Origin: Natrinema mahii
GTDB taxonomy: Archaea; Halobacteriota; Halobacteria; Halobacteriales; Natrialbaceae
NCBI GenBank assembly: GCA_000690595.2
Contig: JHUT02000018.1
Location: 1 to 35,899, forward strand
Reading direction: 5' to 3'
Length of the DNA stretch: 35,899 bases
Every line of letters begins with the position of its first letter. Position 1 is the first letter of the stretch. The notes under the pieces are model-generated. The model saw only the letters and a list, made by a program, of their open reading frames with translations. It was not told the origin of the DNA and did no database searches. Positions 1-35,899 of this stretch are shown here, piece by piece. The position numbers were made by a program, and so were the translations under genes.

Positions 1-193
1 GTTCTAATGGTTACTATAGTCCAATTACAGTTACCTGACCAACATCAAATACGAGAAGCAGGAATATAGTAGCTAATAAACCACCACCCACCTTTGGAGT
101 AGAAGGGAATTTCCCAAGCGTAGCCATTTATAAATCAATTACCGCTGATAACCATTAATGATGGTACATCAATCAGTGACCACTGAAAAATGC
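1..193. other. AT-rich intergenic flank of the foreign region
   Basis: No credible reading frame is visible. The composition is clearly AT-rich, like the gene that follows and unlike the GC-rich sequence after about 1550, so it is probably part of the same acquired segment. The window edge cuts whatever lies to the left. Confidence 0.6.
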
Positions 194-1441
194 TCAATCT
201 TTAGAATAGAGCCCTCGATCTTTCATCCATTCTATCAATCTATGACCGTTCATCTCACGATTGTTTGGCCCTACGCGGATATAGAATCTGGAACCCACTG
301 AGTAGGGTTGTTCAATTGCTTTGGGAACAACAATACACACAACCCATTCCCCGTCATATTCTTTCCTGAATGTATTACCATTTAAATCAGGCGGAAAGTT
401 CCCACTTACAATATCAGAGACCCATTCTTCCACCTTTTGTGGTTCTGAAACCCCTATCGTCATACCACTATCAGAAACCCCAATAATTATCAGCCCACCA
501 TCCTGATTAGCAAGAGCACAAAACTCCTTTTTCAAATCTCTCTTGTCATTTACATCGTGAACTTCTAACTTTGCCTTCAGCTCCGTAGTTTCTTCCTCCC
601 CATGATGAATCCGGTCAGAAAGCTCGTCAGTTGAAAGAACTTGACTTTCAGAATTCAGCGTGAAATTTGCATGTGGTACTTGTGACTTTGAAAGATAATG
701 TGCCCCAATTAGATATGTCTCAAGCTCTCTCCTTTTTGAAAAGCTTTCTAAATCTATTATTGAATAGCTGATCAAGCAATCATCATCTGCTTTACTCATT
801 ATCTCGCCCATTCGTTGGTCTATGTTTTTAGTAACTGTAATATCTGTGATATTATCGTCGTCTTTCCATGTGAGAACAACTCCGCTTTCTTGGGGATAAC
901 TGTAACTAAGCCCAAAATCCTGTGTTTTTTTGTATGGTCCTTTCCAATCCATTCCCAACCAATTTTCCGAGTCCACCTTTGCTAAATCATCCCAGTTAAG
1001 GGTAAATGGATCTTCTTGGAGAGTTTCACTGTTATACCTGCTAAAATTTGCAGTAGGCGTCTGCCCAGTAGCTACTTTATATAGAGAGATATGTGCCGCA
1101 GCTATAGCCCTGATTTCTTCTTTCCTCATTTCTGGATCAAAGCTAATCCAAGATACTAAAAAATGGCCGCGAATATTAGCGTCGATCTCCCAAAGGCGTG
1201 GCGCAGCAAAATGCGGTTCCTTGTCTGGCTTCTCTGTTTTCTTTAGTTCGTATCCTAGTCGTTTCACTCTCCGCTCGAGGTCGCTATGGCTGTGTCCAAT
1301 ATAATGAATACCACTCAAATGAGAGTGGAATATCCTATAGATACCCGGTCTGGAAGGGATCACATCAAAGTTCGATGAAGGCAATACAGGCCTGGGATCT
1401 GACCAGTCAGAAATATTAGTAGGTCTCGAGTTGGGGTCCAT
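194..1441 (-). CDS. GIY-YIG nuclease-like / degenerate second GIY-YIG / AlbA_2 fusion protein
   Basis: The 415-residue protein has three parts. Residues 31-135 look like a GIY-YIG endonuclease domain: GIY at 33-35, YIG at 47-49, an Arg pair at 57-58, a Glu near 109 and an Asn at 132. Residues 185-262 repeat that layout in decayed form: GVV at 187-189 replaces GIY, ITV at 201-203 replaces YIG, and HANF at 257-260 matches TANF at 130-133. Residues 282-400 resemble the Schlafen AlbA_2 domain, with an ELKAKLE-type start, ALANQDGGLIIIGV at 309-322 and an FYIRVG end. The gene is AT-rich and ends in no operon. Nuclease activity of the first domain is inferred from motif retention. A role in mobile-element maintenance or defence is possible but unproven. 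Confidence 0.72.
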   Translation of the reverse strand: MDPNSRPTNISDWSDPRPVLPSSNFDVIPSRPGIYRIFHSHLSGIHYIGHSHSDLERRVKRLGYELKKTEKPDKEPHFAAPRLWEIDANIRGHFLVSWISFDPEMRKEEIRAIAAAHISLYKVATGQTPTANFSRYNSETLQEDPFTLNWDDLAKVDSENWLGMDWKGPYKKTQDFGLSYSYPQESGVVLTWKDDDNITDITVTKNIDQRMGEIMSKADDDCLISYSIIDLESFSKRRELETYLIGAHYLSKSQVPHANFTLNSESQVLSTDELSDRIHHGEEETTELKAKLEVHDVNDKRDLKKEFCALANQDGGLIIIGVSDSGMTIGVSEPQKVEEWVSDIVSGNFPPDLNGNTFRKEYDGEWVVCIVVPKAIEQPYSVGSRFYIRVGPNNREMNGHRLIEWMKDRGLYSKD

Positions 1442-1548
1442 GGAAGTGAGCGTTTTTACACAACAATTATTGAAGTTCTTTCTGGTAACTCATGCAGGTG
1501 AGGATGTGATTTCTGGTCTGCCGCAGTAGAGCGGTGTATTTTGATGAT

Positions 1549-1662
1549 GTGGCCTTAGCCACACCCCTAACGGGGAACCCGACGGCCCCCGTCGTGGTTC
1601 CCCGTCAGGTGTGGCCGGGGCTCGTCCCCGGCCACCCCGCGGCGCGCGCCGGTCGGAGACCG
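1549..1662. repeat. cluster of four back-to-back hairpins
   Basis: Four inverted repeats follow one another. At 1549-1562 a 5-bp stem encloses ctta. At 1561-1612 a long, nearly perfect hairpin has an ACGGGGAACC/GGTTCCCCGT stem topped by CGACGG-ccc-CCGTCG. At 1611-1635 a perfect 10-bp stem (GTGGCCGGGG) has a 5-base loop. At 1650-1662 CGGTC-gga-GACCG forms a 5-bp stem. They lie downstream of the minus-strand gene at 1736-2242 and upstream of the AT-rich gene at 194-1441, at the composition break. They could terminate transcription or be a replication or recombination structure of the element. Confidence 0.75.
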
Positions 1663-1735
1663 ATCCGGGGCTTTTACACGCTAAAAACGACGAAATAAGG
1701 GTGTTAGAATAGTGTTGCCACTGGCCGACCGCCCG

Positions 1736-2242
1736 CTACAGCCAGCGCCAAGCCGCGCTCTTTCCGCGCTCGCCGAGGTCGACCTGTGCCGACCGGAACC
1801 GAGCCGGGTCCTTCCCGGCTTCCGTCCACAGCCGGTACGCCTCTTTCAATCGCTTCTCGACGTTCTCGACGCCCTGCAGTCGAAACATGACACGGGCCTC
1901 TTGTCGGTCGTCAACGTCAACCCCGTGCTTCGCACACCAGGCCACCAGCGCGCTCGTCGTCTCGTCGATCCCGCGCTCGGCGGCTTCGATCGCCTTCGCT
2001 CCGGCCTCGACGGCCCGACGGGTCGCGTCGCGAGCCTCCTGTACGGCGTCGTGGACCATCTCGGCGACGTGATTCGATCGAAGCGAAACGGACCCGTATT
2101 CGGACTCGACTAACTCAGGGATCCGTTTCAGTGCCCGTCGCACGCTATCGACGTGACGATCGTGTTCCGCGGCGATCTCCCGAGGCGACACCTGTCCCCC
2201 GTCGGTGACCAGCGTCTCGAGGGCGTCCCACTCAACAGGCAA
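1736..2242 (-). CDS. HTH-like C-terminal fragment of a provirus/plasmid-type haloarchaeal protein, probably truncated
   Basis: About 168 residues. The N-terminal part reads as a winged-helix-like unit (EWDALETLVTDGGQVSPREI, then a segment with HVDSVRRALKRI), followed by an Ala/Glu-rich helical stretch and a C-terminal region ending WRWL. The only usable start is a TTG at 2242. The frame stays open upstream (reading ...APSAVSDRL) as far as I followed it, to the edge of the tRNA-Arg gene, with no ATG or GTG start. This suggests the remaining C-terminal end of a larger gene cut off next to the tRNA. From memory it resembles C-terminal parts of haloarchaeal virus and plasmid proteins; I cannot name the family with certainty. 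It could alternatively be an intact small gene with a TTG start. Confidence 0.55.
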   Translation of the reverse strand: MPVEWDALETLVTDGGQVSPREIAAEHDRHVDSVRRALKRIPELVESEYGSVSLRSNHVAEMVHDAVQEARDATRRAVEAGAKAIEAAERGIDETTSALVAWCAKHGVDVDDRQEARVMFRLQGVENVEKRLKEAYRLWTEAGKDPARFRSAQVDLGERGKSAAWRWL

Positions 2243-2327
2243 GAGCCTGTCCGAAACGGCCGAAGGCGCAACTCTCGAGCCGTCTACTGACGAATAAGTA
2301 TTCGTCCCAAAACGCGAGGAAACCGAG

Positions 2328-2402
2328 TGGGCGCTGCAGGATTTGAACCCGCGGCAGCTTGGTCCGAAGCCAAGTACTCTGTCCAGGCTGAGCTAAGCGC
2401 CC
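2328..2402 (-). tRNA. tRNA-Arg (anticodon TCG)
   Basis: The minus strand folds as a complete cloverleaf. It has a 7-bp acceptor stem (GGGCGCT/AGCGCCC) with discriminator A, a D arm starting at GCTC, anticodon stem CTTGG/CCAAG with loop CTTCGGA (anticodon TCG), a 5-base variable loop, and T arm GCGGG-TTCAAAT-CCTGC. No CCA is encoded and no intron is visible. The 3' end points toward the foreign segment at 1-2327, the usual orientation for an integration site. Confidence 0.95.
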
Positions 2403-2425
2403 GCACGAGTTCATTTCCGATGTGA

Positions 2426-2434
2426 CCATATAAG
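2426..2434 (-). promoter_or_regulatory. TATA box of tRNA-Arg
   Basis: The minus strand reads cttatatgg, centred about 28 bases upstream of the mature 5' end at 2402. This matches archaeal TATA spacing for a transcript starting at or just before the tRNA. Confidence 0.6.
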
Positions 2435-2551
2435 TCACTCGATTCGGGCCGGTTTCGATAGACACCACCACGCTCGCCGCTCGAGAGTTTTCAGTCGGTG
2501 ACAATCAGCTGCGGGGGTCTTAGTTTTGTAGCTGCAACGGCTACGTGTGTC

Positions 2552-2734
2552 ATGAGCGAGACCGAAGCCCCCGTCCCAGACGAGGTCGAATCCGGCGCGA
2601 CGCCCCTCGAGTTGCTCTCAGATGATGAGGGGAGCTGGACCGCCGTACCGGCCGACGCGAGCGGTGACGACCGGGTGAGCAAATGGCTCGAGATCGAGGC
2701 CGACGTCCTCTGTGATCTCGAGGAGTGGCGCTGA
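2552..2734 (+). CDS. small acidic haloarchaeal protein (DUF7511-like)
   Basis: Sixty residues starting with ATG at 2552. The longer frame from 2498 has a non-haloarchaeal Thr/Ala/Cys lead-in and was trimmed. The sequence is strongly acidic, with LELLSDDEGSWTAVPADAS in the middle and a WLEIEADVLCDLEEWR end, which I recognise as a conserved small haloarchaeal family of unknown function (I believe DUF7511). A TATA-like cttagtttt lies about 32 bases upstream. No signal peptide or membrane segment is present. It stands alone between the tRNA and the DGGGP synthase gene. Confidence 0.75.
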   Translation: MSETEAPVPDEVESGATPLELLSDDEGSWTAVPADASGDDRVSKWLEIEADVLCDLEEWR

Positions 2735-2864
2735 GACGCCGGCCGACCGAGACGACGCCTTCGCGTCGCCGATCACGCGAGCGCCGCGCATAGTCGTATT
2801 CGGGCGGAGCCGTCACTGGGACCGGACCGTACCGTTTAACCAGCCCGCATGACCACTCGAGCGT

Positions 2865-3719
2865 ATGACTGTCGGTGAGACGGGTCGCGGGTTGCTCGAG
2901 TTGACGCGGCCGGTGAACGTGATCGCGGCAAGCGCCCTGACGTTCATCGGGGCCTTCGTCGCGGGCGGCGTGACCGAGGAGCGGTTCGCGGTCGCTGCGG
3001 CGGTCGCGGCCACGGGGCTGGCGGTCGGGGCGGGAAACGCGATCAACGACTACTTCGATCGGGAGATCGACCGGATCAATCAGCCCGAGCGGGCGATTCC
3101 CCGGGGGGCAGTGAGCCCGCGCGGTGCGCTTGCGTTCAGCGTCCTCCTCTTTGCGGGCGCGGTCGCGCTCGCGGTGACGCTGCCCGCGGCGGCGATCGCC
3201 ATCGCGGGCGTCAACCTCCTCGCGTTGGTCGCGTACACCGAGTTCTTCAAGGGGCTGCCCGGCCTCGGGAACGCGCTCGTCGCCTACCTCGTCGGCAGCA
3301 CGTTCCTCTTCGGCGCCGCGGCGGTCGGCGAGATCGCGCCGGCGGTCGTCCTCTTCGTGTTGGCGGCGATCGCCACGCTGACCCGCGAAATCATCAAAGA
3401 CGTCGAGGACGTCGAGGGCGACCGCGAGGAGGGACTGAACACGCTCCCGATCGCGATCGGGGAGCGGCGGGCGCTGGTCGTCGCCGCCGCCTTGCTGGTC
3501 GTCGCCGTCGTCGCCAGCCCGGTTCCGTTCCTCCGGGGCTACTTCGGCGTCGCGTACCTGCTCGTCGTCGCGCCGGCCGACGCCGTCATGCTGCTTGCCG
3601 CTTACGAGAGCTTCGCGGATCCGACGACCGGCCAATCGCGTCTCAAGTACGGGATGTTTCTGGCGGCTCTGGCCTTCATCGTCGGGCGGGCGGCCCTCGA
3701 GGTCACCCTGTCGGTGTAG
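2865..3719 (+). CDS. digeranylgeranylglyceryl phosphate synthase (UbiA family)
   Basis: A 284-residue integral membrane prenyltransferase. It should transfer the second geranylgeranyl group to geranylgeranylglyceryl phosphate, making the archaeal diether lipid core (EC 2.5.1.42). The first Asp-rich motif is NDYFDREID at residues 61-69 and the second is DVEDVEGD near 179-186; both bind the Mg-diphosphate. A TRPVN motif near residues 14-18 and about eight hydrophobic segments fit UbiA prenyltransferases. The length is normal. The start at 2865 follows a TATA-like tttaacc about 27 bases upstream, suggesting a nearly leaderless mRNA. It is monocistronic. The Asp motifs alone do not exclude a related UbiA enzyme, but RAIPRGAVSP after the first motif favours DGGGPS. 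Confidence 0.9.
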   Translation: MTVGETGRGLLELTRPVNVIAASALTFIGAFVAGGVTEERFAVAAAVAATGLAVGAGNAINDYFDREIDRINQPERAIPRGAVSPRGALAFSVLLFAGAVALAVTLPAAAIAIAGVNLLALVAYTEFFKGLPGLGNALVAYLVGSTFLFGAAAVGEIAPAVVLFVLAAIATLTREIIKDVEDVEGDREEGLNTLPIAIGERRALVVAAALLVVAVVASPVPFLRGYFGVAYLLVVAPADAVMLLAAYESFADPTTGQSRLKYGMFLAALAFIVGRAALEVTLSV

Positions 3720-3999
3720 GATACGACGGCGGTTTCGAGCGAGCGCTCCGTATGCCACGGCAGGGGTCGTGGGACGAACATCGTTCACGCACGGCACGAC
3801 TGCACGGAGCCAGTTCGCCCAGCGATCGGGGGCCGAACCGGTAGCTCCCGTCCGTCGTGCGCTCGAAGACGGTGTGAGACGCCAGCTACGTTATCAAAAG
3901 TACTATAAGCCGCTTCGCGTATCTTCTTACCACACGCCGGCAGTCGGAGTGGGCTGTGGCACCAGCTCGTCGTTACGGCGATGGATGTGAGCATTCCGT

Positions 4000-4632
4000 A
4001 TGTATGACCTCGCAGATGTCCTTCCGGACGTCGAAATCGATCCGGGAACGAACGTACTCGTCGCGGGCCCGCCACTGACGGGGAAACGACGGATCGCCTT
4101 CGATATCCTCGCGAGCGGCGCGACCCGTGGTGACGGTTCGATCGTCGTCACCACCAAAGACAGTGCCGACAAGGTCCTCGAGAGTCTCGACGACCACGTC
4201 GGCGAGGGCGTCGAGCCGGATATCGGCGTCGTCGACTGTGTCACCAAACAGCGGGGGATCGGGACGATCGACGACGATCCGCGGATCAAGTACGCCTCCT
4301 CCCCGGTCGACATGACCGGCATCGGGATCAAGCTCTCGGAGTTCCTCCAGGAGTTCTACGAGGCCCGCGGGCTGACCCAGAATCGCGTTCTCTTGCACTC
4401 GGTGTCGACGCTGTTGATGTACTCCGATCTCCAGACGGTCTTCCGGTTCCTCCACGTCTTCACGGGCCGGATCCAGAGCGCCGACGCCATGGGCGTCTAC
4501 GTCATCGACTCGACGGCCCACGACGACCAGACCATGAACACGCTCAAACAACTGTTCGACGCCGTCGTCGAACTCGAGGAGACGGCCGACGGCGAGGAAC
4601 CCGAGATCCGGACCGCCGGTCTCTCGAGTTGA
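4000..4632 (+). CDS. RecA/KaiC-superfamily ATPase-like protein (haloarchaeal RAD55-type)
   Basis: A 210-residue soluble protein with a Walker A-like GPPLTGKR at residues 23-30 and a hydrophobic strand RVLLHSVSTLLMYSD in the Walker B position. The fold layout matches single-domain KaiC/RAD55-like ATPases that haloarchaea carry in many copies, often linked to sensing or signalling. There is no clear catalytic Glu after the Walker B strand, so hydrolysis is uncertain. The 266 bases upstream hold no convincing gene, only a TATA-like tactataag at 3901-3909, implying a leader of roughly 65 bases. The specific function is unknown. Confidence 0.75.
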   Translation: MYDLADVLPDVEIDPGTNVLVAGPPLTGKRRIAFDILASGATRGDGSIVVTTKDSADKVLESLDDHVGEGVEPDIGVVDCVTKQRGIGTIDDDPRIKYASSPVDMTGIGIKLSEFLQEFYEARGLTQNRVLLHSVSTLLMYSDLQTVFRFLHVFTGRIQSADAMGVYVIDSTAHDDQTMNTLKQLFDAVVELEETADGEEPEIRTAGLSS

Positions 4633-4759
4633 CCGGTGCCTCCGAGCTCCCGCTGCGTTTTCCCGCGTCTCCGATCGACTCGCGAGCGTCGAGTCCGGCC
4701 GTCCCCCTCTCCGAGCGACCCCGAAACGTTTCTGCGGGGAGCGCGTACGCCCGGATACC

Positions 4760-5170
4760 ATGCCAGTCGACACTGCAGCGGAGATCGAGGAGATCCTCGA
4801 GTACGAGACGATCGCCGTCGTCGGCTGCTCGAGTACGCCCGGCAAGGCGGCCCACGACGTGCCGAAGTACCTGCTGGAGCACGGCTACGACGTGATCCCG
4901 GTCAACCCCTACGCCGAGGAGATCTTCGGCCGTGAGGTCGCCGACTCGCTGGCCGACGTCGAGGACGAGATCGACATCGTCTGTATCTTCCGACCCAGCG
5001 AGGAGGTAAGCGAGATCGTCGACGCGGCCCTCGAGCGCGACGACGTCGAGGTCGTCTGGACCCAACAGGGGATCCGCGACGACGAGGCGGCGGCCCGCGC
5101 GGAGACGGCGGGCCGGACCGTCGTGCAGGATCGGTGTCTGAAGGTCCAACACCGTCGGCTCGTCGCTTGA
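4760..5170 (+). CDS. CoA-binding domain protein (YccU type)
   Basis: A 136-residue single-domain Rossmann protein. The first strand and nucleotide loop are IAVVGCSSTPGKAAHDVPKY near residues 18-37, followed by GYDVIPVNP and a late VVQDRCLKV, the pattern of the succinyl-CoA synthetase alpha-like CoA-binding family. Such stand-alone proteins bind CoA or a similar nucleotide, but their role is not established. ATG at 4760 was chosen because the first residues fit the family. It converges on the cysteine synthase gene; bases 5171-5320 hold no gene. Confidence 0.88.
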   Translation: MPVDTAAEIEEILEYETIAVVGCSSTPGKAAHDVPKYLLEHGYDVIPVNPYAEEIFGREVADSLADVEDEIDIVCIFRPSEEVSEIVDAALERDDVEVVWTQQGIRDDEAAARAETAGRTVVQDRCLKVQHRRLVA

Positions 5171-5320
5171 GCCGGCGAGAATCGAGAGACTCCGTACGAG
5201 GCCGGCGAGAACGCGCCGTCTAGGAGTGCCTCGGGCAGCCGGCTCATCTCTCAGCGGGTTCGAGGCCCACCAAAAGCGTGGGCCGATTACCGGTGGTCCG
5301 GTTCCGACGACGGCCTCGAG

Positions 5321-6301
5321 CTACGACGTCCACTCTTCGAACGATCGATAGATGCCCTTCGAGAGATAGCGCTCGCTCGAGTCCGGAAAGACCGTGACGA
5401 CGGTCTCGTGGGGCACGTCGAGGTCGCCGTCGGCGATCCGTTCGGCGACCCGCTTCGAGGCCACGCTCGCGGCGCCCGCACTCGAGGCGACCAGATGGCC
5501 TTCCTCGCGGGCGAGGCGGACGAGTTCGTCGTGGGCGTCGCGGTCCGAGACGGCACTGACTGCGTCGACCAGTTCGGGGTCGAACAGCTCGTTGGTCGCG
5601 GTGTCGTGCGTGCCGATCCCCTCGATCTTGTACTCGTCTTCCTCGCGATCCGCCCCGAGGAGTTCGCCGTAGACCGAGCCCTCGGGTTCGACCGCGACGA
5701 CGTGCGTCTCGGGGTCCTGCTCGAGCGCGTAGCGGGCGATTCCCATGAGCGTCCCCGCCGTTCCACAGCCGACGACGACGGCACCGACCCGCCCCTCGAG
5801 CGCGTCGTAGATCTCGGGGCCGGTCGTCTCGTAGTGCGCTTCGGCGTTCAGCGGGTTCGAGAACTGCTGGGGGACGACGGCGTCGTCCAGTTCCGCGGCC
5901 AGTTGCTGTGCCCGGGCGATGGCACCGTCCATGCCGTCCTCGGTCGGCGTGTTGACGACCTCCGCGCCGAGCGCGGCCATCAACTGCTGTTTCTCCACGC
6001 TGAACCGCTCGGGGACGACGAAGATCGCCTCGAGTCCCAGCTGTTCGGCCGCGATCGCCAGCCCGATCCCGGTGTTGCCGGCCGTCGGCTCGATGATCGT
6101 CCCGCCGGCGGGGACGTCGCCGCGCTCGAGCATTCGCTCGAGCATGTACTTCCCGATGCGGTCCTTGATGCTGGCGCCGGGGTTGAACGACTCGAGTTTG
6201 GCGTAGATCGAGACGTCTCCGGCCCCGTCTCCGAGGCGGACGAGCGGCGTCCGACCGATCGTCTCGAGAACCGAATCCACCGGCTGCTCGTGGGTCGTCA
6301 T
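5321..6301 (-). CDS. PLP-dependent cysteine synthase
   Basis: A 326-residue fold-type II PLP enzyme. The PLP lysine is K46 in NPGASIKDRIG. The phosphate or substrate loop is PTAGNTGIG (72-80), where bacterial CysK has TSGNTG, and GCGTAGTLMG provides the PLP-phosphate loop. It should form cysteine from O-acetylserine (or O-phosphoserine) and sulfide; a cystathionine beta-synthase activity cannot be excluded. There is no C-terminal CBS or ACT domain. A minus-strand TATA element, taataataag at 6334-6343, gives a leader of about 11 bases before ATG at 6301. It is transcribed alone. Confidence 0.88.
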   Translation of the reverse strand: MTTHEQPVDSVLETIGRTPLVRLGDGAGDVSIYAKLESFNPGASIKDRIGKYMLERMLERGDVPAGGTIIEPTAGNTGIGLAIAAEQLGLEAIFVVPERFSVEKQQLMAALGAEVVNTPTEDGMDGAIARAQQLAAELDDAVVPQQFSNPLNAEAHYETTGPEIYDALEGRVGAVVVGCGTAGTLMGIARYALEQDPETHVVAVEPEGSVYGELLGADREEDEYKIEGIGTHDTATNELFDPELVDAVSAVSDRDAHDELVRLAREEGHLVASSAGAASVASKRVAERIADGDLDVPHETVVTVFPDSSERYLSKGIYRSFEEWTS

Positions 6302-6425
6302 TGTGCTGGCAAATGTTGCCTCCGTTGTTAGCTCTTATTATTACGACCGGTGCGGCGGATATCCGAAGAGTGTCGGAGAAACACCATTTCCGGTGAAGAC
6401 ACCGCGTGACAGTCGTCTCCTCGTT

Positions 6426-6770
6426 TCACTCGGCGGTCGCGTCCGTCGATCCGCTCGCCGTCGTCGCCGTCGACTCGGTCGCGTCGCTCGCCGTCGATTC
6501 GTCGGCGGCCTCGTCCTCGCGTTCGGCCTCGTCGATCGCCGCCTCGGCGAGGATCTCCTCGCCGTCGATCCCCTGCTCCTCGGCCATCGCCAGTAACAGG
6601 GCGCGCTGCTCGGTGAGCTGGTGATCCATGCGCGTGACCGTGTCGTGGGTCTCGTCCATCTCCTCCTCGAGTCCCGTGATCCGGTTCTGGAGTTTCTGTA
6701 CCTGCTTGTACATCGCTTCGGCTCGATCCGAGAGGCCCTGAATCTTCTTTGCGGTGCTGCCAAGTCCCAT
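6426..6770 (-). CDS. DUF5798-like coiled-coil protein
   Basis: A 114-residue protein starting MGLGSTAKKIQ at ATG 6770; the longer upstream frame is not conserved-looking. Residues 15-75 form a predicted coiled coil (KQVQKLQNRITGLEEEMDET and following), then AEEQGIDGEEILAEAAIDEA, then an Ala/Thr/Ser/Glu-rich tail that is probably disordered. I recognise this as a haloarchaeal family named DUF5798; its function is unknown. It diverges from the Hsp20 remnant at 6891, and the shared 120-base gap must hold both promoters. Confidence 0.8.
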   Translation of the reverse strand: MGLGSTAKKIQGLSDRAEAMYKQVQKLQNRITGLEEEMDETHDTVTRMDHQLTEQRALLLAMAEEQGIDGEEILAEAAIDEAEREDEAADESTASDATESTATTASGSTDATAE

Positions 6771-6890
6771 ACCCGAACGATGTGTCGGAGAACTAATGGG
6801 CCTTTTCCTCCCACCAGCGCAGCCATCGTTTGGTACTGCACCGCATGATATGGCGAATTTAGTACGAATCAGTGACAATTATCTCTCGAG

Positions 6891-7265
6891 GTGACCAGCG
6901 ATGGTGCGAGCGAGCGTACCCAGCACTGGATGCAAGGCCTCGATCTGCCGTCCCAGTTGTTCGGGGACGTCGGCGGCACCGACGACGAACTGTACGAGGC
7001 GGACGACGAGTTCGTCCTCACGATGGATATGCCGGGCTTCGAGACCGACGAAATCGAGTTGGCGTGGGACGACGGCGTCCTGAACGTCGCCGCCGAACAC
7101 ACCGACGAGAACCGGGGCCGCAAGAAGACCGACCACCGTCGGTTCCGGTCCCCAAACGGGCGCCGACGAGGTGATCGTCGCCGAGTACACCAACGGCGTC
7201 CCCGAGGTCCGGCTCCCGACGGCCGACTCGACCGCGCAGGGCACGGAGATCCCCTCGAGGGGTGA
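6891..7265 (+). pseudogene. Hsp20/alpha-crystallin small heat-shock protein gene broken by frameshifts
   Basis: The first part, from GTG 6891, encodes a normal start of an alpha-crystallin domain: ELYEADDEFVLTMDMPGFET then IELAWDDGVLNVAAEH. After HRRFR (to about 7148) this frame turns into Arg-rich nonsense. The expected continuation DEVIVAEYTNGVPEVRLPTA appears in the +1 frame from about 7165. The expected end LEG-stop appears back in the first frame at 7257-7265. At least two, probably three, small indels next to C-runs are needed to restore a roughly 125-residue protein. The gene was a chaperone; it now looks dead unless the indels are assembly errors. A TATA-like gaatttagt sits about 32 bases upstream. 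Confidence 0.8.
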
Positions 7266-7308
7266 GTCCCCGAACCCGGACCCGTCGCGACTGAACAGTT
7301 CCCCGGAC

Positions 7309-8172
7309 TCACCGGGTGAACGACCTCCCCGTCGACGGCCGCGCCGGCCGCTGGCGCTTGTGACGGGTCCGCTCGACCCACGCCTCGAGTCGCGCGACGG
7401 TCTCGGCTTCGACGCCGGTCCGGTCGACGACGGTCGCCGCGTCGACGCCCCCGTCGATCCTGCGACGGAGGATCCGATCGACGGTTTCGGAATCGACCTC
7501 GAGTGTCGTCGCCGGCGACTCGCCGGGATGTAACGGCGAGCCCGACGTTTCGACCGTCAGGTCTGCCGGGATCCCGACGGCTCGAGCGAGCGCCTCGAGC
7601 TCGGTCCGGTAGAGGCCGGCGAGGGGGAGGCAGTCGGCCCCCGTTTCGCCGTGTTTGGCGACCGAGCCGAGGAGGTACTGCGTGCGGTTGATCGGGCCCG
7701 CGACGAGCGCGTCCGTCGCGTTCGCGACGTAGTAGGCACAGGTCATCCGGAGCCGCGACAGCGCGTTGGTGGTCGCGACCAGGTCGTCGGCCGGCCCGGA
7801 CGACGCCCCGATGGTCTCCTGAAACGCCGCCAGGACCGGTTGCAGTTGCAGGCAACTGTGGTCGATGCCCAGCGACGTCGCAACCGCTTCCGCGTTGCGC
7901 GACACCGCCTCGTGGCTCAGAAACGCCGGCATCACGAGTCCCGTGACGCGGTCTTCCCCCGCCGCGTCGACGGCGAACGTCGCGGTCAGCGCCGTCTCGA
8001 CGCCACCGTCGAGCGGGACGACGAACCCGTCCGCGCCGGCGTCGGCGACCACTCGCTCGAGAAACGCCGGTAACTGGTCGCGGAGCTGCGACAGCGCGTC
8101 GTCGGTCGTCGCGAGGCCATCGGGGCCGCGGGGCAGGTCCGCGATCGAGGAGTGGGTGCCGGACACCGTCAT
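7309..8172 (-). CDS. degenerate NAD+ synthetase-like protein (NadE paralogue)
   Basis: A 287-residue protein following the NadE order of motifs with key residues changed. The PP-loop SGGxDS is LDGGVETA (54-61), ARIRM is SRLRM (139-143), GTxNKTE is GPINRTQ (159-165), and KYGDGGAD is KHGETGAD (173-180). The C-terminal Gln/Asp/Glu substrate region is HPGESPATTLEVD. The fold is likely kept, but ATP-dependent amidation of NaAD is doubtful. ATG 8172 is preferred because the 45 residues encoded upstream (from GTG 8307) are Arg-rich and not haloarchaeal-like. However, a minus-strand TATA (cgttatatc, 8328-8336) would place transcription start near 8305, so the longer form or a leader of about 130 bases remains possible. 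Confidence 0.72.
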   Translation of the reverse strand: MTVSGTHSSIADLPRGPDGLATTDDALSQLRDQLPAFLERVVADAGADGFVVPLDGGVETALTATFAVDAAGEDRVTGLVMPAFLSHEAVSRNAEAVATSLGIDHSCLQLQPVLAAFQETIGASSGPADDLVATTNALSRLRMTCAYYVANATDALVAGPINRTQYLLGSVAKHGETGADCLPLAGLYRTELEALARAVGIPADLTVETSGSPLHPGESPATTLEVDSETVDRILRRRIDGGVDAATVVDRTGVEAETVARLEAWVERTRHKRQRPARPSTGRSFTR

Positions 8173-8423
8173 CGAACTCCGGGTGCGACGACCGGTCGGG
8201 ACACGCTCGAGCGGCGGCAGGCGATACCTCCACGGCGACCTCCCGACCGCGGACCGGTCGCCGATCGGCCGTCGGTCGGACGGCGGGACTGCGATTTCAT
8301 CGTTCACTCGAGTGTGACGCTACACACGATATAACGCTTTCCTGGCACATCATTAGCCAGTTAGGCCCCATTCGTGGTATTTGGATGAATATATATCGTG
8401 AAAGGAGATCGAAGATCTGTAGA

Positions 8424-8561
8424 ATGTCAATGTCGAGTTTCGGCCAAGACGTGGCCGATCGTGACGGCCGGTCGGCACCCGTCGCGGACGTGACCGGGAC
8501 CGCCGGCGGCGGACTCGAGCGGAGGAGACGAAAGGCCCTTAAGTTCCCACCCCCTACCTGA
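8424..8561 (+). CDS. candidate micro-protein just upstream of SRP RNA
   Basis: An open frame of 45 codons from ATG 8424 (or 43 from ATG 8430) begins about 30 bases after a good TATA element (gaatatatat, 8387-8396). It ends with TGA at 8559-8561, next to the SRP RNA 5' end. Third codon positions are mostly G or C. The product would start MSSFGQDVADRDGRS and end with a basic ERRRRKALK segment. I do not recognise it. It may instead be an untranslated RNA or an incidental frame over the SRP RNA promoter. Confidence 0.3.
   Translation: MSMSSFGQDVADRDGRSAPVADVTGTAGGGLERRRRKALKFPPPT
8538..8545 (+). promoter_or_regulatory. TATA-like element of SRP RNA
   Basis: The sequence cttaagtt lies about 25 bases before the inferred 5' end of the SRP RNA. 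It overlaps the 3' part of the candidate micro-ORF. Inferred from spacing only. Confidence 0.4.
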
Positions 8562-8562
8562 G

Positions 8563-8873
8563 GATGGACTAGGTCGGGCAGTTTGGCCCTGCTCGTTACC
8601 CGCGCTATGGTCATTAGCGGGGACCGAACGCCGCGGGCGTCCGGTCAGACCGACCGGGGCCCCGGGAGCCAACATGGAAGCCTCGTCCGTCGGGGACAGC
8701 GGTCCACGATGGCCGTCCGCAGGGACGCCCCATCGTGGTTAGCCGGCGACAGCCCATCAGGCGCGGAAGCGAGCAGTGGACCGCCGGACACCTGTCGCTC
8801 GCCGGGTCGCGGGGTGGAGAAGGCAACCGGGATTCCCCCGGTCGGAACGCCGGGCAACCGCGGTCGTCCACAT
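8563..8873 (+). ncRNA. signal recognition particle 7S RNA
   Basis: The archaeal SRP RNA layout is visible. Ends pair through TGGAC (8565-8569) and GTCCA (8866-8870) as helix 1. The 5' domain small helices (8574 onward, with a GTTACCCG segment) follow. Helix 6 is a long hairpin at about 8704-8738 with a GCAG tetraloop at 8719-8722, the SRP19 site. Helix 8 at about 8754-8779 has the invariant ATCAGG/GGAA/GAGCAG arrangement with the GGAA tetraloop at 8765-8768, the SRP54 site. The length of about 310 bases is typical. Exact ends are inferred. With SRP19 and SRP54 it targets membrane and secreted proteins. Confidence 0.93.
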
Positions 8874-8883
8874 TCATACGGCA

Positions 8884-8934
8884 CGAAATTTTACTCTGCA
8901 GGCGCGGCTTCGCCGCGCCTTCGGTAAAATTTCG
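8884..8934. repeat. strong compound hairpin directly after SRP RNA
   Basis: Outer arms cgaaattttac (8884-8894) and gtaaaatttcg (8924-8934) are perfect complements. An inner GC-rich hairpin, ggcgcgg-cttcg-ccgcgcc, lies at 8901-8919. It starts 10 bases after the SRP RNA and could end that transcript. The layout also resembles palindromes I believe are scattered in haloarchaeal intergenic regions. The 230 bases that follow (8935-9164) hold no convincing gene. Confidence 0.7.
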
Positions 8935-9058
8935 ATCAAAAGCACTCCTCCTTCCGTTCCGTTCGCGCTACTCACTTCACGTCAGTCGTCGGCCCGCTCG
9001 CTCACCCTTCGGGTTCGCTCGCGGTCGTATCGGGTAGCCGCCTGCCCTCCCCCGGGTC

Positions 9059-9088
9059 GGACGGCTCTCACTGTCGTTCGAGCCGTCC
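9059..9088. repeat. 9-bp inverted repeat in the gap before the lipoprotein gene
   Basis: ggacggctc (9059-9067) and gagccgtcc (9080-9088) are exact complements with a 12-base loop. It lies in the gene-free gap 8935-9164. No function is evident. Confidence 0.5.
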
Positions 9089-9176
9089 TCCCGGCCGTTT
9101 CTCGATTGACGCTCGTTGTCTCAACCCGGATCACAGAAGGGTAAATATTACTACTACGGTCCGAGTGACTACGGTA

Positions 9177-9968
9177 ATGACAAGTCGCCGACTCGCGGCC
9201 GTCCTCGGCGTCCTGGTCGTCAGCGTCCTGCTGACCGGCTGTGTGGCGCTCGAGGACCCCGAACGCGAGACCGACGAGCCCGACCCCGCAGCGGTCTTCG
9301 AGGGCGCGTACGTCTACAGCGAGGACCTCGAGGACCTCCGGGGCGTACGGCGGGTCGAGATGACCGACGGGAACCGAACCGTGACGGAGGTCCTCCGGAT
9401 CGAGAGACGGCCCTACGTCGACGAGCGAAGCGCGGTCATCGAGGCCTCCGATCCGATCGTAGTCGGAAACCTGTACGTATCGAACGCCACGAAGAACTGG
9501 TACTACTACCCGGGCGCGGACGTCGCAAAGCACTTCGACCCGGCCGAGGCGTTCGATAGCGAGGCGATCCGGTCGAGTCGCGCCGAGCGGGCCGACGAGG
9601 TCCGCAACCTCTACGACCTCGGGTACCGGGGTACCGACCGGGTCGCGGATCGGGAGGCCCACGTCCTCGCCGTCGAGGCGAAAAACGAAACCGTCGAGCG
9701 CGACGTGTCCCTGATCGTCGGCGACACCGAGTTCGTCCTCCCGCTGGAGACGGACGATCCGCGGGACGAGATCGACGTCGTCGAGCAGCGCCTCTGGATC
9801 GATACGGAGTACGACTACCCGCTGAAAGAGCGACTGGTCTATGAAACCCCTGACGGCGAGCGCTACGAACTGCGCATGGAGTACGAGTCGATCGCGTTCA
9901 ACGTCGGGCTCGAGGACGACCGGTTCGCGTTCGATCCGCCCGAAAACACCACCGTCGAGGAGTGGTAA
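9177..9968 (+). CDS. secreted lipoprotein, LolA-like
   Basis: A 263-residue protein with an N-terminal signal peptide (MTSRRLAAVLGVLVVSVLL) and lipobox LTGC, giving a lipid-anchored Cys at about residue 21. The mature part has repeated beta-strand patterns (YVYSEDLEDLRGVRRVEMTD, then EYDYPLKERLVYETPDGERY near the C-terminus) resembling archaeal LolA/outer-membrane-lipoprotein-carrier-like proteins. In archaea such proteins are cell-surface lipoproteins of unknown task. ATG 9177 was chosen over GTG 9165 because a TATA element (taaatatta, 9142-9150) puts transcription start near 9171. It converges with mscS, leaving three bases between stops. Confidence 0.75.
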   Translation: MTSRRLAAVLGVLVVSVLLTGCVALEDPERETDEPDPAAVFEGAYVYSEDLEDLRGVRRVEMTDGNRTVTEVLRIERRPYVDERSAVIEASDPIVVGNLYVSNATKNWYYYPGADVAKHFDPAEAFDSEAIRSSRAERADEVRNLYDLGYRGTDRVADREAHVLAVEAKNETVERDVSLIVGDTEFVLPLETDDPRDEIDVVEQRLWIDTEYDYPLKERLVYETPDGERYELRMEYESIAFNVGLEDDRFAFDPPENTTVEEW

Positions 9969-9971
9969 CCC

Positions 9972-10901
9972 CTATTCCGCCGGCTGGACGACGCTTTGCC
10001 CGTCGTCGGCCTCGAATCTGAGTCCGCCCTCGAGGGTGCGGACGGGGTAGGGAATGTCGATGCCCTCCTCGTCGAAGCGGCGTTTGACGGCGGTGACGTA
10101 CTCCCCGCGGGTTCGGACGAAGTCGGCCCGCGACGGGTTCGAGATCCAGAACCGCGACTGGAGGCCGACGTCGGAGTCGCCCAGTTCCGTCAGCCGGACG
10201 GAGGGTTCGGGGTCGTCCATGATGTCGGGGTGGCGTTCGGCCTCCTCGACGATGATCTCGGTCGCCTGCTCGATGTCGTCGTCGTACCCGATCCCGAAGA
10301 CGAACTTCAGGCGGAGTTTGTCGGCGTCGACGGGGTTCTTGAGGACGCCGTCGGTCAGCGCCGAGTTGGGGACGGTAAGCAGTTCGTTGTCGAACGTTCG
10401 CACGCGGGTGACTCGGAGGCTGATGTCCTCGACGACGCCGGAGTAATCGCCGTTGTCCCACTCGATCCAGTCGCCGATCCGGAACGGCTTGTCGGTGTAG
10501 ATGAACACGCCCGCCACGAAGTTCGAGATCACGTCCTGCATCGCCAGTCCGATCGCGAGCGCGCCGGCCGCGGCGATGCCGGCCATCGATACTAGGAAGT
10601 TCCCGTAGCCGGCGAAGCCGAAGGCGACCGCGAACGCGAGAAAGGCGACGCCAAACCGCGTGACCATCAACAGCGGGTTCTTGGCGTGGTCGTCCAGCTC
10701 GCGTCGGTCGAGGGCGCGGCCGACCAGCGGAACGAGAAAGAGCCGGCCGACGAACCAGATCGCGGCGAGCGCGACCAGAAACCGGATCGCGCCCTCGGCG
10801 ACGCCGGCCTGAGCCGCCGTGAGTCCCGCGTCGTCGAGCGTCTCGCCGATCACGCCCAGGACGATCGCGGGCAGCGATGCGCCGACCGCGCCGCCGGTCA
10901 T
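9972..10901 (-). CDS. MscS-family mechanosensitive ion channel
   Basis: A 309-residue protein with an extra N-terminal membrane segment and two further transmembrane helices. The pore helix region, GIAAAGALAIGLAMQDVISNFVAGVFI, is followed by the beta-domain (FRIGDWIEW, VEDISLRVTRVRTFDNELLTVPNS) typical of MscS. It should open under membrane tension to release solutes during hypo-osmotic shock, which matters for halophiles. Its start overlaps the stop of the yhbY-like gene as ATGA, so it is probably translationally coupled and part of the RNase P4 - YhbY - MscS transcript. Confidence 0.92.
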   Translation of the reverse strand: MTGGAVGASLPAIVLGVIGETLDDAGLTAAQAGVAEGAIRFLVALAAIWFVGRLFLVPLVGRALDRRELDDHAKNPLLMVTRFGVAFLAFAVAFGFAGYGNFLVSMAGIAAAGALAIGLAMQDVISNFVAGVFIYTDKPFRIGDWIEWDNGDYSGVVEDISLRVTRVRTFDNELLTVPNSALTDGVLKNPVDADKLRLKFVFGIGYDDDIEQATEIIVEEAERHPDIMDDPEPSVRLTELGDSDVGLQSRFWISNPSRADFVRTRGEYVTAVKRRFDEEGIDIPYPVRTLEGGLRFEADDGQSVVQPAE

Positions 10902-11146
10902 CGGTACAGCACCGCGGTGTGACCGCGCGTCTCGACGAGATCGGCGTTGACGCGGTCCGCGAGATCGGCTGCCTTCTCCGCGGTCGAACTACCGGCGCGG
11001 GCCGCGCGCAGGAATTTCACCTTCACGAGGTCTCTATCGTCCAATTGATCGTTGAGTTCGTCGACGACGGCGTCGACGCCGCTCTTGCCGACCCAGACGG
11101 TGACGTCGAGATCGTGTGCACGCCGTTTACGTTCTGCTGTATCCAT
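10898..11146 (-). CDS. YhbY/CRM-domain RNA-binding protein
   Basis: An 82-residue protein from ATG 11146; the frame could start further upstream but the family begins here. Features include KRRAHDLDVTVWVGKSGVDAVV with the GKSG loop, then LVKVKFLRAARAG and a LVETRGHTAVLYR end, all typical of the CRS1-YhbY domain that binds ribosomal or pre-ribosomal RNA. It sits 84 bases after an RNase P protein gene and overlaps mscS by four bases, consistent with an RNA-processing operon with mscS at the end. Confidence 0.9.
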   Translation of the reverse strand: MDTAERKRRAHDLDVTVWVGKSGVDAVVDELNDQLDDRDLVKVKFLRAARAGSSTAEKAADLADRVNADLVETRGHTAVLYR

Positions 11147-11230
11147 GGCCCCGAATAGCGAAGCGAGCCGTTTCAATCTTCTCGATTCGGAATCGCCGCG
11201 CGCTGACGGCGGCGGATCCGCGACGGCCGC

Positions 11231-11539
11231 TCACTCCTCGTAGGGGTATCTGGCGTGGGCACCGCAGTCACAGGTGATGACCACGTGGCCGTCCTGTAGC
11301 CTGACGCGGGCGTTGGTCCCCGGCCGGAGATACGCGTCGCACCGATCGCAGGTGAACCGGCGGAACCGCCGCGGGAGCGACAACCGGTTTCGCTCCGCGA
11401 CCCGTCGGGCGAGTCGGACGTAGTACCGCGCCCGGTCGTCCTCGCCGTCCGCGGCCGCCGCTCGAGCGAGGTCGTGGAGGCGCTCGATCCGCTCGGCCGC
11501 GATGTCCATACGCGTGTGTTCGTCGGTCGACGTATCCAT
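11231..11539 (-). CDS. rnp4: ribonuclease P protein component 4 (Rpp21 family)
   Basis: About 102 residues. An N-terminal helical region (ERIERLHDLARAAAADGEDD, YVRLARRVAERNRLSLPRRF) is followed by a zinc ribbon with Cys pairs in FTCDRCDAYL and TCDCGAHARYPY. This is the archaeal Rpp21/Rnp4 subunit of RNase P, which matures tRNA 5' ends. ATG 11539 gives a short extra lead (MDTSTDEHTR); ATG 11509 (MDIAAERIERL) is an equally plausible start and closer to the family norm. It is the first gene of a probable operon with yhbY and mscS. Confidence 0.88.
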   Translation of the reverse strand: MDTSTDEHTRMDIAAERIERLHDLARAAAADGEDDRARYYVRLARRVAERNRLSLPRRFRRFTCDRCDAYLRPGTNARVRLQDGHVVITCDCGAHARYPYEE

Positions 11540-11670
11540 GTTGCGCTCCGGAACGGTCGGGCGCTGTCGTGTTCCCTGCAAACGCGACACAAGCCCTTGG
11601 CCACGGCGAATGTACCGTCGATTGAAAAGATTCTTTACCCGTCCACGTATTCGACAGTAGTACGCAGTAC

Positions 11671-11680
11671 TGTTATATAT
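11671..11680 (+). promoter_or_regulatory. TATA element of the first SBP gene
   Basis: The sequence tgttatatat lies about 33 bases before ATG 11709. The context tactgttatat also occurs before the second paralogue (14432-14443), so the promoters appear to have been duplicated with the genes. The spacing disfavours the upstream GTG at 11694 as start. Confidence 0.6.
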
Positions 11681-11708
11681 CGCATACAAAGAGGTGCAAG
11701 CAAACGGA

Positions 11709-13508
11709 ATGAATTGGTCCCCATCTTCGCCCGACGACGGCGTTAGCAGGCGCTCGTTTCTGGCCGCCGGTGCGGCCGGCGCTGCAGTGACGACGAGCGG
11801 CTGTATCGACCGCGTGCGACGCGTCGTCGAACAGGCAGGAGACAATCAGTTGTCGCTCTCGATCACGACGCTCCCGGCGGACGCCGATCGACAGAACGTC
11901 CAGATCGCACGCCGACTCGAAACGAACCTCGAGAAGGTCGGTATCGACGTCTCGCTGGACATGCGCTCGCCATCGGAGCTGTTGAAAGCCGTCCTGCTCG
12001 ACCACGAGTTCGACCTCTACATCGGCCGTCACCCCGCCGACTACGACCCGGACTTTCTCTACGACGCCCTTCACTCCACGTTCGCCACCGAACGCGGCTG
12101 GCAGAACCCCTTCGGGTTCGCCAACATGTACTTCGATACCCTCCTCGAGGAACAGCGTCGACTCGACGGCGAGCAACGGAAGCAACGCCTCGGGTCGGTC
12201 CTGCACGGCCTGGCCCAAGAGAAACCGTTCGAACCGATCTGTTTTCCCGACGAGCGCCGCGTCGCGCGAACCGACGGGTTCGAGGGCTGGGACGAGGGCA
12301 CGCTCCCGACCCGACACGGCTATCTCGGACTCGAGGGCGACGGCCGCCTCCACGCGCTCGTGACCGACAGCCGAATGACGGGGAATCTCAACCCCCTCTC
12401 GGCGACGGCTCGAGAGCGGGACACGACGATCGATCTGCTCTACGACTCGCTGTTGAGCGAGCGCAACGGCGACCTCGTCCCCTGGCTCGCCGAGTCGGTC
12501 GAGTGGTCCGCGACGCCGGACGACGACGCGACCGATGAGCAAAGCGACGCGAACGCCGACGGCGAGCGACGGACGGTCTCGATCACGCTCCGGGAGGACT
12601 GCCGGTTCCACGACGGCGAGCCACTGACCGCGTCCGACGTGGCCTTCACCTACCGGTTCCTCGAGGACACGTCGCTCGGACGAGCGCCCGAATCGCCGGC
12701 ACCGAGATACCGCGGCCAAGTCGAGATGGTCGACTCGGTCACGGCCGAAGACGACCGTCGGCTGACGATTTCCCTGCGGGGCGAAAAACCGGCCGGGCAA
12801 CGGGCACTGACCGTCCCGATCCTCCCCAAACACGTGTGGCAGGACCTGATCGATCAACAGGCGTCCGACGGCGAGTTTTCCGCGCCACAGGGCCGGTGGG
12901 CGGCCGCCACCGGGGATCACATCCCGCCGATCGGGAGCGGTCCCTACCGGTTCGAGAGCCACAGCGAGGACGAACAGGTGGTCCTCGAGCGATACGAGGA
13001 TCACTTCACGCTGCGGGAAACCGTCGACCTCGGCGAGCCGGTCCCCGGCGGGATCCGGTTCACCGTCGATCCCGGAAGTACGTCATCGATCAGGCGGGTC
13101 GACGACGGGGGTGCGGATCTGACGGCCTCGATGCTCAACGCACACTCGCTCGGTGCCATCCCCGACACCCCGAACGTCCGCCAGCTGTCTTCCCCTCACC
13201 GGACCTTCTATTATGTCGGCTTTAACGTCCGCAACGCCCCGCTCAGTAATCCCCACTTCCGTCGGGCGATCACGCAACTGATCGACAAGGAGACGATCGT
13301 CGACGAGGTCTTCTACGATCACGCGACGCCGACCGCGACGCCGGTGACCGACGACTGGGTCCCGGCGACCCTCGAGTGGGGCGGTGAAGACCCGGTGACG
13401 CCGTTTGTCGGTTCGAACGGCCGTCTCAACGTCGAGGCCGCGAAGTCGGCCTTCGAGACGGCCGGCTTCCGATACGATGATAACGGACGGTTGCTTGGAG
13501 GCTACTAA
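11709..13508 (+). CDS. Tat-exported solute-binding lipoprotein, SBP_bac_5 family, apparently circularly permuted (copy 1)
   Basis: A 599-residue protein with twin arginine at 14-15 and a lipobox ending at C32, so it is a Tat lipoprotein on the outer face. Residues 47-200 look like the usual C-terminal lobe of peptide/nickel-binding proteins (LSLSITTLPADADRQ, VGIDVSL, FDLYIGRHPADYDPDF, then N-P-F-G-F and a D-x-L-L repeat). The usual N-terminal part follows: TGNLNPL at 224, FHDGEPLTASDVAFTY near 300, and GFNVRNAPLSNPHFRRAITQ near 507. The protein stops at AGFRYDDNGRL, exactly where the C-terminal lobe normally continues. No permease or ATPase is adjacent. The ligand is unknown. The PAP2 gene starts five bases downstream. 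Confidence 0.85.
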   Translation: MNWSPSSPDDGVSRRSFLAAGAAGAAVTTSGCIDRVRRVVEQAGDNQLSLSITTLPADADRQNVQIARRLETNLEKVGIDVSLDMRSPSELLKAVLLDHEFDLYIGRHPADYDPDFLYDALHSTFATERGWQNPFGFANMYFDTLLEEQRRLDGEQRKQRLGSVLHGLAQEKPFEPICFPDERRVARTDGFEGWDEGTLPTRHGYLGLEGDGRLHALVTDSRMTGNLNPLSATARERDTTIDLLYDSLLSERNGDLVPWLAESVEWSATPDDDATDEQSDANADGERRTVSITLREDCRFHDGEPLTASDVAFTYRFLEDTSLGRAPESPAPRYRGQVEMVDSVTAEDDRRLTISLRGEKPAGQRALTVPILPKHVWQDLIDQQASDGEFSAPQGRWAAATGDHIPPIGSGPYRFESHSEDEQVVLERYEDHFTLRETVDLGEPVPGGIRFTVDPGSTSSIRRVDDGGADLTASMLNAHSLGAIPDTPNVRQLSSPHRTFYYVGFNVRNAPLSNPHFRRAITQLIDKETIVDEVFYDHATPTATPVTDDWVPATLEWGGEDPVTPFVGSNGRLNVEAAKSAFETAGFRYDDNGRLLGGY

Positions 13509-13513
13509 CAGCG

Positions 13514-14377
13514 ATGCTCGCCGAGGTGCTGACACAGGTCGCCCTCGTTATCGGGATCTTGCTCCCGATTTCGGTCCTCGTCTTTATCGGTCGCGAGCGC
13601 CTCGTCCGGACCCGAGCCGAGTGGCGTGACCGCCTGCGGACGAACGCACCGGTCATCGCCGTGTTGCTCGTCGTGTTGTTGATAAACCGCGTCGCCAGAC
13701 AGACGGCACCGGAACTCTCTCGGAAGGTCGGGGTCCATCTGACCGCGACGTTTTACAACGTCGAAGGGGAGTTCATCCTCCTGTTCAAGTCGGTCGAGAC
13801 GCCGGAGCTGACAGCGTACTTCGCGTCCGTCTACGTCTTCGGCTACACGTTCTTGCTGATCTTCCCGGTCATTGCGTACTTCATGCTCTCGGACACGCGG
13901 ACCTTCCGACGGCTGTTGGCAGCCTACGCCCTCAACTACGCGATCGGGCTCGTCCTGTATATCCTCATCATCGCGTACGGGCCACGGAACGTGATGCCGG
14001 CCGAACTCACCGAGCGGATGCTGTACGACACGAACCCCCAGTACCAGTATCTCACCCGGGAGGTAAACGCCAACACCAACGTCTTCCCGTCGCTGCATAC
14101 CTCGCTGTCGGCGACCGTCGCGGCGTTCGCGTCGATGACGCGTTCGGCGTACCCCAAGTGGTTCCCCATCGCGGTCGTGTTGGCCGCAAGCGTCGCGATC
14201 TCGACGATGTATCTCGGGATCCACTGGGGGATCGACGTCGCCGCGGGGCTGGTCCTCGCGGCGGCCTGTGTCGTCCTCTCGGACAAACTGGTCGGGCGGT
14301 GGTCGCTGTCCGACCTGTTCGGGGACCGCTTCGAAGGGCTCAGCGACCGACTGCCACGGCTTCGCCGGGAGGAGTGA
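13514..14377 (+). CDS. PAP2 / inositolphosphorylceramide synthase-like membrane protein
   Basis: A 287-residue polytopic membrane protein, with six or so hydrophobic segments. It bears the PAP2 second motif NVFPSLHTS (about 189-197) and a third motif STMYLGIHWGIDVAAG (about 229-244), where Thr-Met replace the Arg-x of classical PAP2 phosphatases. The His and Asp remain. This form matches the AUR1/PAP2_3 lipid phosphotransferase branch. It probably acts on a lipid head group at the outer membrane face; phosphatase or transferase activity cannot be decided. It starts five bases after the first SBP gene stops, so it should be co-transcribed, and is followed by the second SBP paralogue with its own promoter. 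Confidence 0.82.
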   Translation: MLAEVLTQVALVIGILLPISVLVFIGRERLVRTRAEWRDRLRTNAPVIAVLLVVLLINRVARQTAPELSRKVGVHLTATFYNVEGEFILLFKSVETPELTAYFASVYVFGYTFLLIFPVIAYFMLSDTRTFRRLLAAYALNYAIGLVLYILIIAYGPRNVMPAELTERMLYDTNPQYQYLTREVNANTNVFPSLHTSLSATVAAFASMTRSAYPKWFPIAVVLAASVAISTMYLGIHWGIDVAAGLVLAAACVVLSDKLVGRWSLSDLFGDRFEGLSDRLPRLRREE

Positions 14378-14431
14378 CTCCCGGTGACCGGCCGACCTGT
14401 CGGGCGATCGTCGGCCGTTGACCGAGCGCAA

Positions 14432-14443
14432 TACTGTTATATC
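14432..14443 (+). promoter_or_regulatory. TATA element of the second SBP gene
   Basis: The sequence tactgttatatc lies about 36 bases before ATG 14474 and shares its core with the promoter at 11671-11680. An ATG at 14458 is in another frame. Confidence 0.55.
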
Positions 14444-14473
14444 GTGGCTCTGCAACTATGATAGACGAACGAA

Positions 14474-16246
14474 ATGAACGGAGGACCAGCCGCGCCGAAC
14501 CGAACGGGCCCGAGTGACGGGGGCCCGAGCATCAGCCGGCGGAGCGCTCTGGCGGCGGCGGCCGGACTGACGGTCTCGACCAGCGGCTGCATTCGGCAAG
14601 TCCGGGATATTCTCATGCCGAACAACATCCAGCAGCTCTCGCTGACGATCACGACCCTCCCCGCGGACAGCGACAGACAGAGCATCCGGCTCTCCCGGGA
14701 GCTGGCCGACGTCTTCGAGACGGTCGGTATCAACGTCTCGTTCGATATCCGGTCCCCGGTCGATTTCCACCGGACGGTGTTGTACGATCACGAGTTCGAC
14801 GTCTGGATCGCCGAGCATCCGGGCGGCACCGATCCGGACTTCCTCTACGAGGCGTTGCACTCGGTCTATACCGACGAATCCGGCTGGCAGAACCCCTTCG
14901 GGTACACCAACCTGACCGTCGACGACTCCCTCGAGACCCAGCGCCAACTCGAGGGCGAGAAGCGCCGCGAGGCCGTCACGGACGTCCTCGAGCAGGTCGC
15001 GATCGAGCAGCCGTTCGTTCCGATCTGTATCCCGGACCAGCACCGCGCGGTCAGAACCGACCGGTTCGACTGGGACGAACGCGCGCTCGCGACCCCACAG
15101 GGCTATCTCGGAGTCGATCCGGCACCGGACGTCTCGACGCTGCGGGCCACGCATACCGATTCCCGGCCGACGTCGAACCTCAACCCGCTCGCAGTCGACT
15201 ATCGGGGAGAGGATCCGTTCGTCGATCTGCTGTACGATTCGCCGGCGACCGAGACCGCCGACGGCGAGATCGAGCCCTGGTTCGCCCGCTCGTGGGAGTG
15301 GGACGCCGGGACGATCGACGTGCGGCTCCGGACCGATTGTCCGTTCCACGACGGCGAGCCGATGACGGCCGAAGACGTCGCCTTTACGTATCGGTTCCTC
15401 GCGAATATGCGCCTCGACGACGCCGAGGCCGCCGCTCCCGCGCCCCGATACCGCGGGCTGGTCGAGGCTGTCGACTCGGTCGAGGTCGTCCACCGCGATC
15501 GCGTCGAGTTGCGGATCGACGCCGGCCGGCCGGTGGGTGAACGGGCGCTGTTGGTTCCGATCCTCCCCGCCCACGTCTGGCGCGAGCGGGCCGGCGGCGC
15601 GAACGGACCGGGGGGTGCGACCATCGCACAGGAGACCGCAGAGGCGGTCGCGACGGAGAACGTCCCGCCGATCGGGAGCGGCCCGTTCCAGTTCGCGGAG
15701 CGGACCGAAGGCGAGGGACTCACGCTCGAGCGGTTCGACGGTCACTTCACGCTGCGATCGGACGTCGATCTCCCGGCACCGACCGTCGACGAACTGACGG
15801 TCAGGGTCGACCCGCCCGGGGCGGCCGCCCAGCGGGTCGTCGACGACACCGCCGACGTGACGACCTCACCCCTCGAGGCCAACGTCGTCGCCGGCGTCGA
15901 TCAGTCCGGCAGCACTCGCGTCCTCGAGTCGCCGTCGTGGTCGTTTTACTGTCTCGGGTTCAACGCGCGGGACGCGCCGTTTAGCAATCCCCGCTTCCGC
16001 CGCGTCATCGCGCAGTTGATCGACAAGGAGTGGTTGGTCGACGAGGTGTTCCGGGGTCACGCGCGGCCCGTCGCCACGCCGGTGACCGAGGAGTGGGTCC
16101 CCGAGAGCCTCGAGTGGAACGGTACCGATCCCGAAACGCCGTTTCTCGGAACTGACGGCGAGGTCGACGAGGCCGCGGTCGAATCGGCCTTCGAGACGGC
16201 CGGCTTCCGCTACGACGAGCGCGGCCGGCTCCGGGTCAGACAGTAG
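14474..16246 (+). CDS. Tat-exported solute-binding lipoprotein, SBP_bac_5 family, apparently circularly permuted (copy 2)
   Basis: A 590-residue paralogue of the protein at 11709-13508, with twin arginine at 22-23 and lipobox Cys 39. The permuted order is identical. The C-lobe segment comes first (LSLTITTLPADSDRQ, VGINVSFDI, FDVWIAEHPGGTDPDF). The N-lobe follows (SNLNPLAVDY, FHDGEPMTAEDVAFTYRF), then FNARDAPFSNPRFRRVIAQ. The end is AGFRYDERGRL. The two copies share motif spacing throughout but differ at many positions, so the duplication is old and both reading frames are maintained. The ligand is unknown. Nothing next to it encodes a permease or ATPase, so it may feed a distant transporter, act as a receptor, or serve the PAP2 protein. 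Confidence 0.85.
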   Translation: MNGGPAAPNRTGPSDGGPSISRRSALAAAAGLTVSTSGCIRQVRDILMPNNIQQLSLTITTLPADSDRQSIRLSRELADVFETVGINVSFDIRSPVDFHRTVLYDHEFDVWIAEHPGGTDPDFLYEALHSVYTDESGWQNPFGYTNLTVDDSLETQRQLEGEKRREAVTDVLEQVAIEQPFVPICIPDQHRAVRTDRFDWDERALATPQGYLGVDPAPDVSTLRATHTDSRPTSNLNPLAVDYRGEDPFVDLLYDSPATETADGEIEPWFARSWEWDAGTIDVRLRTDCPFHDGEPMTAEDVAFTYRFLANMRLDDAEAAAPAPRYRGLVEAVDSVEVVHRDRVELRIDAGRPVGERALLVPILPAHVWRERAGGANGPGGATIAQETAEAVATENVPPIGSGPFQFAERTEGEGLTLERFDGHFTLRSDVDLPAPTVDELTVRVDPPGAAAQRVVDDTADVTTSPLEANVVAGVDQSGSTRVLESPSWSFYCLGFNARDAPFSNPRFRRVIAQLIDKEWLVDEVFRGHARPVATPVTEEWVPESLEWNGTDPETPFLGTDGEVDEAAVESAFETAGFRYDERGRLRVRQ

Positions 16247-16297
16247 CGCCGAAGCCGGGGCTGTCGGGAACGGAAAACGGCGAAAACGGGACGGAAA

Positions 16298-16681
16298 TTA
16301 CTGGTCCTCGAGCGCGTCGGCGATCCGCTTGAGCGCGCGGGTCTGGTCGCGCAGTTCGTCGCGCATCTGTCGGACTTCGCGGACGAGTTCCTCGTTGCTC
16401 TCCTCGCCGCCGCTGGCGCCGGGGCCGCCCGGACCGGGGCCGCCGGGGCCGCCGCCCATCATGCCGCCCATCATCTGTGCGAACGGGTTGCCACCGCCCA
16501 TGCCGCCGGGACCGCCGGGGCCGCCACCGCCGCCGCCGAACGGGCTCTCGGGGGGTTCGCCCTCGCCCTCGCCTTCTTCGGCGCGTTTCTCGCGGATCTC
16601 TTCGACTCGCTCTCGGAAGGATTTCTCCTCGCTTTCCTCACCGGCGTCGCCGTCGTCGGGTGCTTCGTTGTCGTCCGTCAT
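16298..16681 (-). CDS. acidic coiled-coil protein with Gly/Met/Pro-rich centre
   Basis: A 127-residue protein from ATG 16681. It has an acidic N-terminus (MTDDNEAPDDGDAGEESEEK), a charged helix (RERVEEIREKRAEEGEGE), a low-complexity Gly/Pro/Met region (about 50-92) and a C-terminal helix (RQMRDELRDQTRALKRIADA) likely to form a coiled coil. There is no signal peptide. I recognise the general type as conserved in haloarchaea but cannot name a function. Tri-glycine repeats make the start and length sensitive to repeat variation. Confidence 0.7.
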   Translation of the reverse strand: MTDDNEAPDDGDAGEESEEKSFRERVEEIREKRAEEGEGEGEPPESPFGGGGGGPGGPGGMGGGNPFAQMMGGMMGGGPGGPGPGGPGASGGEESNEELVREVRQMRDELRDQTRALKRIADALEDQ

Positions 16682-16801
16682 ACACTCGGGTTCTGGTGCG
16701 GCGGGGAAAAGGGTTGCCATGTCTCGGATATCGGTCCTCGACGCGCCCGCCACGGAGCGGCGAGAGCCGTGGCGTGTCGGGCCGGCGGACGGCCGACCTG
16801 T

Positions 16802-17560
16802 TCAGGTGCCGAACGACCCCAGCGACGACTGGAGCGTACGGTCCGTTCGTCCTCGCTCGAGGTCGTAGCCGACGAGATCGCGCATGTCGACGGCGTAGGT
16901 CGTCCCGCCGGTCCGCACCACGAGCAGTCGGCCCGTGACGCCGACGACGGTCCCCGAGGCGATCGTCTCGCGGACCGGTCGGGCCTCGAGACCGAGCCCG
17001 TAGTCGAACCGGTACCGATCGATGACGTCGAACTCGGCGAGGACCGACTCCCAGCCGGCTTCGTCGACGGTCGCGGCCAGCGAGGCGACTTTCGCCGGCG
17101 TCCGGACGCGGTCGACGAGCCGCTCGGCGATTTCGGCCTCGAGTTCGCGCGCGATGCGGCCGTTCGAGACGGTGTGGATGTGGGCCCCGCGGTCGGCTCC
17201 CTGTTCGCGCAGGCGGGTCTCGAGCCGCCGGCGTTTGGTGACGCCGACCTTGAACGTGTCCGGGGCGAAGGCGGCGACGTAGACGGCGTGGTCCTCGTCA
17301 CAGTCCATCTCGTCTTTCAGGCAGGTCCCCGTACAGCGGGCACAGACCCACGTGCTGGTGTGGTACTCGCAGTAGGGTGCGGACGGTCGGTCGCAGGCGA
17401 CGTGTCCGTTGTCAGTGATGGTCCCGGCACAGTGGCGGTCCCCGAGCGAGTACGCGAGGTCGTCGCCGGCCTCGAGCGGCCGGGCGTCGACGGTGCCGTC
17501 GCCGTCGCTGATCAGAAGTGCCGACCCCCGTCCGCTCGGTTCGTAGCCGACCAGTTGCAC
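16802..17560 (-). CDS. DUF2797 zinc-binding protein with GIY-YIG-like core
   Basis: A 252-residue protein. Residues 44-98 hold Cys/His groups (DRHC, CDRPSAPYCEYH, CARCTGTC, MDC) that probably bind zinc. HAVYVAAFAPDTFKVGVTK followed by RLETRLREQGAD (about 99-125) is the DUF2797 core and recalls the first strands and Arg helix of GIY-YIG nucleases (VYV for GIY, KVG for YIG). A beta-rich end follows. The function is unknown; a nucleic-acid role is an inference. It diverges from the mini-lipoprotein gene at 17681, and the 120 bases between hold the promoters. Confidence 0.85.
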   Translation of the reverse strand: MQLVGYEPSGRGSALLISDGDGTVDARPLEAGDDLAYSLGDRHCAGTITDNGHVACDRPSAPYCEYHTSTWVCARCTGTCLKDEMDCDEDHAVYVAAFAPDTFKVGVTKRRRLETRLREQGADRGAHIHTVSNGRIARELEAEIAERLVDRVRTPAKVASLAATVDEAGWESVLAEFDVIDRYRFDYGLGLEARPVRETIASGTVVGVTGRLLVVRTGGTTYAVDMRDLVGYDLERGRTDRTLQSSLGSFGT

Positions 17561-17647
17561 GCGTTCGGGTTGGGACCGGGCGCAAATAGACGTAGCGCTC
17601 CGGGCGGCCGATCGGGCGTCCCGGCGGTGCCGACGGCGCGTGGCCCG

Positions 17648-17659
17648 TGGCTATATACC
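17648..17659 (+). promoter_or_regulatory. TATA element of the mini-lipoprotein / beta-helix unit
   Basis: The sequence tggctatatacc is centred about 27 bases before ATG 17681. This indicates a leaderless transcript beginning at the mini-lipoprotein start rather than at the beta-helix GTG start. Confidence 0.65.
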
Positions 17660-17680
17660 ACGTCGGGACAGTCGGCCCGT

Positions 17681-17827
17681 ATGGACAGTTCGGAACTGCG
17701 GCGGCGGGACCTCCTCGCCGCGGCGTCGGGCAGCTGCGTGGTACTCGCGGGCTGTGCGGACGGGGGACTCCTCGATGAGTCGCCGGCGTACGGCGAGGCG
17801 TACGGGCGAACCTACGGGGGCGAGTGA
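17681..17827 (+). CDS. 48-residue Tat lipoprotein signal peptide / mini-lipoprotein
   Basis: The product starts MDSSELRRRDLLAAASGS, continues to a lipobox LAGC (Cys near residue 25) and adds 23 Gly/Tyr-rich residues ending YGRTYGGE. It looks like the N-terminus of a secreted protein with nothing attached. Its stop TGA overlaps the GTG start of the beta-helix gene in another frame (GTGA). Either it is a small lipoprotein translationally coupled to the next gene, or it is the signal peptide of that protein separated by a one-base shift. Confidence 0.6.
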   Translation: MDSSELRRRDLLAAASGSCVVLAGCADGGLLDESPAYGEAYGRTYGGE

Positions 17828-19329
17828 GCGTGGCCGACGAGACCCCGCGGCTCGGGCTGGGAACGTACGAGCCCGGCGATGAGTGGGACCACACCGACAC
17901 GGTGGAGGCGGTCGATCGCCACGCGATCGTCCGCGGGCCGATCGCCGACCGGCCCGAGACGGGCGAGTACGACGACGAACTCTACCACGCCACCGATCAG
18001 GGGCTCACCTGGCGATGGGACGGGGGCGACGAGGACTGGGTCTATTTCGGCGGGCGGGGGAGCCCCGAGCGCCCGGTCCCGGGAACGAGTCACTTCGAGG
18101 CGGCGACGATGACTCGCGCCAGCACCGCGGAGTCGCCCGTCTGGAACGTCGAGGCCCACGGGATCGACGGCGACGGCGAAACCGAAGTCGGGGCGGCCGT
18201 CCACGCACTCCTCGAGACGGTCCACGAGGCCGGCGGCGGGATCGTCTACTTCCCGCCGGGCCGGTACCTGCTCGAGCGGACGCCGCTGATCGGCGACGAC
18301 ACGGTCCTGCAGGGCGCGGGTCGAGCGACGGTCCTCGAGGGGCCCCGTCCCGAGGGCGAGGAGGGGCGAGCCCTGCTCTCGAACAGGGGCTTCGACGCGA
18401 CGGGGTACGACGGCGCGTCGAACTGGGGCGTTCGCGATCTCCGGATCGACGCGCCGGAATCGACGGGGATCATGCCGGCCCACGCCGAGAACGTCCGGCT
18501 GGAAGGGATCTACGGCGACCGGATCCACTACCACCACGTCGACGTCGTCTCCGCGAAGAACGTCACCGTGGACGGCTACTGGGCGACCCGCGGCGGCGAA
18601 GGTGACTCCGACGCGCCGGTCCAGTTCGACAACCAGAACGAGGGAACCGGTGTGAACGGCGTGTGGGACGGAAAGCGGGAGTCGCTGGTCACCGACGACG
18701 GGACCCCGACGCGGAACTGTACGCTCACGAACTTCGAGATCGATCCGACGAACGGCCCCGAGTACGGCGTTCACCTCCACCGGGACGGCACCGAGTCGAT
18801 CACGATCGAGGACGGGTACATCACCGGCTGTGAGTACGCGGCCGTCAGGGCCGATACCGGCGCCCGCCTCTCGGACCTGACTATCGATGCCGTCTCGTGT
18901 CTCGAAAACGCGCGGGGAATCTCGCTGGGCCACGTCGCAGGCGGCCGGCGAGAACTGACGATCAGTAACGTCACGATCCGGACCGACGACGACGCGACGG
19001 CCGCCGGATCGGGCCTCTACGCCGGCGGGTTCGACGGGGCGTCGATCTCGAACGTCGTCGTCGACGGCGCGTTCACGAACGCACTCGTCTTCGACGACAT
19101 GGACGATCTGAAGCTGACCGGGATCACCGCGACGGGAGCCGACGACCAGTCGTTCCGGTTCAGGGAGGGCGTCGACGCGACGCTGACGACCGCTCGCGCG
19201 GCCGACTGCGGGACCGCCGCGATCTACGCCGGCCCCGACAGCAGCGTCGCCTACGGCGGCGTCACGTTCGAGAACGTCGGTCACCGCGTCGAGGTCGACG
19301 GCGACCTCCGGGAGTGGGCCACGTCCTGA
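17824..19329 (+). CDS. right-handed beta-helix (pectate-lyase-like) protein
   Basis: A 501-residue protein from GTG 17824. Its N-terminal region (YEPGDEWDHTDTV, IVRGPIADRPETGEYDDEL) precedes a pectate-lyase-3-type start (NVEAHGIDGDGETEVGAAVH, GGIVYFPPGRYLL). Many short parallel-beta-helix turns follow (NVRLEGIYGDRIHYHH, NVTVDGYWATRGGE, SLTIEDGY-like repeats) up to about residue 485. Such proteins bind or cleave polysaccharide. No signal peptide is in frame; the only export signal is on the overlapping mini-ORF. The predicted fold is solid, the substrate unknown. Confidence 0.82.
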   Translation: MSVADETPRLGLGTYEPGDEWDHTDTVEAVDRHAIVRGPIADRPETGEYDDELYHATDQGLTWRWDGGDEDWVYFGGRGSPERPVPGTSHFEAATMTRASTAESPVWNVEAHGIDGDGETEVGAAVHALLETVHEAGGGIVYFPPGRYLLERTPLIGDDTVLQGAGRATVLEGPRPEGEEGRALLSNRGFDATGYDGASNWGVRDLRIDAPESTGIMPAHAENVRLEGIYGDRIHYHHVDVVSAKNVTVDGYWATRGGEGDSDAPVQFDNQNEGTGVNGVWDGKRESLVTDDGTPTRNCTLTNFEIDPTNGPEYGVHLHRDGTESITIEDGYITGCEYAAVRADTGARLSDLTIDAVSCLENARGISLGHVAGGRRELTISNVTIRTDDDATAAGSGLYAGGFDGASISNVVVDGAFTNALVFDDMDDLKLTGITATGADDQSFRFREGVDATLTTARAADCGTAAIYAGPDSSVAYGGVTFENVGHRVEVDGDLREWATS

Positions 19330-19405
19330 CCGGGACGACCCGACGGCGACTCGCGAGCGCTCGAGACGGCCAAGACCTATCCGGGGCGGCCGCCAACAGG
19401 GAGCC

Positions 19406-19759
19406 ATGACTCTCGAGGGAGCGATCGAGACGGCGGCGGACGGCTCCAGAGACGCCGTCATGTTCGTGTTCACCGTGACCAACGCGGGCGAGGAGGCGCT
19501 CGAACTCGACTTCACCGACGCCTGCAAGGCGGAGTTCCTCGTCGTGGACGACGGCGCGGAGATCTGGCGGTTCAGCGAGGGGCGGGCCTTCGCGCAGATG
19601 CTGAGTTCGGACCGCCTTGAGCCCGGCGAGTCGACGACCTACGAGGCGGAGTGGTCCGACCCCGAACCGGGCGAGTACACGGCGATCGCGACATTACGGG
19701 CGCGAGAGCGGACCTGCGAGGCGACGACGGCGGTCGCGGTGCCGGAGAGCAAACAGTGA
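19406..19759 (+). CDS. BsuPI-domain protein
   Basis: A 117-residue beta-sandwich protein. FVFTVTNAGEEALELDFTDA, an EFLVVDDGAEIWRFSEGRAF stretch and LEPGESTTYEAEWSDP match the BsuPI (intracellular proteinase inhibitor) domain in order and spacing. There is no signal peptide from ATG 19406, so it is probably cytoplasmic. The family was named for a Bacillus inhibitor, but inhibitor activity is not assured here. A single Cys pair (DACKAEF, RTCEAT) could form a disulfide. Confidence 0.8.
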   Translation: MTLEGAIETAADGSRDAVMFVFTVTNAGEEALELDFTDACKAEFLVVDDGAEIWRFSEGRAFAQMLSSDRLEPGESTTYEAEWSDPEPGEYTAIATLRARERTCEATTAVAVPESKQ

Positions 19760-19870
19760 CGCCACGCGGGACGTGACCTTTCCCGGCCGGATTACGATTT
19801 ATAGAATCAGTTTTAGTCATATCGGAACTCTGGTTCGTCAGACGAAGGGGAACTATTGTGCTTCTCCATA

Positions 19871-19880
19871 GGGTATAAAC
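19871..19880 (+). promoter_or_regulatory. TATA element of the cbiX operon
   Basis: The sequence gggtataaac is centred about 28 bases before ATG 19904. It indicates a leaderless mRNA and rules out the upstream start of the longer frame. Confidence 0.65.
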
Positions 19881-19903
19881 CGGCTCCGTCCGAACGGTCG
19901 CGC

Positions 19904-20803
19904 ATGCAAGCGCTGGTCATCGCGGCACACGGATCGCACCTGAATCCGGACGCCTCGGACCCCACCTACGCCCACGCGGACACGATCCGCGAGACGGGCG
20001 CGTTCGACGAGGTCCGCGAGGCGTTCTGGAAGGAGGAACCCCACTTCCGCGAGGTCATCCGAACGCTCGAGTCCGACGAGGTATTCGTCGTCCCGCTGTT
20101 TATCAGCGAGGGCTACTTCACCGAACAGGTCATCCCGCGGGAACTCCGACTCGACGACTGGGACCCCGAGAAGTGGGAGTCAGACGGCACCAGCGCCTCC
20201 CAGGCCACCCTCGAGGCCGAGGACGTGGGCAAGACGATCCACTACTGCGGGCCGGTCGGGACCCACGATGCGATGACCGACGTGATCGTCCAGCGCGCCG
20301 AGACGGCGACGGGAGATTCAGACGTCGGCGAGGGCGTTGGCCTCTCGGTCGTCGGCCACGGCACCGACCGCAACGAGAACTCCGCGAAGGCGATCGAGTA
20401 CCACAGCGACCGCATCGCCGAGCGCGACCGCTTCGACGAGGTGAAGGCGCTGTTCATGGACGAGGAGCCGGAGGTCGACGACGTCACCGACTACTTCGAG
20501 AGCGACGATATCGTCGTCGTCCCCCTCTTTATCGCCGATGGCTACCACACGCAGGAGGACATCCCCGAGGACATGGGCCTGACCGAGGACTACCGGCTCG
20601 GCTGGGACGTGCCGAGCGAGGTCGACGGCCACCGGATCTGGTACACGGGCGCGGTCGGCACCGAGGACCTGATGGCCGACGTCGTCCTCGAGCGGGCCGC
20701 GGACGCCGGGGCCGACATCGGTGACGCCCGCGAGGCGGTCCGTGAGCTGGCCGCCTCGGTCGCGAAGCCGGAACCGAACGCGGGAGCGGGCGCGGGGGAC
20801 TGA
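19904..20803 (+). CDS. cbiX: sirohydrochlorin cobaltochelatase, CbiX type (two-domain)
   Basis: A 299-residue protein made of two tandem chelatase-like halves. The first begins MQALVIAAHGSHLNP with its His in AAHGSH, followed by VVPLFISEGYFTEQVIPREL. The second has LSVVGHGTDRNENS and VVPLFIADGYHTQEDIPEDM. The metal-binding His residues are present in both halves. It should insert cobalt into sirohydrochlorin in the anaerobic-type cobalamin pathway; a ferrochelatase role for siroheme is possible. ATG 19904 is set by the TATA box. The next gene starts four bases after its stop, so the two are probably coupled. Confidence 0.9.
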   Translation: MQALVIAAHGSHLNPDASDPTYAHADTIRETGAFDEVREAFWKEEPHFREVIRTLESDEVFVVPLFISEGYFTEQVIPRELRLDDWDPEKWESDGTSASQATLEAEDVGKTIHYCGPVGTHDAMTDVIVQRAETATGDSDVGEGVGLSVVGHGTDRNENSAKAIEYHSDRIAERDRFDEVKALFMDEEPEVDDVTDYFESDDIVVVPLFIADGYHTQEDIPEDMGLTEDYRLGWDVPSEVDGHRIWYTGAVGTEDLMADVVLERAADAGADIGDAREAVRELAASVAKPEPNAGAGAGD

Positions 20804-20806
20804 CGC

Positions 20807-21961
20807 GTGACAGTGGCGACGGACGACCTCGAGGCGCTGCTCGACCAGGCGTCGTCGGGCATCGCGTTCGACGGCCTGCACGTCGCGGAAACCGACGGCG
20901 AGTACGCCCTCGAGACGCCGGACGGCGAACGGGCGGGCCTCGACGAGGACGCGTTGCGGGACGCCCTCGCGGCCAACGGCGAGTACGTCACGAACTGGCG
21001 CTACTGGCAGGAGACCGTCGGCGGGGCAGGCACTGCCCGCCGCGCGTTCCTCCGGTGGTGCGAGCGAGCGCCGCTCGCGGACGCCGCGGACGAGGCGACG
21101 AGCACTCCCTGGACCGAGGGCGACGACGGCGCGGCCGCGCTCGCGGTTCCCGAACGCTACGACGCGCTGCGGGACGGCATCGACCGCGAGTGGGGACAGC
21201 TCGCCATCACCGCCCGCTTCGTCGACGCCGACGACCCCGACGGGGAGCGCGTCTACGACCTCTGGCACGTCGACGACGCCGACGCCGACCTCGCGGACCT
21301 GGAAGTCCACGACGACCCGCGGGACGCGCGCGAACTCGCGACCTACGACGCTGACGGCCGCTACCGACCGTTAAAGACCGCGCCGACGCTGCCCGGCGGC
21401 TGGGCCTTCACCGGGCTCTCGGGCGACGACCTCGTCGAGACGGTCGAGTTCTTCTACCCCGCGACCGTCGCCAACTGGCACCGCGAACTGCGGGGGAACT
21501 TAGACGTCGACCACTGGCTCGAGACGGCCGAGCGCCAGACGGGGATCTACGACGTGATCGACGAACTCCCCCGCGAGGCCGTCGCGTGGATGGCCGAGGC
21601 CTGCTGTGTCGACTCACAGTGTCTGCGCCGCCGCGAGTGGGAGTACGAAGACGGTGACGACCTCGACGTCGACGGCGGCGACGGCCCCTTCCCCTGTCGC
21701 GAGCCGTGTTCGCTCGTCGTCGCCGCGGCCCGCAAGTGGACGACCCTCGAGTCCGAGGAGGAACGCACCTACGAACTCGAGCTGACGACCAGCGAAATCA
21801 ACCAGCTCACGGAGCTGATCGACGCCGTCGCCGATGGCCGCACCGACGAGATCCGCGAGGCCGACGTCTACGACGGCGCGAACCGGTACCGGGCGCGATA
21901 CCTCCGGGCCAAGCGCTTCGACGACGAGGGCGAACTCGAGGCGACCGAAGTCGACGACTGA
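20807..21961 (+). CDS. DR2241-family putative 4Fe-4S protein
   Basis: A 384-residue cytoplasmic protein from GTG 20807. The N-terminal half is acidic and mixed alpha/beta. The Cys cluster ACCVDSQCLRR (about 265-275) plus FPCREPCS near 299-306 supplies five cysteines that fit the 4Fe-4S domain described for DR2241. The family is often next to CbiX chelatases, and here it directly follows cbiX, so a role in cobalt insertion or in redox support of chelation is likely but inferred. There is no signal peptide or membrane segment. Confidence 0.82.
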   Translation: MTVATDDLEALLDQASSGIAFDGLHVAETDGEYALETPDGERAGLDEDALRDALAANGEYVTNWRYWQETVGGAGTARRAFLRWCERAPLADAADEATSTPWTEGDDGAAALAVPERYDALRDGIDREWGQLAITARFVDADDPDGERVYDLWHVDDADADLADLEVHDDPRDARELATYDADGRYRPLKTAPTLPGGWAFTGLSGDDLVETVEFFYPATVANWHRELRGNLDVDHWLETAERQTGIYDVIDELPREAVAWMAEACCVDSQCLRRREWEYEDGDDLDVDGGDGPFPCREPCSLVVAAARKWTTLESEEERTYELELTTSEINQLTELIDAVADGRTDEIREADVYDGANRYRARYLRAKRFDDEGELEATEVDD

Positions 21962-22059
21962 TAGGATTGCTGTCCCGGTGGGACCGCGACCGTCCGACGG
22001 CCCCGCCGGTACTGACGTACAGTAGACCGTGTGAGCCCGGTCCGGTTTCGACCGGTCTG

Positions 22060-22647
22060 TTATCGAACGAGAAGTACCAGCGCGACGGCGACGCCGACGA
22101 GGACGATCACCAGTCCCGCCGCGGTAACGGGGCCGCCGATCGTCGCCGCGGTCGCGCCCCCGACGCCGATCGCGACCAGCCCCAGCGCGGCGACTGCCAG
22201 CGTCGCCGGCTCGAGACCGTCGCCGACGATCCGATCGAGGGTCCGTTCGATCCCCGTCGGCTCCGGCTCGGTATCGGCCGGTGCGGCCAGCGAGTCGTCG
22301 ACGTCGACGGCCGGCGGGCCGGGAACGACGGTGACGGCGATCGAGATCGATTCCGCCCCGTACCCCGTGAGTACCTCGAGAGTGCCCTCGACGGGCCCGT
22401 CGATCGAATCGGCGTCGACGCCGACGGGGACGGTGGTGACGGCGTTCGGTTCGACGTAGTAGTTGCCCTCCTCGAGGGCGGCGATCCGCTCGAGGTCACC
22501 GGCGAGTCGACAGTGGACGTGTGCGGGCGCGTCGTGGCCCGCCAGTCGAAGGGCGAACGACCCGTCGACCTCGACGGCGCTCGCGGCCGTCTCGAGGTCG
22601 TCTGTGGACTCGCGGTTGACGTGGACGGTGACCTCGGTCTCGGGCAT
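22060..22647 (-). CDS. haloarchaeal membrane-anchored protein (DUF7524-like)
   Basis: A 195-residue protein. The N-terminal 110 residues form a soluble beta-rich domain (VTVHVNRESTDDLETAASAV, EGNYYVEPNAVTTVPV). An acidic Pro-rich linker (near 114-135) leads to two hydrophobic helices (ATLAVAALGLVAIGV, AAGLVIVLVGVAVALVLL) at the C-terminus. No signal peptide is present, so the N-terminal domain may face the cytoplasm. I believe haloarchaea call this DUF7524. It starts 12 bases after the Trm112-like gene and is likely co-transcribed. It converges on the DR2241 gene. Confidence 0.75.
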   Translation of the reverse strand: MPETEVTVHVNRESTDDLETAASAVEVDGSFALRLAGHDAPAHVHCRLAGDLERIAALEEGNYYVEPNAVTTVPVGVDADSIDGPVEGTLEVLTGYGAESISIAVTVVPGPPAVDVDDSLAAPADTEPEPTGIERTLDRIVGDGLEPATLAVAALGLVAIGVGGATAATIGGPVTAAGLVIVLVGVAVALVLLVR

Positions 22648-22659
22648 GAGTGGCTGGCC

Positions 22660-22854
22660 CTATGCCGGGGTCTCCTCGCGCATGTCCGGCGGCAGCAGGT
22701 TCGGGATGCCGTCCTCGATGGGGTAGGACTCGCCGCACTCGGTACAGACGAGCGCGCCGTCGACGACCTCCTCACCGTCGTAGTCGGCGTCCTCGAGGTC
22801 CAGATCGTGTTTGTCGAGCGGACAGCAGAGAATCTCCAGCAGCGACTCCTTCAT
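22660..22854 (-). CDS. Trm112-family methyltransferase activator
   Basis: A 64-residue zinc-binding protein from ATG 22854. Its start MKESLLEILCCPLDKHDLDL and later VCTECGESYPIEDGIPNLLP match the Trm112/DUF343 family, with CCP and CxxC supplying the metal ligands. Archaeal Trm112 proteins stabilise and activate several RNA and protein methyltransferases. The upstream part of the longer frame was trimmed because it lacks family similarity. It is followed by the membrane-anchored protein gene. Confidence 0.9.
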   Translation of the reverse strand: MKESLLEILCCPLDKHDLDLEDADYDGEEVVDGALVCTECGESYPIEDGIPNLLPPDMREETPA

Positions 22855-22931
22855 ACTACGTAGGCGAGTCGCCTCCAGCAAAAGGTTTCGGGAACGCTCC
22901 GAGTGATTCGACCCCGTTCGGTCGCTGACGC

Positions 22932-24296
22932 CTACTCGTAGGGGTTCTCGACGACGACGGTCTCTCCGCGGCCCGGGCCGACGCCGACCGCGTAGACCGG
23001 CGCGTCGAGTTCGTCGCTGACGTACTCGAGGTAGGTCCGGGCGTTCTCGGGGATCGCCTCGTAGCCGTCCTCGGCGACCGCCGCCCAGTCGACGTCGGGC
23101 CAGCCCTCGAAGGTCTTGAACGTGGCCTCACAGCGGCCCCACTGTTCGGTCGTCGGGGGCATCGTGAAGATTTCCTCGCCGTCGAACTCGTAGCTGTGGC
23201 CGACTTTGACCTCGTCGAGGCCGGCCAGCACGTCGATGTGGTTGACCGCGAGTCCGGTGAAGCCGTTCGCGCGGGCCGCGTGACGCAGCATCGGCATGTC
23301 GAGCCAGCCGACGCGGCGGGGGCGGCCGGTGACGGTGCCGTACTCCCCGCCCTCGTCGCGGATGTAGGTCGCGAGTTCCTCCTCGTCCGCGTCCGCGCCC
23401 TCGTCCGCATCGTAGTCCGGCGTCTGCTCCTCGACCCCGCCGAGTTCGGTCGGGAGCGGGCCGGTGCCGACCCGCGAGAGGTACGCCTTGACGATGCCGA
23501 TGACCTCGCCGTCGCCGACGACGGTCGGACCGAGGCCGGTGCCGACGGTCGCCCCGCCCGCGGTCGGGTTCGAGGAGGTGACGTAGGGGTAGACGCCGTG
23601 GTCGATGTCGAGCGACGTTCCCTGCGCGCCCTCGAGCATGACGTTCTCGCCGGCGTCGATGCGCTCCTGCAGGAAGGTGCCGCAGTCGACGGTCATCTCC
23701 TCTTCGGCGAGGCGCTCGCCGTACTCCCGGTAGGTGTCATAGAGGTGGTCGACGTCGAACGCCTCGCCGGTCTCCTTGTCGAAGACCTCCTCGGCGAGGG
23801 CCTTCTTCTGGGGAACGACGTACTCGAGGCGCTCGCGCAGCGTGTCGGGATCGAGCAGGTCGCCGACCCGGACGCCGCGCCGGCCGGCCTTGTCCTCGTA
23901 GGTCGGCCCGATGCCGCGTTTGGTCGTGCCGGCGGCCAGATCCTCCTTTTCCTCCTCCTCGATGCCGTCGAGTGCGCGGTGGTAGGGGAGGATAACGTGG
24001 GCGCGCTCGGCGACGCGGACGTCCGGATCGAGCCCGCGGTCGCGAAGCGTGTCGATCTCGTCGAACAGCGTCTCGGGGTTGACGACACAGCCGTTGCCGA
24101 GAACGCCGATCTTGCCCCGGACGGCACCGGAGGGGACGAGCGACAGTTTGTACTTCTCGCCGTCGTGAACGACGGTATGGCCAGCGTTGTCGCCGCCCTG
24201 ATAGCGGGCGACGACATCGGCGGCGTCGCCGTAGAGGTCGACGACGCCACCCTTGCCTTCGTCGCCGAGTTGCGACCCGACGATAGTGACGGTCAT
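22932..24296 (-). CDS. purA: adenylosuccinate synthetase
   Basis: A 454-residue GTP-dependent enzyme that converts IMP and aspartate to adenylosuccinate, the first committed step to AMP. The start MTVTIVGSQLGDEGKGG holds the catalytic GDEGKG loop (residues 11-16). NAGHTVV (about 36-42), GIGPTYEDKAGRRGVRVGDL (about 148-167) and GAQGTSLDIDHG complete the pattern. It is slightly longer than bacterial forms, with an acidic insert (about 288-306) typical of halophiles. A TATA element (ctgtttatcg on the minus strand, 24321-24330) lies about 30 bases before the ATG. Confidence 0.96.
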   Translation of the reverse strand: MTVTIVGSQLGDEGKGGVVDLYGDAADVVARYQGGDNAGHTVVHDGEKYKLSLVPSGAVRGKIGVLGNGCVVNPETLFDEIDTLRDRGLDPDVRVAERAHVILPYHRALDGIEEEEKEDLAAGTTKRGIGPTYEDKAGRRGVRVGDLLDPDTLRERLEYVVPQKKALAEEVFDKETGEAFDVDHLYDTYREYGERLAEEEMTVDCGTFLQERIDAGENVMLEGAQGTSLDIDHGVYPYVTSSNPTAGGATVGTGLGPTVVGDGEVIGIVKAYLSRVGTGPLPTELGGVEEQTPDYDADEGADADEEELATYIRDEGGEYGTVTGRPRRVGWLDMPMLRHAARANGFTGLAVNHIDVLAGLDEVKVGHSYEFDGEEIFTMPPTTEQWGRCEATFKTFEGWPDVDWAAVAEDGYEAIPENARTYLEYVSDELDAPVYAVGVGPGRGETVVVENPYE

Positions 24297-24504
24297 AACA
24301 GCGGCGGGTTCATGCCGGGCCGATAAACAGATTACGGTATACGGGCCCGTCCGGAAGGTATCAGTATTTATGCGCGCGGCACGAACGGCGGGATAACGTG
24401 TGCCACGACCCGCCCCGTGTCGTGGCGTTGCCCCGATCGGAAGCGTTAACTACTGACGGGAACGAGCATCGAGTTGAGAGTGGACGTTTCAGTTCTCGAG
24501 GGCA

Positions 24505-24517
24505 ACCTTTAAAAGGT
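24505..24517 (+). promoter_or_regulatory. near-palindromic TATA region of the winged-helix gene
   Basis: acctttaaaaggt contains the TATA element tttaaaa and is almost its own reverse complement. It sits 24-36 bases before ATG 24541, giving a leaderless transcript. The symmetry could let a dimeric regulator compete with TBP; that is inference. Confidence 0.55.
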
Positions 24518-24540
24518 CCAAAGACAAGTTAACAAATGCC

Positions 24541-24846
24541 ATGATAGACCGACTTGAGAAGGAAGTCGATATGCTGGAACGCCATCTGCAGGTCCTGAAG
24601 ATGGTGATCGAGAACGAGCCGATCGGCATCGTCAAGATGTCGAACGAGACCGGCTACCCCCACCACAAAGTCCGCTACTCCCTCCGAGTCCTCGAGGAGG
24701 AGAACCTGATCGAGCCCTCGAGCCAGGGCGCGATCAAGACCGAGCGCACCGCCGAGTTCGTCGACGAACTCGACGGCAAGATCGACGACATCGTCGACAA
24801 GCTCGAAGGCATGAAGATCGAAGACGTCGCGGAGATCGAAGGCTAG
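24541..24846 (+). CDS. haloarchaeal winged-helix regulator-like protein
   Basis: A 101-residue basic-to-acidic protein. Helices 1-2 (EKEVDMLERHLQVLKMVIEN) lead into a winged helix (IGIVKMSNETGYPHHKVRYS as helix-turn-helix, LRVLEEENLIEPSSQGAIKT as wing), and the C-terminus is a charged helix (DELDGKIDDIVDKLEGMKIE) probably used for dimerisation. I recognise it as a conserved haloarchaeal family without an assigned target. It stands alone with a strong leaderless promoter. Confidence 0.78.
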   Translation: MIDRLEKEVDMLERHLQVLKMVIENEPIGIVKMSNETGYPHHKVRYSLRVLEEENLIEPSSQGAIKTERTAEFVDELDGKIDDIVDKLEGMKIEDVAEIEG

Positions 24847-24921
24847 CTCTCGGTCGGACGCCGCCGCCCGTCCCCGCGACCGGAGCCGACGCGCGCCGAC
24901 TTTTCATCGCCGTTTTCCCCG

Positions 24922-25011
24922 CGCTATAGTAGCCGCTGAAAGTCAGTGCACACCTGATCGCACGACAGCGTTGCGATCAGTGTGTAAATCGTTTCAGCGG
25001 CTACTATAGCG
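24922..25011. mobile_element. 90-bp palindromic element, MITE-like
   Basis: Perfect 20-base inverted arms (24922-24941 and 24992-25011, core TATAGTAGCCGCTGAAA) enclose a second inverted repeat, cacac-ctgatcgca / tgcgatcag-tgtg. The whole can fold into one long hairpin. TATA lies at both tips, like a short target duplication. It encodes nothing, is AT-richer than its flanks and sits between two unrelated genes. Structure favours a miniature transposable element moved by a transposase elsewhere; no transposase is in the window. Confidence 0.7.
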
Positions 25012-25086
25012 GCTGGACGGAACCGCGGTTCATCACTGGACTGCCGTCGAACGTCGCCGTCGAAAACGCGATTCGGAACCGCGAGC

Positions 25087-27768
25087 CTACAGCTCGGGCA
25101 CGTTCATGTGGAACCCTTCCGACCGCGACTCGACCAGACAGAGATGATACCCCGTCTTGCGCGAGAGATTGACGTAACTGAGCTTCGAGCCGCGGCTGAG
25201 TAGCCCGCCGCTGGTGGCCTGCTCGGCCACCTCGAGCGCGCCGGGTTCGAAGTAACTCGAGGTGACCGCGGTCGCCGCGGCCAGGTCCGGATAGTTGGCC
25301 TTGACCGCGGAGGCGGCCGCCTCGAGTTCCTCGAGGGTGTCTTGGGTCGCGGGCTCTCGCGAGTCGTTGAGCGCGACCAGCACTAACGGATTCCCCATCT
25401 TGTCGAACGCGACGATGTCGAAGGTGACCTCGTCGGGGACGTCCTCGGTGTCGTCGTCCTCGAGCGAGATCGTCGCGCCGAGTTCGGCCCGGTCGATGCG
25501 GGGGATCGCGTCGTAGAGATCGCCCAGCCCGTCGGCGTTGCCGGTGTCGCGGATCTCGTACAGCAAGGTCGCGGTGAGCCAGTCGACGAACCGGTACTCC
25601 ATCGAGGCGGCGAGGAACTCGTCGTAGGGCCGGCCGTCGACGGCCGCGTCCGCCGACTCGAACTGCGTGTGGTGTTCGAGTTGCAGGTTCGACGCGACCT
25701 CGCTGCGGTCGGCGTCGCCCTCGTGGGCCGTCTCGAGGGTCGGCTGGCTCTTCGAGGCGTACCGGACGAAGAGGTTCGTCCCCGCGAGCGCTCGCTGGGC
25801 CGAGAGCTGGGTGCTGGCACCGACGTCGGCCGTTTCACTGTCGGCTTCTCGCGCCCGCTCGAGTTCCGTCTCGAGGCTCTCGATCCGGGACTGGAGCCGC
25901 TCGACCGTCGACGAGAGCTCGTCGTTCTCCGAGCGCAGTCGGTCGCGTTCGGCCTCGAGTTCCTCGGCCGTCGTCTCGAGGGCCCCGTATCGCTCTTGGA
26001 GCGTCTCGAGTTTCTCGGTCAGCGCGGCGACCCGCTCGTTCGCGGCGTCGCTCGAGGCCGACCGCCCGCTCGCGTCGGCGTCCCCGCCACCGGCGGCCCG
26101 GTCGCGGGACGCGTCTCGACTCGCCCCCGTCGCGGCCGTCTCCGCCGTCGTCGAGGCGGATTGTGCCGCGCTCGAGTCGGTCCGTCCGTCGCTCGATCGG
26201 GAGCCGGCCGCCGTCGCGGACCGGTCGCCCGACCGCGAGCGCCCGTCGGACTCCGACCCCGACTCGCTGTTGTCCGGATCGATCGACGGAATGCGCCGCG
26301 TTTCCCGCCATTGCTCCTCGCGTTCGAGTTCCTCCTCGAGGTCGCCGTCGGACGCCTCGGCGTCGCCGGCCGTCGCAGGAGTGTCGCCGGCCGTCGCGGG
26401 GCCGTCCTCGGTCGTCGGCTCCTCGTCGTCGCTCTCGTCGACCCACGAGATGCCGTTTCGCTCCAGTTCCTCGGCCGCTGCCTCGACCTCGGCGAGATCC
26501 GGGTCCTCGGGCCGGTCCGTCTCGGACTCGGTCGTCCCGCTCGAGTCGGTGGCATCGTCGGCGGGTTCGACCGGGCCGGCAGCCACTGCCGGCTCCGTCC
26601 CGCTCGAGCCGTCGGCGGTCCCGTCTTCGGATCCAGAGGTCGTGGGCTCGGTCGTCGCTCGGTCGCTATCGGACTGCGACGTCGGTCCGGCATCGGCGGC
26701 GTCGCGCTGTTCCATCCCCTCGATCGCGGGGCTCGCCACCGAATCAGTGCCGGCAGCGCCGTCGAGATCGGGGTCCCGACTGTCCGATGGGTCGGTATCG
26801 ACGGTCGACTCCGCGTCGGTAATACCGATTGGCTCGGGCTCGGTGTCGACCTCGTCGGTCGCGGTGATCCCCGACGGGTCCTCCGTCAGGTCGATCTCCG
26901 ACGACAGCGACGACGCGTCGTCGGCTACGTCCTCGATCGGATCGGCGTCGGTGACGGTTACGTCCTCGATCGGATCGGCGTCGGTGGCAGTCACGTCTTC
27001 GATCGGATCGGTCTCGACCGAGCCCGATCCCGAAACGTCGATCGGCTCGAGCGACGAGTCCGTCGAGTCGGCCGCCGGGCCGTCGTCTGCGGACGCGCTC
27101 GGTTCGGGGGCCGGATCGGCATCGATCGCGGAGTGGTCCCCGACCGTCCCGGTGCCGGACGCCGGTTCGGTGCCCGTCGGGCTCGAGTCGGCCGCGCTGT
27201 CGGTCGCGCTCGCGGACGCCGGCTCGTCGTCGGCCGGGACGTCGGTCACGTCGATGTCGACGTCGATGACCTCGTAGATACCGACCTCGTCGGCCGCGCG
27301 CTCGAAGGCCTCGTCGCCGGTCAGCAGCCGTTCGGCGTTGCCGATGTAGGCGGCTGCCATCCGGCGACCGCCGTAGTAGACGGCGTAGTAGTCGCCGCTG
27401 AGGACGTTCTCGCTCAGCTCGACGTATCCGGTAAACGAGCCGCTCTGGAGGGTGTTGTCGACCTCCCGGAGCGGCGTCTCGTTGGTGTAGTAGTTCGCCC
27501 TCGTGTCGCCGCCGCGTTCCTCCATCGCACAGAGCAGCGGCAGCGACGGGTGTGGTGCCTCGTAGCGGGTCCCCGAGGCGGTTTCGAAATCGTCGATGTC
27601 GCCGTCGACGACGCCGACGATCCGGCCGTTGAGCATAAAGAGCCACGTGCCGTGTCCCGAGACAGCACCCGAGAAATCGGCGGCAGCGAGATCGGAGAGG
27701 CCATCGAAACCGCCGCTGAACGGGCGGGAGTCCCACTCCTCGACGCGCTCTTGCGTGCGCGGGTCCAT
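25087..27768 (-). CDS. large modular haloarchaeal protein: folded N-terminus, disordered acidic centre, coiled coil, nuclease-like C-terminus
   Basis: 893 residues in four zones. Residues 1-175 are a folded domain (FSGGFDGLSDLAAADFSGAV, then GTWLFMLNGRIVGVVDGD). Residues 176-575 are Ser/Asp/Glu/Thr-rich and probably disordered, with a three-copy 11-residue repeat. Residues about 576-645 form a coiled coil (ALTEKLETLQERYGALETTA and following). Residues about 655-893 form a C-terminal domain (TNLFVRYASKSQPTLETAHE, then VTFDIVAFDKMGNPLVLVAL) whose D-x(n)-V-A pattern recalls PD-(D/E)XK nucleases, but the catalytic E-x-K is not evident. I believe haloarchaea annotate it as DUF7527. The function is unknown; it may be a scaffold or DNA-associated protein. 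Confidence 0.8.
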   Translation of the reverse strand: MDPRTQERVEEWDSRPFSGGFDGLSDLAAADFSGAVSGHGTWLFMLNGRIVGVVDGDIDDFETASGTRYEAPHPSLPLLCAMEERGGDTRANYYTNETPLREVDNTLQSGSFTGYVELSENVLSGDYYAVYYGGRRMAAAYIGNAERLLTGDEAFERAADEVGIYEVIDVDIDVTDVPADDEPASASATDSAADSSPTGTEPASGTGTVGDHSAIDADPAPEPSASADDGPAADSTDSSLEPIDVSGSGSVETDPIEDVTATDADPIEDVTVTDADPIEDVADDASSLSSEIDLTEDPSGITATDEVDTEPEPIGITDAESTVDTDPSDSRDPDLDGAAGTDSVASPAIEGMEQRDAADAGPTSQSDSDRATTEPTTSGSEDGTADGSSGTEPAVAAGPVEPADDATDSSGTTESETDRPEDPDLAEVEAAAEELERNGISWVDESDDEEPTTEDGPATAGDTPATAGDAEASDGDLEEELEREEQWRETRRIPSIDPDNSESGSESDGRSRSGDRSATAAGSRSSDGRTDSSAAQSASTTAETAATGASRDASRDRAAGGGDADASGRSASSDAANERVAALTEKLETLQERYGALETTAEELEAERDRLRSENDELSSTVERLQSRIESLETELERAREADSETADVGASTQLSAQRALAGTNLFVRYASKSQPTLETAHEGDADRSEVASNLQLEHHTQFESADAAVDGRPYDEFLAASMEYRFVDWLTATLLYEIRDTGNADGLGDLYDAIPRIDRAELGATISLEDDDTEDVPDEVTFDIVAFDKMGNPLVLVALNDSREPATQDTLEELEAAASAVKANYPDLAAATAVTSSYFEPGALEVAEQATSGGLLSRGSKLSYVNLSRKTGYHLCLVESRSEGFHMNVPEL
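26927..27016. repeat. 33-bp tandem repeat, about 2.7 copies, inside the 893-residue gene
   Basis: The unit acgtcctcgatcggatcgg... starts at 26927, 26960 and 26993, an exact 33-base period. It keeps frame and encodes the repeat DPIEDVTxTDA on the minus strand. The copies are nearly identical, implying recent slippage or selection for an acidic spacer. Confidence 0.85.
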
Positions 27769-27835
27769 ACGTCAACAAGCGGGAACCACACCAAATACGT
27801 TTCGCCTAGACTACGGCGCTAAATTCCGCCGCGAG

Positions 27836-28114
27836 TTATATTTTCGATTCGGCGTCCTCGGCCAGTTCCTTCATCCGCTTGCCGATCCGGCCGGCGCTCG
27901 AGAACTCGTCTTCGCTCATCGCACTCGCCAGGGCGTTGCCCAGCACGAAAACGGCGTGTTTGTGTTCGCTCTTGGACTTGTGGACGTGTGAGGGATCGAC
28001 GTCGAGTTGGCGGTAGGGATCGAACAGCGTTTCGTCGACCTCCTCGCGCTCCGAAAAGTACTCCATGATGACGACGAGTTCTTCGTGGAGCTCGAGAAGT
28101 TCGTCTTTATGCAT
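27836..28114 (-). CDS. UPF0058 family protein
   Basis: A 92-residue helical protein from ATG 28114 (a GTG two codons upstream is unlikely). It begins MHKDELLELHEELVVIMEYF and contains HVHKSKSEHKHAVFVLGNAL, the diagnostic centre of UPF0058, an archaeal family of unknown function. The fold is expected to be an all-alpha dimer. It lies in a tandem of minus-strand genes but is separated from the gene before it by 69 bases. Confidence 0.85.
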   Translation of the reverse strand: MHKDELLELHEELVVIMEYFSEREEVDETLFDPYRQLDVDPSHVHKSKSEHKHAVFVLGNALASAMSEDEFSSAGRIGKRMKELAEDAESKI

Positions 28115-28183
28115 ACACACCGCTTGGAACGGTTTGAAGTTAAGCGTTGTGTGGCGAGACGTCGCAAATCCGGCTCGAGCCGC

Positions 28184-28825
28184 TCAACGTGCCGACCAGC
28201 CGGGATCGTCGTGCCGGGACGCGATCGTGATCGCGAGCAGGAGGATCCAGCCGCCGAAGGCGACGGCGGCGACGAACTCGGGGACGGCAAACCACGTGTC
28301 GGTATCGGCCTCACCGTCCAGCGAGCGTATCCACACTGCCCACGTGAGCGGGTGGACGAGTCCGATGAGAATCGACGGGACGGCCACTCGGCGGTCGCCG
28401 GCCATCGCCGCCCCGGCCCCGTAGACCCAGCCCGCGAACGGCGCGACGCCGAAGACCGAAAGCGCCGCGACGGCGTGAAAGCTCCGCTCGAGGTAGACGG
28501 CCGTATGCTCGAGAAAGAAGATCCCGACGCCGATCTGCCCGCTCACCGTCACCGCGATCAATACGATACCGGCCCGCTCGAGGCGGTTGCGACTCGCCGT
28601 CCACAGTCGCCACGCGAAGGGCAGTCCGATCAGTCCGCCGACGATCAGCCCGCCGTTGAAAAGCGGGAACGTCGGCGCACCGTACCGGCCCATGTCCGAG
28701 AGCGCTCGCGTGCGCCAGGTAAACGTCTCGGGGGGAGCCACGAGCGTCGCGAGGAGGATGGCCCCGAGCGTGACGACCGGGGCGGCGATTCCACAGTAGG
28801 TCGCGATTCGCGTCGTCTCAGTCAT
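28184..28825 (-). CDS. DUF998 integral membrane protein
   Basis: 213 residues with six hydrophobic segments. GIAAPVVTLGAILLATLVAP, then the loop TRALSDMGRYGAPTFPLFNG and FHAVAALSVFGVAPFAG match the DUF998 family, whose loop with S-D-x-G is characteristic. The function is unknown. It is transcribed toward UPF0058, and a bicistronic unit is possible with 69 bases between. The 120-base gap upstream separates it from the divergent small membrane gene. Confidence 0.85.
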   Translation of the reverse strand: MTETTRIATYCGIAAPVVTLGAILLATLVAPPETFTWRTRALSDMGRYGAPTFPLFNGGLIVGGLIGLPFAWRLWTASRNRLERAGIVLIAVTVSGQIGVGIFFLEHTAVYLERSFHAVAALSVFGVAPFAGWVYGAGAAMAGDRRVAVPSILIGLVHPLTWAVWIRSLDGEADTDTWFAVPEFVAAVAFGGWILLLAITIASRHDDPGWSAR

Positions 28826-28946
28826 GGATTACGTGGCGTCGCGACGTGATCGACCCCCGAACCTGCCGTGAGCGGCCGGCCGTCGGATCTCGCCGCGGGA
28901 GTTCCGTTCTGGACGGAGTCCCGAAGCCATATATCTATTTCCGATT

Positions 28947-29237
28947 ATGTTTGCTCAATCACAGAAAGAGGAGATCGTCCGGCGACTGAACGCGGTCATC
29001 GGACTCCAGGTCGTGATCCTCGGTGTAATCGTCGCCTCGACGCTTCCGGCCGCATTACTACCGGTATTCGTTCTCGAGGGAGTCCTGCTCAGTCCGACGC
29101 TCGTACTGGCGCTGTTCTCGTCTACTCGTGACCTCGGGACGGCAATCCGTCTCAGTCGTCGTCGGATGCCACAGCCGCGTCGGTCTCGTCCTCGCGGTGG
29201 TCGGCGGGGAACCACGCGAGGTCGTGGTCGGCGGTGA
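28947..29237 (+). CDS. small two-helix membrane protein, tail uncertain
   Basis: From ATG 28947 the first 60-70 residues look real: MFAQSQKEEIVRRLNAVIGL, then two hydrophobic stretches (VVILGVIVASTLPAALL, VFVLEGVLLSPTLVLALF). After about 29150 the frame runs over the end of the ABC ATPase gene on the other strand and becomes Arg/Gly-rich, which looks like shadow sequence. A nearby stop may have been lost, or the tail is tolerated. A TATA-like catatatct lies too close to the ATG for normal spacing. Function unknown. Confidence 0.42.
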   Translation: MFAQSQKEEIVRRLNAVIGLQVVILGVIVASTLPAALLPVFVLEGVLLSPTLVLALFSSTRDLGTAIRLSRRRMPQPRRSRPRGGRRGTTRGRGRR

Positions 29238-30330
29238 CGCGGACCCCGACGCGTTCGTCGAGGTCGATCCGGTCGGAGTGGTTGTGCATGCACTCGATGG
29301 TTTCGCCGCCGTCGAGTTCGACCCGGTAGAGGACCGTCGGTCCGAGATAGCGGCGGTAGACGACCCGACCGTCGGCCTCCGAGCCGTCCGCCGGGTAGGC
29401 CGTCACGTCGTCGGGCCGCACCAGCAGGTCGACGACGCTGCCGTCGTACTGGTGGGCCAGTCCGTTGACGTCGTCGCGGAGGACGCGTCCGAGTGCGGTG
29501 TCAACGTGATCGCCGTGGACCTCGCCCGAGAGGAAGCTGGCGTGGCCGAGAAAGCCCGCGACGAACCGCGACTCGGGCTGTTGGAAGACCCGCTGTGGGG
29601 TGTCGATCTGTTCGATGTCGCCGTCGTTCATCACGGCGACCCGGTCGGAGATCGACAGCGCCTCCTCCTGGTCGTGCGTAACTGAGACTGCGGTCACGCC
29701 CGTTTCCTTGATGATCCGGCGGACCTCCTCGCGCATCTCGACGCGGAGATCCACGTCCAGGTTCGAGAAGGGCTCGTCGAGCAACAGCATCTCCGGCTCG
29801 GGCGCGAGCGATCGGGCGAGCGCGATCCGCTGTTGCTGGCCGCCCGAGAGCTCGTCCGGGTAGTCGTCGCCGTGGTCCGCGAGCCCGACGAGTTCGAGCA
29901 GTTCGTCGACGCGGGCGTCGCGTTCGCTCTCGTCCCAGTCTTTCAGCCCGAAAGCGACGTTCTCGCGCGCGCTCAGATGCGGAAAGAGAGCGAAGTCCTG
30001 AAAGACGACCCCGACGTCGCGTTGCTCGGGCTGGACGAACCGGCCCTCGCCGGCGACGGTGTCGTCTTCCAACCGAACCCGGCCGTCGTTGGGGCGCTCG
30101 AGGCCGGCGATCAGTCGGAGCGTCGTGGTCTTGCCACAGCCGGAGGGGCCGAGCAGGGTCAGAATCTCGCCGTCGCGAACCGACAGCGACAGGTCGCCGA
30201 TGACGTCCTCGCTGCCGTATCGCTTGGCGATGCCATCGAGTTCGAGGACCGCCTCGTCGGCCGTCGGCTCTCCGGTGGGTTCCCGCGTTCCGTCCTCGGC
30301 GGCCGTAGTAAGTAGGTGTCCGTTCGCCAT
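29152..30330 (-). CDS. ABC transporter ATP-binding protein, iron/spermidine (FbpC/PotA) type
   Basis: 392 residues from ATG 30330 (GTG 30339 is an alternative). Walker A LLGPSGCGKTTT lies near 60-70, Q-loop VVFQDFALFP, signature LSGGQQQR near 161-168, Walker B LLLDEPFSNLD near 182-192 and an H-loop VSVTHDQEEA. A TOBE-like end (VVYRRYLGPTVLYRVEL) follows. This is the ATPase of a type I importer for Fe3+, thiamine or polyamines. No permease or binding-protein gene is adjacent in the window, so its partners are elsewhere or it serves several importers. A DtxR-like palindrome in its promoter favours iron. Confidence 0.88.
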   Translation of the reverse strand: MANGHLLTTAAEDGTREPTGEPTADEAVLELDGIAKRYGSEDVIGDLSLSVRDGEILTLLGPSGCGKTTTLRLIAGLERPNDGRVRLEDDTVAGEGRFVQPEQRDVGVVFQDFALFPHLSARENVAFGLKDWDESERDARVDELLELVGLADHGDDYPDELSGGQQQRIALARSLAPEPEMLLLDEPFSNLDVDLRVEMREEVRRIIKETGVTAVSVTHDQEEALSISDRVAVMNDGDIEQIDTPQRVFQQPESRFVAGFLGHASFLSGEVHGDHVDTALGRVLRDDVNGLAHQYDGSVVDLLVRPDDVTAYPADGSEADGRVVYRRYLGPTVLYRVELDGGETIECMHNHSDRIDLDERVGVRVTADHDLAWFPADHREDETDAAVASDDD

Positions 30331-30365
30331 GGGGTCCACTCCGGCGTCTGCCGGCGTACATTCCC

Positions 30366-30391
30366 TTTAGGCGGCCCTAAAACACTTATAG
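30366..30391 (-). promoter_or_regulatory. TATA box and TTTAGG-N4-CCTAAA palindrome before the ABC ATPase gene
   Basis: The minus-strand TATA (tataag, 30386-30391) implies transcription start near 30363. Between them lies TTTAGG-cggc-CCTAAA (30366-30381), a perfect 6-base inverted repeat. Its TTAGG/CCTAA half-sites match those of DtxR/IdeR metal-dependent repressors, although the spacer is shorter than the classic 19-bp site. Its position suits a repressor operator. Confidence 0.55.
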
Positions 30392-30420
30392 CTGCCGGTC
30401 GGCTCCCGAACGCTGAGAGC

Positions 30421-30891
30421 CTAGAGTTCGACGCCGCTCGGGATCAGGCTGTGCTGGCGAAGCAGACTGCCGTCGTCGTCGTAGACGAGGAAGGTTCCTT
30501 TGTCGTAGGTGACGAACGGGTCGCCGTCGAGCGTGATCGTGACTTCGTAACGACCCTCGTCCTCGGCGGCCGCCTCGCCGTAGCCCCGGGCCGCGCGGAT
30601 GAACTGCAGGACATCGTCGGCGTCCTCGTTGAGCTCGAGGATGAACTCGCCGGTGATCCGGTTGGTCACGCTCACGACTCCCGTGGTGTCGTCCCCGAGC
30701 GGTCCCTGGAGCCGGAGCGCGACGTCGGTCTCGCTCGCCTCGAGGACGTCGCCGTCGGGACCAGTCAGGCGCTCGCGAAGCATCGTCGCCGGGCCGGTGA
30801 AGTCGATCGATACCGATGGCTTTCGGGGTTCGCCGTCGGTCTCGACCCAGTCGATGTGCGTGACGTCTAACGTGAAGTGCTCGCGCCTCAT
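30421..30891 (-). CDS. DUF5793-like haloarchaeal protein
   Basis: A 156-residue soluble protein starting MRREHFTLDVTHIDWVETDG at ATG 30891. It has beta-rich segments (PSVSIDFTGPATMLRERLTG, TGVVSVTNRITGEFILELNE), LQFIRAARGYGEAAAEDEGR, and a C-terminal GTFLVYDDDGSLLRQHSLIP. I recognise it as a conserved haloarchaeal family (I believe DUF5793) of unknown function. It lies upstream of the ABC ATPase gene on the same strand, but the intervening promoter suggests separate transcription. Confidence 0.82.
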   Translation of the reverse strand: MRREHFTLDVTHIDWVETDGEPRKPSVSIDFTGPATMLRERLTGPDGDVLEASETDVALRLQGPLGDDTTGVVSVTNRITGEFILELNEDADDVLQFIRAARGYGEAAAEDEGRYEVTITLDGDPFVTYDKGTFLVYDDDGSLLRQHSLIPSGVEL

Positions 30892-31069
30892 TCCGTACGC
30901 GGTAGTTCGGACTCCCGCGGTATGAACGTAACGCACGACACCCCGTTCATACGGTGGGGTCGACACGCGTCACGTCGCCGTCGGCACGCATCGCGTCGCG
31001 GCGGTCGGTGACGCGAACGGCCGTCTCATTTATGACGGTCGCGTCCGGACGTGTCACGAAACCCTGATC

Positions 31070-32905
31070 ATGGACCAGCGGGACACGACTCCCCGAGCCG
31101 ACGACGAGCCGACAGCGGTCGACAGCGCAGCCGACGGGGCCGTCGAGGGGATTCCGGAGCCGGCCGCGGGCGACGACGCCGGGGACTCGACGATCGAGAC
31201 CGCGCGGCGGGTCGTCCGGCGGGTCCTCGAGACGCTCCGGGGATCGACCGTCGACGTCGGCGACTACGAGCCGGACGCGCACGGGCCGCTCGTGGCCCTC
31301 GATGACCCCGGCGACCTCGAGGTGATCGAGCGCTACTGGGTCGACGCGCCCTTCTCGTTCGTCTCGATCGGCTACGATCACGAGGCCAACGAACACCGCT
31401 ACCGACCCGTCGAACCGCGGCTGCGCGAGGACGAAGCGGTCCTGCTCGAGACGCTGTTCGAAGACGTCCGCGATCCGCTCTTATATCGCGCGGAGGACGG
31501 CGACGATATCGAGTCCCTGCTCCGGGAGACGGTCCGGGAGTACCTCGAGCGCTACGGTGCCGCGGTCGACACCGCGACGTTCTACCGGCTGTTTTACTAC
31601 CTCTACCGGGACTTTCGGGGCTACGGCCGGCTCGCGCCGATCATGCACGATCCCCACGTCGAGGACGTCTCCTGTGACGGCTACGAGCTGCCGATCTTCG
31701 TCTACCACGACGAGTACACCGACGTCGAGACCAGTATCTCGTTCCAAGCCGACGCGCTCGATCGGTTCGTCGTCGGACTCGCCCAGCACTCGGGGCGACA
31801 CATCTCGATCGGCGACCCGATGGTCGAGACGACCCTGCCGGACGGCTCGCGGGCCGAACTCGCGCTCGGCGAGGAGGTGACGCCCCGCGGCTCGGCCTTT
31901 ACCATCCGCAAGTACGCCGACGACCCCTTCACCCCGATCGACCTGCTCGAGTACGGCACCTTCGGCGTCGAACAGCTGGCCTACCTCTGGCTGGCGATCG
32001 AACACAACAAGAGTCTGATCTTCGCGGGCGGAACCGCCTCGGGGAAGACGACGAGCATGAACGCCGTCTCGATGTTCGTCCCGCCCCGTTCGAAGGTGGT
32101 GACGATCGAGGACACCCGCGAACTGCAGCTCTCTCACGATAACTGGCTCTCCGCGATCACCCGCGAGCGGGTCCACGAGGGGACCGACGTGACGATGTAT
32201 GACCTGTTGCGATCGGCGCTGCGTCACCGCCCAGAGTACATCGTCGTCGGCGAGGTCCGCGGCGAGGAAGCGATGACGCTCTTTCAGGCCATGAACACGG
32301 GCCACACGACCTACTCGACGATGCACGCCGACTCGGTCCAGACGGCGATCAACCGCCTCGAGAGCGAGCCGATCAACGTCCCCCGGTCGATGGTCCAGAG
32401 CCTCGATATCCTCTCGGTCCAGACCCTGACCCGGACCGACGACGGGCGCGTGCGCCGCAACAAGGTCCTCGCCGAGATCGAGGGCGTCGACCAGCGCACC
32501 GGCGAACTCGACTACTCGACGGCCTACCGGTGGGACAGCGAGAGCGACAGCTTCCGGAGCGCCAATAGCCGCGTTCTCTCGGAGATCCGCGACGAGCGTG
32601 GCTGGAGCCAGACGGAACTGCTCACCGAACTCGGGAACCGCGAGCGATTCCTCGAGTACCTCCGCGAGAACGGGATCAACGACTACCGGCGGTTCACCGC
32701 GCTGGTCAACGAGTACTACAGCGACCGAGCGGGCGTCCTCGAGCGGATCGGGGTCGAGGGCGGGCCCGAGGCCGACGACGGGACCGACGAGGGGCACGGG
32801 GACAAGAGCCGAACCGAGGACGGGGTCGCTGACGAGGGCGTTCCGACCGCCGACGCCGACGCCGCGGACTCGAGCGGGGAAACGGGCCTGCCCCGAGACC
32901 GATGA
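31070..32905 (+). CDS. pilB: type II/IV secretion system ATPase (archaeal PilB/GspE)
   Basis: 611 residues. The N-terminal 90 are acidic and likely disordered, followed by YVDAPFSFVSIGY-like and YLYRDFRGYGRLAPIMHDPH segments of the secretion ATPase N-domain. The C-terminal ATPase has Walker A AGGTASGKTTS (about 320-330), an Asp box VVTIEDTRELQL, Walker B RPEYIVVGEVRGEE (about 387-400) and a His box TTYSTMHADS. A helical extension rich in Asp, Glu and Arg follows to the end. It powers assembly of type IV pilus-like fibres. Its stop overlaps the start of the PilC gene (ATGA at 32902-32905). No pilin gene is seen nearby. Confidence 0.92.
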   Translation: MDQRDTTPRADDEPTAVDSAADGAVEGIPEPAAGDDAGDSTIETARRVVRRVLETLRGSTVDVGDYEPDAHGPLVALDDPGDLEVIERYWVDAPFSFVSIGYDHEANEHRYRPVEPRLREDEAVLLETLFEDVRDPLLYRAEDGDDIESLLRETVREYLERYGAAVDTATFYRLFYYLYRDFRGYGRLAPIMHDPHVEDVSCDGYELPIFVYHDEYTDVETSISFQADALDRFVVGLAQHSGRHISIGDPMVETTLPDGSRAELALGEEVTPRGSAFTIRKYADDPFTPIDLLEYGTFGVEQLAYLWLAIEHNKSLIFAGGTASGKTTSMNAVSMFVPPRSKVVTIEDTRELQLSHDNWLSAITRERVHEGTDVTMYDLLRSALRHRPEYIVVGEVRGEEAMTLFQAMNTGHTTYSTMHADSVQTAINRLESEPINVPRSMVQSLDILSVQTLTRTDDGRVRRNKVLAEIEGVDQRTGELDYSTAYRWDSESDSFRSANSRVLSEIRDERGWSQTELLTELGNRERFLEYLRENGINDYRRFTALVNEYYSDRAGVLERIGVEGGPEADDGTDEGHGDKSRTEDGVADEGVPTADADAADSSGETGLPRDR

Positions 32906-34968
32906 GGCTGGTTCCCCTCCTCCCGCTGGCGGTCGCGCTGTCGTGTCTCGCCCCGATCGCGGCGGCGAGATACGTCGACCGGATCGATCGCGTGCTCGCC
33001 CGGATCGCGAACCGGGGCTTCGGTTCCCACGTCGACCGGTTTCGCGGCGAGCGACCGGACCGGCGGGCGGCCCTGCGGGCCGCACAGCTCCCGACGACCG
33101 GTCGCGAGTACGGGGCGACGACGCTGCTGTACGCCGTGATCGCCACCGTCGTCGGTGCCGTCCTCGGGATCTACGTCGGCTGGGGGCTCCTGTCGCTGCT
33201 CGCGATCGATCCCGAGACCATACGGGCGGCGGTACCGGCCCCCCTCGAGTTCCTCGCGGGGCTGGCCGGCGTCCCGTCGCTGTCCGCGATCGAACTCGCC
33301 GCGCTCCTGCTCGGCTCGGCGGTGACCGTCGGGGCCGTCGCCGGCGCGGGGACCTACTGGTTCCGGTGGTGGTATCCGAGCCACGTCGCCGACGGCCGCG
33401 CCCGCCGGATCGAGGCCAGTCTGCCCGCGGCCATCGCCTTCCTCTATGCCCTCTCGAAGAGCGGGATGGCCGTCCCCGACACGGTCCGGGTCCTCGCCGA
33501 CCAGGAGGACACCTACGGCGAGGTCGCCGCCGAGTTCTCGGTCGCGGTCAGGGAGATGGACACGTTCGGCACCGACGTCATCACCGCCCTCGAGACGATG
33601 GGGCGGCGCTCGCCGAGCCCGCAGTTCCGGGAGTTCACCGAGAACCTCGTCGGCGTCCTCCGGAGCGGGCAGTCCCTCTCGACGTTCCTCGAGCGCCAGT
33701 ATCAAGACTACCGTGAGGAGGCCGAGTCCCAGCAAGAGAGCGCGCTCGGGCTGCTCGCGACGCTGGCCGAAGCCTACGTCACGGTGCTGGTCGCGGGTCC
33801 GCTCTTCCTGATCACCATCCTCGTGGTCATCGGGATCGCCGCGGGCGAGACGTTCGGCCAGTTGCAGCTCCTCGTCTACCTGTTCCTGCCGCTTGCGAAC
33901 CTCGGGTTCGTCGTCTACCTGAGTACGGTGACCGAGGACCTCACGCCGGGCCGTGGCTCCAGCGGGGGCGAGCAGGGCCTCGAGTCCCCGTCGGTCGACG
34001 CCGTCCCGACCGACCGCGCCCCCGATCTGCCGGGGGCTCGACCGCATCCCAACGTCGAGCGCGTTCGGTACTACCGGCGGCTCCGCGGACTCCGCGAGCG
34101 ACTCGGACGGCCGCTCCGAACGCTCGTCGAACGGCCGTCGCTGACGTTCGCGATCACCGTCCCCCTCGTCCTCGCGGCCTTCGTCGCCCGCCACTCGCTC
34201 TCCGCTGGCGAGGTCTCGGTGACCGCGGTCGACGACACCGTCGCGGTTGGGGCCCTGTTCGCGATCGGCGTCTTCGCGGTCGCTGAGGAAGTCCGGCGTC
34301 GCCGGCTCTCGGCGATCGAGGCCGCGGTGCCGGACCTGCTCGATCGACTCGCCAGCGTCAACGAGGCCGGGACATCGATCGTCTCGGCGATCGACCGGGT
34401 CCGCGACTCCGAACTCGGACCGCTCGGCGACGAACTCGACCGTGTCTGGGCCGACGTCGAGTGGGGCGCGGACCTCCAGACCGCACTCCACCGGTTCGAG
34501 GGCCGCGTCGGCACCCGGTCGGTCTCCCGGGTCGTGACGCTGCTGACCGAATCAATGACGGCCAGTGGCAACCTCGGGACCACGCTCCGCATCGCCGCGC
34601 GCGGCGCCGCCGCCGACCGCCGACTCGAGCGCGAGCGCCGACAGACGATGGTCGAGTACGTGGTCGTCGTCTACGTCTCCTTTCTGGTCTTTCTGTTCAT
34701 CATCGGCGTGCTGTCGGGCTATCTCCTGCCGAATCTCCCGGCCGAGGGGGCGGAGATCGCCTCGGGGTCCGGCACGACCGAACTGGGTGGTCTCTCGGGA
34801 GGCGACGCCGACGCCTACGCGATGCTGTTTTACCACGCGACGCTGGTGCAGGGACTGCTGTCGGGACTGATCGCCGGCCAGTTGAGTACCGGCGACATCA
34901 GCGCCGGCGCGAAACACGCCGCCGTCATGCTCGCGCTCGCTATCGGGCTCTTCACGGTCGTCCTGTGA
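32902..34968 (+). CDS. pilC: type II secretion system F-family membrane protein (archaeal PilC)
   Basis: 688 residues with two T2SSF modules. The first has helices around residues 70-165, the core PAAIAFLYALSKSGMAVPDT and ETMGRRSPSPQFREFTENLV, and paired membrane helices near 290-345. The second repeats the layout: FAITVPLVLAAFVARHSLSA, then AVPDLLDRLASVNEAGTSIV, then QTMVEYVVVVYVSFLVFLFI and C-terminal helices. A Gly/Ser/Pro-rich linker (about 350-375) separates them. It is the membrane platform that pairs with the PilB ATPase. Translational coupling by a four-base overlap supports one complex. Confidence 0.92.
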   Translation: MRLVPLLPLAVALSCLAPIAAARYVDRIDRVLARIANRGFGSHVDRFRGERPDRRAALRAAQLPTTGREYGATTLLYAVIATVVGAVLGIYVGWGLLSLLAIDPETIRAAVPAPLEFLAGLAGVPSLSAIELAALLLGSAVTVGAVAGAGTYWFRWWYPSHVADGRARRIEASLPAAIAFLYALSKSGMAVPDTVRVLADQEDTYGEVAAEFSVAVREMDTFGTDVITALETMGRRSPSPQFREFTENLVGVLRSGQSLSTFLERQYQDYREEAESQQESALGLLATLAEAYVTVLVAGPLFLITILVVIGIAAGETFGQLQLLVYLFLPLANLGFVVYLSTVTEDLTPGRGSSGGEQGLESPSVDAVPTDRAPDLPGARPHPNVERVRYYRRLRGLRERLGRPLRTLVERPSLTFAITVPLVLAAFVARHSLSAGEVSVTAVDDTVAVGALFAIGVFAVAEEVRRRRLSAIEAAVPDLLDRLASVNEAGTSIVSAIDRVRDSELGPLGDELDRVWADVEWGADLQTALHRFEGRVGTRSVSRVVTLLTESMTASGNLGTTLRIAARGAAADRRLERERRQTMVEYVVVVYVSFLVFLFIIGVLSGYLLPNLPAEGAEIASGSGTTELGGLSGGDADAYAMLFYHATLVQGLLSGLIAGQLSTGDISAGAKHAAVMLALAIGLFTVVL

Positions 34969-34984
34969 AGCGCTGGCCGTCGAT

Positions 34985-35155
34985 GAGAAACCCTTTAGTC
35001 CCCGACGGCGGAAGCGATAGTGGGAAGCGCACGGCCGCAAATCCGACTCCGCCGCCCGCTCTTTGGGGCGGCTTGGGATTGCGGAAGTGCAGACGAGAGC
35101 AGTACTGCCATCGGGCAGTACGACACAGCGGTCAGTGCGATTCCTATCCTCAACA
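34985..35155 (+). promoter_or_regulatory. structured leader and promoter of rps15
   Basis: A TATA-like ccctttagtc lies at 34991-35000, giving an unusually long leader of about 130 bases before ATG 35156. The leader can form a bulged stem (ccgcaaatcc 35035-35044 with ggattgcgg 35076-35084) holding an inner gccgccc/gggcggc hairpin (35051-35057 with 35066-35072). A second, perfect 8-bp hairpin lies at 35102-35121 with loop atcg. No gene is visible. Autoregulation by S15 or a small RNA are possible readings. Confidence 0.5.
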
Positions 35156-35629
35156 ATGGCACGAATGCACACCCGCCGACGCGGCTCGTCCGGTTCGGAC
35201 AAGCCCTCGGCAGACGAACCACCGGAGTGGAGCGACGTCGACCCCGAAGACATCGAATCGCGGGTCGTCGAACTGGCAGAGCAGGGTCACGACCCCAGCC
35301 AGATCGGGATGAAGCTGCGTGACGAGGGCGTCACCGGCACCCCGATCCCGGACGTCAAGCTGGCGACCGGGAAGAAGATCACCGAGATCCTCGAGGAAAA
35401 CGACGCGCGCCGCGACATCCCCGAGGACCTCTGGAACCTGATGGTGCGCGCAGTGCGCCTGCGCGAACACATGCAGCAGAACCAGCAGGACCACCAGAAC
35501 AAGCGCGCCCTACAGAACACCGAAGCGAAGGTCCGCCGCCTGGCCGACTACTACCGCGGCGACGAACTCGAGCCTGACTTCACGTACACGCCCGAGTTCG
35601 CGCAGGAACTCGTCGAGGACGCCGAGTAA
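35156..35629 (+). CDS. rps15: 30S ribosomal protein S15 (archaeal/eukaryal type)
   Basis: 157 residues starting MARMHTRRRGSSGSDKPSAD, an N-terminal extension typical of archaeal S15 and eukaryal S13e. GMKLRDEGVTGTPIPDVKLA and LVRAVRLREHMQQNQQDHQN-type helices bind 16S rRNA. ATG 35156 is favoured because the family begins M-A-R-M-H. It ends six bases before the partial downstream gene, so they are likely co-transcribed. Confidence 0.96.
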   Translation: MARMHTRRRGSSGSDKPSADEPPEWSDVDPEDIESRVVELAEQGHDPSQIGMKLRDEGVTGTPIPDVKLATGKKITEILEENDARRDIPEDLWNLMVRAVRLREHMQQNQQDHQNKRALQNTEAKVRRLADYYRGDELEPDFTYTPEFAQELVEDAE

Positions 35630-35635
35630 CGCCAC

Positions 35636-35899
35636 ATGGCAACCGAGGGTCGATCCGCACCGTCGTCGTCCGCCACGACCGCGCTCGAGAGCGCCGGCTT
35701 CGTCCGGCTGATCGCGCGGGCCGATGGCGACGCGATCGCCGCCGGCGCCCTCCTCGCGAGGGCGCTCGCCGACCGCGACACGCCGTACCAGATCACCGTC
35801 GGCCGAACGGTTGCCGAGCGATCGGCGCGCATGCGCGCGCCGACCGCCGACGGCGACGCCACGGTCGTCGTCGGCACCGCCGACGCGGCCGCCGCCGAC
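35636..35899 (+). CDS. RecJ/DHH-type exonuclease-like protein, N-terminal part
   Basis: The first 88 codons only; the window ends inside the gene. The segment SSSATTALESAGFVRLIARA followed by DGDAIAAGALLARALADRD and TVGRTVAERSARM resembles the start of haloarchaeal RecJ-like DHH proteins (ADGDAIAA is the first DHH-family strand and helix). The Asp residues of the DHH motifs lie beyond the edge. It follows rps15 by six bases, an arrangement seen in haloarchaeal ribosomal operons as I recall it. Confidence is limited by truncation. Confidence 0.7.
   Translation, partial: MATEGRSAPSSSATTALESAGFVRLIARADGDAIAAGALLARALADRDTPYQITVGRTVAERSARMRAPTADGDATVVVGTADAAAAD

Follow-up and report, generated by a model that had tools for sequence, protein, structure and literature searches.

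What can a haloarchaeal protein do that carries two GIY-YIG domains and, behind them, an AlbA_2 domain of the Schlafen type, and which of these parts, if any, would do the cutting? The question is raised by a gene at the extreme end of a 35,899-base contig (contig C15 of the haloarchaeal source genome G000), and by the window we mean this stretch at its whole length. An earlier note on this DNA had read the locus as an active GIY-YIG domain joined to a dead copy and an AlbA_2 domain, possibly a defence effector carried by a mobile element. The open reading frame is real, and the gene and the domains of its product, P0001, are laid out as follows.

194..1441, minus strand: gene for the GIY-YIG / GIY-YIG / AlbA_2 protein P0001, open from ATG at 1441 to the stop at 194, 415 codons, with relatives of the same architecture (L002-L006)
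1034..1414, minus strand: first GIY-YIG domain, residues 10-136, with GIY33-35, YIG47-49, Arg58, His77 and Asn132 present and the presumed catalytic Glu absent
659..1000, minus strand: second GIY-YIG domain, residues 148-261, with both Tyr and His214 gone and Arg210 and Glu241 present
248..598, minus strand: SLFN_AlbA_2 domain, residues 282-398, PF04326 at E 3.8e-20, with a Schlafen fold match

P0001 by itself gives little away about its N-terminal part: the Pfam GIY-YIG model had no match even at E 10, AlbA_2 was the sole match in scans against Pfam, NCBIfam and PADLOC, the PADLOC candidate-defence model PDC-S14 included, and phmmer against the PDB returned chance-level matches only. The tandem emerges from relatives and from structure. 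Haloarchaeal two-domain proteins of about 295 aa, which align to residues 10-136 and 148-261 of P0001, match PF01541 above the cut-off in two stretches, and PDC-S14 is matched by 22 of the 38 aligned family members (two-domain relatives). An AlphaFold model of P0001 built from 38 sequences has a pLDDT mostly above 90 over residues 31-125 and 150-260 and shows the GIY-YIG topology twice, as E-E-H-H-E-H for copy 1 and as E-E-H-E-H for copy 2; by this model and by the VIA structural matches, the beta-beta-alpha-beta-alpha fold is present in both repeats. Solved GIY-YIG enzymes were the top structural matches for both halves of the tandem: residues 9-135 matched T4 EndoII (Z 8.6) and I-TevI (Z 8.3), residues 161-272 matched UvrC (Z 7.4) together with the GIY-YIG-like N-domain of a plant glutaredoxin (Z 9.6), and Eco29kI was also among the solved structures matched by the GIY-YIG part. 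With the relatives' PF01541 matches, the confident model and the structural matches in agreement, the tandem GIY-YIG that the earlier note had proposed is no chance reading.

The state of the two catalytic sites was read against two sets of two-domain relatives (n=36 and n=67), the larger of which covers many bacterial phyla as well as haloarchaea and methanogens. In these relatives, copy 1 has the Tyr of GIY, the Tyr of YIG, the Arg and the His in 67/67 each, and column 114 is Glu in 36/36 and 66/67. P0001 departs from them at this column.

1100..1102, minus strand: codon of Ala114, in a column that is Glu in 66/67 two-domain relatives

Across the six AlbA_2 fusions the column reads A, A, W, W, K and K, and Glu in none. 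Column 114 is taken as the probable catalytic Glu from its conservation, its position in the helix and the order of motifs rather than from a residue-level superposition; when solved GIY-YIG structures were searched by profile, the alignment covered just the N-terminal portion of the fold and stopped short of the Glu helix. The Glu109 that had been counted as the catalytic glutamate aligns five residues upstream and is a different residue, while GIY33-35, YIG47-49, Arg58 and Asn132 are in place as the earlier note had listed them. Arg110, present in 65/67 relatives, is replaced by Ile in P0001. Tyr35 of GIY, Arg58, His77 and Asn132 are retained in 6/6 fusions, and Y47/G49 are lost as well in two of them (L003 and L004). 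Copy 2, active-looking in the relatives (Tyr, Tyr, Arg and Glu in 62-65/67), reads GVV in P0001 and carries Y189V, Y200D, G202T and H214I at positions more than 90% conserved, so that it keeps Arg210 and Glu241 without either tyrosine or the YIG glycine; it is degenerate at several catalytic positions in all six fusions, just as had been claimed for P0001. On sequence grounds, neither GIY-YIG site of P0001 is complete. Two of the structural matches are titled T4 EndoII E118A mutant and Eco29kI inactive variant E142Q, and copy 1 of P0001 looks like a natural counterpart of this inactivating change; by its likeness to these Glu mutants, it would bind without cutting.

Two readings in which the tandem still cuts have to be weighed against these losses. 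One, that of the earlier note, makes copy 1 an active GIY-YIG nuclease, copy 2 its structural partner and AlbA_2 a recognition or regulatory domain; the intact GIY, YIG, Arg58, His77 and Asn132 of P0001 and the degeneracy of copy 2 agree with it, and an active-plus-dead arrangement seems indeed to exist in another branch, where three relatives of about 508 aa (L027, L028 and L029) begin with some 230 additional residues at the N-terminus; their first repeat retains its Glu and seems active, and their second has lost Tyr, YIG and Glu. Against it stand the Glu column, the further loss of Y47/G49 in L003 and L004, and the finding that mutations of active-site residues abolish the endonuclease activity of the GIY-YIG enzyme CMoRE (PMC12923530). 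Since the catalytic Glu column is without Glu in P0001 and all six fusions, AlbA_2 is improbable as the regulator of a GIY-YIG nuclease; the active copy 1 was rejected on this column, and the "active plus dead" pairing does not hold for P0001. The other reading assembles one GIY-YIG centre across the pseudo-dimer, from the Tyr and Arg of copy 1 and Glu241 of copy 2. The losses in P0001 are complementary in just this manner, copy 1 lacking only the Glu (and Arg110) and copy 2 keeping Arg210 and Glu241; however, in half of the six fusions Glu241 has given way to Gln or Ala, and these three are without Glu114 too. Because Glu241 is not kept across the fusions, the composite site was set aside as very improbable, and known GIY-YIG centres lie inside a single domain.

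Attention then turns to the AlbA_2 domain, whose fusion to the tandem is confirmed by PF04326 at full model coverage. The profile of the six fusion AlbA_2 domains matches rat and human Schlafens in the PDB at E 6.4e-9 to 1e-5, the best being 5yd0 (6.4e-9), SLFN12 (8e-9) and SLFN11 (2e-8), and Glu-x4-Glu-x-Lys and the Asp of GVxD are aligned between the two groups.

581..598, minus strand: Glu282-x4-Glu287, Schlafen-type triad residues 1 and 2, then Lys289; invariant in 6/6 fusions and aligned to the Schlafen E-x4-E
470..472, minus strand: Asp324, Schlafen-type triad residue 3; Asp in 5/6 fusions (Asn in L003) and aligned to GVDD of 5yd0

P0001 has a single AlbA_2 in its 415 aa, whereas SLFN13-N is built of two lobes as a pseudo-dimer, and this two-lobed N-domain of the Schlafen nuclease core is absent. 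Glu282, Glu287 and Asp324 align to the catalytic triad of the human tRNase Schlafen13, in which tRNA cleavage requires E205/E210/D248 (PMC5862951). When residues are counted from Glu210 along 5yd0, the second D of GVDD becomes Asp248, and glutamates fall at 221, 229 and 249, which are the control positions of the SLFN13 study (PMC5862951). The full-length model was poor over AlbA_2 and gave no usable domain arrangement there. Folded alone (pLDDT 79), the domain resembles SLFN13/14/11/5 at Z 9-10, and Foldseek adds the SAMD9 tRNase domain to its matches. Proteins with a single Schlafen domain can be catalytic in assemblies, for example in the worm PUCH complex (PMC10567574). Glu-x4-Glu-Lys is general in AlbA_2 and occurs also in 2kyy, a protein without known nuclease activity; the triad, widespread as it is among AlbA_2 proteins, therefore permits catalysis and does not prove it. 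Its retention, read from the alignments, nevertheless points to a division of labour opposite to that of an active GIY-YIG nuclease with a regulatory AlbA_2.

The class-wide sample yielded six AlbA_2 fusions, all of them intact, and families f1, f3 and f4 (125, 146 and 170 genomes) contained only those six. They form one clade with 100/100 support inside the haloarchaeal two-domain radiation: the fusion has a single haloarchaeal origin, and all the residue losses could thus stem from one ancestral event. The closest pair, L005 and L006, is 84% identical and yet belongs to different families, so that transfer is probable. Between these two, with P0001 outside the pair, dN/dS is 0.12 for copy 1, 0.10 for copy 2 and 0.10 for AlbA_2, which means that, in this pair at least, the cutting-dead domains are maintained and constrained like AlbA_2. 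Searching genome contigs with P0001 as the single query gave no match; viral contigs held no relative with a full alignment, only a few generic AlbA_2 proteins, and the phage collection gave weak AlbA_2-only matches and nothing more. As a side observation, a two-domain GIY-YIG protein on a Rhizobium sp. S152 contig (L052) groups within the haloarchaeal sequences, by contamination or recent transfer.

What carries the gene can be read from its surroundings, where the first 1.5 kb of the contig have a GC content of 39-44%, compared with 58-74% elsewhere.

1736..2242, minus strand: C-terminal piece of a betapleolipovirus Rep-Arvir protein, comprising its wHTH part, 55% identical over 157 aa to HGPV1 ORF14
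1531..1700, no strand assigned: hairpin array homologous to the sequence downstream of betapleolipovirus rep, fold z -6.5
2327..2402, minus strand: tRNA-Arg (tcg), the likely integration target flanking the provirus relic
1..20, no strand assigned: contig end shared, inverted, with contig C2 (20 bases), where the assembly breaks at an insertion sequence within the provirus

The hairpin array lies between the rep fragment and the P0001 gene and is common to HGPV1, HHPV3, HHPV4, HRPV9 and Harhisp1; its counterpart in SNJ2, again downstream of rep, is likely to serve as the replication origin (PMC13107129). The betapleolipovirus-like order of rep and then a conserved origin hairpin is thus found here, with a rep fragment and the hairpins. 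Contig C2 starts with a two-ORF transposase (IS630-type by inspection; L170 1-1050), followed by a pair of small ORFs and, oriented as expected, disrupted homologues of HHPV3 ORF7 and ORF6. With rep and the hairpins on one side and the ORF7/ORF6 homologues on C2, the P0001 gene lies between the rep-origin and ORF7 of a decayed betapleolipovirus-like provirus, in which the N-terminus of rep is missing, ORF6 and ORF7 are fragmentary, an insertion sequence has entered and the full structural set was not found. Elsewhere in G000 there are three further long Rep-Arvir genes (C1:877697-879238, C3:326223-327755 and C13:20600-22132), so several pleolipovirus-like elements coexist with the relic.

Corresponding slots of other elements, all AT-rich and running from the rep/origin hairpin to ORF7, were located at the following positions beside that of the window.

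L148, 10873-11956: rep/origin hairpin-ORF7 slot
L149, 2885-5100: the same slot
L150, 1985-3458: the same slot
L151, 2099-3806: the same slot
L152, 9200-12608: the same slot
L153, 1846-6935: the same slot
L154, 1684-3252: the same slot
P0001 contig, 194-1530: the same slot

In a genome of another family (G137), a fusion about 30% identical is located in this slot too, next to rep and to that hairpin. For other members of the genus, the slot has 37-49% GC and holds an HNH protein, a restriction enzyme of the GmrSD kind (PF03235 at 5e-28, PF07510 at 4e-11), an AAA_15/OLD-TOPRIM protein like GajA/Old, and unknowns; coiled-coil membrane proteins are also among its contents in betapleolipovirus-like proviruses. 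It is possible that the rep-origin/ORF7 slot is a defence hotspot. In the regions read around four fusions no provirus was traced, and two of these four adjoin defence-type genes; the fusions in G335 and G086 adjoin Cas4-helicase (MkoA-like), DpdJ/DpdK-like or mad8/HerA-like genes. Beside the P0001 gene, no BREX core gene was recognised. The surroundings look like those typical of accessory defence genes, which is context and not a functional test. Carriage by a mobile element, here a provirus relic whose slot elsewhere holds restriction-type genes, thus supports the earlier idea of an element-borne defence effector, but with the roles exchanged, for it is AlbA_2, and not GIY-YIG, that we propose as the effector.

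Two neighbouring loci may be recorded in their own right. A Cas4-like plus SF1 helicase protein of 1534-1581 aa with an MkoA-like C-terminus is encoded upstream of the fusion, on the same strand, in two haloarchaeal families (L126 14716-19458 and L127 10969-15570), with 87% DNA identity between the two genes; it is possibly a partner, or part of a defence island that moved together with the fusion. Near the fusion in G168, on the opposite strand, an HNH protein (L125 6782-8203) has a weak SRA-like match (type IV restriction-like).

Two other explanations for the gene were weighed. It could be a passenger left over from a dead provirus and now functionless, as the broken state of the element might lead one to expect; but the 415-codon frame is intact while the neighbouring viral genes are broken, the six diverged fusions are all intact, and dN/dS is about 0.1 in the closest pair, all of which makes decay quite doubtful. 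Rather less doubtful, although still unlikely, is a protein that binds and never cuts, in which neither GIY-YIG nor AlbA_2 is catalytic and the whole serves as a DNA/RNA-binding regulator, e.g., a provirus repressor or a superinfection-immunity factor. The location in a provirus is in keeping with such a role, many prokaryotic proteins, pAgo fusions among them, have their AlbA_2 annotated as a DNA-binding domain (PMC6299218), and the AlbA_2 of SAMD9 has been crystallised with DNA (7ksp). Against this, the Schlafen triad is retained in 5/6 fusions despite long divergence, and a provirus repressor would not explain the four fusions without a traced provirus, two of them adjoining defence-type genes.

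The scenario that we prefer, in which the dead GIY-YIG tandem is the recognition module, AlbA_2 the RNase effector and the whole a provirus-borne defence, is put forward tentatively, as slightly short of an even chance. It is built upon the domains, the residue losses, the conservation of the triad, the single origin of the fusion, the selection in one pair and the provirus slot, from which we infer GIY-YIG binding, RNA cleavage by AlbA_2, the triggering of one by the other and an antiviral purpose. The ancestor would have been a common prokaryotic two-domain GIY-YIG nuclease with both repeats active-looking, to which, in one haloarchaeal lineage, a Schlafen-type AlbA_2 was presumably joined at the C-terminus, the residues essential for cleavage being lost in both repeats. 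The GIY-YIG pair may have persisted as a pre-dimerised nucleic-acid-binding module, its first repeat retaining the Tyr/Arg/His/Asn pocket without the putative glutamate, like the inactive Glu mutants of EndoII and Eco29kI used in crystallography. Catalysis would likely fall to AlbA_2, with Glu282, Glu287 and Asp324; as a Schlafen-type RNase, it would probably cleave tRNA or some other RNA when the GIY-YIG module encounters nucleic acid of foreign origin. The fusion, an accessory gene on a pleolipovirus-like provirus, would most likely shield its host against rival viruses or plasmids, and in this way the provirus as well. The wider notion, a single-protein immunity in which a disarmed restriction-type tandem nuclease acts as sensor, its two dead GIY-YIG domains licensing RNA cleavage by AlbA_2, and which spreads among archaea in the origin-side cargo slot of proviruses, is held with clearly less assurance, as a possibility only.

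Such a scenario deserves attention on several counts. Schlafens act against viruses in animals, and work is still under way to establish what triggers the prokaryotic proteins with a Schlafen domain; in this fusion, encoded by one small gene, both a would-be sensor (the dead pair of nucleases with its pocket kept) and an effector can be recognised, which makes it a test case. Here the loss of catalysis in a duplicated nuclease accompanies the gain of a new effector domain, and a search for more archaeal defence genes could usefully begin in the slot next to the rep origin.

Among known systems, the two-domain GIY-YIG proteins of about 295 aa from haloarchaea and bacteria, partly PDC-S14, have the same two repeats in the same order at about 30% identity and appear to be the ancestral scaffold of the fusion; they have complete-looking catalytic residues in both repeats and no AlbA_2, unlike P0001, which has no PDC-S14 score. 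With the Schlafens (the SLFN11/13/14 core and the SAMD9 tRNase domain), P0001 has in common the AlbA_2 fold and the Glu-x4-Glu ... Asp triad, but it is single-lobed, archaeal and fused to GIY-YIG, without helicase or SAM parts. Prokaryotic Schlafen defence genes are described, as bioRxiv 10.1101/2025.07.24.666596 is cited in PMC12839542, as minimal histidine-kinase/wHTH fusions near BREX; by that account a Schlafen-type RNase is proposed as their effector, as for P0001 (PMC12839542), whereas the putative sensor is a kinase or wHTH there and a dead GIY-YIG tandem here. CMoRE / PD-T4-3, a GIY-YIG type IV restriction enzyme (PMC12923530), is like P0001 a single-gene system with the GIY-YIG fold and a second domain (structural match Z 7.1); it differs in having one GIY-YIG, which cuts while the other domain senses, where P0001 has two, and its GIYxY-YIG motif is not found in P0001, which reads GIYRI with no third Tyr. 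The betapleolipoviruses HGPV1, HHPV3, HHPV4 and SNJ2 share the rep C-terminus and the origin hairpins in the same order as around P0001, but the provirus here is truncated and has the fusion gene as cargo. A literature search, with most subscription papers and bioRxiv outside it, found no paper containing both "GIY-YIG" and "Schlafen" and no description of the rep-origin/ORF7 provirus slot. The parts of P0001 are of known kinds; what is new is the combination of GIY-YIG with AlbA_2 and the proposed inversion of their roles.
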